64,000 nucleotides of DNA from Mesorhizobium sp. LMG 17147 (GTDB lineage Bacteria > Pseudomonadota > Alphaproteobacteria > Rhizobiales > Rhizobiaceae): the NCBI RefSeq assembly GCF_024297145.1, contig NZ_JANCTC010000001.1:372001-436000 (forward strand), in the 5' to 3' direction. Position numbers and translations under genes: made by a program. The notes beneath the pieces are model-generated. The model saw nothing but the letters and a program-made list of their open reading frames with translations, was not told where the DNA came from and ran no database searches. This document shows, piece after piece, positions 1-64,000 of this stretch (its first letter is position 1; every line of letters starts with the position of its first letter).

Positions 1-229
1 CGCCGTAGAGCGAGGGATGAACGTTGGACTTCGAACCGGTGACCATGACGCCGTCGACGGCGGAAAGCAGTTCATCGAAGTCGAGCCGATCGCCGAAGGA
101 CGGTACCAGCAGCGGGAACACGCCTGCCCCCGAAAGCGCTGCTTCAAGATATTGCTGCGGCGCGGCATGCCAGGTGTAATTGTCGAACTGGCGGACGTCG
201 GTCGATATGGCGACGAGCGGCTGGTGCAT
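1..229 (-). CDS. gamma-glutamyl-gamma-aminobutyrate hydrolase family protein (peptidase C26), N-terminal part
   Basis: The gene runs off the left edge, so only the first 76 residues are visible. Reading from ATG at 229 gives MHQPLVAISTDVRQFDNY, then a stretch ending MVTGSKSNVHPSLYG. The (I)STD start and the VTG-S-NV-P-YG block are typical of PuuD-like class I glutamine amidotransferase-fold hydrolases, which cleave gamma-glutamyl amides such as gamma-glutamyl-GABA in polyamine degradation. The catalytic Cys, His and Glu lie outside the window, so activity and exact substrate cannot be judged. It is transcribed away from the TRAP binding-protein gene, and the 284 bp between them must hold both promoters; I saw no clear motif there. 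Confidence 0.8.
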   Translation of the reverse strand, partial: MHQPLVAISTDVRQFDNYTWHAAPQQYLEAALSGAGVFPLLVPSFGDRLDFDELLSAVDGVMVTGSKSNVHPSLYG

Positions 230-333
230 TTGGTCCGGATCCCATCGGGTGCAACGAATTATCTGCCTGCAAAATAGGCGATCCGAAGGCGCATTTCCAT
301 GGCAAGTTTCGGCGTGTCGCGTAGGCCAGTTAA

Positions 334-1623
<1,290 letters not shown>

Positions 1624-1634
1624 ACCTTGCTGCT

Positions 1635-1673
1635 CTGCGGCGCCGGCGTTCCTTCGGGACGCTGGCGCCGCAG
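1635..1673. terminator. hairpin between convergent genes, possible bidirectional terminator
   Basis: CTGCGGCGCC (1635-1644) pairs perfectly with GGCGCCGCAG (1664-1673) around a short loop. It sits between the stop of the TRAP binding-protein gene and the stop of the convergent dehydrogenase gene. There is no clean T run on either side, so it is weak as a classical intrinsic terminator. Confidence 0.5.
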
Positions 1674-1689
1674 CGCATTCCGTTTGCGA

Positions 1690-2712
1690 TCAGCCGGGCA
1701 CCACCAGAACCTTGACCTCGCCTGGCGCAGGCGGATTGGCGATCACTGCAGCTGACTCTTCAAGCGTGACCTGCCGCGATATCAGCCGGTCTACCTCGAT
1801 AGCCCCCGAAGCGATAAGATCGGCGGCCCGGCGATGGGTAAAGGGATTGAGGAAGGAGCCCAGGACCTTCAACTCGCGGAACAGCAGGTCGAACGGTTCG
1901 AACGCCGCTTTCATGCCTTGCGGCATAACGCCAACGACGACAATTGTGCCGCCTGCTTTGGCCAGCCGCATCGCCTGCTCAACAGTGTCTTTCACGCCGG
2001 CGCATTCGAACACCACGTCGACGCCGCCCGGCATCAAACCCGACCGGCCGACGATCGCATCGGTGACATCGAAGGCGCTGGGATCGACCGTCGCCGTTGC
2101 GCCAAGTTGCTCGGCAAGAGCCCGCCGCGAGGCCTGACGCGTCGACAGGATGATGGTCGTCGCACCGGCGAGCTTTGCCAGCTGAACGGTGAGCAGGCCG
2201 ATCACGCCGCCGCCGAGCACCGCGACCGACGAGCTTGGTTTGATCGCGGCAAGGTCCACGCCATGCAGGCAGCAACCGAGCGGCTCGCAGAAAGCACCAT
2301 GCGTAGGCTTCAGATCGCCTGGCAAGGCGAAGGCCTGTTTCTGCGGCAAGGCAACATATTCGGCAAAGCCGCCGTCGCGATGGATGCCGATGGCACGCAG
2401 ATTGCTGCAGAGATTGACTCGGCCCGCCTGACAATGCGCACAGCGCCCGCAGGCAATATTGGGATCGCCGGTGACGCGGTCGCCGACCGAAAAGCCGGAT
2501 ACCTCAGGTCCGATCGCCTCGACGATGCCGGAGAATTCATGCCCGAGCGTCACCGGCGGCGTGCACGGGAATTCACCGTGGAAAAGATGCCTGTCGGTGC
2601 CGCAGACGCCGCACGCCTCGATCCGCACCAGCAGCTCGTCTGGCCCGGCGGTCGGTTTCTCGACCTCGCACACGGCGAGGCCGCCCACTCGCTCCAACCG
2701 AACCGCCTTCAT
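1690..2712 (-). CDS. zinc-dependent alcohol dehydrogenase (medium-chain, sorbitol/threonine dehydrogenase-like)
   Basis: A 340-residue medium-chain dehydrogenase. Visible signatures are the catalytic-zinc CGVCGTD and GHE motifs in the first 70 residues, the structural-zinc cluster CGRCAHCQAGRVNLC with four cysteines, and a Rossmann GGGVIGLLTVQLA nucleotide-binding segment near residue 170. It should oxidise a polyol or secondary alcohol with NAD(P); the substrate cannot be read from sequence. The gene begins about 30 bases downstream of the DctM stop on the same strand, so it is probably the last gene of the dctQ-dctM transcript and may act on the imported compound or a derivative. Confidence 0.87.
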   Translation of the reverse strand: MKAVRLERVGGLAVCEVEKPTAGPDELLVRIEACGVCGTDRHLFHGEFPCTPPVTLGHEFSGIVEAIGPEVSGFSVGDRVTGDPNIACGRCAHCQAGRVNLCSNLRAIGIHRDGGFAEYVALPQKQAFALPGDLKPTHGAFCEPLGCCLHGVDLAAIKPSSSVAVLGGGVIGLLTVQLAKLAGATTIILSTRQASRRALAEQLGATATVDPSAFDVTDAIVGRSGLMPGGVDVVFECAGVKDTVEQAMRLAKAGGTIVVVGVMPQGMKAAFEPFDLLFRELKVLGSFLNPFTHRRAADLIASGAIEVDRLISRQVTLEESAAVIANPPAPGEVKVLVVPG

Positions 2713-2744
2713 GGCTGCAGGGCCTTCCTCAGTTGAAACTCGCC

Positions 2745-4526
2745 TCAGTTGAAACTCGGGGGTTGCGACAGATCGATTGCCGGTGCCGCCGGCTTAGCGG
2801 GCGGCTTTTCGTCGAAGCTCGGCGGCTGCGACAAATCCGGCGTGGAAGGTGAGGCAGGGGCAGTGCCGCCATTGGCCGGCGGCGTGCCAAGCGGCGACAA
2901 GCCGATGCCAGGCGTTTCCGGCACCTGGTAGTTGATGGTGCCCGGATCGACGACGGTGCCTTTGTAGTGCATCACCATCTGCGGGAAGGCGATGGTCAGG
3001 CCGATCATGATCACCTGGATACAGACGAAGGGTACTGCGCCCCAATAGATCTGCCCTGTGGTGACCGGCGCGATCTGCTTGCCGGTGACCCGGTCGAGAT
3101 AGGGCACGCGCGCGGCGACCGAGCGCAGATAAAACAGCGCGAAGCCGAAGGGCGGATGCATGAAGGAGGTCTGCATGTTGACGCCTAAAAGCACGCCGAA
3201 CCAGATCAGGTCGATGCCGAGCTTGTCGGCCGCCGGCGCCAAAAGCGGCACGATAATGAAGGCAAGCTCGAAAAAGTCGAGGAAGAAGGCGAGCACGAAG
3301 ACGAGGATGTTGACGCCAATCAGGAAACCGACTTCACCGCCCGGCAGCGAGGTCAACAGGTGCTCGACCCAGATGTGGCCATTGACCCCGTAAAAGGTAA
3401 GCGAGAACACCCGCGCGCCGATCAGAATGAACAGAACGAAGGACGACAGCCTGGTCGTCGAGGCCAGCGCCTGCTTGACCACGTCGAGCGACAGCCGCCC
3501 CTTCATCGCCGCCATTGCCAGCGCGCCGACGGCGCCCATGGCGCCGCCTTCCGTCGGCGTGGCAATGCCGAGGAAGATGGTGCCCAGCACCAGGAAGATC
3601 AGCGCCAGCGGCGGGATCAGGACGATGATCACCTGCTGCGCCAGCCTCGACATCAGGTTGATCTTCAGGCGCTGGTCGACGATCGCCACGACATAGATGA
3701 AGATGACGCCAATAGTGGCGCCGAGGATATCGGCGTTGCCGCCATGGTTCGGCGCAAGGTAGCGATACGCCGCATAGGAAACCACCACCGCCGCCAGCAC
3801 CGCCGCCAGCAGCGACAGCACGCCGTGGCCGAGCGTGCGGGCCTCCAGCGGCAGGGCCGGCATCGACTTCGGCCGGAAGATCGACATGAGCAGGATGTAG
3901 AGCATGTAGATGCCGGTCAAAATGAGCCCGGGGATCAGCGCTCCCTTGTACATATCGCCGACCGAGCGGCCGAGCTGGTCGGCCAGGACGATCAGCACCA
4001 GCGACGGCGGGATGATCTGGGCGAGGGTCCCGGACGCGGCAATGACGCCGGATGCCAGCCGCCGGTCGTAGCCGTAGCGCAGCATGATCGGCAGCGAAAT
4101 CAGACCCATGGCAATGACGGAGGCCGCCACCACGCCGGTCGTCGCGGCGAGCAGCGCGCCGACGAAAATCACGGCATAGGCAAGGCCACCACGAACCGGT
4201 CCGAACAGCTGGCCGATCGTGTCGAGCAGGTCTTCGGCCATGCCGGATCGTTCGAGCACGATGCCCATGAAGGTGAAAAACGGGATCGCCAGCAGCGTAT
4301 CGTTCGACATCACCCGGCTGCCATAGAAATTATCCGGCAACGCGTGCAGCAACGGCCAGGCGAGATTGATGGAGCCGCCCGAATAGGGCGACAGCAGCAC
4401 GCCGATGAAGAAGAACATCAAGCCGTTGGCAGCGAGCGAGAAGGCGACGGGGTAGCCGATCAGCAGGAAGACGACCAGCGAGGCGAACATGATCGGCGCC
4501 ATGTTCTGGGCGATGAACTCGATCAC
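2745..4526 (-). CDS. TRAP transporter large permease, DctM type, with extended C-terminus
   Basis: Large membrane subunit that carries the Na+-coupled transport path. The 593-residue product starts at GTG 4526, which overlaps the DctQ stop by four bases (GTGA). Many hydrophobic helices are evident, including a family-typical segment near IPFFTFMGIVLERSG and TPTEGGAMGA. At 593 residues it exceeds the usual size of about 430. The excess is an internal insertion of two to three helices around residues 225-300 and a cytoplasmic Pro/Ala-rich tail of about 60 residues. That tail contains the near-duplicate blocks DLSQPPSFDEKPP and DLSQPPSFN. Functions with the DctQ and DctP-like proteins beside it. 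Confidence 0.88.
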   Translation of the reverse strand: MIEFIAQNMAPIMFASLVVFLLIGYPVAFSLAANGLMFFFIGVLLSPYSGGSINLAWPLLHALPDNFYGSRVMSNDTLLAIPFFTFMGIVLERSGMAEDLLDTIGQLFGPVRGGLAYAVIFVGALLAATTGVVAASVIAMGLISLPIMLRYGYDRRLASGVIAASGTLAQIIPPSLVLIVLADQLGRSVGDMYKGALIPGLILTGIYMLYILLMSIFRPKSMPALPLEARTLGHGVLSLLAAVLAAVVVSYAAYRYLAPNHGGNADILGATIGVIFIYVVAIVDQRLKINLMSRLAQQVIIVLIPPLALIFLVLGTIFLGIATPTEGGAMGAVGALAMAAMKGRLSLDVVKQALASTTRLSSFVLFILIGARVFSLTFYGVNGHIWVEHLLTSLPGGEVGFLIGVNILVFVLAFFLDFFELAFIIVPLLAPAADKLGIDLIWFGVLLGVNMQTSFMHPPFGFALFYLRSVAARVPYLDRVTGKQIAPVTTGQIYWGAVPFVCIQVIMIGLTIAFPQMVMHYKGTVVDPGTINYQVPETPGIGLSPLGTPPANGGTAPASPSTPDLSQPPSFDEKPPAKPAAPAIDLSQPPSFN

Positions 4527-5107
4527 GAGCGCACCTCTTCGACGAGCGCCTTGGCTTCTAGCTCGGCCTGCTCATGCACCGATATGAACGGAGTGGGATC
4601 GTCCATCTGACCGCGCATGATGGCGATCTTCTTGATGATCTCGGAAATGCCCTGCAGCGCGAGCAGAAAAAAGCCGACCAGCAGAATCGCCTTCGCCGGC
4701 CAGATGATCAGCCCGCCAGAATTGTTCGACATCTCGCCGCTGCGATACGACAGCGACACATAGGGAACGAAATAGACGACCATCAACGTCACGAACGGCA
4801 TCAGGAAGAAGACGTGACCGAAAAGGTCGATCCAGTGCTGCACGCGGCGCGAGAACATGCCGTAGACGATATCGATGCGGATATGGTCGTTCTGTTTCAG
4901 AGTGTAGGCGGCGGCCAGCATGAAGGCGGCGCCGAACAGATACCATTGCAATTCCAGCCAGGCGTTCGAGGACATGTCGAACACCTTGCGGATCACGGCG
5001 TTGGCGGCGCTTACCAGGATCGCCAGCAGGATCAGCCACGAAACCCATTTGCCGATGAATTCGTTCAAACGGTCAATGCCTCTGGAAAGAGCGAGAAGCC
5101 CTGCCAT
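4523..5107 (-). CDS. TRAP transporter small permease, DctQ type
   Basis: Small four-helix membrane subunit that docks with DctM. A longer open frame exists, but ATG 5107 is preferred because GGGAGGA lies just upstream and translation then begins MAGLLALSRGIDRLNEFIGK, the usual DctQ amino-terminal helix. The product has 194 residues with hydrophobic segments near residues 17-37, 50-70, 95-115 and 135-155, and the WLELQWYLFGAAFMLAAAYTL stretch typical of the family. It is translationally coupled to dctM by a four-base overlap. Confidence 0.88.
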   Translation of the reverse strand: MAGLLALSRGIDRLNEFIGKWVSWLILLAILVSAANAVIRKVFDMSSNAWLELQWYLFGAAFMLAAAYTLKQNDHIRIDIVYGMFSRRVQHWIDLFGHVFFLMPFVTLMVVYFVPYVSLSYRSGEMSNNSGGLIIWPAKAILLVGFFLLALQGISEIIKKIAIMRGQMDDPTPFISVHEQAELEAKALVEEVRS

Positions 5108-5313
5108 GCATTCCTCCCTTGTGTCGGAGCGCGCCGGTTCCCTGTCCGTCGCGTCGCTGTGGACCAACGGTATGCAGTGCGTGGTTCGGCGGGTCAACAT
5201 CGGACAGCCCGCATAAACACAGTTGTGAGGTGGCCGCCGGCAAAATGCTGCCGCGTCCTTTGCATGTCCAAGGGGACATGTGGTTCATTCATCCAGCCAA
5301 AGTCGGATGCGGC

Positions 5314-6219
5314 TCAGGCGATCTTCTGTTGGTCGCGGCCGGAGCCGATCAGCACAAGCATAGCGACGAGGAACAGGTACATCCAGCCGTCCCGCCATTC
5401 GAGCGGGAAATAGCCGGACCATAGCGATTCGGCCATGCCGAAAGCGGCGGCGCCTAGTGCCGCCCGCAAAGGCGAGAGATAGCCGCCCACTGCGGTCACG
5501 AACAGGATTTTCAACCCGTAGACCAACCCTGTGCCGAAGCTGATGTTGCCGTAGTAGAAGGCGGCGAGCACGCCAGCCATTGCCGCGCAAAGGCCGCCGA
5601 AAAGCACCGCACGCCGAAACACCGCGCGGACATCGACGCCGCACATCGCAGCGGCCTTTGGATCGTCGGATACGGCACGCCAGCTTCGGCCGAAGCTGGA
5701 ATGTGTGAACCCCCACGCAGCCAGCGAAATAGCCGCCAGGACGGCGGCGCAATCGAGCAACTGAATCAGTGTCAACGTCGCCTTGAAGCTGGCATTCTGC
5801 GCGAAGACGATGGTCTGGGCCAGCATTGGCGGCAACCATAGGTCATGGGTATCGGCGGCGATGCGGCTGGCTTCCGACAAGACCAGCAATATGCCGAGCG
5901 TGGTCACCACGATGGCGTTGGGCGAGCGGGCGGCCAGCGGTTCGAAGATGCTTCGCGACAGGACATGGCTGAGCAGCGCCGCATAAAGGAATGCCGCCAC
6001 TACGCCGAGCGCGACCGATGCAAACAGCGTCAACCACAGCGCCTGATAGCCGAACGCCGCGGTGAGGATCATCGTATGCCCGCAAAAGGCGAACAGCGCG
6101 CCATAGGCAAGATTGGTGCGGTGCAGGATGCCGTTGGTCAGCACGTAGCCGAAGGCAAGCAATGCGTAGAGCGCGCCCGAATGCAGCCCGTTCAGAACCT
6201 GCTGGAAGAAATAGAGCAT
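5314..6219 (-). CDS. branched-chain amino acid-type ABC transporter permease (LivH-like), no partner subunits in the window
   Basis: A 301-residue permease with about eight hydrophobic segments and the LivH signatures LAFGYVLTNG near the start and WRAVSDDPKAAAMCGVDV in the cytoplasmic loop. ATG 6219 is preferred over a longer frame because GAGGG lies six bases upstream and the product then starts MLYFFQQVLNGL, a standard LivH opening. No LivM, LivG, LivF or LivK gene lies beside it: dctQ is 206 bp downstream and a CGNR regulator diverges upstream. It therefore either works with subunits encoded elsewhere or is a leftover from a broken operon. Confidence 0.85.
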   Translation of the reverse strand: MLYFFQQVLNGLHSGALYALLAFGYVLTNGILHRTNLAYGALFAFCGHTMILTAAFGYQALWLTLFASVALGVVAAFLYAALLSHVLSRSIFEPLAARSPNAIVVTTLGILLVLSEASRIAADTHDLWLPPMLAQTIVFAQNASFKATLTLIQLLDCAAVLAAISLAAWGFTHSSFGRSWRAVSDDPKAAAMCGVDVRAVFRRAVLFGGLCAAMAGVLAAFYYGNISFGTGLVYGLKILFVTAVGGYLSPLRAALGAAAFGMAESLWSGYFPLEWRDGWMYLFLVAMLVLIGSGRDQQKIA

Positions 6220-6354
6220 GCAAGACCCTCGATGCATGCCCCACAATCGGGGCGGGGCTTGAGACGACATTCTCGATACGGCGATCGCCTCACTGACGAG
6301 CGTTGCACCCGGAATCTAACTTGTCAAACGCGATTTATCGGTTAGATTCGCGAT

Positions 6355-6963
6355 ATGACAGTATCCTGGACTCCGCACCGCTTCACCGGTGGTATGCTGG
6401 CGCTCGACACGGCGAACACCGTCGTTTTGCGGAACGATCCGGAGGAAACTTTCGACCGTTTCGACGATCCGGCCGAGATCGCCCGCTTTGCGGAAGCCGC
6501 GAGTGGCTTTCGCGCCGCCGAGCTCGGCGGCAGGCGGCTCGTAGCGCCGGCGCCTGAAAAGATCGCACCGGTGGTGCTGTCGATTCGCGAGACGACCGAT
6601 CGGCTGTTTCGCGGCGCGGTATCGAAAGGTGCGATCGACACCGCCGACATGCCTGAATTCCTGGAAGCCTGCGCCGATGGCCTCGCCCATGGCCACACCG
6701 AAATCGGCATGCCCGGAAAACCGTTCGGCGATCCGGCAACGCCGATCGCCTTCGAGGCGGCGCTTGCGGTCTCGGCGCTGTCGCTGCTGCGCAGCGACAC
6801 CATCGCCAGGCTGAGGATATGTCCGAACTGCAGCTGGCTGTTTGTCGACAAAAGCCGCAATTCCAGCCGCCTCTGGTGCGATATGGCGGTGTGCGGCAAC
6901 CGCCAGAAGGCAAACCGATACTATCGCCGCCGGACCGCGGCCAGGGAGGTCACCAATGCCTAA
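6355..6963 (+). CDS. CGNR zinc-finger protein with ABATE (stress-induced regulator-like) domain
   Basis: A 202-residue member of the DUF1470/ABATE plus CGNR family of presumed transcriptional regulators. The N-terminal domain opens TPHRFTGGMLALDTANTVV. The C-terminal zinc finger has the pattern CPNCSWLFVDKSRNSSRLWC followed by CGNRQKANRYYRRR, with four Cys ligands. It is divergent from the livH-like gene (135 bp between starts), so it may control that promoter; this is inference from position. Its last codons overlap the start of the lipoprotein gene by eight bases, implying co-translation. Confidence 0.82.
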   Translation: MTVSWTPHRFTGGMLALDTANTVVLRNDPEETFDRFDDPAEIARFAEAASGFRAAELGGRRLVAPAPEKIAPVVLSIRETTDRLFRGAVSKGAIDTADMPEFLEACADGLAHGHTEIGMPGKPFGDPATPIAFEAALAVSALSLLRSDTIARLRICPNCSWLFVDKSRNSSRLWCDMAVCGNRQKANRYYRRRTAAREVTNA

Positions 6964-7486
6964 GAAATATTCGCGCGCGATGATCGTCGTCGCGGCGTTG
7001 TTCGCGGCGACCGCGCTCGGCGCCTGCCGTGATTCCGGCAAGGACCAGCTGTTCGCCATTTCCGGGAAGCTGTTCGAGTTCAACTACCGGCTGGGTATCG
7101 CCACCTACGTCATCACCCTCAATCCGCTGCGGCCGGTGGGTGAGGGGCAGGTCGCCGTGGTCTCCTTCCAGAACCCGGCCGGTGGTGATCCGATCATCGT
7201 CACCCAGAAAATATGGCCGAAGCTGCCGCATGTGACGCTCACCAGCCCGCCGCTCACCTGCGTTGTCAAGGACAAGCCCTATGCGGTGTCGATCCGCATC
7301 GAGGATTCCAGCGGCAGGTTGCTGCAGAGTTTCGAGACCACTCTGACGTCCTCGCTCGACCAGTCGGTCCTGCCCGACCGGCCCCTGGTGGTCGGGCCAG
7401 TCTACGAGCTCAACAAGGACTTGGCCGGCCATGTCGACGGCAAGCTGCCCGGTGAACCGAAGCCCAGTTGCCCAAAGGCTGCATGA
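6956..7486 (+). CDS. predicted lipoprotein of unknown function
   Basis: A 176-residue secreted protein. ATG 6956 is chosen because GGGAGG sits just upstream inside the CGNR gene and because it yields a clean lipoprotein signal: KK, a hydrophobic AMIVVAALFAATALGAC run, and a lipobox LGAC. The mature part is soluble, with a possible beta-rich fold (NPLRPVGEGQVAVVSFQNP, PYAVSIRIEDSSGRLLQSFE) and one later Cys pair candidate. I do not recognise the family. Overlap with the CGNR gene indicates they share a transcript. Confidence 0.75.
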   Translation: MPKKYSRAMIVVAALFAATALGACRDSGKDQLFAISGKLFEFNYRLGIATYVITLNPLRPVGEGQVAVVSFQNPAGGDPIIVTQKIWPKLPHVTLTSPPLTCVVKDKPYAVSIRIEDSSGRLLQSFETTLTSSLDQSVLPDRPLVVGPVYELNKDLAGHVDGKLPGEPKPSCPKAA

Positions 7487-7710
7487 TGCGTCACCAGCGG
7501 CATCGACCGCCGCCGGAGTTTTCGTGCTCGGCCATCCTCCCCGACAGGCGTTTCGTGGCGCCACACGGCCGCGCACCGATCGTTTGTTGCGGACCGCCTG
7601 GCACCTTCGATTTCGTTTGACCTCCCCGGCAAGGGAAGAAAGACTGTAGGCACTCGACTCCGACGTTGGCCGTGCACCTCCTGGCACGGTCCCCGCACAG
7701 GAAACGCCTG

Positions 7711-10700
7711 ATGACGCTGCACAACGTCGCGCTCGACGATAAGTTCGACCTGGCAAAGGAGCGCATCTTCCTGTCGGGCGCCCAGGCAGTCATCCGCATG
7801 CTTCTGATGCAGCGCGAGCGCGACCGCCGGGCTGGCCTGAACACCGCCGGTTTCGTCTCCGGCTATCGTGGCTCGCCGCTCGGCGGCCTCGACATGCAGC
7901 TGTGGAAGGCCAGAAACCAGCTCGCGCAGTCGGACATCGTCTTCCAGCCCGGTCTCAACGAGGAGCTCGCCGCCACCGCGTGCTGGGGCTCGCAGCAGGC
8001 GGAATTGCTGGGCGAGGGTACCCATGACGGCGTTTTTTCGGTCTGGTACGGCAAGGGTCCGGGCGTCGACCGCTCCGGCGACGTGTTCCGCCACGCCAAT
8101 CTCGCCGGGTCGTCGAAACATGGCGGCGTGTTAGCCCTGATGGGTGACGACCACATGGCCGAATCCTCGACCAACGCGCATGCCACCGAGTTCCTGTTCG
8201 TCGACACCATGGTGCCGATCCTCAATCCGGCCGGCGTCCAGGAGATCATCGACTACGGCCTCTACGGCTTTGCCATGTCGCGTTTTGCCGGCACCTGGGC
8301 GGCGATCAAATGCGTCAAGGACAACATCGAATCGACGGCCTCGGTCGATGCCGCGCTCGACCGGCTAGATATCGTCGTCCCGGACTTCGACATGCCGCCC
8401 GGCGGCCTCAACATCCGTAACGAGATCGACATGCTCGGCCAGGAGGAGCGGTTGCATGAATACAAGCGCGCCGCAGCTTCCGCCTTCATCCACGCCAATG
8501 GGCTGAACCGGATCGTCTATTCGGGCGGCAGCAGCGCCAGGCTTGGCATCGTCACCATCGGCAAGAGTTATCTCGACGTTCGCCAGGCACTGGAGGATAT
8601 CGGCATCGACGAAGCGGCCGCCAATCGTATCGGCATCAGGCTGTTCAAGGTCGGCTGCCCGTGGCCGCTCGACCTGCAGCACGTCGCCGACTTTGCTCGC
8701 GGCCTCGATACCATCGTCGTCGTCGAGGAGAAACGCTCGCTGATCGAGGTGCAACTGCGCGAGAACCTTTACGGCACCGCGACGCAGCCGGTCATCGTCG
8801 GCAAGAAGGACGAGCGCGGCGACTGGCTGTTCCCGGCCAAGGGCGCGCTCGACCCCAACGATATTGCCATCGCGCTCGGCGAGAGGATTTTGCGAACGAT
8901 CGGCCCGTCGGAGGAAATCGCCGCGCGGGTGGCGAAGTTGCGCCAGTTCCAGGCGATGCTGGCCGACACGTCAGACATCGCCTCGCGCACGCCGTTCTTC
9001 TGCTCCGGCTGCCCACACAATTCCTCGACCAAGGTGCCGGACGGCTCGCTCGCCGCCGCCGGAATCGGCTGTCATTTCATGGCGTTGTGGATGGACCGCA
9101 ATACGGTAGGCTTCACCGCCATGGGCGGCGAGGGCGCGCAGTGGGTCGGCCAGGCGCCGTTCTCGAAGCGCGAGCACATCTTCCAGAATCTGGGCGATGG
9201 CACCTACAACCACTCGGGCGTGCTGGCGATCCGCTTCGCGCTGTCGACCGACGCCAACATCACCTATAAGATCCTCTACAATGACGCCGTCGCGATGACC
9301 GGCGGGCAGCCGCACGAGGGCGGCCTGACGGTGGACATGATCGCAAGGCAGGTGCGCGCCGAGGGCGTCCAGAGCATCGCCATCGTCACCGACGAGCCGG
9401 ACAAATATACCGGCAAGGTGGAATTTCCCGCCGGCGCCACTATCCATCACCGCGACGACCTCGATCTCGTTCAGCGCGAGTTGCGCTCGGTCAAAGGCGT
9501 CTCGGTGCTGCTCTACGACCAGACTTGCGCTGCCGAGAAGCGCCGTCGGCGCAAGCGCGGCACCTTCCCCGATCCCGACAAGCGTATCTTCATCAACGAG
9601 CTGGTCTGCGAAGGCTGCGGCGATTGCGGCGTGCAGTCGAATTGCGTCTCGATCCAGCCGGTCGAGACCGAATTCGGCCGCAAGCGCAAGATCGACCAGT
9701 CGAGCTGCAACAAGGACTTCTCTTGCGTCAACGGTTTCTGCCCCTCCTTCGTCACCGTTCACGGCGCCAAAATCCGGAAAGCCGAAGGCATAGCCGGCGC
9801 GGCCGACCCGCTCGCGGGGGTGCCGGCGCCGGCGCAATTTACGCTCGGTGAACAAGGCTGGGCGGCGATCATCGACGGTGTCGGCGGCACCGGCGTCGTC
9901 ACCATAGGCGCGGTGCTAGGCATGGCCGCGCACCTGGAAGGCAAGGGCTGCGGCATGATCGACATGGCCGGCCTCGCCCAGAAGGGCGGCTCCGTGTTCA
10001 CCCATGTCCGCATCGCCCGCACGCCGGACGACATCCACGCCATTCGGGTATCGGCCGGCAAGGCCGACCTCGTGCTTGGCTGCGATCTCGTCGTTTCGGG
10101 TGCCAAGAAGGTGCTGGCCGCGGTGCGCGAAGGCCATACCATCTTCCTCGCCAACACCGCCGAGATCATGCCGGGCGAGTTCGCCCGTTCGGCCGATTTC
10201 TCGCTGCCCGTCGAGCGGCTGAAGAAAGCGATAAGAACGGCCGCAGGCGACGACAAGGCGCATTTCTTCGACGCCACCCGCACCGCCACCGCGCTGTTCG
10301 GCAGCTCGCTTGGCGCCAACATGTTCATGCTCGGCTTCGCCTTCCAGCATGGCGGCCTGCCGCTGTCGGCGGAGGCGGTCGAGAAGGCGATCGAGCTCAA
10401 CGGCGAGGCGGTGGCGATGAATGTCGCGGCATTTCGCTGGGGCCGCCGCGCCGCCCACCAGCCGGATTTCGTCCGCGGCCTTCTCGCCCAGCCGGGTAAG
10501 GCCACGCAGCCTGCCGCCACCCCCGAGACGCTGGACGATATGATCTCCCGCCGCGTCGCCTCCCTGACCGCCTATCAGAACGCCGCCTATGGCAAGCGCT
10601 ATGCCGACAGACTGGCGGCGCTGCGCAAGGCCGAAACCGATGCTGTGCCCGGCTCGACCGTGGTGACCGAGGCTGCCGCAAAGAACCTGTTCAAGCTGAT

Positions 10701-11190
10701 GGCGATCAAGGACGAATACGAGGTGGCGCGGCTTTATACGGACGGCTCCTTTGCCGCAGAGCTCGCAAAGCAGTTCGAGAGCTACGGCAAGCTTGAATTC
10801 CATCTCGCACCGCCGATCATGGGCAGGCGCGGCAGTGACGGGAAGCCGAAGAAATCGAGCTTTGGCCCGTGGATGATGAACGGGTTCCGCCTGCTGGCGG
10901 CGATGAGGGGGCTGCGCGGCACCGCTTTCGACCTGTTCGGCTACAGCGCCGAGAGGCGTATGGAGCGGCAGCTTCTTGCCCTCTATGAAGCCGACCTGGA
11001 GCTTGTCGCCGGCGCGCTGGCGCCGGGCAAGATCGAGGCCGCTGCCGCGCTTGTTTCGGTACCGGCGCTCATCCGCGGCTTTGGCCACGTCAAGCAGGCC
11101 AGTGCCGAAAAAGCCGCCGGCGAACGCCAGCGCCTGCTCGACCGCCTCTCGACGGCGCCGCTGCGGCCGCAACTTCAAGCCGCCGAATAA
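7711..11190 (+). CDS. indolepyruvate ferredoxin oxidoreductase family protein (fused alpha/beta)
   Basis: A 1,159-residue cytoplasmic enzyme that oxidatively decarboxylates aryl- or branched-chain 2-oxo acids to acyl-CoA, passing electrons to ferredoxin. It begins with the family block TAGFVSGYRGSPLGG (pyrimidine-binding domain). It then has the TPP domain with CSGCPHNSSTK and GIGCHFMALWMDRN (residues about 430-470), a cysteine-rich cluster CEGCGDCGVQSNC with later Cys (about residues 630-680), and the gamma-type domain from GVGGTGVVTIGAVLGMAAHLEG onward. ATG 7711 is chosen over upstream codons because AGGAAA precedes it and MTLHNVALDDKFDLAKERIFLSG is the usual opening. The 224 bp before the gene show no other ORF or clear motif. 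Confidence 0.93.
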   Translation: MTLHNVALDDKFDLAKERIFLSGAQAVIRMLLMQRERDRRAGLNTAGFVSGYRGSPLGGLDMQLWKARNQLAQSDIVFQPGLNEELAATACWGSQQAELLGEGTHDGVFSVWYGKGPGVDRSGDVFRHANLAGSSKHGGVLALMGDDHMAESSTNAHATEFLFVDTMVPILNPAGVQEIIDYGLYGFAMSRFAGTWAAIKCVKDNIESTASVDAALDRLDIVVPDFDMPPGGLNIRNEIDMLGQEERLHEYKRAAASAFIHANGLNRIVYSGGSSARLGIVTIGKSYLDVRQALEDIGIDEAAANRIGIRLFKVGCPWPLDLQHVADFARGLDTIVVVEEKRSLIEVQLRENLYGTATQPVIVGKKDERGDWLFPAKGALDPNDIAIALGERILRTIGPSEEIAARVAKLRQFQAMLADTSDIASRTPFFCSGCPHNSSTKVPDGSLAAAGIGCHFMALWMDRNTVGFTAMGGEGAQWVGQAPFSKREHIFQNLGDGTYNHSGVLAIRFALSTDANITYKILYNDAVAMTGGQPHEGGLTVDMIARQVRAEGVQSIAIVTDEPDKYTGKVEFPAGATIHHRDDLDLVQRELRSVKGVSVLLYDQTCAAEKRRRRKRGTFPDPDKRIFINELVCEGCGDCGVQSNCVSIQPVETEFGRKRKIDQSSCNKDFSCVNGFCPSFVTVHGAKIRKAEGIAGAADPLAGVPAPAQFTLGEQGWAAIIDGVGGTGVVTIGAVLGMAAHLEGKGCGMIDMAGLAQKGGSVFTHVRIARTPDDIHAIRVSAGKADLVLGCDLVVSGAKKVLAAVREGHTIFLANTAEIMPGEFARSADFSLPVERLKKAIRTAAGDDKAHFFDATRTATALFGSSLGANMFMLGFAFQHGGLPLSAEAVEKAIELNGEAVAMNVAAFRWGRRAAHQPDFVRGLLAQPGKATQPAATPETLDDMISRRVASLTAYQNAAYGKRYADRLAALRKAETDAVPGSTVVTEAAAKNLFKLMAIKDEYEVARLYTDGSFAAELAKQFESYGKLEFHLAPPIMGRRGSDGKPKKSSFGPWMMNGFRLLAAMRGLRGTAFDLFGYSAERRMERQLLALYEADLELVAGALAPGKIEAAAALVSVPALIRGFGHVKQASAEKAAGERQRLLDRLSTAPLRPQLQAAE

Positions 11191-11305
11191 TTCCGCGCTC
11201 TGACACCCCTTGTTTACCTGAACTGTAGTTTCCCTGCTTCCGCAGCGTCACCAATGGATGCCGGCAGGGCTCGAAACGCCGCTCTAAACCTTTCTTAAGG
11301 CCAAT

Positions 11306-13654
11306 GTGACACTGCTGGGTTTCCCAGGGTTGGGTCCAGGCGTGCATCTGAGACGAAAAAACGAGATTCCGGTCGACGTTTACATTCCGTTCGTGGAAAC
11401 GCTGTTTCGCGACGGCGTGACGCTTTCGATCGGCATTGTCGCGCAGAGCTTCCTGATTGGCCTTGTCTGGTGGAAAAGCGGCGACCCGCTTTATCTGCTT
11501 GTCGCTATCACGATGGTTCTTGTCGGCATCTTCCGGATGAGAAACTTCCGGAAATACAACAGCTTGCCCCCGCCGACGACCTGGGAAGAGGCGCACAAGC
11601 GCGAGAACGACTATATCCTCTACGGGTCCTTGCACGGGCTCACGCTTGGCGCGTTCTGCCTGCTTGGCATCTATTTTGCGCGCGACAATTTCGCTGAGAT
11701 CGCCTCCGTCTGCCTGACGCTGGCCACGGCCACCTCCATTGCCGGGCGCAACTATGGCTCTCCGCGCATGGTCACTATTCTCACGCTTGCCTTGACGTGG
11801 CCAATCTCGTTGGGGTTCCTTCTGCGTGGCGACATTTACCACATCCTTCTCGGGCTCCTGTCTGCGCCGTTCCTGTTTGCGATCCGCAAATTCGCCAACA
11901 CTGTCCGCGATGTACTTTTCGCCGCTGTCTCGGAAGAAAAAAAGGCGAATCGCATTGCGCAACGTTTCAACCGTGCGCTCAACACCATGTCGCATGGCCT
12001 TGTCATGCTCGGTCCCGACGGCCGGGTGGCGGTGGCCAATGCCGAAGCCGCGAACCTGATGTCGCTCAAATCGGCCGATGCGCTGCTCGGCCGCTCTATC
12101 CACGGTCTGCTGATGCGTGGGGTTGCCGGCGGCATGCTGGCGCCGAAGGATTGCCGCTACATCGAAGCCCAGCTGACGCGTGCGTTGCGCGAGGGCCGCG
12201 ACCGAAAGGTCCTGGTCTCGCTCGCCAACGGCCAGCACTATGAATTTTCGGCGCGCGAGGGCAGCCAGGAACTGGGCGTCGTCACTTTCGAGGATGTGAC
12301 CGCCCGCGTCGAGGCGGAAGACAAGATCCGCTTCATGGCGCGTTACGACAGTCTCACCGGTCTGCCCAACCGCGCCTATTTCCATGAGTTGGTGATGGAA
12401 GCCATGGCCTCGGGCGATCCAGACCGTCTCTGCGGGCTTGCCGTGCTTGACCTCGATGATTTCAAGAGCGTCAATGATACGCTCGGCCATCCGGTCGGCG
12501 ACGGTTTGATCTACGCGGTTGCCGAGCGGCTGGCCGCGGTCGCCGGGCCAGGCATCACCGTCAGCCGCTTCGGTGGCGACGAGTTCATGATCTTCTTCGA
12601 GCGCATCGAGGATGAGAGCCACCTGACCGGCCAGATCGACGAGATCTTCGTTGACCTGCAGGGCGAGGTCGATGTCGCCGGCCACGGATTACGCATCCAG
12701 GCCAGCGGCGGCGCGGTGCTGTCGCGGGTCAAGGATACCGACGTCGACGCCATGATCGTCAAGGCCGACCTTGCACTCTACAAGGCCAAGGAGCTTGGCA
12801 AGAACGGTTGGCGGCTGTTCGAGGCTTCGATGGATGCTGCCTTCCGCAGCCGTCAGCTGATGAAGGCGGACCTGCGCAGCGCCGTGGAAAACAACGAATT
12901 GCGGGTGGTCTATCAGCCGATCGTGGCGATGAGCACGATGCGTATCGCCAGTTGCGAAGCGCTGTGCCGCTGGGATCATCCCGATCTCGGGCCGATTTCC
13001 CCCGGTATCTTTATTCCGCTGGCGGAGGAAATGGGGATTATTTCCGACATCAGCACCTTCGTCCTGCATGCGGCCTGCAAGGAATGCGCCAAATGGCCGG
13101 CCCAAACCAGCGTCTCGGTCAATCTCTCGGCCAAGGATTTTCGTAACCGCGACGTCATCCAGAAGGTTCGCGAGGCGCTTGCCGGTTCCGGTCTGCCGGC
13201 CGGCCGCCTCGAGATCGAGGTCACCGAGACGGCGCTGCTCGACGACAAGTCGCTGACACGCCAATATATCGAGGAGTTGAAGCGGCTCGGCGTGCGCATT
13301 GCGCTCGACGATTTCGGTACCGGCTATTCGAGCCTCAGCTATCTCCACAAACTACCGCTCGACAAAATCAAGATCGATCGCTCGTTCCTGATCGACGTCA
13401 CCCAGAACAGCCGGTCGCTCGAATTGCTCAAGGGCATCGTCAACCTGTCGCGACCGCTGGGACTTTCAGTCACCGTCGAAGGTGTCGAGACCTTCGAACA
13501 GCTCAAGATCCTGGCATTGCAGGTCAAGCCGGACCTGGTCCAGGGCTTTCTGTTCGGATCTGCGCTCAGCGCGTCCGGCATCGAGACCATGTCGAGCACG
13601 GTTTGGCCTTTCGCCAAGGATATTAAGACAGCAAGGAAGGCGACGCGACGCTGA
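11306..13654 (+). CDS. membrane-anchored GGDEF-EAL cyclic-di-GMP protein
   Basis: Up to 782 residues. About five N-terminal hydrophobic helices (residues about 25-200) form a membrane sensor region, followed by a PAS-like segment (NRALNTMSHGLVMLGPDGRV), a GGDEF domain and an EAL domain. The cyclase site is intact (SRFGGDEF) but there is no RxxD inhibitory site just before it. The phosphodiesterase site also looks intact: CEALCRW, SVNLSAKD, EVTETALL, DDFGTGYSS, KIKIDRSF, TVEGVET. It could therefore make or degrade c-di-GMP depending on signal. The start is uncertain: GTG 11306 gives the longest frame and GTG 11342 (VHLRRKNEIPVDVY) is an alternative; neither has a strong ribosome site. Confidence 0.9.
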   Translation: MTLLGFPGLGPGVHLRRKNEIPVDVYIPFVETLFRDGVTLSIGIVAQSFLIGLVWWKSGDPLYLLVAITMVLVGIFRMRNFRKYNSLPPPTTWEEAHKRENDYILYGSLHGLTLGAFCLLGIYFARDNFAEIASVCLTLATATSIAGRNYGSPRMVTILTLALTWPISLGFLLRGDIYHILLGLLSAPFLFAIRKFANTVRDVLFAAVSEEKKANRIAQRFNRALNTMSHGLVMLGPDGRVAVANAEAANLMSLKSADALLGRSIHGLLMRGVAGGMLAPKDCRYIEAQLTRALREGRDRKVLVSLANGQHYEFSAREGSQELGVVTFEDVTARVEAEDKIRFMARYDSLTGLPNRAYFHELVMEAMASGDPDRLCGLAVLDLDDFKSVNDTLGHPVGDGLIYAVAERLAAVAGPGITVSRFGGDEFMIFFERIEDESHLTGQIDEIFVDLQGEVDVAGHGLRIQASGGAVLSRVKDTDVDAMIVKADLALYKAKELGKNGWRLFEASMDAAFRSRQLMKADLRSAVENNELRVVYQPIVAMSTMRIASCEALCRWDHPDLGPISPGIFIPLAEEMGIISDISTFVLHAACKECAKWPAQTSVSVNLSAKDFRNRDVIQKVREALAGSGLPAGRLEIEVTETALLDDKSLTRQYIEELKRLGVRIALDDFGTGYSSLSYLHKLPLDKIKIDRSFLIDVTQNSRSLELLKGIVNLSRPLGLSVTVEGVETFEQLKILALQVKPDLVQGFLFGSALSASGIETMSSTVWPFAKDIKTARKATRR

Positions 13655-13804
13655 CTTCGCGCTGAAAAACCGCGCATTTTAGTATAATTGTATTAATTAT
13701 TAACCTTAACGAACGGTAAACGACCTCCTGCTTATTTTCAGCTTTACATCTCATGACCCGTCCGTAGTGTCGGCTGGTGGCGGTAATCGCGGGGAATAGA
13801 GTTC

Positions 13805-14584
13805 ATGTGTGCCCAGTTGAGTTCGCTCGGCCATGCGGCGGGCGCTGGTGGGAAAGATGCGTCCGAGACCATATCCAGCTTCGCCAGGAATATTTCGGCG
13901 ATGCTGGAGCGGACGGAATACCGCCGTTGCGACAAGGGCGAGGATCTCGAAGACATCTATCGCCTACGCTACAAGTCGTACCGTTCCAACGATATGGTTC
14001 CCGACAACGAGAACCACACCATTCACGACGAACTCGACGAGGTGCCTAACGTCTTCCGGTTCGGTGTCTATATCGACCAGGAACTCGTCAGCACGCTGCG
14101 TATTCATCACGTCACGCTGTCGACGCCAAGATCGCCTTCCACCAAGGCTTTTGGTGACATCGTAATGCCGATGCTGGGGGAGGGCATGAGCTTCATCTGC
14201 CCCAGTCGGTTCGCCTCCGACCCGGAATGGTCGCGCGTCTATCCGCAGATACCTTATCTCACGTTGCGGCTCGCCGGCATGGCATGTTTTCACTTCAACG
14301 CGCCCTATTGTCTTTCGACCATTCGCGAGGATCACGCCGGCTTCTACAAGCGGATCTACTATGCCGAGAAGATCAGCGAGCCTCGTGCCTACCCTGGCGT
14401 CTATAACAAGGTCGTGCTCTACCGCGCCGACGTCGGCGCCATCCGCGAGCGGTCGCTATCGCGCTTTCCGTTCTTCCGTTCGACGCCGATGGAGCAGCGC
14501 ATGTTGTTCGATAAGCCCGGTGCCGGCGAACTCGCGCCGCTGACCATCCTGCCCACCGCCAAGTATTTTCGCGAAGCCGCCTGA
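13805..14584 (+). CDS. FeeM-like N-acyl amino acid synthase / autoinducer-synthase-fold acyltransferase
   Basis: A 259-residue protein of the GNAT/acyl-homoserine-lactone-synthase fold. Recognisable features are RCDKGEDLEDIYRLRYKSYRSNDMVPDNENH near residues 40-70 (the Y-RY--Y of this fold) and a strand carrying a charged LVSTLRIHHVTL. Conserved PSRFASDPEW and a C-terminal half with FHFNAPYCLSTIREDHAGFYKRI follow. FeeM proteins transfer a fatty acyl chain from acyl carrier protein to an amino acid. No acyl carrier gene is adjacent. It follows the GGDEF-EAL gene after 150 bp of AT-rich DNA (13680-13735), which probably holds its own promoter. Product and role are unknown. Confidence 0.7.
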   Translation: MCAQLSSLGHAAGAGGKDASETISSFARNISAMLERTEYRRCDKGEDLEDIYRLRYKSYRSNDMVPDNENHTIHDELDEVPNVFRFGVYIDQELVSTLRIHHVTLSTPRSPSTKAFGDIVMPMLGEGMSFICPSRFASDPEWSRVYPQIPYLTLRLAGMACFHFNAPYCLSTIREDHAGFYKRIYYAEKISEPRAYPGVYNKVVLYRADVGAIRERSLSRFPFFRSTPMEQRMLFDKPGAGELAPLTILPTAKYFREAA

Positions 14585-14703
14585 ACGAGCCCATGGAGCC
14601 TTCCGATCGCTTCGGCGTTCTGGGCAAGGGTGCTGGTGGTAGGTCGGCATGGCCGACATCCATCACGCACCGCTTCGATAGCGATCCGATCAAAGGAACC
14701 GAT

Positions 14704-14853
14704 ATGACCATTTCCACGCTCGCCCTTACCCCGCTTATCTCGCTGATTGCAGGCGTGCTGATCCTGGTGATGCCGCGGCTGCTCAATTATATCGTCGCCC
14801 TTTATCTGATCGTTGTCGGCCTGCTCGGGCTGTTCCCCCATCTCGCCGGCTGA
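14704..14853 (+). CDS. DUF3096 small membrane protein
   Basis: A 49-residue, almost wholly hydrophobic protein: MTISTLALTPLISLIAGVL, then ILVMPRLLNYIVALYLIVVG, ending LLGLFPHLAG. This matches the DUF3096 pattern of two helices joined by a MPRLLNY turn. AAAGGA lies seven bases before ATG 14704, so this start is preferred over an in-frame upstream one. Function unknown. It follows the acyltransferase gene by 119 bp and could share its transcript. The 173 bp after it contain no gene. Confidence 0.75.
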   Translation: MTISTLALTPLISLIAGVLILVMPRLLNYIVALYLIVVGLLGLFPHLAG

Positions 14854-15026
14854 CGACATCGGCAATAGCGGACCTGCCATCCATTGTGATTGGTATCGCC
14901 GCGCTCCGCGCAGAGATTTCAAGTTTTGCTTGAGATTGTTGGCTGCCGCGATGCGGCAATAGCGCCATTGCCCTTAACGCGGCTTTTCGCTATGTGCCTG
15001 AAAGATGTCTTCGAAGGGGTATTCCA

Positions 15027-15251
15027 ATGGCTGAACACACGCCGACCGGTCCTGTCGAACTGGGCGCGAAGATGGACTATGCCGAGCACGACCGCACCTA
15101 TGCCGGCTTTGTGATGCTGGCCAAATATGGGTCGCTATTTTGCGCCGCCGTGCTTCTTGCCATGGCGTTCGGCTTCTTTGTGGGCGGCTTCTTCTCGGCG
15201 ACTATCCTGTTCGTGCTGATCCTGGCCATCGGCGCTTTTATTCTCCGATAA
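15027..15251 (+). CDS. aa3-type cytochrome c oxidase subunit IV (bacterial COX4_pro_2)
   Basis: A 74-residue small subunit of the aa3 oxidase. The N-terminal region (GAKMDYAEHDRTYAGFVMLAKYG) carries the family hallmark MDYAEHDRTY, followed by two closely spaced hydrophobic stretches that end the protein (LLAMAFGFFVGGFFSATILF). ATG 15027 is taken over an in-frame ATG 33 bases upstream because it gives the normal family length and has GAAGGGG before it. In many rhizobia this gene sits directly before the transhydrogenase operon, as here, and is separate from the main cox genes. Confidence 0.85.
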   Translation: MAEHTPTGPVELGAKMDYAEHDRTYAGFVMLAKYGSLFCAAVLLAMAFGFFVGGFFSATILFVLILAIGAFILR

Positions 15252-15332
15252 CTCCTCCAACCTTTGTCGAAGGCGCCGCCGCGGACGGTCGGTGTCTTGC
15301 GGTAACAGGGTTCCGGCCGAAAGGATCGTGCG

Positions 15333-16607
15333 GTGGGACAGACGGTTTTCATCCCTCGTGAGCTCGACGCAAACGAGCCTCGCGTCGCGGCCTCGCCCGA
15401 TACGGTGAAGCGGCTGGCAGCGCTGGGTTTCAACGTAATCGTGGAAACCGGCGCCGGCACGGCGTCGCGCATTCCCGACGAGGAGTTTGCCAAGGCGGGC
15501 GCCGCGATTGGCAAAGCCGGCGATGCCGCCAAGGCCGACGTGGTGCTAAAGGTGCGCCGCCCCATGGACGTCGAGCTGAAGGGCTACAAGTCCGGCGCCG
15601 CTGTCATCGCGATCATGGATCCCTACGGCAACGATGCTGCCGTCGCAGCCCTTGCCAGGGCCGGTGTTACTGCCTTCTCCATGGAGTTCATGCCGCGCAT
15701 CACCCGGGCGCAATCGATGGACGTTCTATCCAGCCAGGCCAACCTCGCCGGCTACCAGGCGGTGATCGATGCGGCTGCCGAATATGACCGGGCGCTGCCG
15801 ATGATGATGACGGCGGCTGGCACGGTGCCGGCTGCGAAGGCGTTCGTCATGGGCGTCGGCGTCGCCGGTCTGCAGGCCATCGCCACCGCGCGCCGCCTCG
15901 GCGCCGTGGTCACCGCCACCGACGTGCGCCCGGCCGCCAAGGAGCAGGTCGCCTCGCTCGGCGCAAAATTCCTGGCCGTCGAGGACGAGGAGTTCAAGGC
16001 GGCTGAGACGGCTGGCGGCTACGCCAAGGAAATGTCGAAGGAGTACCAGGCCAAGCAGGCGGCGCTGACCGCCGAGCACATCGCCAAGCAGGACATCGTC
16101 ATCACCACGGCGCTCATCCCCGGCCGGCCAGCGCCGAAGCTGGTTTCGGCGGCGATGGTCGCCTCGATGAAACCCGGCTCCGTGATCGTCGACCTCGCGG
16201 TCGAGCGCGGCGGCAATGTCGAGAGCGCCGTGCCCGGGAAGGTGGTGACCACCGCCAACGGGGTAAAGATCGTCGGCCATCTCAACGTTCCCGGTCGCGT
16301 CGCCGCCTCGGCCTCGCTTCTCTATGCCAGGAATCTCTATGCCTTCCTCGAGACGCTGGTCGATAAGGCGACGAAGACGCTTGCCATCAACCGCGACGAC
16401 GAGCTGGTCAAGGCAACCATGCTGACCGATGCCGGCAAGGTCGTGCATCCCGCGTTCGTCAGGGCTGAACAGGAGTCACCAAAGGGCCAACATGTCGAAC
16501 CACCGGCCATTCCGGCGAGGACGATGGTTGCCGAGGCTTCGGCGAAGCCGGCTGCGAAGAGACCAGCCGCTTCGAGGAAGCCCAAGACCACCGGAGGGAT
16601 CGCGTGA
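15333..16607 (+). CDS. pntA: NAD(P) transhydrogenase subunit alpha, soluble part
   Basis: NAD(H)-binding domain I of the proton-translocating transhydrogenase, 424 residues. GTG 15333 follows AAAGGA and yields [21 protein letters not shown], the standard PntA opening. The family motifs [20 protein letters not shown] and the dinucleotide fold [18 protein letters not shown] (around residue 170) are present, as is [13 protein letters not shown]. The C-terminus ends in a Lys/Pro/Ala-rich linker in place of membrane helices, since the helices are encoded by the next gene. Makes NADPH from NADH using the proton gradient. Confidence 0.94.
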
Positions 16608-17029
16608 TGGATCAGACTCTGCAGAAAGCCCTCGACCAGCTCGACCAGGCGACAGCTGCCGTGCGGCTCGCGGTTCAGAACCTGGCGGCCGCGCCCGGCA
16701 CCGAAGCGGCGGGTGACGCCGCTCACGCGCTGTCCGGCGGTGCCATCGATCCCTTCGTCTTCCGCTTCGCCATCTTCGTGCTGGCGATCTTCGTCGGCTA
16801 CTACGTCGTCTGGTCGGTGACGCCGGCGCTGCACACGCCATTGATGGCCGTCACCAACGCCATTTCCTCCGTCATCGTAGTCGGCGCGTTGCTGGCCGTC
16901 GGCATCTCGGCCTCGGGCATCGCCACCGGCTTCGGCTTCGTTGCGCTGATGCTGGTATCGGTCAACATCTTCGGCGGCTTCCTCGTCACCCAGCGCATGC
17001 TGGCTATGTACAAGAAGAAGGAAAAGTAG
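16607..17029 (+). CDS. NAD(P) transhydrogenase subunit alpha, membrane part
   Basis: A 140-residue membrane subunit that corresponds to the C-terminal helices of single-chain PntA. It has a helical N-terminal segment ([20 protein letters not shown]) and four hydrophobic helices including [16 protein letters not shown] and [19 protein letters not shown] 16607 overlaps the pntA stop (GTGATG), so translation is coupled; GTG 16604 is the other option. Split alpha subunits of this kind are usual in Alphaproteobacteria. Confidence 0.92.
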
Positions 17030-17035
17030 GCCGCT

Positions 17036-18433
17036 ATGAACGCCAACTTCGCTTCCTTTCTCTATCTGGTCTCCGGCATCCTGTTCATCCTGGCATTGCG
17101 CGGCCTGTCGCATCCGACCACCAGCCGCCAGGGCAACATGTACGGCATGGTCGGCATGGGCATTGCCATCGCCACGACGCTGGCTCTGGCCACCCCTTCC
17201 GCCGGTCGCTTCGCGCTGATCGTGCTCGGGCTGCTGATCGGCGGCTCGGTGGGTGCGGTCACGGCACGGCGCATCGCCATGACCTCGATGCCGCAGCTGG
17301 TCGCCGCCTTTCACTCGCTGGTCGGTCTTGCTGCGGTCATGGTGGCGGCCGCCGCCATCTATGCACCGGAAAGCTTCGGCATCGGCACCGTCGCCGATAT
17401 TCATGCCCAGGCGCTGATCGAGATGAGCCTCGGCGTTGCCATTGGCGCGATCACCTTCACCGGCTCGGTCATCGCCTTCTTGAAGCTCGACGGCCGCATG
17501 TCGGGCAAGCCGATCATGATCGGTGGCCGCCACTTTATCAACGCGGCGCTGGGCATTGCGCTGATCGTGCTGCTCGTGCTGCTCGTCACCAGCGAGTCCA
17601 AGCTGGTGTTCTGGCTGATCGTTGCCGGCTCGCTGGTGCTGGGCGTCCTTCTCATCATCCCGATCGGCGGCGCCGATATGCCGGTGGTGGTGTCGATGCT
17701 GAATTCCTATTCCGGCTGGGCCGCCGCCGCACTCGGTTTCACGCTCGGCAATCTGGCGCTGATCATCACCGGCGCTCTGGTCGGTTCATCGGGCGCCATC
17801 CTGTCCTACATCATGTGCAAAGGCATGAACCGGAGCTTCATCTCGGTCATCCTCGGCGGCTTCGGCGGGGAGACATCAGCCATTGCCAACGACGGCATCG
17901 AGCGCACGGTCAAGCAGGGCTCGGCCGAGGATGCCGCCTATCTGATGATGAATGCGCAAAAGGTCATCATCGTGCCCGGCTACGGCATGGCCGTCGCCCA
18001 GGCGCAGCACGCGCTGCGCGAGATGGCCGATAAGCTCAAGGCCAACGGCGTCGACGTCAAATACGCCATCCACCCGGTTGCCGGCCGCATGCCCGGCCAC
18101 ATGAACGTGCTCTTGGCCGAAGCCAACGTGCCTTATGACGAAGTGTTCGAGCTGGAGGACATCAACTCTGAGTTCGCGCAGGCCGACGTTGCCTATGTCA
18201 TCGGCGCCAACGACGTCACCAATCCCTCGGCTCGTGACGACAAATCCTCACCGATCTACGGCATGCCAATCCTCGACGTCGACAAGGCGCGCACTTGCCT
18301 GTTCGTCAAGCGCTCGCTTGGCTCCGGCTATGCCGGCATCGACAACACGCTGTTCTACAAGGACGGCACCATGATGCTGCTCGGCGACGCCAAGAAGATG
18401 ACCGAGGAGATCGTCAAGGCCATGGATCACTGA
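17036..18433 (+). CDS. pntB: NAD(P) transhydrogenase subunit beta
   Basis: A 465-residue protein with eight or nine membrane helices (residues 1-260) and the NADP(H)-binding domain III at the C-terminus. Domain III shows VIIVPGYGMAVAQAQHA, the HPVAGRMPGHMNVLLAEA loop and the VIGANDVTNPSAR motif, all diagnostic for PntB. It starts six bases after the alpha-2 gene and ends the operon just ahead of an intrinsic terminator. Confidence 0.95.
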   Translation: MNANFASFLYLVSGILFILALRGLSHPTTSRQGNMYGMVGMGIAIATTLALATPSAGRFALIVLGLLIGGSVGAVTARRIAMTSMPQLVAAFHSLVGLAAVMVAAAAIYAPESFGIGTVADIHAQALIEMSLGVAIGAITFTGSVIAFLKLDGRMSGKPIMIGGRHFINAALGIALIVLLVLLVTSESKLVFWLIVAGSLVLGVLLIIPIGGADMPVVVSMLNSYSGWAAAALGFTLGNLALIITGALVGSSGAILSYIMCKGMNRSFISVILGGFGGETSAIANDGIERTVKQGSAEDAAYLMMNAQKVIIVPGYGMAVAQAQHALREMADKLKANGVDVKYAIHPVAGRMPGHMNVLLAEANVPYDEVFELEDINSEFAQADVAYVIGANDVTNPSARDDKSSPIYGMPILDVDKARTCLFVKRSLGSGYAGIDNTLFYKDGTMMLLGDAKKMTEEIVKAMDH

Positions 18434-18473
18434 AAAGGCCTCGTTGCCAATTCACTGCCGATCGTCGAATACG

Positions 18474-18497
18474 GCCCGGCTCTGCGCCGGGCTTTTT
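18474..18497 (+). terminator. intrinsic terminator after pntB
   Basis: GCCCGGC (18474-18480) and GCCGGGC (18486-18492) form a seven-pair GC stem with loop TCTGC, followed by TTTTT (18493-18497). It lies 40 bases after the pntB stop and before the next gene. Confidence 0.88.
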
Positions 18498-18525
18498 CTT
18501 GGCTGTTACCGGTTCTGAAGCTACG

Positions 18526-20040
18526 ATGCCGACCCGTCGTCTTGCAAACGGCGTCATCGTGGAGGTGCTGGTGCCCGACCCTGGTTCTGCTGCATCGCCG
18601 GCCGCCGATCTGACCGCAGCAGAGAAGGCGCCACGCAAGCGCAGCCAGGCGGTAGTGGTCGTGCACGGCATGGGCGAGCAGCGGCCCATGGACACGTTGA
18701 GGGAGTTTGTCCAGGCCGTATGGAGCCACGATCCGGCCCGTGCACCGTTCTATGCCCATGTCGCCGATCCGGCCGACCCGATGGGTGCGAAGATCAACCA
18801 GAGCTGGATCACGCCCGACAGCCGGACCAATTCGCACGAACTCCGCCGGATCACCACGCCCTATGATGTCGATGGCCGCCGCACCGATTTCTACGAGCTT
18901 TACTGGGCCGACATCACCCAGGGCACGACCCGAAGCCGCCTTGCTGCCTGGGTGACGACCCTGCTCTGGCGCAAGCCCGCCGATATTCCGCGCGATGTGC
19001 GCAAACTCTACGTCATCACGCTTTTGGCCACCATCGTCGTCCTCGGCGCGGCGCTGGCGCTCGCAACGTCGACCTGGCAAGGCTACATCTCCTGGACGAC
19101 CGGTGTGCTTGTCACGGTTCTGGCGTCGTTCGTCATCTGGTCGGTGGACCAGTTTGGCTTGCCTTATTTCGGCGACGTCGCCGCCTATGTACGGGCCGAA
19201 GCGGCAACGGTCGAGAAACGGGCGCTTGTCCGCGAGCGTGGCCTCAAGCTGCTGAAGCGTCTCATGATGGACGATGCCTATGACCGCATGGTGCTGGTCT
19301 CGCACAGCCTCGGGTCGATCATCGCCTATGATCTGTTGCAGATCTTGTGGGCCGATTTCAGGCCTAGAAAGCTGGAAGCCATTCGCGACAAAGCGCGGCT
19401 GAAGGCGATCCACGCCGTCGACAAGGCGACGCTGGCCGCCGATGCCTCCGCCTGGCCCGACAGCCTCGATGACCTCCCCGCATTCCGGCGCAGCCAATGG
19501 GAGCTCTATCGGCAGCTTCGCGTCGGCGACGCCTATCATCCGCTGCCGTGGAAGATCAGCGATTTCGTCACGCTCGGCAGTCCGCTGACCCACAGCGAGT
19601 TCCTGGTGACCTACAACCTCGCCGAATTCAGGCGCGGCATCGCCGAGCGCCTGTTTTCGGCATGCCCACCGATCGCCGACAGGGCGGCGGGCGGGACCAT
19701 GCTCTACCAGGAAGGGCGCAGCCATTCCGGCAAGCCGCAGCGGGCGGTGCATCATGGCGCGGTGTTTGCCGCAACGCGCTGGACCAATATTTTCGACAGG
19801 GGCAATGGCTGGCTGACCGGCGACCCGATCTCAGGGCGGATGACGGAAAACTTTGGTCCCGGCGTGGAAAACATCCAGGTCGAGCTGCGCGGCTCGCTTG
19901 GCCGCGTCTTCACGCACAGGCTCTATTGGTCGCTGACGGCGAGCGGCGTCGAGGTCAACGCGCCGGCCGGCGCACAGCCGCGCTCGCACCTTGCCGTGCT
20001 GCGCGATGCAGTCGATCTCGGCCGCAAGCTGGGGGACTGA
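18526..20040 (+). CDS. alpha/beta-hydrolase-like protein with two membrane segments
   Basis: A 504-residue protein of unknown role. VVVVHGMGEQRPMD near residue 45 resembles the oxyanion-hole strand of alpha/beta hydrolases, and LVSHSLGSIIAYD near residue 262 is a good nucleophile elbow (S-H-S-L-G-S). Between them are two hydrophobic stretches (LYVITLLATIVVLGAALALA and SWTTGVLVTVLASFVIW), so the catalytic part would be anchored at the membrane. ATG 18526 is chosen because the terminator just upstream rules out the longer frame. Possible lipase or esterase. It converges with the gene at 20145. Confidence 0.65.
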   Translation: MPTRRLANGVIVEVLVPDPGSAASPAADLTAAEKAPRKRSQAVVVVHGMGEQRPMDTLREFVQAVWSHDPARAPFYAHVADPADPMGAKINQSWITPDSRTNSHELRRITTPYDVDGRRTDFYELYWADITQGTTRSRLAAWVTTLLWRKPADIPRDVRKLYVITLLATIVVLGAALALATSTWQGYISWTTGVLVTVLASFVIWSVDQFGLPYFGDVAAYVRAEAATVEKRALVRERGLKLLKRLMMDDAYDRMVLVSHSLGSIIAYDLLQILWADFRPRKLEAIRDKARLKAIHAVDKATLAADASAWPDSLDDLPAFRRSQWELYRQLRVGDAYHPLPWKISDFVTLGSPLTHSEFLVTYNLAEFRRGIAERLFSACPPIADRAAGGTMLYQEGRSHSGKPQRAVHHGAVFAATRWTNIFDRGNGWLTGDPISGRMTENFGPGVENIQVELRGSLGRVFTHRLYWSLTASGVEVNAPAGAQPRSHLAVLRDAVDLGRKLGD

Positions 20041-20144
20041 GCTATCGGCGGCGAGCAGCGCCCGACAATGCTGCGCCGGAGTTCAAGGCAAGGGTCCCCT
20101 TCGGGCGTAATCTTCCCGAAGCGGACCGAGTTCGCCTAGTCCGA

Positions 20145-21062
20145 TCAACGATTGGTCAGGAAAATTGCTTCCTCGTCGTCGCGCTGCCTGCCGCCAAGTG
20201 CTGCAGCCGCACTGGCAATGAAGGCGCCGATGACCAGCGACAGCGCGCCAATCAGCGAGAAGGTGGCGCCTGCCTTTCTGGCGGTGTCGGCCGCCTGCTG
20301 GGCCTTGACCTTGGCCTCCTGCGCTCTGGCGATTACTGCATCGACGCGAGCGGTGGCATCCGCTTCGGACAGGCCTGTACGGGCGGCCACCAGCCGCGAC
20401 AGATAGGTCTTGTCGTCGGCCGATATTTCGCCTGCTGCGGCACTCGCGATCAGAATGCGCGATGCCTGCGCCGTTGCCGCGGCGTCGCTCTCCGAGTTGG
20501 CGGCAGCGAGCCTTGCCGGATCGGCCGGGCGGAACAGCGTATCGACGAAATACGACGTGGTGTCGTTAGTCGAGGCGCCACCAGCGTTTGCAGCGGCACC
20601 TGCCGAAGCGCCCATTGCCGCGCCCGATGCCACAGTCGAAGCAGCCTGGACACCGGTACCTATCGCGGCGGAAAGCGCCGTGCCGAGCACGCCGGCGACG
20701 AGCAGCGTCGCCAGCGCCCAAGCCAGGAAACCGTGAGCGGTATCGCGGAAGAAGACCTCATCGGTGTGGATGCCGACCCATTTGGTGCGCAGGCGTCCAG
20801 CGAGGTAGCCGCCCAGGGCCGACGACAGCCACTGCACGACGATCAGCCAGACGGCGGTGGAAACGGCGAAAGTGGTGACTGACGCACCCGAGCCGGACCA
20901 TGGCGACACCATGCTCAGCCCAAGCCCGGAGCCGAGCAGCATCAAGATGAAGGTAAGCGTCGACGCAGCAAAGGCGCCGGCGACGATTGGCCCCCAGCTG
21001 ACAGCGGGGGAAGCGGATTCCGTCGGTGCGGAAACGTCGGCGCTCGTTAGGGTGGACGGCAT
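20145..21062 (-). CDS. rhizobial hypothetical membrane protein
   Basis: A 305-residue protein. It has a short N-terminal tail, then helices at about 25-50, 65-90 and 110-150 (rich in Ala/Gly: VASGAAMGASAGAAANAGGAS), a soluble stretch with an Ala-rich coiled region (DAVIARAQEAKVKAQQAADTARKAG), and a final helix (FSLIGALSLVIGAFIASAAAAL). Similar proteins in Mesorhizobium are often labelled PhnA-like, but I see no feature that supports a phosphonate role. It begins nine bases after the stop of the 25-residue peptide gene, with AGGTAGGGGG as ribosome site, so the two form an operon. Confidence 0.65.
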   Translation of the reverse strand: MPSTLTSADVSAPTESASPAVSWGPIVAGAFAASTLTFILMLLGSGLGLSMVSPWSGSGASVTTFAVSTAVWLIVVQWLSSALGGYLAGRLRTKWVGIHTDEVFFRDTAHGFLAWALATLLVAGVLGTALSAAIGTGVQAASTVASGAAMGASAGAAANAGGASTNDTTSYFVDTLFRPADPARLAAANSESDAAATAQASRILIASAAAGEISADDKTYLSRLVAARTGLSEADATARVDAVIARAQEAKVKAQQAADTARKAGATFSLIGALSLVIGAFIASAAAALGGRQRDDEEAIFLTNR

Positions 21063-21071
21063 CGAAGCCCC

Positions 21072-21149
21072 CTACCTTGCAAACAGCATGATCAGAATAA
21101 TGATCGGAATCGGGACTCCGAGAAGCCAGAGCAAAATGCCACGTCCCAT
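21072..21149 (-). CDS. 25-residue membrane peptide gene
   Basis: A very short ORF encoding MGRGILLWLLGVPIPIIILI followed by MLFAR. A strong ribosome site (AGGAGG, six bases before ATG 21149) and tight coupling to the next gene (nine bases) argue that it is translated. It would form a single helix with a central PxP kink and positive ends. Small hydrophobic peptides starting MGRG-LLWLLG-PIPIIILI recur in rhizobia as I recall them, without known function. A candidate sigma-EcfG -35 box (GGAAC) lies upstream, but the -10 (CATT after 16 bases) departs from consensus CGTT. Confidence 0.65.
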   Translation of the reverse strand: MGRGILLWLLGVPIPIIILIMLFAR

Positions 21150-21307
21150 GGATGCCTCCTGCGGCGATTGTGATCAACTACAATGCCTTGAAAGCCTTTC
21201 CGTTCCGGTGGTCCTGCTGATCTCTGTTGCTTGCAACAATCGGCATCGGTGCGCCAAGGCGCACCAATGCACCTCATGCCTGCTGGCTGGGGATCTGAGA
21301 TCGTGGC

Positions 21308-26592
<5,285 letters not shown>

Positions 26593-26650
26593 TCCATCTC
26601 TTTATGGCATGAGCAAGTGATGGCATCGGCAAGCTCGGCCGTTCGCGTTG

Positions 26651-27247
26651 TCAGCCGACCCGCATCGCCTTCAGCGCTTCGCTCCAGCGGAACAACTCGT
26701 CCAGCATGGTCCTGGCCCCGCCGAGCACCTGCTCGCTGGGCAGGAAGGCGCCGGTCTCGTCGAGCAGCTTCTGGTACATCGGCAGCGCCACGCCCTCCGG
26801 GATCGGCATGACGCCGACCGCGGTCAGCAACGGTTTGACTGCCTGCGCCGCTCGCAAGCCGCCGGAGACACCGCCGTAGCTGAGGATGGCGGCCGGCTTG
26901 TATCGCCATTCCCTGAGCAGGTAGTCGACCGCGTTGACGATCGCGGGAGCGGCGAAATAATTGTATTCCGGCGCTACGAAGACGAATGCGTCGGCGGCGT
27001 CGATTGCTTTCGACCAGGCTTTCGTGTGGCTGTTTTCGTATTTGCCGAGTCTCGGATGATGCGGCTCGTCCAGCACCGGCAGGTTGAAGGCGGCGATATC
27101 GGTGAGCAACGGCTCGAATTTGCCGTGTTCGCGCGCAAAGCTTTCCAGCCACTTTGCGAAAATCGGTCCGGCGCGGCCCGGCCGCGTGCTGCCGATGATG
27201 ACGTTCAACTGGTGCTTCAAAGCGGGGCTCCTGCCGGTTTCTGACAT
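26651..27247 (-). CDS. NADPH-dependent FMN reductase family protein
   Basis: A flavodoxin-fold reductase of about 198 residues. IIGSTRPGRAGPIF near the start is the FMN-phosphate loop and FVFVAPEYNYFAAPAIVNAVDYL holds the conserved PEYN motif. ATG 27247 follows AGGTGG by 11 bases; GTG 27262, in frame, would add MAAPQ and is the other possible start. Expected to reduce FMN or quinones with NAD(P)H. It diverges from the P450 gene, and a role as electron donor to that enzyme is possible but unproved. Confidence 0.82.
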   Translation of the reverse strand: MSETGRSPALKHQLNVIIGSTRPGRAGPIFAKWLESFAREHGKFEPLLTDIAAFNLPVLDEPHHPRLGKYENSHTKAWSKAIDAADAFVFVAPEYNYFAAPAIVNAVDYLLREWRYKPAAILSYGGVSGGLRAAQAVKPLLTAVGVMPIPEGVALPMYQKLLDETGAFLPSEQVLGGARTMLDELFRWSEALKAMRVG

Positions 27248-27405
27248 CTGTGGTGCTGCCACCTAAGACACGCAGCCGGACACAGCAAGCAGGCACTTTC
27301 CGGTGCCCGGGTCACATTCCAGAGAGCGGATGCTTCGCCTTGTCGTCCGCTCACATGGACGCCTGCCTTGCCCGCCACTACATTGAGGTGTCAGCGGAGC
27401 AAGTC

Positions 27406-28779
27406 ATGGACAGTCAGCCCGTCCCCTTCGTCCCGCCGGCGCCGAAGCCGCGCACCGCGCCGCCCTCGACGCTGGAGATGATCCGCATCGTCTACCGCAA
27501 TCCGCTCGAGCTGTGGGGCGAGCCGACCTACAACGAGCCCTGGATTTCGGTGACCGGCATCGGTGGGCCGCTGGTCATCGCCAACGATCCCGGCCTCATT
27601 CGCCACGTGCTGGTCGATAACGCCAAGAACTACAAGATGGCGACGGTTCGCCAGCTGATCCTGCGGCCGATCCTGCGCGACGGCTTGCTGACCGCCGAGG
27701 GCGAGGTGTGGAGGCGTTCACGCAAGGCGATGGCGCCGGTGTTCACGCCGCGCCATATCTTCGGTTTTGCCGAGCCGATGCTGAGGCGCACGCGGGAGTT
27801 CGTCATGCGCTACGAGGGCGGCGGTACGTTCGACATCGCTCACGACATGACGCTGCTTACCTTTGACATCCTGGCCGAGACGCTGTTTTCCGGTGAGATT
27901 TCAGGCGAGCCGGGCAGCTTTGCCAAGGAGATCGACCGCCTGTTCGAGACCATGGGTCGGGTCGATCCACTCGACCTTTTGCGGGCACCCGATTGGCTGC
28001 CGCGTCTGACCCGCATCCGCGGCCGCAAGACCATGGCCTACTTCCGCAAGATCGTCACCGACACGGTGCAAATGCGCGAGGCGCGGTTGAAGCGTGATCC
28101 GGACACGGTGCCGCAGGATTTTCTCACGCTGCTGTTGAGGGCGGAGGGACCGGGCGGGCTAACCCGGTCCGAGGTCGAGGACAACATCATCACCTTCATC
28201 GGCGCTGGCCACGAGACTACGGCCAGGGCGCTCGGCTGGACGCTCTACTGCCTTGCCGAAGCGCCGTGGGAGCGCGAAAAGATCGAGCACGAGATCGATG
28301 CCGTGCTGGCGCGTGAGCCCGACCCGACGAAATGGCTCGACGCCATGCCGCTCACCCGTGCCGCCTTCGAAGAGGCGCTCAGGCTCTATCCGCCGGCGCC
28401 ATCGATCAACCGCGAACCGATCGAGCCCGAAACCTGGAACGGCCTCTACATACCGCGGCGTGCCGCGGTGCTGGTGATGCCGTGGGTCGTCCACCGCCAT
28501 CGCAAGCTGTGGGACAGGCCCGACGCCTTCATGCCGGAACGTTTCCATCCGGGGAATCGCGAAAAGATCGACCGTTTCCAGTATTTGCCGTTCGGCGCCG
28601 GGCCTCGCGTCTGCATCGGCGCCAGCTTCGCCATGCAGGAGGCAATCATCGCGTTGGCGATCATGCTTTCGCGCTATCGTTTCGATACCACCGCGCAAAC
28701 CCGACCCTGGCCGGTGCAGAAGCTGACGACGCAGCCGCAAGGCGGGCTGCCGATGCAGGTTACCAGACGCGCGCCTTAG
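27406..28779 (+). CDS. cytochrome P450
   Basis: A 457-residue heme monooxygenase. The I-helix oxygen motif GAGHETTARAL, the K-helix EEALRLYPPAPS (E-x-x-R) and the heme-binding loop FGAGPRVCIGASFA with its axial Cys are all intact. ATG 27406 (MDSQPVPFVPPAPKPR) is preferred over the longer upstream frame because it follows AGCGGAG and gives the typical Pro-rich lead. No membrane anchor is seen, so it should be soluble and need separate redox partners; no ferredoxin gene is adjacent. Substrate unknown. Confidence 0.93.
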   Translation: MDSQPVPFVPPAPKPRTAPPSTLEMIRIVYRNPLELWGEPTYNEPWISVTGIGGPLVIANDPGLIRHVLVDNAKNYKMATVRQLILRPILRDGLLTAEGEVWRRSRKAMAPVFTPRHIFGFAEPMLRRTREFVMRYEGGGTFDIAHDMTLLTFDILAETLFSGEISGEPGSFAKEIDRLFETMGRVDPLDLLRAPDWLPRLTRIRGRKTMAYFRKIVTDTVQMREARLKRDPDTVPQDFLTLLLRAEGPGGLTRSEVEDNIITFIGAGHETTARALGWTLYCLAEAPWEREKIEHEIDAVLAREPDPTKWLDAMPLTRAAFEEALRLYPPAPSINREPIEPETWNGLYIPRRAAVLVMPWVVHRHRKLWDRPDAFMPERFHPGNREKIDRFQYLPFGAGPRVCIGASFAMQEAIIALAIMLSRYRFDTTAQTRPWPVQKLTTQPQGGLPMQVTRRAP

Positions 28780-28800
28780 GCAACCGGACGTCCGTTCGTG

Positions 28801-29775
28801 TTATGCGGCGGACTTGCGCTGGAACTGGCCGGCGGCGCGGTAGCGCCAGAGATAGCTTGGCAGGATGGTTCCGATCGAACGCGGCTGGATACCGAGGCCG
28901 GCGAGCGTCCTGTTGTCCTTGACGGCGTCATCCGACACGACATTGTGCTGGCGCAACAGCAGGACCTGGTCCTTGGTCAACAACGGATTGGGCAGCAGCC
29001 CGAGAATTGATGCCTGGAGGTTCGCCAGCCACCATGGCACGGGCAGCAAAAACCGCTTGCGTTCGATGATGACGAGCAGCTCTTGCATGCATTCCTTAAA
29101 GGTAAGCACCTGCGGCCCGCCGAGTTCATAGATCCGGCCGCCCTGGACCTTGCCGTCGACCGAGTGCGCCACCGCCTCGGCGACGTCGCCGACATAGACC
29201 GGCTGGAATTTCGTCTGCCCGCCGCCGATCAGCGGCAGCACTGGGGAAAAGCGGGCCATGTTGGCAAAGCGGTTGAAGAAACCGTCCTCCGGCCCGAAAT
29301 TGATCGATGGCCGCAAGATCACGGCGTCTTGGACCGTCTCAAGAACGGCCTTTTCGCCGAGCGCCTTGGTCCGCGCGTAGTCCGATTGCGCGTGGAGGTC
29401 CGCTCCCAGAGCCGAGATGTGGGTGAGGCCGGCGCCGACGGCGCGCGCCGCTTCGGCAATAGCGCGCGCGCCGAACTCGTGGACGGCAGTAAATTTCTGC
29501 CGGCCGGCCTCATGCGCGATCGCCACCAGATTGACGACATGGTCGGCGCCTTGCACGGCGCGGTCGACCGACCAGCGCACCCGGACATTGGCCTGCACCG
29601 GCTGGATCTGCCCGACATTGCCAAGCGGTTGCAAATGACCGGCGAGATCGGGCCGGCGGCAGGCAACCCGGATGCGGTAGCCGCGCTTGGCCAGCGCCCG
29701 CACGACATGACGACCGACAAAGCCGGAGCCGCCGAAAACGACGACGAGCTTTGGGGTCTGAAGGATTTCGGTCAT
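28801..29775 (-). CDS. NAD-dependent epimerase/NDUFA9-like (complex I accessory) protein
   Basis: A 324-residue extended short-chain dehydrogenase of the NDUFA9 type. LVVVFGGSGFVGRHVVRALAKRG at the N-terminus is the nucleotide-binding loop (GGSGFVG), followed by ISALGADLHAQSDYARTKALGE, which contains the Y-x-x-x-K pair. ATG 29775 has GGAG upstream and MTEILQTPKLVVV is the usual opening; ATG 29823 in the same frame is less likely. Related proteins in Alphaproteobacteria are counterparts of the mitochondrial complex I subunit and bind NADPH. It ends 21 bases from the stop of the convergent P450 gene. Confidence 0.85.
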   Translation of the reverse strand: MTEILQTPKLVVVFGGSGFVGRHVVRALAKRGYRIRVACRRPDLAGHLQPLGNVGQIQPVQANVRVRWSVDRAVQGADHVVNLVAIAHEAGRQKFTAVHEFGARAIAEAARAVGAGLTHISALGADLHAQSDYARTKALGEKAVLETVQDAVILRPSINFGPEDGFFNRFANMARFSPVLPLIGGGQTKFQPVYVGDVAEAVAHSVDGKVQGGRIYELGGPQVLTFKECMQELLVIIERKRFLLPVPWWLANLQASILGLLPNPLLTKDQVLLLRQHNVVSDDAVKDNRTLAGLGIQPRSIGTILPSYLWRYRAAGQFQRKSAA

Positions 29776-30018
29776 GGCTGGCTCCGGCGGGCTATCCAGA
29801 TGGCTTGATTGAAGCCGTTTCATAGTCGGTTTCGCGCCAAAGGCAAAGGGCGACCATAGGTCGCCCGGCACTGTTGAAGCATGATTTTCCGGATCCGTTC
29901 GAAATGGCAGAAAACGCCGCCGAGGCCCGGCTTTACGGCAACTCCATTAGGAACAGGAACCTTTGTTCGGTAGGCGATTTTAGATGCATGATTTGATTCC
30001 GAATGGAGGATATTGCCG

Positions 30019-30291
30019 ATGACGACAAAACGCGTTGCGATCTTCGCTCTGGCTTTCGCAACAGGCTGCAGCATTGGTGCCCCGGCATTCGCGGCAAACC
30101 GGCATCACCACCAAGCGCAACCCGATCGCTACGTTCCCGCCAACGGCGACATCATCGACATTCTGTTCGGTGGCCCGCGCTACTATGACAACCACCTGTT
30201 CACGACGGCCGCCGAACCCTGCTCCTACAACAGGGTAGGACCGGACGCGAATGCGGTGAACGTCATCAACGATCATCATTGCGGGAAGTAG
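30019..30291 (+). CDS. small secreted protein of unknown function
   Basis: A 90-residue protein with a clear Sec signal peptide (KRVAIFALAFATGCSIGAPAFAA) and a mature part of about 64 residues with a His cluster (NRHHHQAQ). It also has DIIDILFGGPRYYDNH and two Cys (EPCSYNRV, DHHCGK) that could form a disulfide. ATG 30019 has GGAGG nine bases upstream. No family recognised. The 243 bp upstream contain no other gene; a GGAACAGGAAC repeat is present but no matching -10 was found. Confidence 0.65.
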   Translation: MTTKRVAIFALAFATGCSIGAPAFAANRHHHQAQPDRYVPANGDIIDILFGGPRYYDNHLFTTAAEPCSYNRVGPDANAVNVINDHHCGK

Positions 30292-30345
30292 GCTCGCGCT
30301 CCCGGATCGGCCGGCCTCTGCCGCTCATCCGACAAACGAATTTCT

Positions 30346-31347
30346 TTAGGACGAATAGCGCGCGGCGAATTCGGAAATGCGTTGCACCACGGCTTTCGGC
30401 ACGCTTATGCCGCGCGCCGCCGCCTTCTCTGCCGCTTCTGCCCGGGCACGCCCCGGCACATGCACGCCATAGCGCCGCCGCAACCTGTCGAGCTGGTCCT
30501 TCATCCGTTTCTCGAAGTCCGGATCGAGCAGCTTGGGCTCGACGGCGAGCACGAACAGGCCGGTCCCCGGACTGTCCGGCCCGCCGCTGAACCATGGCGC
30601 ATCGAGCGACCAGTTGGCGCCCGACAGGCCCGCAGCCAGCACCTCGACCATCAGCGCGATGTTGGCGCCGCGCTGGCCGCCGAAGGCAAGCATGGCGCCT
30701 TTCATGGCGGCTGCCGGGTCCGTGGTTGGATTGCCGCTGGCGTCCAGTGCCCAGCCTTCGGGGATCTTCTTGCCGTCCTCGGCCGCCTTGCGGATGTTGA
30801 CGAAGGCGGTGGCGCTCGACGACTGGTCGATGACCAGCGGCGCCCCGTCCGTGGTGGGTGCGGCAAAGGACATCGGATTGGTGCAGTAGACCGGCTTGAT
30901 CGAGCCCGAGCCGGCAAGCACGGCCGGTCCGTTGGTGGCGGCGAACGACACTAATCCCTGCGCGGCCAGCCGTCCGGTGAAATAGCCGAGCGCGCCGCAG
31001 GTATAAGCATTCTTCTGCGAAAAGATGGCGACGCCGAACAGCCGCGCCGCCTTGGCGAGGTCATCGATCGTGCGGTCGAAACCGGTATGCGCTAAGCCGC
31101 CGCGCGCATCGGAAAGATAGACCGCGAGTGCCGGCCTGGTGATCACCGGATCGGCGTTGCCGTCGATACGGCCAGCTTCCAGTGCTTCGAGATAATCGAT
31201 GAAGTGCGACAGCCCGACTGTCGACAGTCCTTCAGCCTCGGCCGCGACGATCGAGGCAGCCAGCGACTGCGCCGCCTCTTCGTTGGCGCCGGCGCCAAGT
31301 GCGGCCATCCGGCACAGCCCTGTCGCCTGGTCGAGACTGAGTTGCAT
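30346..31347 (-). CDS. Ldh family oxidoreductase (malate/lactate or cyclic-imine reductase type)
   Basis: A 333-residue NAD(P)-dependent enzyme of the type II malate/L-lactate dehydrogenase family, which includes ureidoglycolate dehydrogenase and delta-1-piperideine-2-carboxylate/pyrroline-2-carboxylate reductase (DpkA). Typical blocks are LSTVGLSHFIDYLEAL with the catalytic-type SH pair, NTYTCGALGYF-like NAYTCGALGYF, and TNPMSFAAPT. It starts 34 bases after the ABC permease gene on the same strand, so it is the last gene of the importer operon. In an arginine/opine context reduction of a cyclic imine is plausible, but this is inference. Confidence 0.82.
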   Translation of the reverse strand: MQLSLDQATGLCRMAALGAGANEEAAQSLAASIVAAEAEGLSTVGLSHFIDYLEALEAGRIDGNADPVITRPALAVYLSDARGGLAHTGFDRTIDDLAKAARLFGVAIFSQKNAYTCGALGYFTGRLAAQGLVSFAATNGPAVLAGSGSIKPVYCTNPMSFAAPTTDGAPLVIDQSSSATAFVNIRKAAEDGKKIPEGWALDASGNPTTDPAAAMKGAMLAFGGQRGANIALMVEVLAAGLSGANWSLDAPWFSGGPDSPGTGLFVLAVEPKLLDPDFEKRMKDQLDRLRRRYGVHVPGRARAEAAEKAAARGISVPKAVVQRISEFAARYSS

Positions 31348-31380
31348 GGCAGCTGCCCTGAATTCGCGACTTTAACAGCC

Positions 31381-32190
31381 TTAGCCTAGCTTGCTCGGGA
31401 TCCGCGCCTCGAGCCTGCGGAAACCGAACACCAGGATACCGGTGATGGACATATAGACCAACGCCAGAAGCAGCAAGGGTTCGTAGGTGATGAATAAATC
31501 CTGGCGCACCCGCGAGGCTACGGCATAGATGTCGACCATAGTTATCGTTGCCACCAGCGGTGTCGCTTTCAGCTGGAGAACAGTTTCACCCGCCAGCGTC
31601 GGCAGTGCCCGGCTGATCGCCTGCGGGAGCCATATGCGCCTGAAGATTTTCCAACGGCTCATGCCGAAAGCGCGGGCCGCTTCGAGTTGGCCAAGCGGTA
31701 CCCCGGCGAAGGCGCCACGCATTACTTCGCCTTCATAGCCGGCATACGAGATCGTCAGAGAAAGAACGGCGTAGGGCCATGCCTGCCTTAGAATGGGCCA
31801 GAGGAACGACTCGCGTATCCAAGGAAATTGCGGAAACAGCGAACCCAGTCCGTAGTAGAGCAGCCAGAGCTGGAGCAGCAGCGGCGTGCCGCGAATAATC
31901 GTGCAGAACACCTTGGCCGGCACACTCAAGATCGGCGGGCCGATCACCTGCGCAAGGCCGAGGGGAATGGCCAGCGCGATGCCCAGCACCGACGTTACCA
32001 CAAGCAGCCAGATGGTCCGCCATATGCCTTGCAAAGCAAGCGGCAGATAGGCCGGCAGCCAATCCCAGCGCATGAGGAAAATCGATGCCACTACGACAAC
32101 CAGCGCGATCAGGATCAGCGCTATGCGGTGTGGCTGCATCCACAGCGAGGCCCGTGCGGCGGCGTCAATGACCGGAGTTTCGGCGGCCAT
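31381..32190 (-). CDS. polar amino acid ABC transporter permease (HisM/OccM type)
   Basis: A 269-residue inner-membrane subunit. It has an N-terminal helix followed by the HisM-type core (FCTIIRGTPLLLQLWLLYYG) and the EAA loop, GQLEAARAFGMSRWKIFRRIWLPQA, that contacts the ATPase. ATG 32190 shares its A with the stop of the preceding permease gene (TGATG), so translation is coupled. Pairs with the HisQ/OccQ-like subunit to import a basic amino acid or opine. Confidence 0.9.
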   Translation of the reverse strand: MAAETPVIDAAARASLWMQPHRIALILIALVVVVASIFLMRWDWLPAYLPLALQGIWRTIWLLVVTSVLGIALAIPLGLAQVIGPPILSVPAKVFCTIIRGTPLLLQLWLLYYGLGSLFPQFPWIRESFLWPILRQAWPYAVLSLTISYAGYEGEVMRGAFAGVPLGQLEAARAFGMSRWKIFRRIWLPQAISRALPTLAGETVLQLKATPLVATITMVDIYAVASRVRQDLFITYEPLLLLALVYMSITGILVFGFRRLEARIPSKLG

Positions 32191-32978
32191 CAATGCGATC
32201 CTGCGATCGAGGGCATGCCGCGTCGTGCCCAGCGCTCAACGCGCCCGATAGCGATGTTGGAGACGAGCGTCAGCACGAGATAGAGCGCGCCCGCCGCCAT
32301 GAAGAAAGTGAAATAAGCCTTCGTCGCGCCGGCTGCCGTCCGTGTGGTTTGGGTCAGTTCATTAACGCCGACGATCGCGAGAAGCGCGGTGTCCTTGGTG
32401 GCGATCAGCCACAGATTTGCCAACCCCGGAATGGCGAAGGGCAGCATCGCCGGCAGCGTTATGCGCCTGAGAAGCAGGCCGGGAGGCATTCCATACGCCC
32501 GGGCGGCTTCGATCTGGCCTTGCGGAATGGCGCGGATCGCGCCGCGCAAGACTTCGGTGGAGTAGGCGCCCTGCACGACCCCGAGCACACCTATGCCGGC
32601 GACAACCCCGTTGATATCGATCGCGGCATAGCCGAGCGCGGTAAGCAACTGGTTGATGAGGTCGGTACCAGCGAAATAAAGCAGCAGGATCAGGACCAAC
32701 TCGGGCACGGCGCGGACCACTGTGGTGTAGACTTCCAGCAGGTCACGGACCACCGGCCCGCCATAGAGCTTGCCATAGGCGCCGCCGACGCCGATCACAA
32801 GACCGACCCCAAAGGAACCGAAGGCAATTCCGACCGAGTTTGCCAGCCCGTGCAGAAGGTTGAGACCCCTGCCGTTCGGCGGTTCGAAGGACAGCAATTC
32901 CAGCGAACTGGCTCCGAACATGGTGGCGAGAACGTCGCTCAGCTTATGTCCCCCTGGACTTCCGGGTTGAGGCGCCAA
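32190..32978 (-). CDS. polar amino acid ABC transporter permease (HisQ/OccQ type)
   Basis: Up to 262 residues, with VVRAVPELVLILLLYFAG and the ATPase-contact loop GQIEAARAYGMPPGLLLRRITLPAM. The start is uncertain. TTG 32978 opens the frame but lies beside the hairpin at 32985-33037 and has no ribosome site; GGGGGAC precedes a CTG codon (LSDVLATMFGAS) by a few bases; ATG 32921 is a third choice. The coding part from LSDVLATMFG onward is secure. Middle gene of the importer operon. Confidence 0.85.
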   Translation of the reverse strand: MAPQPGSPGGHKLSDVLATMFGASSLELLSFEPPNGRGLNLLHGLANSVGIAFGSFGVGLVIGVGGAYGKLYGGPVVRDLLEVYTTVVRAVPELVLILLLYFAGTDLINQLLTALGYAAIDINGVVAGIGVLGVVQGAYSTEVLRGAIRAIPQGQIEAARAYGMPPGLLLRRITLPAMLPFAIPGLANLWLIATKDTALLAIVGVNELTQTTRTAAGATKAYFTFFMAAGALYLVLTLVSNIAIGRVERWARRGMPSIAGSH

Positions 32979-32984
32979 TGATGT

Positions 32985-33037
32985 ATCAAGCCGGACGTGC
33001 CCTCGCGACGATGGCGGCTAGGCCTGCCCGGCTTGAT
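32985..33037 (-). other. intercistronic hairpin after the amino acid binding-protein gene
   Basis: ATCAAGCCGG (32985-32994) is the exact reverse complement of CCGGCTTGAT (33028-33037), a ten-pair stem with a 33-base loop that can fold further. It lies between the stop of the binding-protein gene and the first permease gene. Hairpins here commonly stabilise the upstream message, so the binding protein is made in excess. Confidence 0.6.
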
Positions 33038-33047
33038 GCCGCTGCCG

Positions 33048-33842
33048 TCAGTTGGACTGCGACTCGCCGCCGTAGATGTCGAAGTCGAAGTACTTCTTGG
33101 TGATTTCGGCATACTTGCCATTGGCTCGGATAGCCTTGATTGCGGCATTGAGCTTATCCTTGAGCTCGGTGTCGCCTTGGCGTACGCCGGCGCCGACGCC
33201 AGGCCCGAGCACTTCCAGGTCCGGTGCGACATAACCCTTGAGGTCGCAGCACGCTTTGCCTTGATCCGACTTCAAAAATGCGTCGAGCGCGATCGAATCG
33301 GCCTGGGTGGCATCGATCCGGCCGGCGGCGAGATCCTGATTTGCCTCGTCCTGCGTCTGGTATTCCTTGATTTCCGCAGCGTCGGTGAAGTGCTTCTTGG
33401 CGTAGGCGGCGTGCACCGTGGAGGCCTGAACGCCGACTATCTTGCCCTTCAGCCCCTCTGGCGTCGCATCGAATTTCTGATCCTTGGCGCCGATTACCGC
33501 GGTCGGCGTGTTATAATATTTGTCGGAGAAGTCGATTTCCTTCTTGCGTTCGTCGGTAATGGACATCGAATTCATGATTGCATCGATCTTCTTGGTTTTA
33601 AGCGCCGGGATAAGGCCGTCCCATGGGACTGGCGTCAATACGCAATCCAGCTTGGCTTCGCCGCAGATGGCGTTGACGATGTCGACTTCCCAGCCGCCCC
33701 ACTTGCCGGATGCATCCTGCGAGTAAAACGGCGGATAGGCTTCAGGCGAAAATCCCACCTTGATCTGTTCGGCGCTTGCCGAAAATGCACCCGACAATGC
33801 GATCAGCGTGGCCGCGAGCACCGTTTTGAGAAAAGGTTTCAT
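33048..33842 (-). CDS. periplasmic amino acid-binding protein of an octopine/histidine-type ABC importer
   Basis: A 264-residue type II binding protein. ATG 33842 follows GGAGA by nine bases and opens with a Sec signal (KPFLKTVLAATLIALSGAFSASA). The mature part shows KVGFSPEAYPPFYSQDASGKWGGWEVDI, with aromatic and acidic residues of the LAO/OccT ligand site, and SITDERKKEIDFSDKYYNTP, with the Arg that clamps the alpha-carboxylate. Two adjacent Cys occur late (GKACCDLKG). Ligand probably arginine, a methylarginine, or an opine; inferred from neighbours. Confidence 0.88.
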   Translation of the reverse strand: MKPFLKTVLAATLIALSGAFSASAEQIKVGFSPEAYPPFYSQDASGKWGGWEVDIVNAICGEAKLDCVLTPVPWDGLIPALKTKKIDAIMNSMSITDERKKEIDFSDKYYNTPTAVIGAKDQKFDATPEGLKGKIVGVQASTVHAAYAKKHFTDAAEIKEYQTQDEANQDLAAGRIDATQADSIALDAFLKSDQGKACCDLKGYVAPDLEVLGPGVGAGVRQGDTELKDKLNAAIKAIRANGKYAEITKKYFDFDIYGGESQSN

Positions 33843-33898
33843 TTCTTTCAGTTCTCCCGTTTTTTTGCTTTGACGTTCCCGTCTGCTTTTCTCGCAAG

Positions 33899-34708
33899 TC
33901 ATCCAACATTGCGCAGAAACTGCTTCAGTCTTTCGGATCTGGGTGCGCCGAAGATCTGTTCCGGCGGCCCTTCTTCCTCGACCAGCCCATTATGGAGGTA
34001 GACGACATGCGTCGCGACCTCGCGGGCAAACTTCATCTCATGGGTGACCAGCACCATGGTGCGGCCTTCGCGCGCCAGGTCGCCGATCACCTTCAGCACC
34101 TCACCGACCAGCTCCGGGTCCAGCGCCGAGGTCGGCTCATCGAACAGCATGACGCGCGGATTGATGGCCAGCGCCCTGGCAATCGCGGCGCGCTGTTGTT
34201 GGCCGCCCGACAGATAGGCCGGATAGACGTCGCGTTTTTCGGCAAGGCCGACGCGGGCGAGCAGCTTTTCCGCCTCGCCGATCGCCACATCGCGCTTGAC
34301 GCCGAGCACATGCACGGGAACCTCGATGACGTTCTCGATCAACGTCATGTGGCTCCACAGATTGAAGTTCTGGAAGACCATGCCGAGCTTGGAGCGGATG
34401 CGTTCGATCTGCTTGCGGTCGGCGGGCACGGTGTGGCCGTGGCTGTCGGCCTTCAACCGGATCTGCTCGCCATTGACGCGGATGATGCCGCTGGTCGGGT
34501 TCTCCAGGCAGTTGATGCAGCGCAGCAGCGTGGATTTGCCCGAGCCTGAGCCGCCGATGATGGCGATCACCTCGCCGTCGCGCGCCGACAGCGAAACGCC
34601 CTTCAGTACGTGCAGGTTGCCGAAATTCTTGTGCAGGTTCTCGACGTGGATGGCTTCGGCAGCGCCGTTCTGCGCCGGATGCTTCAGGGCGGTGACGGGC
34701 GCTGTCAT
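33899..34708 (-). CDS. polar amino acid ABC transporter ATP-binding protein (HisP/OccP type)
   Basis: A 269-residue ATPase. Walker A GGSGSGKST, Q-loop MVFQNFNLWSHMT, signature LSGGQQQR, Walker B VMLFDEPTSALDPE and switch VLVTHEM are all intact. The insertion ADSHGHTVPADRKQIERIRS after the first beta domain is typical of HisP-like ATPases. It is the first gene of the importer operon (ATPase, binding protein, Q, M, Ldh), which diverges from the hydrolase/aruI/SDR operon; the 190 bp between the starts should hold both promoters. Confidence 0.92.
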   Translation of the reverse strand: MTAPVTALKHPAQNGAAEAIHVENLHKNFGNLHVLKGVSLSARDGEVIAIIGGSGSGKSTLLRCINCLENPTSGIIRVNGEQIRLKADSHGHTVPADRKQIERIRSKLGMVFQNFNLWSHMTLIENVIEVPVHVLGVKRDVAIGEAEKLLARVGLAEKRDVYPAYLSGGQQQRAAIARALAINPRVMLFDEPTSALDPELVGEVLKVIGDLAREGRTMVLVTHEMKFAREVATHVVYLHNGLVEEEGPPEQIFGAPRSERLKQFLRNVG

Positions 34709-34898
34709 CGTCGCGGCGCCCCGCGGAGCAACCGAGGCAGTCCTTGCTGGAATTTTTTACCCATTACCCGTCACTGGACAGCGTTCCGATTCTCAAGATG
34801 GACCGTTCCGCTTGCCTCCGTCAACCGCAGTTTTTGGACCATTGATCACCGCCTGCCGAGTGGCTATTGGCAGGAGGGGCGCGTTTCAGGAGAATTTA

Positions 34899-35774
34899 GT
34901 GGGCAAAGCATACGGGTCGCAGTCGATGGCCGGGACGCTGCAGCGCGTGCTGATGCGCTCCGCCGCCAGCGCCATGCGTCGGGCCGAAGCGCTGGATTGG
35001 CACTATGGCCCCGGCTTCGATCCGCAAAAAGCGGCGGCCCAGCATGATGCGCTGGCCAGGCTGATTTCTGTCTCAGGCGCCGAAATCGAATGGCTGAGCG
35101 ACGCCGATGACGGGCTTGCCGATTCGGTCTTCACCCACGATCCCTCGCTGATGACCGACCACGGCGCGGTTATCCTCGCTATGGGCAAGGCGCTGCGCCG
35201 GCCCGAGCCAGACCTTCACGAGGCAGCCTATGGGCGCATGGGCATCCCCATCCTCGGCCGTATCGAGGCTCCCGGCCAGGTCGAGGGCGGCGACTGCGTG
35301 TGGGTGGATGCAAACACGCTGGCCGTCGGCCGCGGCGTGCGCACCAATCAGCTTGGCATCCAGCAGCTCTCCAACCTGCTTTCGCCCAAGGGTATCCAGG
35401 TCTACGGCTTCGACCTGCCGCTCTGGCAAGGCGAGGAGGCCTGCCTGCACCTGATGTCGGTGATCAGCCCGCTGGCCGACGATCTGGCGCTGGTCTATGC
35501 GCCCCTCCTGCCGGTCGCCTTCTACCAGATGCTGCGCGAACGCGGCATTCGGCTGGTCGAGGGCGACGCCGACGAATTCTTCGCCTCGAATGGGCTCAGC
35601 CTCAACGTCCTGCCGACCGCGCCGCGCCAGGTTATCGCCGTTGCCGGTTTTCCGAAGACGGCGGCTGCCATGCAGGCCGCTGGCTGTACGGTCTCGACAT
35701 TCGAGGCCGATGCGCTGTGCATTGCCTGCGAGGGCGGCCCGACCTGCCTCACACGCCCGGTGCTAAGACAATGA
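34899..35774 (+). CDS. dimethylarginine dimethylaminohydrolase / arginine deiminase-fold hydrolase
   Basis: A 291-residue guanidine-group-modifying enzyme. GTG 34899 has AGGAG seven bases upstream; a longer open frame exists but overlaps the divergent ABC gene. Fold signatures are VFTHDPSLMTDHGAVI, PGQVEGGDCVWVD (Glu-Gly-Gly-Asp), GRGVRTNQLGI, a candidate catalytic His in LHLMSVISPLADDL, and a C-terminal Cys in CEGGPTCLTRPVL placed like the nucleophile of the family. It would hydrolyse arginine or an N-substituted arginine to citrulline plus ammonia or an amine. Its stop overlaps the aruI-like start (ATGA). Confidence 0.82.
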   Translation: MGKAYGSQSMAGTLQRVLMRSAASAMRRAEALDWHYGPGFDPQKAAAQHDALARLISVSGAEIEWLSDADDGLADSVFTHDPSLMTDHGAVILAMGKALRRPEPDLHEAAYGRMGIPILGRIEAPGQVEGGDCVWVDANTLAVGRGVRTNQLGIQQLSNLLSPKGIQVYGFDLPLWQGEEACLHLMSVISPLADDLALVYAPLLPVAFYQMLRERGIRLVEGDADEFFASNGLSLNVLPTAPRQVIAVAGFPKTAAAMQAAGCTVSTFEADALCIACEGGPTCLTRPVLRQ

Positions 35775-37351
35775 CGACCATCGGCGAAGCGCTCATCACC
35801 TTGCTCGAAGCGCACGGCGTCGACACAGTCTTCGGCATTCCCGGCGTACACACGGTCGAGCTCTATCGCGGGCTTGCGCGATCGAAGATCCGTCACGTCA
35901 CGCCGCGCCACGAGCAGGGCGCCGGCTTCATGGCTGATGGCTATGCGCGCGCCAGCGGCAGGCCGGGCATCGCCTTCGTCATCACCGGGCCGGGGCTGAC
36001 CAACACCATCACCGCCATGGGCCAGGCGCGCGCCGATTCGGTGCCGATGCTGGTAATCTCGGGCGTCAACGCCACACCGACGCTGGGCAAAGGCCTTGGC
36101 CATCTGCATGAACTGCCGGACCAGCGCGGCATGATGGAGAAGGTGGCGCTGTTTTCGCACCGTGTCACCGAGGCCGGCGAACTGCCCGGCGTGCTCGCCC
36201 GCGCCTTTGCACTGTTTTCATCCTCGCGTCCGGGTCCGGTGCATATCGAGATCCCGACCGATGTCATGAGCTTGCCTGCCAACGGCATCGTGCCGCTGCT
36301 GCGGAATTCAGCGCCGCCCGAGCCGGATGTGGCGGCGATTGCCGGGGCGGCAAGGCTATGCGCGTCTGCCCGCCGGCCGCTTATCCTGGCCGGCGGCGGC
36401 GCCAAAGCGGCCGAAGCACCGTTGCAGCGCCTTGCCGAGAGGTTGGGAGCGCCGGTCGTCCAGACCGCCAATGCGCGCGGCCTGCTCTATCGCCATCCGC
36501 TTGGCGTGCCGGCCAGTCCCAGCCTGAAGGCGGTGCGTGCGCTGATGGCCGGCGCCGATCTGGTCATTGCCGCCGGCACCGAATTCGGTCCGACCGACTA
36601 TGATGGCTATGGCGACGGCGGTTTTGTCCTGCCTGCCAATCTGATCCGTATCGACATCGGCGCCGACCAGCTTGCCCGCCGGCCGGCCCGGATTTCGATC
36701 CAGGCCGATTGCGGTGCAGCGCTCGAGGCGCTGCGTGCCGAACTCGGCACGGGCCAGGCGCAATCGGTCGACGGCGCCGCTCGCGCCGCCGCGACGCGGC
36801 AAGCGGCCTTTGCCGAGATCGGCCCGGCTATGCAGGCGCAACTGCGCGCCGTCGAGACGATCCGCGATGCGCTGCCTGGCGCGATCATCGTCGGCGATTC
36901 GACCCAGCCGGTCTACGCCGCCAACCTCTATTACGATCATGACCGGCCGGGCGGCTGGTTCAACGCGGCCACCGGCTTCGGCGCGCTTGGCTATGGCCCG
37001 GCGGCGGCGATCGGCGCCGTCCTTGCCAGGCCTGAGGCGCCGGTCGTTTGCCTCACCGGCGACGGCGGCTTCCAGTTCACCCTGCCGGAACTGGGCGCCG
37101 CGCTCGACGCTGCGGCACCGGTGATCTTCGCCGTCTGGAACAATCGCGGCTACCGCGAGATCGAAACCTCGATGCTCGACGTCGGCGTCGAGCCGGTCGG
37201 CGTCTCCCCGGCACCGCCGGATTTCTGCAAATTGGCCGAAGCCTACGGCATTGCCGCCGAGCGGATTTCCGGCGCCGGCGGCTTGGCGGACGCGCTTGGG
37301 CGCGCGCGGGCGACTGGACGACCTTACGTCATAGAGATTTCGGTTGAGTGA
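35771..37351 (+). CDS. aruI: TPP-dependent 2-oxo acid decarboxylase, 5-guanidino-2-oxopentanoate decarboxylase type
   Basis: A 526-residue thiamine-diphosphate enzyme. The N-terminal PYR domain opens GEALITLLEAHGVDTVFGIPG with HTVELYRGL and RHEQGAGFMADGYARASG, where the Glu activates TPP. The C-terminal domain has the Mg-TPP motif GDGGFQFTLPELGAALDAAAP followed by WNNRGY. The HTVELYRGL block and length match Pseudomonas AruI of the arginine transaminase route, which makes 4-guanidinobutanal. ATG 35771 overlaps the upstream stop. No AruH-like transaminase gene is in the window. Confidence 0.8.
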   Translation: MTTIGEALITLLEAHGVDTVFGIPGVHTVELYRGLARSKIRHVTPRHEQGAGFMADGYARASGRPGIAFVITGPGLTNTITAMGQARADSVPMLVISGVNATPTLGKGLGHLHELPDQRGMMEKVALFSHRVTEAGELPGVLARAFALFSSSRPGPVHIEIPTDVMSLPANGIVPLLRNSAPPEPDVAAIAGAARLCASARRPLILAGGGAKAAEAPLQRLAERLGAPVVQTANARGLLYRHPLGVPASPSLKAVRALMAGADLVIAAGTEFGPTDYDGYGDGGFVLPANLIRIDIGADQLARRPARISIQADCGAALEALRAELGTGQAQSVDGAARAAATRQAAFAEIGPAMQAQLRAVETIRDALPGAIIVGDSTQPVYAANLYYDHDRPGGWFNAATGFGALGYGPAAAIGAVLARPEAPVVCLTGDGGFQFTLPELGAALDAAAPVIFAVWNNRGYREIETSMLDVGVEPVGVSPAPPDFCKLAEAYGIAAERISGAGGLADALGRARATGRPYVIEISVE

Positions 37352-37408
37352 TCGCGCGAAAGGCGCGACCTTCCGGATCGGCGGCGCGCAATGACGGAGC
37401 GGTCGAAT

Positions 37409-38116
37409 ATGACGGAAACACTGGACGGCAGACATATCGTGGTGACCGGCGGCACCGGTGCCCTTGGCGGCGCGGTCGTAGGGAACCTGCTGGAGCAGGG
37501 CGCGATCTGCCATGTGCCCAACGCTCACGCTGCCGCGCCTGCACATTTCCCTTTCCCGGCGCATGACCGCGTCAGGCTGGCGCATAACGTCGACCTCGCC
37601 GACCCTGCCAAGGTCGACGCCTTCTATACCAGCGTTCCGAATTTATGGGCATCGGTGCATCTGGCCGGCGGCTTCACCGCCGCGCCGGTCGAGAAGATCG
37701 AGCCCGCCTCCTTCGCCGAGATGATGGACACCAACGCCCGCACCACCTTCCTGTGCTGCCGCGCGGCGATACGCTCGATGCTGGAATCTTCCATGCCGGG
37801 CCGCATTGTCAATGTCACCGCGCGAGCCGGGCTCGACCCGCGGCGCGGCTCCGGCAAGGTGGCCTACGCCGCCGCCAAGGCGGCAGTCGCCGCGATGACC
37901 GTGGCAATGGCCGAAGAGCTGAAGGGCAACGGCATCCTGGTCAACGCCGTGGCGCCCTCGACGCTCGACACGCCGGCCAACCGGGCTGACATGCCGAACG
38001 CAGATTTCAGCAGATGGGTCAGCCTTGAAGCGGCCGCCGAGGCCATTGCCTATCTCGCCTCGCCGGCCAACATGGCCATCAGCGGCACGCTGGTGCCGCT
38101 TTACGGCAGGGCCTGA
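37409..38116 (+). CDS. short-chain dehydrogenase/reductase family protein
   Basis: A 235-residue classical SDR. VVTGGTGALGGAVV near the N-terminus is the cofactor loop and VAYAAAKAAVAAMT holds the Tyr-x-x-x-Lys pair. The position of the usual catalytic Ser reads NVTARAG where NISS is common, so the Ser is missing or replaced by the adjacent Thr. ATG 37409 has GGAG nine bases upstream; ATG 37391 in frame is also possible. It follows aruI by 57 bases and probably acts in the same pathway, perhaps on an aldehyde or oxo intermediate. Confidence 0.82.
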   Translation: MTETLDGRHIVVTGGTGALGGAVVGNLLEQGAICHVPNAHAAAPAHFPFPAHDRVRLAHNVDLADPAKVDAFYTSVPNLWASVHLAGGFTAAPVEKIEPASFAEMMDTNARTTFLCCRAAIRSMLESSMPGRIVNVTARAGLDPRRGSGKVAYAAAKAAVAAMTVAMAEELKGNGILVNAVAPSTLDTPANRADMPNADFSRWVSLEAAAEAIAYLASPANMAISGTLVPLYGRA

Positions 38117-38143
38117 GCCTACGGTCCGTCGCAAAGGTCACAA

Positions 38144-38184
38144 GCAAAAGCCCCGCCGGATCGTTCCGGCGGGGCCTTTTTGTT
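38144..38184. terminator. bidirectional intrinsic terminator
   Basis: GCCCCGCCGGA (38150-38160) pairs exactly with TCCGGCGGGGC (38165-38175) around loop TCGT, with TTTTT at 38177-38181 on the plus strand and an A run before the stem that gives a T run on the minus strand. It ends both the SDR operon and rpsA. Confidence 0.93.
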
Positions 38185-38217
38185 TCGTTTATAACCCGCG
38201 CGAGGCGCGGTATTGGC

Positions 38218-39915
38218 TTAGCTGCCCTGCTTCTTCAGCGCGGCGCCAAGGATGTCGCCCAGCGAAGCGCCGGAATCGGTCGAACCGTATTGGGCGACCG
38301 CCTCCTTCTCTTCGGCGATTTCCAGCGCCTTGATCGAGACCTGCAGTTTGCGGGTCTTCTTGTCGAAGGCGATGACGCGGGCGTCGACCTTCTGGCCGAC
38401 GGTGAAGCGCTCCGGGCGCTGCTCGTCGCGGTCACGGCTGAGGTCGGAGCGCTTGATGAAAGTCTCGATGCCGCTGTCGACCAGCCGCACTTCCAGACCG
38501 CCATCCTTCACGCCGATAACCTCGCAGGTGACGACTGCGTTCTTGCGCAGTTCGCCCGACGTCGCGGCTTCGCCGACCGTGTCCTTGGCCAACTGCTTGA
38601 TGCCGAGCGAGATGCGCTCCTTGTCGATGTCGACGTCGAGCACCTGCGCCTTGACCATGTCGCCGCGATTGTACTCCTCGATCACCTGCTCGCCCGGACG
38701 GGTCCAGTCGAGGTCGGAAAGGTGGACCATGCCGTCGGCGTCGCCTTCGAGGCCGATAAACAGGCCGAACTCGGTCTTGTTCTTGACCTCGCCCTCAACC
38801 TGGCTGCCGACGGGATGGCTGCGCGCGAAGGCCTCCCACGGGTTCTCCAGCGTCTGCTTGAGGCCGAGCGAGATACGGCGCTTGGCCGGATCGACTTCGA
38901 GCACCACAACGTCGACTTCCTGCGTTGTCGACAGGATCTTGCCGGGATGCACGTTCTTCTTGGTCCACGACATTTCCGAAACGTGGATGAGGCCTTCGAT
39001 GCCCGGCTCCAGCTCGACGAATGCGCCGTAGTCGGTGATGTTGGTGACGGTACCCTTGATCTTCTTGCCGATCGGGAACTTGGTGCCGATCTCGGACCAC
39101 GGATCGCTCTCGAGCTGCTTCATACCGAGCGAGATGCGGTGGGTTTCCTGGTTGATGCGGATGATCTGCACCTTGACCGTCTGGCCGATATTGAGGATTT
39201 CGGTCGGATGGTTGACGCGGCGCCATGCCATGTCGGTCACGTGCAGCAGCCCATCGATGCCGCCGAGGTCGACGAACGCACCATAGTCGGTGATGTTCTT
39301 GACCACGCCTTCGACCACCTGGCCCTCTTCCAGGTTCTGCACGATTTCCGAACGCTGTTCGGCGCGGCTTTCCTCGAGCACGGTGCGGCGCGACACCACG
39401 ATGTTGCCGCGGCGGCGATCCATCTTGAGGATCTCGAAGGGCTGCGGGTTGTGCATCAGCGGCGAGACGTCGCGGATCGGGCGGATGTCGACCTGGCTGC
39501 GCGGCAGGAAGGCCACGGCGCCGTCGAGGTCGACGGTGAAGCCGCCCTTGACCTGGTTGAAGATGACGCCTTCGACGCGTTCGCCCTTGGTGAACTTCTC
39601 TTCGAGACGGACCCAGCTCTCTTCGCGGCGGGCCTTCTCACGCGACAGCATGGCTTCGCCAAGCGCATTTTCGATACGCTCGACATAGACCTCGACCGTG
39701 TCGCCGACCTTGAGCGTCGTGTCCTTGCCCTTGACGCCGAATTCCTTCAGCGGCACGCGGCCTTCGACCTTGAGGCCGACGTCGATGATAGCCATGTCCT
39801 TCTCAATGGCAGTGATGATGCCCTTGACGACCTGGCCTTCGCCGGAATGGCCGGCGGAAAATGATTCTTCGAGCAGGCTCGCGAAATCATCGCGAGTGGG
39901 ATTTGCAACTGACAT
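38218..39915 (-). CDS. rpsA: 30S ribosomal protein S1
   Basis: A 565-residue mRNA-binding ribosomal protein with six S1 repeats. Characteristic repeats include VEGVVKNITDYGAFVDLGG, KGTVTNITDYGAFVELEPG and VEGEVKNKTEFGLFIGLEG. ATG 39915 has AGGAG six bases upstream and gives MSVANPTRDDFASLLEESF, the normal start; the frame extends further upstream without coding character. Third gene of the conserved aroA-cmk-rpsA order. The 204 bp between it and cmk form a leader with no ORF. Confidence 0.97.
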   Translation of the reverse strand: MSVANPTRDDFASLLEESFSAGHSGEGQVVKGIITAIEKDMAIIDVGLKVEGRVPLKEFGVKGKDTTLKVGDTVEVYVERIENALGEAMLSREKARREESWVRLEEKFTKGERVEGVIFNQVKGGFTVDLDGAVAFLPRSQVDIRPIRDVSPLMHNPQPFEILKMDRRRGNIVVSRRTVLEESRAEQRSEIVQNLEEGQVVEGVVKNITDYGAFVDLGGIDGLLHVTDMAWRRVNHPTEILNIGQTVKVQIIRINQETHRISLGMKQLESDPWSEIGTKFPIGKKIKGTVTNITDYGAFVELEPGIEGLIHVSEMSWTKKNVHPGKILSTTQEVDVVVLEVDPAKRRISLGLKQTLENPWEAFARSHPVGSQVEGEVKNKTEFGLFIGLEGDADGMVHLSDLDWTRPGEQVIEEYNRGDMVKAQVLDVDIDKERISLGIKQLAKDTVGEAATSGELRKNAVVTCEVIGVKDGGLEVRLVDSGIETFIKRSDLSRDRDEQRPERFTVGQKVDARVIAFDKKTRKLQVSIKALEIAEEKEAVAQYGSTDSGASLGDILGAALKKQGS

Positions 39916-40119
39916 AGTTTCTCCTGGAATGCCCCGCAATCTGTCGCGGGGCCGGCGCCGTGGGTTAGCGTTGCGTTGGCCTGCCGGCGTTCCGGGCAAA
40001 AGCCCTGGCCGCCTTTGAGCGGCAATTCCGGCGCATGAAGAATGCTGGCAGGCTGGTTCACGCCCGATATGGGAATTCTTTTTGTCGCCGGCAATCGGCG
40101 GCGGCAGGAAAACCCAGGC

Positions 40120-40770
<651 letters not shown>

Positions 40771-40796
40771 TGGCAGTGGACCAGCCCTCGCGCCTT

Positions 40797-40978
40797 CGTC
40801 ATCTCAGGGCGGAGCAGGAGCGAAGCTCCGTCGCGGAGACCCTGGGATCCATGCCGTGACATGTACCGAGAGATGCGGCGGGCCAGAATTCTGAACCGTT
40901 GCGATGCTCTGACGTCACGGCATGGCTCCTGAGGTCTTCGCTGCGTCGCTTCGCTCCTTGCTTCGCCCCAGGATGACG
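40797..40978. repeat. long imperfect inverted repeat between aroA and cmk, probable dispersed rhizobial repeat
   Basis: The left arm 40797-40860 (starting CGTCATCTCAGGGCGGAGCA, ending CCATGCCGTGAC) and the right arm 40914-40978 are reverse complements at roughly three-quarters of positions over about 64 bases. The outer CGTCATC and inner CATGCCGTGAC ends are the best conserved. A 53-base centre separates them. The size and form resemble the palindromic intergenic elements scattered in rhizobial genomes. Transcribed from aroA, it would fold into a very long hairpin ahead of cmk. Confidence 0.75.
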
Positions 40979-41028
40979 AAGGGAAGGATGTTGGCGCCCA
41001 ATCTTCAAGGTTTGCGATTGCCGTCAAG

Positions 41029-42462
<1,434 letters not shown>

Positions 42463-42578
42463 TCATCCCCTTGGTACGAAGGCCTTCGAATTCACGCTTT
42501 TTGGGACGCCGGCTTTTCGCTTTGACAGCGCCGTAAACTCTGGTTAAGGGGACCAAACTTTCATCGACGAGGCTTGCT

Positions 42579-42968
42579 GTGGCAAAACCCGAACTTGGCA
42601 CCAAACGCATCGACCCGGAGACGGGTCGAAAATTCTATGACTTGAACAAGGACCCGATCGTCTCGCCTTATACGGGCAAGAGCTATCCGCGCTCCTATTT
42701 TGAAGAAGGCAAGATCGCCGCCCTCGAGGAAGAAGAGGAAGTTGCCGAAAAGGAAGTGGACGCCGAGGAGGAAGAGGGCGTCGAGGTCGTCTCGCTCGAA
42801 GAGGCGGACGAGGACGCGAAGGCCGACGAGCTTCCCGATCTCGCCGATGACGAGGACGACGTCGACCTTGGCGATGATGAGGATGACACGTTCCTCGCCG
42901 ACGAGGAGGAAGAAGACGACGACGTCGCCGACATGATCGGCGTCGGCGACGACGACGACGAAGTCTGA
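42579..42968 (+). CDS. TIGR02300 family protein (FYDLN domain, acidic tail)
   Basis: A 129-residue protein found widely in Alphaproteobacteria, function unknown. The N-terminal 45 residues hold the domain: LGTKRIDPETGRKFYDLNKD then PYTGKSYPRSYFEEG. The rest is almost all Glu and Asp with short hydrophobic spacers and ends in a run of Asp, so it is probably disordered. GTG 42579 is the start; GAGG lies upstream. It diverges from aroA, as is usual in rhizobia, with 194 bp between them. Confidence 0.9.
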   Translation: MAKPELGTKRIDPETGRKFYDLNKDPIVSPYTGKSYPRSYFEEGKIAALEEEEEVAEKEVDAEEEEGVEVVSLEEADEDAKADELPDLADDEDDVDLGDDEDDTFLADEEEEDDDVADMIGVGDDDDEV

Positions 42969-43131
42969 GCGAACCGCATTCGCCGACTTTCGCCGCGCCG
43001 CCTAGAAAAAGCGGTTGTTGAAGGCTTGATATTGACTGAAGGCGGGGTTAGAAGCCGCCTGCACGAACGGCGCGGTCTAGAACCCGCGCCGGATCTCTTC
43101 GTCGGAAACGGCGCCGGCGAACTGCCGGAGT

Positions 43132-43207
<76 letters not shown>

Positions 43208-43389
43208 GTTCTCTCCGCGAAAATCAGCAGAACAGCCGCCGGCCCCGGGCTGGCCGCCGCCGGTCGCGGAGCCTAGCTGAGACAAAATGTATGGCTAGCC
43301 GACCTCGGCTCGCCGTCCATCTAAAATGGTGAGCCCGTGCCCGGTCTGGACCAGGCAGCGGGCTGAAACGACCGCTGAGCAAAACTCCG

Positions 43390-43704
43390 TTACTTGTTGC
43401 AGTTCTGCATATCCGACGTCATGGCGCCGCTTGGGGTGTTGTTGTCGGTGTCGTTGCCTGCCGTATCCTTGCAGCGGTCCCCCATACCGTTTGTCTGCGG
43501 CGTGGTGGCGTTCGTTGCATTCGGATCGATCTGGTTCGGCGTAGTGGTACTGGTCCCGTTGTTGCCGCTGTTGCCGGCGGTCCCCGTGTCGACGCCGGTA
43601 TTGCTGTTCATGCCAGTTCCGCCAGTTCCCGAACCGGTTGATTGTGCCATGGCAGATGTGGCCAGGCCGATAGCAAGTAGGGATGCAGAGAGAATTTTCA
43701 TCAT
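43390..43704 (-). CDS. small secreted Asn/Thr/Gly-rich protein
   Basis: A 104-residue protein. GGAG precedes the tandem ATGs at 43704 and 43701, and the product opens with a Sec signal (KILSASLLAIGLATSAMAQ). The mature part is low complexity, rich in Thr, Asn and Gly (GTGGTGMNSNTGVDTGTAGN) with two Cys near the C-terminus (GDRCKDTAGND, MQNCNK). No enzyme motif. Its promoter matches the sigma-EcfG consensus, so it is probably made under general stress. Confidence 0.72.
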   Translation of the reverse strand: MMKILSASLLAIGLATSAMAQSTGSGTGGTGMNSNTGVDTGTAGNSGNNGTSTTTPNQIDPNATNATTPQTNGMGDRCKDTAGNDTDNNTPSGAMTSDMQNCNK

Positions 43705-43749
43705 CTTAGTGTCTCCATCGAGTTGCATCGCTGGATCGCGATCTAACCC

Positions 43750-43774
43750 AACGAGAGTTTTTCCAGGATGTTCC
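43750..43774 (-). promoter_or_regulatory. sigma-EcfG-type (general stress) promoter
   Basis: On the minus strand, GGAAC (43774-43770), a 16-base spacer, and CGTT (43753-43750). This equals the alphaproteobacterial extracytoplasmic-function sigma consensus GGAAC-N16/17-CGTT. It sits about 45 bases before the start of the small secreted protein gene. Confidence 0.72.
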
Positions 43775-43825
43775 GTTCGACAGAAATAGTGATCGATACA
43801 GTCATTATGAGAGCTTTGTTGTTCG

Positions 43826-44096
43826 TCGTTTCGCGAATGGCACCACGACAGCGGTAAAAGGCGAGCCGCAAGCCGGTGTGTTGCCGGACGCCAGCACCAG
43901 CGGCTCGTCGGGCAGGCCATGGACGATCAGCTCCGGGGTCGAGAGCGGGGATGCAGCATGCCGAGGTAGATCTCGCTGGCGGCGAGTGCTCTTTCCAGCA
44001 ATGGCGAATTCATCCCGATGAGATCCAACTCGACCTCCGGATAACGGCTGCGAAACATCCGCACCGCCTCCTTATCGAATCGAAACGGCCCGTTTC
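43826..44096 (-). pseudogene. remnant of a LysR-type regulator (substrate-binding domain)
   Basis: No intact ORF, but translation of the minus strand from about 44090 gives GPFRFDKEAVRMFRSRYPEV, then ELDLIGMNSPLLERALAASE and IYLGMLHPRSRP, then a stop at 43927-43929. In the adjacent frame the match continues as ELIVHGLPDEPLVLASGNTP. Both halves resemble consecutive strands of a LysR effector domain (F-x-x-x-YPEVELDL and LPDEPLVL). A frameshift near 43935 and loss of the DNA-binding domain show it is broken. The upstream end abuts the HerA-like gene. Confidence 0.65.
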
Positions 44097-44225
44097 ATTC
44101 CAATCCTCTGCGATCCCCTGATCGTGAGCAGCATCCAGCCTGTGCGCAACACGGAGCGTCGGCCATGGCGCGCTCGACGGGCTGTGATGCGGTTGATAAG
44201 CCCTCTCCTTAAGGAGAGTCGAGAC

Positions 44226-45725
44226 ATGACCGTTGCGATCGAGATGGGCCACACGAGCGCAGGCGGCCCGGCGGCACTGGATCTTGAGGAGCTGCTGGCG
44301 ACGCGCCTTTTGGTGCAGGGCAATTCGGGCTCCGGCAAGTCCCACCTGCTGCGCCGGCTCTTGGAGCAGAGTGCGCCCTGGGTGCAGCAGACGATCATCG
44401 ACCCCGAAGGCGACTTCGTGACACTGGGCGACCGTTTTGGCCACCTGGTGATCGACGCAGAGGAGCATACCGAGCGCGGCCTGCAGAGCGCCGGTGAGCG
44501 GGCGCGCATCCACCGCGTGTCCACGGTGCTTAATCTCGAGGGGCTCGACGCCGAGAACCAGATGCGGCGCGCCGCCGCCTTCCTCGGCGGGCTTTTCGAG
44601 GTCGCCCGCGACCACTGGTATCCGATGCTGGTGGTGGTGGACGAGGCGCAGCTGTTCGCGCCGGCGGTTGCCGGCGAGGTTTCGGACGAGGCGCGTAAGC
44701 TCTCGCTCGGCGCCATGACCAATCTGATGTGCCGTGGCCGCAAGCGTGGGCTGGCCGGCATTATCGCCACCCAGCGGCTGGCCAAGCTCGCCAAGAACGT
44801 CGCCGCCGAGGCTTCCAATTTCCTCATGGGCCGGACCTTTCTCGATATCGACATGGCGCGCGCGGCCGACCTGCTCGGCATGGAGCGGCGCCAGGCGGAA
44901 GCCTTTCGCGACCTCGAGCGCGGGCAGTTCATGGCGCTCGGCCCGGCGCTGTCGCGCCGCCCGCTCGGCTTGCGCATCGGCCCGACCGATACAAGCCCGC
45001 GCAACGCGACCCCGCGCCTGATGCCGCTGCCGGAATCGGGACTGGAGGACGCGCGCGCGATCATCCTGGCGGCCCCGCCGGCCGAAACCGTCCGGCCGCA
45101 GCGCCGGTCGTCGCCGGACCTGCTCGATCAGCTCATGGCGGCAAAGTCGGCGGCGCTCGAAATCCGCCCCGAACCGGTGGAGCCGCCGATCAGCGCCGAG
45201 GATTTGGCGGAGCGGCGTGAGCGCGTCGACCGGGTGCTGCGCGCCGTGCTGGCGCAACCCGACGCGGGCTTCCGTGTCATCGGCGTGCTCTATCAGGAAT
45301 TCGTGGTCCGCTGCCGCATAGAGGGCCTCGCCTCGGTCGTGCCGGATCTGCCCGCGTTCCGCCGCATGCTGACGCGCGCCCGCGCCGGCTTGGGCTCCGA
45401 CATGGCCGACGATGACGCCTGGCAAGATGTCTCGGCGCGCGCCTCGCTGCTGCCCGAGGATATGCAGGGCGTGTTCATGATGATCGCCCGCGCGGCCAAG
45501 GAGGGGTGGCCCTGCCCGAGCGACGCGGCCATCGCCCGCGCCTACGGCTCGCACTCGCTGCGCCGCGCCCGGCGCCTGCTGACCTATATCGAGGAGCAGG
45601 GGCTGATCGTGTGCCAGCTCGACGGGGTCGGAAGGCGGACGGTGACGCTGGTCGAACTGGCTTGGGCGACGGCGCCGGGCGATCCGAATGCCGAGGAGGT
45701 GGAGCAGGGGAGGGTGGTGGGATGA
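44226..45725 (+). CDS. HerA-like (DUF87) ATPase with C-terminal winged-helix-like region
   Basis: A 499-residue protein. ATG 44226 follows AAGGAG by nine bases and gives MTVAIEMGHTSAGGPAALDLEELLATRLL, after which Walker A reads VQGNSGSGKSHLLRRLLE. Walker B is MLVVVDEAQLFAP, and an arginine-rich loop MCRGRKRGLAGIIATQRLA follows, as in HerA/FtsK-type translocases. The last 80 residues (CPSDAAIARAYGSHSLRRAR) resemble a winged helix. No nuclease (NurA) or defence partner is adjacent, so it stands alone. Possible roles in DNA translocation are inferred. Confidence 0.82.
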   Translation: MTVAIEMGHTSAGGPAALDLEELLATRLLVQGNSGSGKSHLLRRLLEQSAPWVQQTIIDPEGDFVTLGDRFGHLVIDAEEHTERGLQSAGERARIHRVSTVLNLEGLDAENQMRRAAAFLGGLFEVARDHWYPMLVVVDEAQLFAPAVAGEVSDEARKLSLGAMTNLMCRGRKRGLAGIIATQRLAKLAKNVAAEASNFLMGRTFLDIDMARAADLLGMERRQAEAFRDLERGQFMALGPALSRRPLGLRIGPTDTSPRNATPRLMPLPESGLEDARAIILAAPPAETVRPQRRSSPDLLDQLMAAKSAALEIRPEPVEPPISAEDLAERRERVDRVLRAVLAQPDAGFRVIGVLYQEFVVRCRIEGLASVVPDLPAFRRMLTRARAGLGSDMADDDAWQDVSARASLLPEDMQGVFMMIARAAKEGWPCPSDAAIARAYGSHSLRRARRLLTYIEEQGLIVCQLDGVGRRTVTLVELAWATAPGDPNAEEVEQGRVVG

Positions 45726-46037
45726 TGGGGAGGGCGATTTGGGCGAAAGCTGGCGTCGCTCAACAGCAGCAAAGCCAAAAGCGGTCATCGCCGAAGCATT
45801 ACTCAGACGTCGCGTTTGGGCCGAAAGTGGACCGGCGGCTTCTTGGTGCGAGATGTGAGTGAGCCGGCGGTCTGCACGGCAAAGGGTTTGTCCTGATCTG
45901 GACCCAACGCAGTCAATTAGTGCTGCCAACATCTGGCGGTGGATGTTTTCTTTGCTCACGATGAGCGACGAATGTTCGGTAGGGCAGAGGAGGTGGGGAG
46001 GTAACGCAACGTCCCGTTAGCACGGCCGCCCGCTAGA
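45726..46037. other. 312-base gap without a recognised gene
   Basis: The stretch lies between the stop of the HerA-like ATPase gene and the stop of the importer ATPase gene; the two converge. I see no ORF with a ribosome site, no T-run terminator and no tRNA. On the minus strand near 45730-45790 the peptide MTAFGFAAVERRQLS can be read without an evident start, which could be a gene-tail remnant. Confidence 0.4.
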
Positions 46038-47105
46038 CTAACTCGCTGCCATCAGGACGGTACTCTCCGGCGACCACCGCAGCACCACTTCCTGGCCCTC
46101 CGCCAGCTTGTCAACACCGGTGTTCTGCACGATGACTTTCAGCATCTGCCCGCCACGTTCGACGAAGTAGGTGCTGCTATTGCCGGCAAAGATGCGTTTC
46201 GACACTTCCCCCCGCAGCACGTTCGCATTGGCCGTATCCGGAGCCGCAGCATCGGTGAAGATGCGGATCCGTTCGGGTCGTACGGCGCAAATGGCCTTTG
46301 CACCAGGGGCAAGGTTGGCGCCAGATCCAGCGAAAATCGCCGTGCCGTCCGGCAGCCGGATGCCGTTGCCTGTGCTCTCGCCACGAAAAATGTTGGCATC
46401 GCCGAGGAAGGTGGCGGCGAACTCGCTCTTCGGCCGATTGTAGATCTCCTCGGGCGGGCCTTCCTGCACCAGCTTGCCGTCTCGCAGAATGCCGACGCGG
46501 TCGCTCATCGTCAGCGCTTCTTCCTGGTCGTGGGTGACGAAGATTGTGGTAATGCCGATCTCGCGTTGGATGCGCTTGAGCTCGATCTGCATTCCGACGC
46601 GCAGCGCTTTGTCGAGAGCGCCGAGCGGCTCGTCGAGCAGAAGTACACGCGGCTTGGTGATGATGGCGCGAGCGAGCGCCACCCGTTGGCGCTGGCCGCC
46701 GGAGAGCTGGTGTGGCCGGCGACCACCGAGCTTGCCGAGTTGCACGAGGTCGAGCGCCCCCTGCACCTCGGCAGCAATCACTGCCTTGGGCTCGCCGCGC
46801 ACAGACAAGCCGAAGGCGACATTGTCGGCGACGCTCATATTGGGAAACAGCGCGTAGTTCTGGAACACCATGCCGATGCGCCGTTTTTCGACCGGCACCC
46901 GCTCGACGCTCTCGCCTCCGATCGCAATGCGGCCAGAGTCGGGAAAGTCGAAGCCGGCGATCTGGCGCAGCAGCGTGGTCTTGCCGCTGCCGGAGGGACC
47001 GAGCAGGGCGTAGAAGCCGCCGTCGGCAAAATCGATGGAGACATCGTCCAGCGCCTTGTGCGCGCCAAAACTGCGCGACACATTCGATACCTGCACGCCC
47101 GCCAT
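46038..47105 (-). CDS. ABC transporter ATP-binding protein, polyamine (PotA) type
   Basis: A 355-residue ATPase with Walker A LLGPSGSGKTTLLR, Q-loop MVFQNYALFPNMS, signature LSGGQRQR, Walker B VLLLDEPLGALDKALR and switch FVTHDQEEALTMSD. A C-terminal regulatory TOBE domain begins after residue 270 (AICAVRPERIRIF). ATG 47105 shares its A with the stop of the permease gene (TAATG). Last gene of a seven-gene operon that starts at the GntR gene. It belongs to the polyamine/iron/sulfate-type class; the actual ligand is unknown. Confidence 0.93.
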   Translation of the reverse strand: MAGVQVSNVSRSFGAHKALDDVSIDFADGGFYALLGPSGSGKTTLLRQIAGFDFPDSGRIAIGGESVERVPVEKRRIGMVFQNYALFPNMSVADNVAFGLSVRGEPKAVIAAEVQGALDLVQLGKLGGRRPHQLSGGQRQRVALARAIITKPRVLLLDEPLGALDKALRVGMQIELKRIQREIGITTIFVTHDQEEALTMSDRVGILRDGKLVQEGPPEEIYNRPKSEFAATFLGDANIFRGESTGNGIRLPDGTAIFAGSGANLAPGAKAICAVRPERIRIFTDAAAPDTANANVLRGEVSKRIFAGNSSTYFVERGGQMLKVIVQNTGVDKLAEGQEVVLRWSPESTVLMAAS

Positions 47106-47893
47106 TATTTCTCTCCGCCGAATTTGAAGAAACGCGCCGTGAGCAGCATCAATGCCATCGACACGACAATGATGATCGTCGAGACCGCATTGATCTCAGG
47201 TGTGAATCCCTTACGGATCGCGGCGTAGATTTCGACCGGCAGCGTCGTTTGGCCGGGCGTCGACAGAAAGTAGGATACGACGAACTGGTCGAAGGACACG
47301 GCGAAAGCGAACAGCCCTCCGGCAATGACACCCGGCATGATCCAGGGCAGCGTGACGCGGTTCGTCACCTGCCATTGATTGGCGCCGAGCGAGCGCGCCG
47401 CCTCTTCCAACTCGGGCGCGAAGGTCTGCAGCCGGGCCGATGCGACGACGATGACATAGGGCAGTGCAAGCGCGACGTGGCCGAGCAGGATGGCGAACAG
47501 ACCGCGCCCGATGCCGACGCCGAAGAAGAAGATCAGCATCGCCGTGCCGGTAATTAGCCACGGAATGGCGATTGGCGGAAACAGCAGCGCCTGCAGGAAT
47601 TTTTTGCCGCGAAACTCATAGCGGTAGAGCGCCAGTGACGCCGCGGAGCCAAGCACCACGCAAATGATGGTGGTGATGACCGCGATCTCGAGGCTGTTCC
47701 AGGTGGCTGAGATGAGCTGGTCGTTCTGCCACAGCGAGGCATACCATTCCGTCGTCCATTCGAACGGCAGCTGATAGAAGGGCGAAACGTTGAAAGACAT
47801 CAGCGCCATGATGATGATGGGCACATAGAGGAAGGCGAGCAATAGCCAGATGTAGAGGCGGCCGAGCCATTCGAGGACCCGTGTCGTCGCCAT
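47105..47893 (-). CDS. ABC transporter permease, PotC type
   Basis: A 262-residue permease with about six helices (YIWLLLAFLYVPIIIMALMS first) and the ATPase-contact loop PELEEAARSLGANQWQVTNRVTLPWI. ATG 47893 shares its A with the previous gene's stop (TGATG) and has GGAGG upstream, so it is preferred over a longer frame. Pairs with the PotB-like subunit. Confidence 0.92.
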   Translation of the reverse strand: MATTRVLEWLGRLYIWLLLAFLYVPIIIMALMSFNVSPFYQLPFEWTTEWYASLWQNDQLISATWNSLEIAVITTIICVVLGSAASLALYRYEFRGKKFLQALLFPPIAIPWLITGTAMLIFFFGVGIGRGLFAILLGHVALALPYVIVVASARLQTFAPELEEAARSLGANQWQVTNRVTLPWIMPGVIAGGLFAFAVSFDQFVVSYFLSTPGQTTLPVEIYAAIRKGFTPEINAVSTIIIVVSMALMLLTARFFKFGGEK

Positions 47894-48762
47894 CACATAG
47901 CCCTCCTCAGCACCGGCGAGGCAACCGCCAGGATGACCAGCACGACGGCCAGCAGGATAAAGGAGAGCGCAGCACCCAGCGGCCAATTGAACACGGCGAC
48001 GAACTGGTCCTCGATGACAGTGCCGTAAAAGGTGCCGGTACGGCCGCCAAGTATGCGCGGCTCCATGAACGAGCCAACGACCGGGACGAAGATGAGGGCC
48101 GCGCCAGCCACCAGCCCCGGCATCGACAGCGGAATGATGACCCGCTTCAGCATCTGCAGCCGCGATGCGCCGAGCGAGCGCCCGGCCTCGATCAGCGAGT
48201 CGTCGATGGCCTGTAGGGTCAGGTAGCAGGTCAGCACCATGTAAGGAACGTAGGAGTGCACTAGCCCGATGATGACAGCCGGATAGGAATACATCAGGTC
48301 GATATTGATCTTGAACGGCAGCACGGCGTTGAGCGCGGTATCGAGAATGCCCCCTTCGCGCAGCACCATCGCCCAGGAGAAGATGCGCACAAGCCCGTTT
48401 GACCAGAACGGCAGGATGACGAGCAAGAAAATCGCTTCGCGGCTACGGCCTTTCAGCACCTTGGCTAGCACATAAGCGGCGGGATAACCGACGATGATGC
48501 ACCACAGCGTCACTTCGAGGCCGAGGCGCAGCGAGGCGAGCAGAAGCGTCAGATAGAGGCTCTGCGAGAAGAAGGCGGTATAGTTTTCGAGCGTGAACGC
48601 CCACGGCTTGCCCGACAACGGCAGCTCGGTCATGAGAGAGAAGAAGACCATGGCTGAGAGCGGCAAGAAGATCGCAACCGTCAGCCAGAGATAGGCAGGC
48701 GCCAGTAGCGGCAAGGCCGATCTCAGCCCGCTGCGCGACGCGGCTGCAACCTGTGCTGCCAT
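47893..48762 (-). CDS. ABC transporter permease, PotB type
   Basis: A 289-residue permease. The helices include LLAPAYLWLTVAIFLPLSAMVFFS and the ATPase-contact loop is DSLIEAGRSLGASRLQMLKRVIIPLS. GGGAGGG precedes ATG 48762. It is separated from the binding-protein gene by a perfect hairpin and is coupled to the next permease gene. Confidence 0.93.
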   Translation of the reverse strand: MAAQVAAASRSGLRSALPLLAPAYLWLTVAIFLPLSAMVFFSLMTELPLSGKPWAFTLENYTAFFSQSLYLTLLLASLRLGLEVTLWCIIVGYPAAYVLAKVLKGRSREAIFLLVILPFWSNGLVRIFSWAMVLREGGILDTALNAVLPFKINIDLMYSYPAVIIGLVHSYVPYMVLTCYLTLQAIDDSLIEAGRSLGASRLQMLKRVIIPLSMPGLVAGAALIFVPVVGSFMEPRILGGRTGTFYGTVIEDQFVAVFNWPLGAALSFILLAVVLVILAVASPVLRRAM

Positions 48763-48780
48763 GAAATCCCTCCCAGGGAA

Positions 48781-48811
48781 GGATCAGCCGACATATATGA
48801 TCGGCTGATCC
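48781..48811 (-). other. intercistronic hairpin after the PotD-like gene
   Basis: GGATCAGCCGA (48781-48791) and TCGGCTGATCC (48801-48811) are exact reverse complements, giving an 11-pair stem and a nine-base loop. It lies 13 bases after the stop of the binding-protein gene. There is no T run, so message stabilisation or partial termination is likelier than full termination. Confidence 0.7.
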
Positions 48812-48823
48812 CGCTTTCTGCTG

Positions 48824-49885
48824 TTACTTCACGTTGACCTTGAGCTGCTGCCAGAGCGACAGATAGGCTTCGCGCTGGGCGTCTGTGATCGGCGCCTGGA
48901 ACTGAATGCGCTTGGCAACTGCCGGGTCACCCATCACCTTGCGGTTGAACGCATCCTCGGGAAGTGCTTCCACGGCCTTGGTATTGGCAGATACCGGGGC
49001 TCCGACCTTGGTGACCCATTCGACATAGAACTTCGGGTCGACCATGTAGTTGATAAAGGCCTCGGCGCCGGCGACATTCTTGGAACCGACGGGAATGGAG
49101 AAGGCGTCGAGCCAGGCGACAGCGCCCTCCCGCGGGATCACGAGCGAGACTGGCAGCTTGAAATGGGTCTTGGCGCGGTCGGCCGAGCCGCTCCAATAGG
49201 TGCCGATGTCGATCTGGTTAGAGGCAACCATCTGGTTCCAGTCGTTCTCCGAGCTCCAGAACGTCTTGATCTGCGGCATGAGCGAGGTGAGTTTCGCCTT
49301 GACCGCCTCCATGTCCTTGACATCGTTGATGTTCTGGCCGGTGGCAATGGCGCCGAACTGCACCGCCTCGACGGCATCGTCACGGATGGTGACGCGGCCC
49401 TTGTGGGCGGGATCCCACATTTCAGCGATGCTCGTTGGCGGCTTGTCGAAGGACTTGTCGTTGATGGCGAGCGCCGTCAGTCCCCAGACCCACGGTACCC
49501 CATAGACCTTGTCGTTATGGACAAGCATCGGCGAACTCGCCTTGTCCTTGCTGATGTCGGCATAGTTCGGCAGCTTGGATGTGTCGATCGGCTGGATCAG
49601 CTTTTCCGCCATTGCCTGGTCGTTGAAGGCGGCGTTGATCATAACGACGTCGTAGAGGCCGGGATTGGTCCTGAGCTTGGTCAGCATTTCCTGTTCGGAA
49701 TTGAAGAAGTCGTTGACGACCTTGTTGCCGGTCGCCTTCTCGAAGGCCTCGGTGGCCCACGGCTCGTCGGCGCCGTAGCCCTTCCAGTTGAGTACGTGCA
49801 CCTCGTCGGCGTTTGCGGCAAATGCAAGTGCGGAGGTGAGGACGGCGGTCGCCGTCAGCAGGGCAGTCAAGTCGGGCATGCGCAT
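48824..49885 (-). CDS. extracellular solute-binding protein, PotD type
   Basis: A 353-residue periplasmic protein with a Sec signal (LTALLTATAVLTSALAFAANA). The mature protein starts VHVLNWKGYGADEPWATEAFE, the PotD/PotF pattern, and has PWVWGLTALAINDKSF and GTYWSGSADRAKTHFKLP in the ligand cleft. Polyamine binders use several acidic residues in the cleft; I cannot confirm these from sequence alone, and the operon enzymes point to a glycosylated compound in place of a simple polyamine. GAGAGGA precedes ATG 49885. Confidence 0.9.
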   Translation of the reverse strand: MRMPDLTALLTATAVLTSALAFAANADEVHVLNWKGYGADEPWATEAFEKATGNKVVNDFFNSEQEMLTKLRTNPGLYDVVMINAAFNDQAMAEKLIQPIDTSKLPNYADISKDKASSPMLVHNDKVYGVPWVWGLTALAINDKSFDKPPTSIAEMWDPAHKGRVTIRDDAVEAVQFGAIATGQNINDVKDMEAVKAKLTSLMPQIKTFWSSENDWNQMVASNQIDIGTYWSGSADRAKTHFKLPVSLVIPREGAVAWLDAFSIPVGSKNVAGAEAFINYMVDPKFYVEWVTKVGAPVSANTKAVEALPEDAFNRKVMGDPAVAKRIQFQAPITDAQREAYLSLWQQLKVNVK

Positions 49886-49924
49886 GTTCGTTCCTCTCTG
49901 TGTTTGCCCGCGTCCCGGGCTTTG

Positions 49925-50911
49925 TCAGGCTGTCGGGCGTTTGGTCTCTTGCTTCTGGCCATGGAGGCCGATCTGGGGACCGCCGGCATGGCTTAGGAAT
50001 GTCTGGATCTCATAGTCAGTCGGCGCTGATGAACCACCGTGGCGGGTGACGGAAATGGCCGCCGCCGCATTGGCGTAGCGCGCTGCCGGAAAAGGCTGTA
50101 CGCCGCGCGCCAGCGCGCTGACGAAAGCGCCGATATGGGTGTCGCCTGCGCCATTGGTGTCGAGGGCGTCGACCTCGAAGCCGGGGATGGTCTGGACGGA
50201 ACCGTCTGCCAGCCGCACATGACAGCCCTTGGCGGCGCTCCGGATGACGACGCCGTCGGCCTTCGGGCAATGGCCGGCAAGAAGCCGCGCTGCGAGTGCC
50301 TCTACATCGCCTTGACCGGCGATCTCGGCCGCTTCCGTCGTGTTGCAGCTCAACCAGGTAGTACGGGCGAGTATCCGCGACAGGATAGGGTGGGGAATGT
50401 CGGTGATGACAGGTGTCGGGTCGAGGACAAGCGGTGTGTCGGCCGGAAGCGCCTCGATCCAGTCGGTGAGCGCGTCGCGGCTCTTGGGATAGCTCAGCGT
50501 ATAGCCTGACGTGAACACCCAGTCGTCTGCAGCGACCACCACGGGCGCCAGCATGTCGAGGCTGAGTACGCTTTCAGCACCCGGCCAAGACACGAAGGTG
50601 CGTTCGGCATCGCTCGAGATCAAGGCGACGCAATGGCCGCTGTCCATCATGGGCGATGGCGGGGTCATAGTACTGATACCCTCGGCGTTGAAGGCGCTGC
50701 GCAGGAAGTCGCCATTGGGTCCGCTGCCGAGTTGGCCGCCGAACACCGCCTTCATGCCGGTGCGGCTGGCCGCGACCATCATGTTGAAGCCGCCGCCGGC
50801 GACTCGTGCATAGCTCGACGCAGTCTTCTCCGTGCCCGGGGCCGGCAAGGCATCGATGCGGTAAACATAGTCGACCACCGCGCTGCCGACATGGACGAGA
50901 CGCCCTCTCAT
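49925..50911 (-). CDS. PfkB family carbohydrate/nucleoside kinase
   Basis: A 328-residue ribokinase-fold kinase. The N-terminal block is LVHVGSAVVDYVYRIDALP and the gly-rich motif VAGGGFNMMVAASRTGMKAV. The C-terminal ATP/catalytic motif DALDTNGAGDTHIGAFVSAL contains the catalytic Asp of GAGD. The start overlaps the ADP-ribosylglycohydrolase stop by four bases (ATGA). It would phosphorylate a sugar or nucleoside released or imported by the neighbouring proteins. It corresponds in family to E. coli YegV. Confidence 0.92.
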   Translation of the reverse strand: MRGRLVHVGSAVVDYVYRIDALPAPGTEKTASSYARVAGGGFNMMVAASRTGMKAVFGGQLGSGPNGDFLRSAFNAEGISTMTPPSPMMDSGHCVALISSDAERTFVSWPGAESVLSLDMLAPVVVAADDWVFTSGYTLSYPKSRDALTDWIEALPADTPLVLDPTPVITDIPHPILSRILARTTWLSCNTTEAAEIAGQGDVEALAARLLAGHCPKADGVVIRSAAKGCHVRLADGSVQTIPGFEVDALDTNGAGDTHIGAFVSALARGVQPFPAARYANAAAAISVTRHGGSSAPTDYEIQTFLSHAGGPQIGLHGQKQETKRPTA

Positions 50912-51963
50912 GCCGCCGCATCCTTGCCGCCACTGCCCTTGTCCACACGGCCCTTGGACATCCGCGCCACAACAAGGTCGGCGGCGAGGGCGCTAACCCC
51001 CGTCATGTCGATGCCCTTGAGGTTTGCAATGCGGTTCTGAGGCAATCGGGAAAAGCCGGTGCAGGCGCCGGCCATGCCGGCCGCGATGGCGCCGATCGTA
51101 TCGGTGTCGCCACCGAGATTGGCACTGATGACTGCCGCCTGCCAAGGGTCACCACCGGCGACTTCCAGCACTGCGAATGCAGCCGGAACCGACTCCTGGC
51201 TGGCGACGCCGGTGCCGACCAGATCGATGATCAGCCGGATCGCGTCCTTCGTCGCCTTGCCGCGCACAAGCTCCTGCGCCCAAGCAATGCGCGCAGCAAT
51301 GTCACCGCCGGTCGCCCAATGGCCGAGCGTCGCCCCTCGTCTCGCTGCCGTGATGGCGTTGTCGGAAGCGGCACGCCAGTCACCGCCAGCGACGCCGCGG
51401 CTGATGGCGGCAGCGACCGCTGCGGCCGAAGCGATTGCGATCGACGTGTTGTGCGTCGCCATGCAGGTTTCGGCCACTTTGGCGACCAGCGCGTCAAGCG
51501 ACTCCAGCGGCATCATGATACCTACTGGCGCGATGCGCATGGCCGCACCATTTGTGTCGCCACTGCGCCCGGCTTCCTCGGCTGGTATACCATTGTTGAT
51601 GGCGTCGATGGCGCGTTTGGTTGATGGTCCCAGCAGATCGTAGCTGCCGCGCGCCTTGACATCGCGTTCCCAGTCGAGCAGCGCGTTGACCCACCGCGCA
51701 TGGTCGAACCGGTTACCGGATTCGACCAAGATACGGCCAAGCAGAAGCGCCTGTTCGGTGTCGTCGGTGATCGTTCCGGCCGGGAGCCCCTTCGACACCG
51801 GATGGTCGGCGAAAGGAGTAATGAAGCCCTCGACATGGCCGTAGAGTTCGGCAATCCGCTCCGGCGACAAAAGCTGCGTCGGCATGCCCAGCGCATCTCC
51901 CAGTGCCCCGCCGACAAGCGCTCCCAGGGCCCGATCGGTCATGCTCCCGGCGTCGTCCGGCAT
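50908..51963 (-). CDS. ADP-ribosylglycohydrolase family protein
   Basis: A 351-residue hydrolase. Metal-site motifs are intact: GALGDALGMPTQLL near residue 20, TITDDTEQALLLG near residue 65, RSGDTNGAAMRIAPVGI in the middle and SANLGGDTDTIGAIAAGMAG near residue 285, giving the paired acidic residues for two Mg ions. The family cleaves N- or O-glycosidic bonds to ADP-ribose, but relatives act on other substrates. ATG 51963 or GTG 51966 begins just after the GntR stop. Family counterpart of E. coli YegU. Confidence 0.92.
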   Translation of the reverse strand: MPDDAGSMTDRALGALVGGALGDALGMPTQLLSPERIAELYGHVEGFITPFADHPVSKGLPAGTITDDTEQALLLGRILVESGNRFDHARWVNALLDWERDVKARGSYDLLGPSTKRAIDAINNGIPAEEAGRSGDTNGAAMRIAPVGIMMPLESLDALVAKVAETCMATHNTSIAIASAAAVAAAISRGVAGGDWRAASDNAITAARRGATLGHWATGGDIAARIAWAQELVRGKATKDAIRLIIDLVGTGVASQESVPAAFAVLEVAGGDPWQAAVISANLGGDTDTIGAIAAGMAGACTGFSRLPQNRIANLKGIDMTGVSALAADLVVARMSKGRVDKGSGGKDAAA

Positions 51964-51966
51964 CAC

Positions 51967-52692
51967 TCAGAACCTCATATGCAGCGCAAAATGCGCCGGG
52001 TTGAGCAGGCTGGTCACATATTCGATCGGCCGGTCATCGGCGGCGCGGGTCAGCCGACGACCGCGCAGGAATGGCGTGCCTTGCGGGCAGCCGAGGATTG
52101 CAGCGTCCTCAGGGTTGAGCATTTCGATCCCGACCCATTCCTCGCCATGGTCGGGAATGAGGCCGGCGCCGCGAAGCGTCTGGTGCAGGGAGCCTTCGCG
52201 CAGGCCGCGCAACGGCACGTCCTCCAGTTCGGGCGACAATGGCAGTCGGCTGCGCTCGATGGAAATAGCGTGGCCGTCGCTGGCATTGGTGCGCACCCGG
52301 TCGACAGCGATGAAAAACGGGTTTTCTATACCAAGTAGCGCGGCAAGATCAGGGTCCTCGATCACCTCGAGCCGCAGCGTGCGGGTCTCGGCGTTGGCGC
52401 CGGCGTTGGCCAGCGCCCGCGACCAACCGATCGAGTCATCAACGGGCTTGCCATCGAAGGTGACGAAAGAGCCGATCCCGACTTTGGTGGTGATCAGCCC
52501 GCGGCTAGACAGTTCCTCGAGACCCTTGCGAACGGTGTTACGGCTGACGGAGAAACGCTGGACGAGCTCGTTCTCGCTTTGCAACCGGTCGCCGAAGCCC
52601 AGAACACCGGAGCGGATTTCATGTTCGAGAACGGTGGCAATCCGTTCGGGCTTGCCGGTGCCAGGAGTTAGTTGAACCGAACGCCGCTTCAT
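51967..52692 (-). CDS. GntR family transcriptional regulator, HutC/UTRA type
   Basis: A 241-residue repressor-type protein. The DNA-binding part is GDRLQSENELVQRFSVSRNTVRKGLEELSSRGLI (helix-turn-helix at about residues 40-75). The UTRA effector domain follows (ALLGIENPFFIAVDRVRT, PIEYVTSLLNPAHFALHMRF). It is the first gene of the operon and probably controls itself and all six genes after it. Family counterpart of E. coli YegW. The effector is likely the imported compound or its phosphorylated product. Confidence 0.93.
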   Translation of the reverse strand: MKRRSVQLTPGTGKPERIATVLEHEIRSGVLGFGDRLQSENELVQRFSVSRNTVRKGLEELSSRGLITTKVGIGSFVTFDGKPVDDSIGWSRALANAGANAETRTLRLEVIEDPDLAALLGIENPFFIAVDRVRTNASDGHAISIERSRLPLSPELEDVPLRGLREGSLHQTLRGAGLIPDHGEEWVGIEMLNPEDAAILGCPQGTPFLRGRRLTRAADDRPIEYVTSLLNPAHFALHMRF

Positions 52693-52702
52693 TTGGATAC
52701 CT

Positions 52703-52713
52703 GTTCAGTGAAC
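52703..52713. promoter_or_regulatory. palindrome, candidate GntR operator
   Basis: GTTCAGTGAAC is an 11-base perfect palindrome 11 bases before the GntR start codon. A related half-site, TTGTTCA, lies about 20 bases further upstream. Autoregulatory operators of HutC-type regulators often overlap the promoter in this way. Confidence 0.55.
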
Positions 52714-52792
52714 CTGTATGATCTTGTTCATTATCCTCACGCGGTGGTCTTGTCAAAGACGACTGATATTTGGCCTGCAGCCGTAAAGGACG

Positions 52793-53015
52793 CTTTCAAA
52801 TCCCATGACTATCCGACCGTACAGCGTTTCGGGTGAGGATCAGCGCGCCGATGATGGTGGAGCCGCCGCGGCCGCAGCACCAGCGGTTCGGCAAGCGACA
52901 GTGACGGCGCTTTGATTAGGCCGATGTAGAGCAGTGCGAGCCCGCTCGAGATGATGTAGGGCACGGTGATCGCCTGCCAGGCGCAGACGCCGGACAGGCG
53001 TGTTGCCCGTTCGTT
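52793..53015 (-). pseudogene. decayed membrane-protein fragment
   Basis: Within the 448-base gap between the GntR and nasT starts, the minus strand reads VCAWQAITVPYIISSGLALL followed by YIGLIKAPSLSLAEPLVL with codon third positions that are mostly G or C. After a frame change near 52870 it continues GGSTIIGALILTRNAVRS. This resembles two transmembrane pieces of a small drug/metabolite (EamA-like) exporter, but the match is loose and there is no complete gene. Treat as a possible remnant. Confidence 0.25.
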
Positions 53016-53100
53016 GTCGCCGACCGCCGCCCGCGTCGCGCCGGCCGTCGCGTCCAGTGCCTCAGGCGGCGCGTCGGCTTTGTTTCCGTGAATCTCGCTA

Positions 53101-53132
53101 TACCGCATTGCACAATCGCCTCGCCTGCGCAA
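53101..53132. promoter_or_regulatory. TTGCACA-N11-TGCGCAA inverted repeat upstream of nasT
   Basis: TTGCACA (53108-53114) and TGCGCAA (53126-53132) form an imperfect inverted repeat just before the nasT start. The 15-base string TACCGCATTGCACAA at 53101 occurs again at 58504, upstream of the MFS/nir operon. A shared nitrogen regulator site, perhaps for NtrC, is inferred. Confidence 0.5.
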
Positions 53133-53140
53133 AATGCGGC

Positions 53141-53740
53141 ATGATCCGCAAATCCCTCACTGTCCTGGTGATCGATGAAAACCACATCCGCGCTTCCATA
53201 ATCGAAGCGGGATTGCGGGAGGCCGGGCATCAGCAGGTCACGGTCATCCACGACGTCGCCGGCATAGCGCGGCGGATCGCCGAGATCGAACCCGACGTCA
53301 TCGTCATCGATCTCGAAAATCCCAACCGCGACATGCTGGAAAACATGTTCCAGCTTTCGCGCGTGGTGAAGCGGCCGATCGCCATGTTCGTCGACCGTTC
53401 GGACCAGGCGTCGATCGAGGCAGCGGTGGAAGCCGGGGTGTCGGCCTATGTCGTCGACGGCCTGCGCCAGGAGCGGGTCAAGCCGATCCTCGACATGGCG
53501 ATCAGCCGCTTCAACGCCTTCTCGCGCATGGCGCGCGAGCTGGAAGAAGCCCGCAGCGAATTGGAGAGCCGCAAGGTGATCGATCGCGCCAAGGGCATCC
53601 TGATGAAGTCGCGCGGCCTGTCGGAGGACGCGGCCTACACGCTGCTGCGCAGGACAGCCATGAACCAGAACCGCAAGATCGCCGAAATCGCGCAGAGCCT
53701 GGTGACGGCGGCAGGGCTTCTGGATCCCGAGGAGAGTTGA
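53141..53740 (+). CDS. nasT: nitrate-responsive ANTAR antiterminator NasT
   Basis: A 199-residue regulator. The N-terminal receiver domain (LTVLVIDENHIRASIIEAGL, VIVIDLENPNRDMLENM) is followed by a coiled linker and a C-terminal ANTAR RNA-binding domain, IDRAKGILMKSRGLSEDAAY ending KIAEIAQSLV. NasT binds paired hexaloop hairpins in leader RNAs and prevents termination when NasS releases it. ATG 53141 is the natural start; the longer frame has no coding character. Its stop is two bases before the nasS start. Its likely targets are the two leaders at 55185 and 58691. Confidence 0.92.
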   Translation: MIRKSLTVLVIDENHIRASIIEAGLREAGHQQVTVIHDVAGIARRIAEIEPDVIVIDLENPNRDMLENMFQLSRVVKRPIAMFVDRSDQASIEAAVEAGVSAYVVDGLRQERVKPILDMAISRFNAFSRMARELEEARSELESRKVIDRAKGILMKSRGLSEDAAYTLLRRTAMNQNRKIAEIAQSLVTAAGLLDPEES

Positions 53741-53742
53741 CG

Positions 53743-54981
53743 ATGGCGGCCGAGTACCGGATCAATGTTGGCTTCATGCCGCTCTTCGACAGCGCTATCC
53801 TTGTCGCGGCGAAGGAAATCGGCTTCGCCCTACGTGAAGGCATCGACCTGACGCTCAACCGGGAAACGTCCTGGGCCAACATCCGCGACCGCATCGCCAT
53901 CGGCCATTTCGACCTGGCGCATATGCTGGGGCCGATGCCGATCGCCTGCAATCTGGGGCTGACGCCGCTCGCCTCCGACACCGTCGTGCCGTTCTCGCTC
54001 GGCCTCGGCGGCAATTGCGTGACGGTTTCGAACGCGGTCTGGGCCGGTATGGCCGCGCACGGCGCCCAACCCGATCTCGATCCGGCGCGGGCCGGCAAGG
54101 CGTTGGGCGCGCTGATCCGCGAACGGGCGAATGGCGGCGGCGATCCGCTGCGCTTCGCCGTCGTCCATCCGCATTCCGGGCACAATTACGAACTGCGCTA
54201 CTGGCTCGCCGCCTGCGGCATCGACCCGTCGCGTGAAATCGAAATCGTCATCGTGCCGCCGCCATTCATGGCCGACGCGCTCGCCGCCGGCAGGATCGAC
54301 GGCTACTGCGTCGGCGAACCCTGGAACAGCGCCGCGGTCGTCGCCGGCACCGGCCATATCGCCACGGTCAAGGCGGCCATCTGGAAGACCAGCCCGGAGA
54401 AAGTCGTCGGCGTGCGCAAGGCATGGGCCGAAAGAGAGCCGGACGCGCTTTCGGCTCTGCTGCGTGCGCTGCATCACGCGGCGCGCTGGTGCCAGGATCC
54501 GGCAAATCGTGGCGAACTCGCGGCCCTGATGGCGCAGCCAGCCTTCCTCGGCCTGGCGCCGGCGCTGCAGATGCCGATCCTCAGCGGGCATCTGGCGCTC
54601 GGCGGCGGCGCCGAACTGAGCGTCGGCGACTTCTTTCTGCCCTTCGACAAGGCGGCGAACTTCCCGTGGAAGAGCCATGCGCTGTGGTTCTACACGCAGA
54701 TGGTGCGCTGGGGGCATGTCGCGCACACGCCGGAAAACCTCGCTATTGCCCGCGACTGCTACCGCCCCGATCTCTACCGCTCGGCGTTGAAGCCGCTTGG
54801 CGTGGCGCTTCCCGGTGCCAATGCCAAGGTCGAGGGCGCGCTGAAGGCCGCGACTCCGGTCGGTTCGGCGGGGGCAAGCCTGGTGCTCGGTCCCGATGGT
54901 TTCTTCGACGGTCAGATCTTCGATCCCGACGAGATCGACGCCTACATTGCCGGCCAGAAATTGGCGCGCGCCGAAGTCTGA
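53743..54981 (+). CDS. nasS: nitrate/nitrite sensor NasS
   Basis: A 412-residue protein of the NrtA/CmpA binding-protein fold but without any signal peptide, so it stays in the cytoplasm. It starts MAAEYRINVGFMPLFDSAIL and carries the family ligand-site blocks FDLAHMLGPMPIA, HPHSGHNYELRYWLAACG and DGYCVGEPWN. In related bacteria NasS sequesters NasT until nitrate or nitrite binds. ATG 53743 has GAGGAG upstream; the gene follows nasT without a gap. Confidence 0.92.
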   Translation: MAAEYRINVGFMPLFDSAILVAAKEIGFALREGIDLTLNRETSWANIRDRIAIGHFDLAHMLGPMPIACNLGLTPLASDTVVPFSLGLGGNCVTVSNAVWAGMAAHGAQPDLDPARAGKALGALIRERANGGGDPLRFAVVHPHSGHNYELRYWLAACGIDPSREIEIVIVPPPFMADALAAGRIDGYCVGEPWNSAAVVAGTGHIATVKAAIWKTSPEKVVGVRKAWAEREPDALSALLRALHHAARWCQDPANRGELAALMAQPAFLGLAPALQMPILSGHLALGGGAELSVGDFFLPFDKAANFPWKSHALWFYTQMVRWGHVAHTPENLAIARDCYRPDLYRSALKPLGVALPGANAKVEGALKAATPVGSAGASLVLGPDGFFDGQIFDPDEIDAYIAGQKLARAEV

Positions 54982-54998
54982 TCATTTCGGCGCCATTC

Positions 54999-55013
54999 TT
55001 GTGCACTGCACAA
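54999..55013. promoter_or_regulatory. perfect palindrome upstream of the nrt promoter
   Basis: TTGTGCA-C-TGCACAA, a 15-base perfect palindrome about 120 bases before the -24/-12 promoter at 55132. This is the usual distance for an NtrC-type enhancer. A second TGTGC/GTGCA cluster follows at 55018-55027. Confidence 0.6.
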
Positions 55014-55131
55014 AAAATGTGCGTGCAACTGCGCTAATGAACAATCTTTGGCTTGCTCGCCCGGCGGGCCGGGGCGCCGACGATTTTGGCATGCCGTTGA
55101 TCTCATTGATGTTTATCATCCATTCCGAAAC

Positions 55132-55147
55132 TGGCACGGTTCCTGCG
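55132..55147 (+). promoter_or_regulatory. sigma-54 (-24/-12) promoter of the nrt operon
   Basis: TGGCACGGTTCCTGCG has the invariant GG and GC separated by ten bases, matching TGGCACG-N4-TTGCW except that the T before TGC is C. Transcription should start near 55158, some 27 bases before the first leader hairpin. Confidence 0.75.
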
Positions 55148-55184
55148 TTGCAATAGGCAGACTCTTCTCGGGGTCACGGAATAG

Positions 55185-55284
55185 GCGTCCAATGGCGGGC
55201 GCTACAGGCAACGCTGCCGCTCAGGTCAACACGCGATCCCGGATGGACGGACGCGCGCGGCCTGGCCGGCGGCTTTTTTGTTTT
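55185..55284 (+). promoter_or_regulatory. ANTAR-type two-hairpin leader with terminator, upstream of nrtA
   Basis: Hairpin 1: GCGTCC (55185-55190), loop AATGGC, GGGCGC (55197-55202). Hairpin 2: GGC (55207-55209), loop AACGCT (55210-55215), GCC (55216-55218). Both six-base loops have A at position 1 and G at position 4, the known ANTAR recognition rule. A terminator follows: GCCGC (55216-55220) and CAGGTC pair with GGCCTG (55259-55264) and GCGGC (55269-55273), then TTTTTT (55274-55279). Hairpin 2 and the terminator share GCC, so they exclude each other. NasT is the expected ligand. Confidence 0.85.
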
Positions 55285-55340
55285 GGTCGAACACGCAATC
55301 GACGGCGCCGATCCCAAGCCGCGCCCAACCGGAGATGACG

Positions 55341-56657
55341 ATGACGAGAAGCACCAATAGCCATTCCGCCCAAACGGCGATGAGCCGCCGCGATTTCCTG
55401 AGGATCAGCGCGGCCACCGCGGCAACGCTGGCCGCGGCGCGTGCGCTGCTGCCCTCCGGCGCCTATGCGGCTACCGCCGTACCGGAAGTCACGGGCGCCA
55501 AGCTCGGCTTCATCGCATTGACCGATGCGGCGCCGTTGATGATCGCCAAGGAGAAAGGCCTGTTCGAGAAATTCGGCATGCCCGATGTCGAGGTGCTCAA
55601 GCAAGCCTCCTGGGGGGCGACGCGCGATAATCTGGTGCTCGGCGGCGAAGCCAACGGCATTGACGGCGCCCATATCCTGACGCCGATGCCTTATCTGATG
55701 CACACCGGCAAGGTGACGCAAAACAAGCAGCCGCTGCCGATGGCGATCGTGGCGCGCCTCAACTACGACTGCCAGGGCATTTCCGTTGCCCAGGAATATG
55801 CCGCCACCGGCGTCGCCCTCGACGCCTCCAGGCTGAAGGATGCCTTCGCCGCCAAGCAGGCCGCTGGCAAGGAGGTCAAGGCCGCCATGACCTTCCCGGG
55901 CGGCACGCACGACCTCTGGCTGCGCTACTGGCTGGCCGCCGGCGGCATCGATCCCGACAAGGACGTCTCGACCATCGTCGTGCCCCCACCGCAGATGGTT
56001 GCCAACATGAAGGTCGGCAACATGGACGTGTTCTGTGTCGGCGAGCCGTGGAACGAGCAGCTCGTCCACCAGGGCGTCGGCTTCACCGCCGCTACCACTG
56101 GCGAGCTATGGAAGGGCCATCCGGAAAAGACGCTCGGCCTGCGCGCCGCCTTCATCGACAAGTATCCGAACGCCACCAAGGCGATCCTGATGGCCGTCAT
56201 GGAAGCCCAGCAATGGTGCGAAGCCAAGGAAAACAAGGACGAGATGGCCGCCATCATCGGCAAGCGGCAATGGATGAACGTGCCGACCGCCGACATCATC
56301 GGCCGCCTCAAGGGCGACATCAATTACGGCAATGGCCGCGTCGCCAACGGCACAGATCTCTACATGAAGTTCTGGCAGGGCGGCGTGTCCTATCCCTTCA
56401 AGAGCCACGACAGCTGGTTCCTCGCCGAAAACATCCGCTGGGGCAAGTTCGCGCCGACCACCGACATCAAGGCGCTGGTCGCCCAGGTCAATCGCGAGGA
56501 TCTGTGGCGCGAAGCGGCCAAGGATCTTGGTGTCGCCGCGGCCGATATCCCGGCGTCTTCATCGCGCGGCGCCGAGACCTTCTTCGACGGCAAGGTGTTC
56601 GATCCGGAGAACCCGTCCGCCTATCTCGACAGCCTGAAGATCAAGGCATCGGCCTGA
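55341..56657 (+). CDS. nrtA: nitrate ABC transporter substrate-binding protein, NrtA/CmpA type
   Basis: A 438-residue periplasmic protein. ATG 55341 has GGAG seven bases upstream, and translation opens with a twin-arginine signal (MSRRDFLRISAATAATLAAA). The mature protein resembles NasS: AKLGFIALTDAAPLMIAKEKG, GTHDLWLRYWLAAGG, DVFCVGEPWN and the C-terminal FFDGKVFDPE. It should bind nitrate or nitrite. Synthesis depends on NasT reading through the leader upstream. Confidence 0.92.
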   Translation: MTRSTNSHSAQTAMSRRDFLRISAATAATLAAARALLPSGAYAATAVPEVTGAKLGFIALTDAAPLMIAKEKGLFEKFGMPDVEVLKQASWGATRDNLVLGGEANGIDGAHILTPMPYLMHTGKVTQNKQPLPMAIVARLNYDCQGISVAQEYAATGVALDASRLKDAFAAKQAAGKEVKAAMTFPGGTHDLWLRYWLAAGGIDPDKDVSTIVVPPPQMVANMKVGNMDVFCVGEPWNEQLVHQGVGFTAATTGELWKGHPEKTLGLRAAFIDKYPNATKAILMAVMEAQQWCEAKENKDEMAAIIGKRQWMNVPTADIIGRLKGDINYGNGRVANGTDLYMKFWQGGVSYPFKSHDSWFLAENIRWGKFAPTTDIKALVAQVNREDLWREAAKDLGVAAADIPASSSRGAETFFDGKVFDPENPSAYLDSLKIKASA

Positions 56658-56664
56658 ACGGTGC

Positions 56665-56684
56665 AAACGGCGCTCGCGCCGTTT
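56665..56684 (+). other. intercistronic hairpin after nrtA
   Basis: AAACGGCGC (56665-56673) and GCGCCGTTT (56676-56684) are exact reverse complements, so the segment forms a compact hairpin eight bases after the nrtA stop. Probably raises nrtA message over the permease message. Confidence 0.7.
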
Positions 56685-56740
56685 GTCGCCGCAAGCGCAA
56701 CGGCGCCCTTGTCGTCAAATGCCAAAGGAACGTTCGAGAA

Positions 56741-57682
56741 ATGTCTATCCAAGCCATCAAGGACCGCAAGGTGAAGCCGTTCCCCGCGCCTTCCAAGCCC
56801 GCCGAAATCATCGCCTTCACCGCCAGGGCGCGGCGTCGCTTCGACCCGGCCGCAATCTCAGGCAAGCTGGCCAGCACGCTGGTGCCGCCGGTCATCGTCG
56901 TCGCCATCATGCTCATCGTCTGGCAGATCGCCTGTTCGTCGCCGACGGCCAGCCTGCCGCCGCCAAGCCAGGTTTGGAACGAGGCCTATGACCTGATCGC
57001 CCATCCGTTCTTCAACAATGGCCCGCAGGACATTGGGCTCGCCTGGCGGGTGCTGATCTCGCTGCAGCGCGTCGCCATCGGCTTTGGCCTTGCGGCGGTC
57101 GTCGGCGTCGCGCTCGGCGCTCTGGTCGGCCAGTCGATCTGGGCGATGCGCGGCCTTGATCCGGTGTTCCAGATCCTGCGCACGGTACCGCCGCTCGCCT
57201 GGCTGCCGCTGTCGTTGGCGGCGTTCCGCGATTCCAGCCCGTCGGCAATCTTCGTCATCTTCATCACCTCGATCTGGCCGGTGATCATCAACACCGCCGT
57301 CGGCGTCCGCAACATTCCAGAGGACTATCGCAACGTCTCCCGCATCCTCAGGCTCAACCAGCTCGAATTCTTCGTGAAGATCATGGTGCCGGCCGCGGCA
57401 CCTTACATCTTCACCGGCTTGCGCATCGGGATCGGTCTGTCCTGGCTCGCCATCGTCGCCGCCGAAATGCTGACCGGCGGCGTCGGTATCGGCTTCTTCA
57501 TCTGGGATGCCTGGAATTCGTCGCGGCTGCCCGACATCATCGTCGCACTCGCCTATATCGGCGTCACCGGCTTTTGCCTCGACCGCCTGGTCGCGGCGGT
57601 CGGCGTCTTCGTCACCCGCGGCACAACGGCAAAGTGGGAGATGGACGATGACGGCCTATCTGAAACTCGACCATATCGATAA
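56741..57682 (+). CDS. nrtB: nitrate ABC transporter permease, NrtB type
   Basis: A 313-residue permease with a cytoplasmic N-terminus, about six helices (LVPPVIVVAIMLIVWQIAC first) and the ATPase-contact loop IPEDYRNVSRILRLNQLEFFVKIMVP. TVPPLAWLPLSLAAF is the usual SsuC/NrtB signature. ATG 56741 is taken because the longer frame overlaps nrtA. Its end overlaps nrtD by 35 bases. Confidence 0.92.
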   Translation: MSIQAIKDRKVKPFPAPSKPAEIIAFTARARRRFDPAAISGKLASTLVPPVIVVAIMLIVWQIACSSPTASLPPPSQVWNEAYDLIAHPFFNNGPQDIGLAWRVLISLQRVAIGFGLAAVVGVALGALVGQSIWAMRGLDPVFQILRTVPPLAWLPLSLAAFRDSSPSAIFVIFITSIWPVIINTAVGVRNIPEDYRNVSRILRLNQLEFFVKIMVPAAAPYIFTGLRIGIGLSWLAIVAAEMLTGGVGIGFFIWDAWNSSRLPDIIVALAYIGVTGFCLDRLVAAVGVFVTRGTTAKWEMDDDGLSETRPYR

Positions 57683-58445
57683 ATCCTTCATGCGCGGCGG
57701 CCAGGTCAGCGACGTCCTGAAGGACATAAGACTGACCATCGACAAGGGCGAATTCGTCTCGATCATCGGCCATTCCGGCTGCGGTAAGTCGACCTTGCTC
57801 AATCTAATCGCCGGGCTGGCCAAGGTCTCCGCCGGCGCGGTTCTGTTGGAGGACAAGGAGGTCGACAGCCCCGGTCCCGAACGCGCCGTGGTGTTCCAGA
57901 ACCACAGCCTGCTGCCATGGCTGACCGTCTACGAAAACATCAACCTCGCGGTATCCAAGGTCTTCGGCGGCAAAAAGAGCCGGGCCGAACGGCATGACTG
58001 GATCATGCGCAATCTCGATCTCGTGCAGATGGCGCATGCGAAAGACAAGCGCCCAGCGGAGATTTCGGGCGGCATGAAGCAGCGCGTCGGCATTGCGCGC
58101 GCGCTCGCGATGGAGCCGAAGATTCTTTTGCTCGACGAGCCGTTCGGGGCGCTCGACGCGCTGACCCGTGCGCATCTGCAGGACGCGGTGATGGATATCC
58201 ATTCCAGACTCGGCTCGACGACGATCATGATCACTCACGATGTCGACGAGGCGGTGCTGTTGTCCGACCGCATCGTCATGATGACCAACGGGCCGGCAGC
58301 CACCATCGGCGAGGTTCTTCCCGTGCCGCTGGCCCGGCCGCGTCGGCGCATCGAGCTTTCCTCCGACCGCACCTTCCTGCGCTGCCGCGAGGCGGTGCTG
58401 AAATTCCTCTACGAACGCCACCGCTTCGTCGAAGCCGCGGAGTGA
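57648..58445 (+). CDS. nrtD: nitrate ABC transporter ATP-binding protein, NrtD type
   Basis: A 265-residue ATPase with Walker A IIGHSGCGKSTLLN, Q-loop VVFQNHSLLPWLTV, signature ISGGMKQR, Walker B ILLLDEPFGALDALTR and switch MITHDVDEAVLLSD. It lacks the fused binding domain of cyanobacterial NrtC. ATG 57648 lies inside nrtB with GGGAG upstream, so translation is coupled. Last gene of nrtABD. Confidence 0.93.
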   Translation: MTAYLKLDHIDKSFMRGGQVSDVLKDIRLTIDKGEFVSIIGHSGCGKSTLLNLIAGLAKVSAGAVLLEDKEVDSPGPERAVVFQNHSLLPWLTVYENINLAVSKVFGGKKSRAERHDWIMRNLDLVQMAHAKDKRPAEISGGMKQRVGIARALAMEPKILLLDEPFGALDALTRAHLQDAVMDIHSRLGSTTIMITHDVDEAVLLSDRIVMMTNGPAATIGEVLPVPLARPRRRIELSSDRTFLRCREAVLKFLYERHRFVEAAE

Positions 58446-58503
58446 GGCCATAACGGGAAAACGCGTCATCATCATTGGCAATCTGCATCGGCAATGGGCA
58501 ATC

Positions 58504-58537
58504 TACCGCATTGCACAAATATTATGCTGCTGTGCAA
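58504..58537. promoter_or_regulatory. TTGCACA-N13-TGTGCAA inverted repeat upstream of the MFS/nir operon
   Basis: TTGCACA (58511-58517) and TGTGCAA (58531-58537) are exact reverse complements with a 13-base spacer. They lie about 115 bases before the promoter at 58638, matching the position of the palindrome upstream of nrtA. It shares TACCGCATTGCACAA with the nasT upstream region. Confidence 0.6.
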
Positions 58538-58637
58538 GGCATTTTGACTAATCTTTGATCCGCTGCCGAGCTTGGTCAAAAGTCGCGCGGCTGCGGTTCA
58601 TATTGATTTCATTCGATAATTAAGAGTGCTGTCGAAT

Positions 58638-58653
58638 TGGCACGCTTCCTGCT
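58638..58653 (+). promoter_or_regulatory. sigma-54 (-24/-12) promoter of the MFS/nirBD operon
   Basis: TGGCACGCTTCCTGCT has GG and GC ten bases apart and is nearly identical to the promoter at 55132. Expected start of transcription is about 12 bases after the GC, roughly 58664. Confidence 0.78.
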
Positions 58654-58690
58654 TTCCAAAATGTAAGGCCCGCAAGGGCCAAGTGACACG

Positions 58691-58790
58691 GCGTCCAATG
58701 GCGGGCGCCACAGGCAAAGCTGCCGCTCAGGTCCACACGCGCTCCCGGAATCCCGGACGCGAAGACCTGGCCGGCGGCTTTTTTGTTTTG
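58691..58790 (+). promoter_or_regulatory. second ANTAR-type two-hairpin leader with terminator
   Basis: A near copy of the leader at 55185. Hairpin 1: GCGTCC (58691-58696), loop AATGGC, GGGCGC (58703-58708). Hairpin 2: GGC (58713-58715), loop AAAGCT (58716-58721), GCC (58722-58724). Loops again have A1 and G4. The terminator pairs GCCGC and CAGGTC (58722-58733) with GACCTG (58764-58769) and GCGGC (58774-58778), followed by TTTTTT (58779-58784). Where the nrt leader has a GU pair, this one has AU, so the stem is conserved by pairing. Confidence 0.85.
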
Positions 58791-58837
58791 ACGCAATCGA
58801 CGGCGCTGGTCCCAAGCGGCGCCAACCGGAGACGACG

Positions 58838-59086
58838 ATGACGAAACGGATCGGACCTGGCGCGTGCCTCGCGGAATTCACGCGCCGCCATTTTTCTGGC
58901 CAGCAGCGCGCTGTTCACCGCCGCGCTCGTCCTCTTTCCCGCTGGCGCCAAGACTGACGGCAAAGGTTTCGAAGTGACCGTGCACAGCTCGGTTTTCAAC
59001 CAGTTCGCCGATGCCACGCCGCTGACAGTCGCGAACGAACAGCCAAGGGCGGTGCCCCCCACGCCGCAAACCGGAGCCAGAAAATG
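58838..59086 (+). pseudogene. small exported-protein gene, apparently frameshifted
   Basis: ATG 58838 has GGAG upstream and matches the nrtA start region of the duplicated leader, but its frame runs only 40 codons (MTKRIGPGACLAEFTRR) and then stops. The adjacent frame, with typical G/C third positions, reads SRNSRAAIFLASSALFTAAL, VLFPAGAKTDGKGFEVTVHS, SVFNQFADATPLTVANEQPR, then AVPPTPQTGARK and stops at 59086. Its stop overlaps the MFS start (ATGA). This frame has a signal-like hydrophobic core but no normal start codon. One extra base near 58860 would explain this: a real mutation, a sequence error or programmed shifting. Function unknown. Confidence 0.45.
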
Positions 59087-60385
59087 ACCGCAAATCTCCC
59101 AGCCGCGCCCAGCCAGGACACTGCTCCCCGGCAGGCGCTTGTGATGTCCACCATCGCCTTCACCGTCTGCTTCGCGGTGTGGACGATTTTTTCGATCATC
59201 GGCGTGCGCATAAAGCAGGAGCTGGGGCTGAACGAGACGGAGTTCGGGCTGCTCGTCGGCACGCCGATCCTCACCGGCTCGCTCGTGCGCATGGTGCTCG
59301 GTGTCTGGACCGACCGTTTTGGCGGACGGCTGGTATACACCGCGACCATGCTTGCGGCGGCGGTCGCGACCTTCCTGCTCGCGTTTGCGCACACGTACGG
59401 GCAGATGCTGGCCGCCGCGCTAGGCGTTGGGCTCGCCGGCGGTTCCTTCGCCGTCGGTGTCGCCTATGTCTCGCGTTTCTTCCCGGCCGGCAAGCAGGGT
59501 ACGGCGCTTGGCATTTTCGGTGTCGGCAATGTCGGTGCCGCGGTCACCAAGTTCCTGGCACCGTTCGTGCTTCTCTCCTGGGGCTGGCAGACGGTCGCGC
59601 TGATCTGGGCGGCAGCACTTGTCGTCATGGCTGCAGTCTTCTGGTTCACGACCGGCGACGATCCGGTCATTCGCGAGCGCCGCGCCGGCAAGGCTGCACC
59701 CGCGAGAAGCTTCTTGCAGGAATTCGCGCCGCTCAAGAACCTGCAGGTCTGGCGTTTCGCCTTGTATTATTTCTTCGCTTTCGGTGCATTCGTGGCGCTG
59801 TCGTTGTGGCTGCCCCGCTACCTGATCGGCGTCTACGGCTTCGGGCTTGCGACCGCCGGCATGATCGGCGCGGCCTATTCAATTCCGGCAAGTATTTTCC
59901 GCGCCTATGGCGGCGTGCTTTCCGACCGGATCGGCGCCCGCACCGTGCTCTACTGCACCTTCGCTGTGAGTGCCGTCGCGACTCTCGTTCTGTCTCTCCC
60001 CTCGGCAGACTACGTCGTGCGCGGTATCAGCGGGCCGATCGCCTTCCATTTCGAGATCGGCCCGCTCGCCTTCATAGCCGTGGCCTGTGTGCTCGGCTTC
60101 TTCATGAGCCTCGGCAAGGCCGCCGTCTACAAGCACATCCCGGCTTACTATCCGCAGAGTGTCGGCGCGGTCGGCGGCGTTGTCGGCATGATTGGCGGGC
60201 TCGGCGGCTTTATCCTGCCAATCGCCTTCGGCGTGCTCAACGACCTCACCGGCGTCTGGTCGAGCTGCTTCATGCTGCTCTTCGTCATCGTCGCCACCTG
60301 CTTTGCCTGGATGCATTTTTCCATCCGGCGGATGGAGCGCACGGCGTCTGCCGAAGCTTCGGGCCTTTCCTACGCGGCTGAGTGA
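59084..60385 (+). CDS. NarK/NasA-type nitrate/nitrite MFS transporter
   Basis: A 433-residue transporter with 12 predicted helices. Family signatures are the Arg in GTPILTGSLVRMVLG (helix 2), the nitrate motif GVGNVGAAVTKFLAPF (helix 5) and a second Gly-rich motif VVGMIGGLGGFILP (helix 11). Start ATG 59084 overlaps the preceding stop. This is a second nitrate uptake path besides NrtABD, placed directly before nirBD, so it may also take up or export nitrite. Confidence 0.92.
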   Translation: MTANLPAAPSQDTAPRQALVMSTIAFTVCFAVWTIFSIIGVRIKQELGLNETEFGLLVGTPILTGSLVRMVLGVWTDRFGGRLVYTATMLAAAVATFLLAFAHTYGQMLAAALGVGLAGGSFAVGVAYVSRFFPAGKQGTALGIFGVGNVGAAVTKFLAPFVLLSWGWQTVALIWAAALVVMAAVFWFTTGDDPVIRERRAGKAAPARSFLQEFAPLKNLQVWRFALYYFFAFGAFVALSLWLPRYLIGVYGFGLATAGMIGAAYSIPASIFRAYGGVLSDRIGARTVLYCTFAVSAVATLVLSLPSADYVVRGISGPIAFHFEIGPLAFIAVACVLGFFMSLGKAAVYKHIPAYYPQSVGAVGGVVGMIGGLGGFILPIAFGVLNDLTGVWSSCFMLLFVIVATCFAWMHFSIRRMERTASAEASGLSYAAE

Positions 60386-60404
60386 GAGCGGAGTGGATCA
60401 GGAC

Positions 60405-62855
60405 ATGACCGAAAAACTCGTCATCATCGGCAACGGCATGGCCCCCGGGCGCATGCTGGAGCATCTCCTGGAAAAGGCGCCTGGGCGCTACCAGGTCACC
60501 ATCTTCAACGCCGAGCCGCGCGTGAACTACGACCGCATCATGCTGTCGCCGGTTCTGTCGGGCGAAAAGGCCTATGAGGAGATCATCATCCATGGCGACG
60601 GCTGGTACATCAAGCACGGCATCACCCTCTACAAGGGCCACAAGATCGTCGCCATCGACCGGCAGGCAAAGACCGTCACCTCCGATCATGGCGTGACCGA
60701 GCCTTATGACAAACTCGTCATCGCCACCGGCTCGGTGCCGTTTATCATTCCGGTGCCCGGCCATGACCTGCCGGGCGTGCTCACCTATCGCGATCTGGAC
60801 GACGTCCGGGCCATGATGCTTGCCGCCCAGTCGCGGGCCAAGGCTGTCGTCATTGGGGGCGGCCTGCTTGGGCTCGAGGCGGCAGCGGGCTTGAACTCAC
60901 AAGGCATGGACGTCACCGTGCTGCACGTCATGCCGACGCTGATGGAGCGTCAGCTCGATCCGGCCGCAGGCTATCTCCTGCAGCGTGCCGTCGAGCAGCG
61001 CGGCATCAAGGTCATCACCAAGGCCAACACGCAGGCGATCACCGGCAACGGCAAGGTCGAGCGGGTGGAGCTTGCCGACGGCACCGTCATTCCCGCAACG
61101 CTCGTCGTCATGGCGGTGGGTATCAGGCCGAACGCGGTGCTGGCGAAGGAAGCCGGCATTGCGGTCAATCGCGGCATCGTCGTCGACGCCGGCATGCGCA
61201 GCAACGACCCGGACATCTACGCAATCGGCGAATGCGCCGAGGTCAACGGCCAGGTCTACGGGCTAGTCGCGCCGCTCTATGAGATGGCGCGCGTCGCCGC
61301 CAGCCAGCTGGCTGGTAACGAGGCGGCAGCTTTCGTCCATATGGACACGCCGACCAAGCTCAAGGTCACCGGCATCGACCTGTTCTCGCTCGGCGACTTC
61401 GCCGAGGGCGAGGACCGCCAGGAGATCGTGCTGCGCGATGCCGCCGCCGGCGTCTACAAACGCCTTGTGCTGAAGGACGACCGCATCATCGGCACCGTGC
61501 TCTACGGCGAGACGACGGACGGCGCCTGGTTCAACGATCTCAAGAAGAAGCAGACCGACATATCCGAGATGCGCGACACGCTCATCTTCGGCCAGTCCTA
61601 CCAGGGAGGCGCCCCCCTGGACCCTATGGCGGCCGTTGCAGCCTTGCCGGATGATGCGGAAATCTGCGGCTGCAACGGCGTATGCAAGGGAAAGATCACC
61701 GGCGCGATCACGGCCAAGGGCTTGACCTCGCTCGACGATGTGCGCGCCCACACCAAGGCGTCGGCGTCCTGCGGTTCCTGCACCGGGCTGGTCGAAAAGC
61801 TCATGGTGCTGACCATCGGCGACAAATACAACCCCGCGGCGGTCCAGCCGATGTGCAGCTGTACCTCGCTTGGCCATGATGAGGTCCGCCGGCTGATCAA
61901 GGCCAAGGGCCTGAAGACCATTCCCGCCGTCATGCAGGAGCTGGAGTGGAAGACCTCTTGCGGCTGCGCCAAATGCCGGCCGGCGCTCAACTATTATCTC
62001 GTCTGCGACTGGCCCGACGAATACGCCGACGATTACCAGTCGCGCTTCATCAACGAGCGCGTCCACGCCAACATCCAGAAGGACGGCACCTATTCGGTAG
62101 TGCCGCGCATGTGGGGCGGCGTCACCAACGCCGCCGAATTGCGCGCCATCGCCGATGTCGTCGACAAGTTCGACATTCCGATGGTCAAGGTCACCGGCGG
62201 CCAGCGCATTGACATGCTCGGCATCCGCAAGGAAGACCTGCCGGCAGTGTGGGCCGATCTCGGTCAGGCCGGGTTCGTCTCCGGCCACGCCTATGCCAAG
62301 GGACTGCGCACGGTGAAGACCTGCGTCGGCTCGGACTGGTGCCGCTTCGGCACGCAGGATTCGACCGGCTTGGGCATCCGTATCGAAAAATTCATGTGGG
62401 GCTCTTGGACGCCGGCCAAGGTCAAGATGGCGGTGTCGGGCTGTCCCCGAAACTGTGCCGAGGCGACCTGCAAGGATGTCGGCGTGATCTGCGTCGACAG
62501 CGGCTATGAGATCCATTTCGCCGGCGCCGCCGGCCTCGACATCAAGGGCACCGAAGTGCTTGGCCTGGTCAAGACCGAGGACGAGGCGCTGGAGCATATC
62601 GTGGCACTGACGCAGATGTATCGCGAGCAGGGCCGCTATCTCGAGCGCATCTACAAATGGGCCAAGCGCATTGGCATCGCCGAGATCAAGCGTCAGATCA
62701 TGGACGATGGCGAGAAGCGCAAGGCCTATTTCGACCGCTTCGTCTTTTCGCAGAAATTCGCCCAGGTCGACCCGTGGTCGGAACGTGCTTCCGGCAAGGA
62801 CAAGCATGAATTCCGGCCGATGGCTTCGGTCGGTTTTGCGCAGGCGGCGGAGTAG
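60405..62855 (+). CDS. nirB: assimilatory nitrite reductase [NAD(P)H] large subunit
   Basis: An 816-residue siroheme enzyme that reduces nitrite to ammonium. The N-terminal FAD part opens KLVIIGNGMAPGRMLEHLLE; the NADH fold is KAVVIGGGLLGLEAAAGLNS. Next is a BFD-like 2Fe-2S domain with CGCNGVCKGKITGAI and SCGSCTG, then CSCTSLG and SCGCAKCRPALNYY. The siroheme/4Fe-4S Cys are in TCVGSDWCRFG and GCPRNCAEATCKD. ATG 60405 gives MTEKLVIIGNG; GTG 60393 in frame is an alternative. Follows the MFS gene by 19 bases. Confidence 0.95.
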   Translation: MTEKLVIIGNGMAPGRMLEHLLEKAPGRYQVTIFNAEPRVNYDRIMLSPVLSGEKAYEEIIIHGDGWYIKHGITLYKGHKIVAIDRQAKTVTSDHGVTEPYDKLVIATGSVPFIIPVPGHDLPGVLTYRDLDDVRAMMLAAQSRAKAVVIGGGLLGLEAAAGLNSQGMDVTVLHVMPTLMERQLDPAAGYLLQRAVEQRGIKVITKANTQAITGNGKVERVELADGTVIPATLVVMAVGIRPNAVLAKEAGIAVNRGIVVDAGMRSNDPDIYAIGECAEVNGQVYGLVAPLYEMARVAASQLAGNEAAAFVHMDTPTKLKVTGIDLFSLGDFAEGEDRQEIVLRDAAAGVYKRLVLKDDRIIGTVLYGETTDGAWFNDLKKKQTDISEMRDTLIFGQSYQGGAPLDPMAAVAALPDDAEICGCNGVCKGKITGAITAKGLTSLDDVRAHTKASASCGSCTGLVEKLMVLTIGDKYNPAAVQPMCSCTSLGHDEVRRLIKAKGLKTIPAVMQELEWKTSCGCAKCRPALNYYLVCDWPDEYADDYQSRFINERVHANIQKDGTYSVVPRMWGGVTNAAELRAIADVVDKFDIPMVKVTGGQRIDMLGIRKEDLPAVWADLGQAGFVSGHAYAKGLRTVKTCVGSDWCRFGTQDSTGLGIRIEKFMWGSWTPAKVKMAVSGCPRNCAEATCKDVGVICVDSGYEIHFAGAAGLDIKGTEVLGLVKTEDEALEHIVALTQMYREQGRYLERIYKWAKRIGIAEIKRQIMDDGEKRKAYFDRFVFSQKFAQVDPWSERASGKDKHEFRPMASVGFAQAAE

Positions 62856-62921
62856 GCGCGTGTCCCCGAAAAGTGGAATGCGGTTTTCGGACAAGAATAC
62901 GCGCAAAAGAGGAATGGCCAC

Positions 62922-63251
62922 ATGAATTGGGTATCGATCGGCTCCCTGTCTGACATTCCGCGTCGCGGTGCGCGCTGCGTCGCAACGCCCGAAGGCAAGA
63001 TCGCCGTCTTTCGTACGGCTGACGATCAGGTCTTTGCCATCGATGACCATTGCCCGCACAAAGGTGGGCCGCTCAGCCAGGGCATCGTCCATGGCACGGC
63101 GGTGACCTGTCCCTTGCACAATTGGGTGATCTCGCTGGAGACAGGCAAGGCGCTCGGCGCCGACGAGGGCGCGGTGCGCACCATCGCGGTGCGGATCGAC
63201 GGCGAGCGGCTGTTCATTGCGCTGGAAGCGCTGGCCAGCCGCGCGGCGTGA
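62922..63251 (+). CDS. nirD: assimilatory nitrite reductase small subunit (Rieske-type)
   Basis: A 109-residue partner of NirB. The Rieske 2Fe-2S ligands are intact: CPHKGGPLSQG and CPLHNWVIS (two Cys, two His). It starts MNWVSIGSLSDIPRRGARCV. It follows nirB by 66 bases and ends three bases before the nitrate reductase start. Confidence 0.95.
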   Translation: MNWVSIGSLSDIPRRGARCVATPEGKIAVFRTADDQVFAIDDHCPHKGGPLSQGIVHGTAVTCPLHNWVISLETGKALGADEGAVRTIAVRIDGERLFIALEALASRAA

Positions 63252-63254
63252 ACC

Positions 63255-64000
63255 ATGCAGATCGATGAAGCGCGCGAGGTGAGGACCACCTGCCCCTATT
63301 GTGGGGTGGGTTGCGGCGTGCTGGCGAAGGTCGCCGCGGACGGTGAAATAACCGTTCGTGGCGACCCGGACCACCCGGCGAATTTCGGCCGGCTCTGCTC
63401 CAAAGGCTCGGCGCTGGCCGAGACCACCGATCTCGAAGGCAGGCTGCTTCATCCGGAGATTCACGGTCGCCGCACCGGCTGGGACGAAGCGCTCGACCTT
63501 GTCGCTTCGACCTTCTCGCAAACCATTGCCGAACACGGCCCCAACGCGGTCGCCCTCTACGTCTCCGGCCAGTTGCTGACCGAGGACTATTACGTCGCCA
63601 ACAAGCTAATGAAAGGTTTCATCGGCTCGGCCAATATCGACACCAATTCGCGCCTGTGCATGGCATCGTCCGTCGCCGGCCACCGCCGCGCCTTTGGTTC
63701 GGACACCGTTCCGGGAAATTACGATGATCTGGAACTTGCCGACCTGATCGTGCTGGTCGGCTCCAATCTCGCCTGGTGCCATCCGGTGCTCTACCAGCGC
63801 ATCGCCGCGGCCCGGGAAAAGCGGCCCGAGATGACGGTGGTGCTGATCGACCCACGCCGCACCATGACGTCAGACATCGCCGACATGCATCTGGCGATCG
63901 CGCCCGATGGCGACGTCGCTTTGTTCACCGGCCTGCTCGCCTATCTCGGCCAGCACAACGCGTTGGACCGCACCTATATCACGGCGCACACGACTGGCTT
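63255..64000 (+). CDS. assimilatory nitrate reductase catalytic subunit, N-terminal part
   Basis: The gene runs off the right edge; 248 residues are visible. ATG 63255 opens MQIDEAREVRTTCPYCGVGC, with the 4Fe-4S Cys pattern C-P-Y-C-x-x-x-C completed by RLCSKGSALAE. The molybdopterin-fold blocks LYVSGQLLTEDYYVANKLMK, DTNSRLCMASSVAGHRRAFG and VLVGSNLAWCHPVLYQR are typical of the soluble NasA/NasC/NarB group. No signal peptide, so cytoplasmic. It reduces nitrate to nitrite for NirBD and is the fourth or fifth gene of the operon controlled by the leader at 58691. Confidence 0.93.
   Translation, partial: MQIDEAREVRTTCPYCGVGCGVLAKVAADGEITVRGDPDHPANFGRLCSKGSALAETTDLEGRLLHPEIHGRRTGWDEALDLVASTFSQTIAEHGPNAVALYVSGQLLTEDYYVANKLMKGFIGSANIDTNSRLCMASSVAGHRRAFGSDTVPGNYDDLELADLIVLVGSNLAWCHPVLYQRIAAAREKRPEMTVVLIDPRRTMTSDIADMHLAIAPDGDVALFTGLLAYLGQHNALDRTYITAHTTG

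Follow-up and report, generated by a model that had tools for sequence, protein, structure and literature searches.

A probable ANTAR-type antitermination leader upstream of nrtABD in a Mesorhizobium nitrate gene cluster

The nitrate gene cluster and the leader of nrtA

The window, by which we mean the whole 64,000-nt stretch of Mesorhizobium sp. LMG 17147 DNA analyzed here, contains a nitrate gene cluster on its forward strand. The following genes make up this cluster:

53141-53740, forward strand: nasT, receiver-like domain and ANTAR domain, presumed RNA-binding antiterminator (Pfam ANTAR E 1.4e-22, Response_reg E 4.5e-08)
53743-54981, forward strand: nasS, presumed to sense nitrate and to hold NasT (NMT1_2 E 3.4e-73)
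55341-56657, forward strand: nrtA, substrate-binding protein of the nitrate ABC transporter (NMT1_2 E 6.5e-106; Tat signal)
56741-57682, forward strand: nrtB, nitrate ABC permease (TIGR01183 E 2.7e-92)
57648-58445, forward strand: nrtD, nitrate ABC ATPase (TIGR01184 E 1.3e-100)
59084-60385, forward strand: nasA, NarK-like nitrate/nitrite MFS transporter (MFS_1; TIGR00886 E 1.3e-60)
60405-62855, forward strand: nirB, nitrite reductase large subunit (TIGR02374, 917.8 bits, over the cut-off)
62922-63251, forward strand: nirD, nitrite reductase small subunit (Rieske_2 E 4e-17)

With nasT and nasS adjacent to each other and upstream of the nitrate genes, the cluster has the arrangement by which a NasS-NasT system is recognized; the sensor role of NasS is presumed by analogy with published NasS proteins (PMC6759348, PMC3795266). 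The match of nasA to TIGR00886 (205 bits) lies under the cut-off of that family (311.7). The closest NrtA loci among the named genomes belong to Mesorhizobium, with up to 96% identity. Downstream of nirD, the first residues of an open frame starting at 63255 resemble, by eye, an assimilatory nitrate reductase.

The spacer between nasS and nrtA harbors the elements of a leader, referred to here as leader 1:

55132-55146, forward strand: sigma54-type -24/-12 box TGGCACGGTTCCTGC (sequence pattern)
55184-55203, forward strand: P1 hairpin, 7 bp, hexaloop AAUGGC at 55191-55196 (folding, motif scan, both-side changes)
55207-55218, forward strand: P2 hairpin, 3 bp, hexaloop AACGCU at 55210-55215 (motif scan, conservation)
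55213-55279, forward strand: intrinsic terminator, which excludes P2 (stem and U-run search, folding, covariation)

Read along the forward strand from 55130 to 55345, the order is box, P1, linker, P2, long stem, UUUUUU, CGGAG and the nrtA ATG at 55341. TGGCACGGTTCCTGC resembles the sigma54 -24/-12 consensus, and its position would place the start of transcription near 55158. P1 (GGCGUCC-AAUGGC-GGGCGCU) and P2 (GGC-AACGCU-GCC) are separated by a linker of 3 nt, and each loop is closed by a C-G pair (C55190-G55197 and C55209-G55216). The first-pass annotation had pointed out that both loops carry A at position 1 and G at position 4, and that the GCC of the second hairpin is also the 5' arm of the terminator. 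The loop rule holds in both hexaloops, and the GCC does lie within that arm; the overlap is not limited to it, however, as the complete arm is GCUGCCG (55213-55219), which pairs with 55267-55273 directly before UUUUUU (55274-55279). More specifically, the 5' end of the terminator is G4 of loop 2 itself, and the stem takes up G4, C5 and U6 of that loop besides the 3' arm of P2. With the overlap corrected in this way, the observation at the nrtA leader is confirmed.

On its own, P2 is a weak hairpin (3 bp, -2.8 kcal/mol in its hexaloop form), and its free folding favors a tetraloop and one additional A-U pair. The terminator can coexist with P1 but not with P2. The predicted free energy of the leader is -54.1 kcal/mol with P1 and the terminator vs -45.2 kcal/mol with P1 and P2 forced; since the former is the more stable, termination is expected of the unbound RNA, and some factor would have to hold P2.

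To gauge chance expectation, the 356-nt nasS-nrtA spacer was shuffled 5000 times with its dinucleotide composition preserved. Any dual A1/G4 hexaloop with a stem sum of at least 7 appeared in 62/5000 shuffles, one with a stem sum of at least 10 in 8/5000, and a dual hexaloop combined with an overlapping terminator in 0/5000. The window itself holds seven dual A1/G4 pairs on the forward and three on the reverse strand, and a terminator accompanies only two of them, at 55184 and 58690. A consensus-scanner search found no sigma70-type promoter and a single terminator-like site, a hairpin with a T-rich tail at 54968-54993 that spans the end of nasS and may end the nasTS transcript (0.7 such sites expected by chance). 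The real terminator was missed by this scanner because its loop exceeds the scanner's limit.

Conservation of the leader and a second copy before nasA

Among the 61 genomes sampled from the genus, 27 (own genome included) encode an nrtA orthologue at a cut-off of E <= 1e-150, and the dual A1/G4 hexaloop is present in 27/27. Loop 2 reads AACGCU in the window alone; all 26 relatives have AAAGCU. Outside these, nine family-level nrtA orthologues of 68-80% identity were found; L009 and L010 share the leader form of the window, and L004-L008, L011 and L012 have, by eye, a second form. The distant nrtA-like locus L025 has the hexaloops without the U-run, and the leader motif is absent from L031. A broader set of 80 named nrtA loci, with some genomes in common with the earlier sample, contained the dual hexaloop with overlapping terminator at 76/80 loci vs 0/1600 shuffles, and the sigma54 box pattern, at a fixed distance, in 79/80 upstream regions vs 17/1600 shuffles. 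The four loci failing the strict test (L181, L197, L203, L207) did so because it demanded a P1 stem of at least 5 unbroken pairs, and theirs have 4, 4, 4 and 2.

Covariation was assessed in 36 distinct Mesorhizobium-type leaders. Across them, 97.9% of the cells of the terminator helix are paired, and its covariation score is 0.190; none of 500 shuffles reached either value, although the shuffles carry no correction for the kinship of the sequences, which inflates covariation counts. Two further measures of the terminator are unexceptional: it has 2 pairs changed on both sides, a count reached by 122/500 shuffles, and 6 pair types, a count reached by 363/500. P1 contains three pairs with changes on both sides. 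Position 3 of loop 2 pairs with the base before the U-run as A-U in 30 and as G-C in 5 of the 36 leaders, and this pair is broken in the window alone. None of the three pairs of P2 varies in the Mesorhizobium-type set, which leaves P2 with no covariation of its own; its support therefore comes from its place, the loop rule, the overlap and the second form (GAC/GUC vs GGC/GCC). A smaller alignment gave a weak signal, with four of five measures reached by 26/500 shuffles and the fifth by 500/500.

Upstream of nasA, the window contains a second set of elements:

58638-58652, forward strand: sigma54-type box TGGCACGCTTCCTGC of leader 2 (sequence pattern)
58690-58784, forward strand: leader 2, upstream of nasA-nirBD (motif scan, folding, covariance model R1 E 4.0e-12)
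58838-58957, forward strand: small ORF, frame-shifted here, with similarity to the 5' end of nrtA (sequence comparison)

Leader 2 is nearly identical to leader 1, with P1 at 58690-58709 (loop AAUGGC), P2 at 58713-58724 (loop AAAGCU), a terminator stem formed by 58717-58725 with 58772-58780 and a U-run at 58779-58784. A covariance search for ANTAR motifs, proposed as a check by the first-pass annotation, was carried out with a model (R1) built from 21 leaders, both window leaders among them. Only two strong sites were found genome-wide, both before nitrate genes of the nasTS cluster, at 430687 (E 4.0e-12) and 427181 (E 2.0e-11) of contig C11, corresponding to window positions 58687 and 55181; as both leaders are in the model, high scores are expected, and it is the gap to the next match (E 0.014) that counts. 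Of the 34 weaker matches in the own genome, the 10 inspected are without U-run or sigma54 box and lie inside open frames of 298-1006 codons, and three weak matches in relatives (L126-L128) lack both U-run and box; all of these were set aside.

Within the genus, an R1 match with E <= 0.01 occurs in 55/61 genomes, and two strong leaders lie 3.46-3.56 kb apart in 13/61, own genome included (a manual count of the pairs). The 48 leaders that were placed lie 3' of nasS or nrtD and 5' of nrtA, nasA or, at L089/L121, a remnant of nrtD. The strict sigma54 pattern missed 14 of these 48, all of which carry TGGCACG-N4-GTGC or -ATGC in the corresponding position. The leader at L125 precedes an NrtA-like gene of 33% identity. 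L121 and L089 belong to one genome (G087), in which nasS is followed by a leader, a C-terminal nrtD remnant (residues 160-297), a second leader match and nasA; nrtAB and most of nrtD look to have been lost there. The leaders at L122 and L123 have the loops AACGAC/AATGAT and AAGGCT, and nasA begins about 103 nt further on, without a small ORF between.

A stretch resembling the 5' end of nrtA is present in 12/12 leader-2 regions (leaving out L120, the 13th two-leader genome, which the pattern did not match) and in 13/15 regions of the order nasS-leader-nasA. We rejected the idea that the stretch after leader 2 is a decayed nrtA, as a small ORF is intact in 21/27 of these regions (8/12 and 13/15; e.g., L124, L108 and L116). 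It encodes 54-65 residues, similar to the N-terminus of NrtA, with a segment of twin-arginine and membrane-like character; the window and L115 have frame-shifted versions. NCBIfam contains no family for it. The median pairwise dN/dS of the 20 of 21 intact copies passing the filter is 0.34 (0.10-0.90). Duplication of the nrtA leader together with the start of the gene to a site before nasA would be the simplest history of this arrangement.

narK RNA and a three-hairpin form of the leader

At gathering scores, Rfam reports only a tRNA in the window. Under these scores, the window matches RF03032, the narK RNA, at 13.5 bits, too low for membership in a family with a gathering cut-off of 43.2; the other weak matches (HOTTIP_3, sR43, mir-1247 and ar35) were taken as chance. 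Matches of RF03032 in the own genome stay at chance level (best E 0.53); with so loose a cut-off, 13 of 14 control genomes give matches too. The nrtA leaders of the relatives L004-L008 and L011 score 23.4-37.7 bits, likewise under 43.2. The narK RNA was reportedly described by Weinberg in 2017; RF03032 is not mentioned in the papers searched here.

The RF03032 consensus starts with GGCaCAgcucUUGCU, continues with a hairpin with the loop AACGGC and ends with ACGACAAAGACGUCGC. GGCaCAgcucUUGCU is presumably a sigma54 -24/-12 box, and ACGACAAAGACGUCGC, in which Rfam marks no pairs, can be folded as a second A1/G4 hexaloop. RF03032 thereby resembles the window leader in its sigma54-like box, first hexaloop hairpin, second A1/G4 hexaloop, terminator and location upstream of nitrate genes. 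It differs in P2 (GAC/GUC vs GGC/GCC in the window) and in that the model marks the first hairpin only.

Thirty narK loci (L129-L158) were fetched among the 36 matches listed. A strict second A1/G4 hexaloop is present in 25/30, and a loose pattern detects a sigma54-like box in 29/30, although hexaloop and box are partly imposed by the Rfam model; an overlapping terminator stem of at least 6 bp, which is independent of the model, is present in 27/30 vs 8/1108 control positions. A NasA-, NrtA- or NirB-like gene lies 3' of the narK RNA at 26/30 loci. At E <= 0.001, RF03032 occurs in 21/398 genomes of the phylum, 16 of them over its cut-off, and an ANTAR protein is encoded in 21/21 of these genomes vs 134/377 others (Fisher 1e-9, a value of lower real weight because 16 of the 21 genomes come from one family). 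Judged by its sequence, RF03032 seems to be one and the same device, with a sigma54 box followed by dual ANTAR hairpins, and the comparison proposes a regulator and a mechanism for this Rfam family.

In Rhizobium and Agrobacterium, the second form has a P2 of GAC-NNNGAC-GUC in nearly all loci and a linker of 29-39 nt in a set of 58 loci and of 28-39 nt in a set of 62. At the loci L176-L238, this leader lies upstream of nrtA, at about 4760-4920 in most locus coordinates. The linker alone folds at -3 kcal/mol or better in 62/62 loci, with a mean z of -2.6 vs mononucleotide shuffles and some individual z values near zero. From 35 of the 62 loci, chosen for diversity, RNAalifold recovers this third hairpin unaided, and changes on both sides occur at all six of its pairs. 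In 500 shuffles, none of the measures of the three-hairpin structure was attained. Induction by EutV fell drastically with a 14-nt linker, and 20 extra nucleotides ended antitermination in vitro. The spacer helix of the second form could hold P1 and P2 close. The third hairpin can fill the supposedly strict ANTAR spacing, and searches for short linkers could miss such leaders.

Proteobacterial NasT leaders quite probably form a class larger than catalogued, one that would include both the narK RNA, with a sigma54 promoter, and not RNA, as its conserved 5' end and a second ANTAR hexaloop as its unmarked 3' end, and the three-hairpin form of Rhizobium and Agrobacterium. If so, the three-hairpin form would break the published ANTAR spacing rule unless the spacer helix joins P1 and P2.

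NasT and the proposed mechanism

In the EutV-RNA structure (PMC8934654), a dimer touches two hexaloops in succession, and 11 EutV residues are reported to be in contact with RNA. NasT aligns with EutV without gaps across the ANTAR domain, and 8/11 of these residues are identical in NasT. They include Tyr164 of EutV, which stacks on G4 (Y166 in NasT), and Met172 (M174); among the remaining sites, R149 and K179 are K/R exchanges and N177 is different. Stems of at least 3 bp, A1 and G4, C-G closing pairs, a terminator overlap and an ANTAR protein with the contact residues, the features by which an ANTAR motif is recognized, are all present at the locus. A C-G loop-closing pair also emerged from SELEX with NasR (PMC7496416). 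The linker of 3 nt in leader 1 lies inside the ANTAR range of 2-25 nt (PMC8164766) and equals that of a shortened EutV construct with impaired function (PMC3369931).

These sequence comparisons lead us to read 55184-55279 as an ANTAR-type antitermination leader of nrtABD and a target of the neighboring NasT, with a probability of about 0.9. The anatomy of the leader, its conservation, the compensatory changes in P1 and the terminator and a NasT with the expected RNA contacts all argue for this. At the level of sequence, the suggestion in the first-pass annotation that NasT acts here by antitermination is thus supported by the adjacent nasT and nasS, the A1/G4 loops, the mutually exclusive terminator and the compensatory changes.

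NasT binding, the response to nitrate and read-through would then proceed as follows. The transcript would start at the sigma54 promoter, at about 55158. Without nitrate, NasS would hold NasT, as in other species. Without NasT, the leader would fold into P1 and a strong terminator whose 5' arm takes up bases of loop 2, G4 among them, and polymerase would stop at 55274-55279. Nitrate or nitrite would release NasT, which would bind the P1 and then the P2 hexaloop as these emerge; nitrate-dependent release of NasT from NasS has been published (PMC3795266). Bound NasT would keep P2 folded and 55213-55219 apart from 55267-55273, allowing polymerase to enter nrtABD. Leader 2 would put nasA-nirBD under the same NasT control.

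The strong predicted terminator (-54.1 kcal/mol for the leader) and the sigma54-type box would also suit an ordinary attenuator or terminator, with nrtA controlled by the sigma54 promoter alone and NasT uninvolved. We consider this very unlikely. Such an element has no need for conserved A1/G4 hexaloops or for P1, yet P1 carries compensatory changes and 76/80 loci keep the dual hexaloop with its terminator; moreover, a terminator 3' of the gene's own promoter would merely silence the gene. That the leader is read by another ANTAR protein than NasT is highly improbable. The genome does encode a second one, on contig C70, but its ANTAR match is weak (27.8 vs 82.1 bits for NasT), by eye its neighbors are an AmiC-like protein and an ABC permease, at a distance from the nitrate genes, and NasT is encoded beside both leaders. 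That second protein (locus L002, 1099-1701) appears AmiR-like by eye.

The label 'narK RNA, Cis-reg' in Rfam, together with the weak match of 13.5 bits, might suggest that the leader senses a small molecule directly, as a riboswitch or another RNA element. This is scarcely credible, as the score is far under the gathering cut-off of 43.2, the Rfam match itself consists of the sigma54 box and hexaloop hairpins, and no conserved core was seen beyond the two hairpins and the terminator.

NasT hairpins are predicted for narK and bjgb of Bradyrhizobium diazoefficiens, yet both genes are up in a nasT deletion under denitrifying growth, which counts against a simple NasT-hairpin rule; most nasT-dependent genes there are reported without such hairpins (PMC6759348). 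In the Paracoccus denitrificans nasA leader, most expression was lost when the first hairpin was mutated; in the presence of nitrate, changing the second made little difference (PMC5424462).

ANTAR antitermination is in print for EutV (PMC3369931), NasR (PMC7496416) and NasT (PMC6759348, PMC5424462), so the locus applies a known rule: the leader itself is of a known kind, and the less familiar points lie around it. ANTAR motifs near nitrate transporters have already been reported, in a paper whose main text names neither Mesorhizobium, NasT nor narK (PMC3369931). Like Enterococcus faecalis eutP with EutV (PMC3369931, PMC8934654), the locus has two short A1/G4 hexaloop stems, the second inside an intrinsic terminator, and a regulator with the same key RNA-contact residues. 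In contrast to eut, the linker is 3 nt (5-12 nt in eut), the signal is presumably nitrate via NasS (phosphorylation by EutW in eut) and the promoter is of the sigma54 type. Klebsiella oxytoca NasR/nasF (PMC7496416) shares ANTAR antitermination of nitrate assimilation, the two-hairpin motif and C-G closing pairs, although NasR is a single protein that includes a NIT sensor domain, and NasT and NasS are separate here.

Further close counterparts are the alphaproteobacterial NasS-NasT antitermination systems of B. diazoefficiens nosR (PMC6759348) and P. denitrificans nasA (PMC5424462), and in Paracoccus, too, the leader lies between nasS and the structural genes. On this reading, the locus would be a clear example, from a Mesorhizobium-like genome, of antitermination as a means of nitrate control. 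How nitrate regulates soil and root-nodule bacteria matters for nitrogen use and for the release of N2O. Unlike nosR and Paracoccus nasA, the cluster described here has two near-identical leaders, before nrtABD and nasA-nirBD, and the second suggests that one RNA switch may serve both uptake and reduction.
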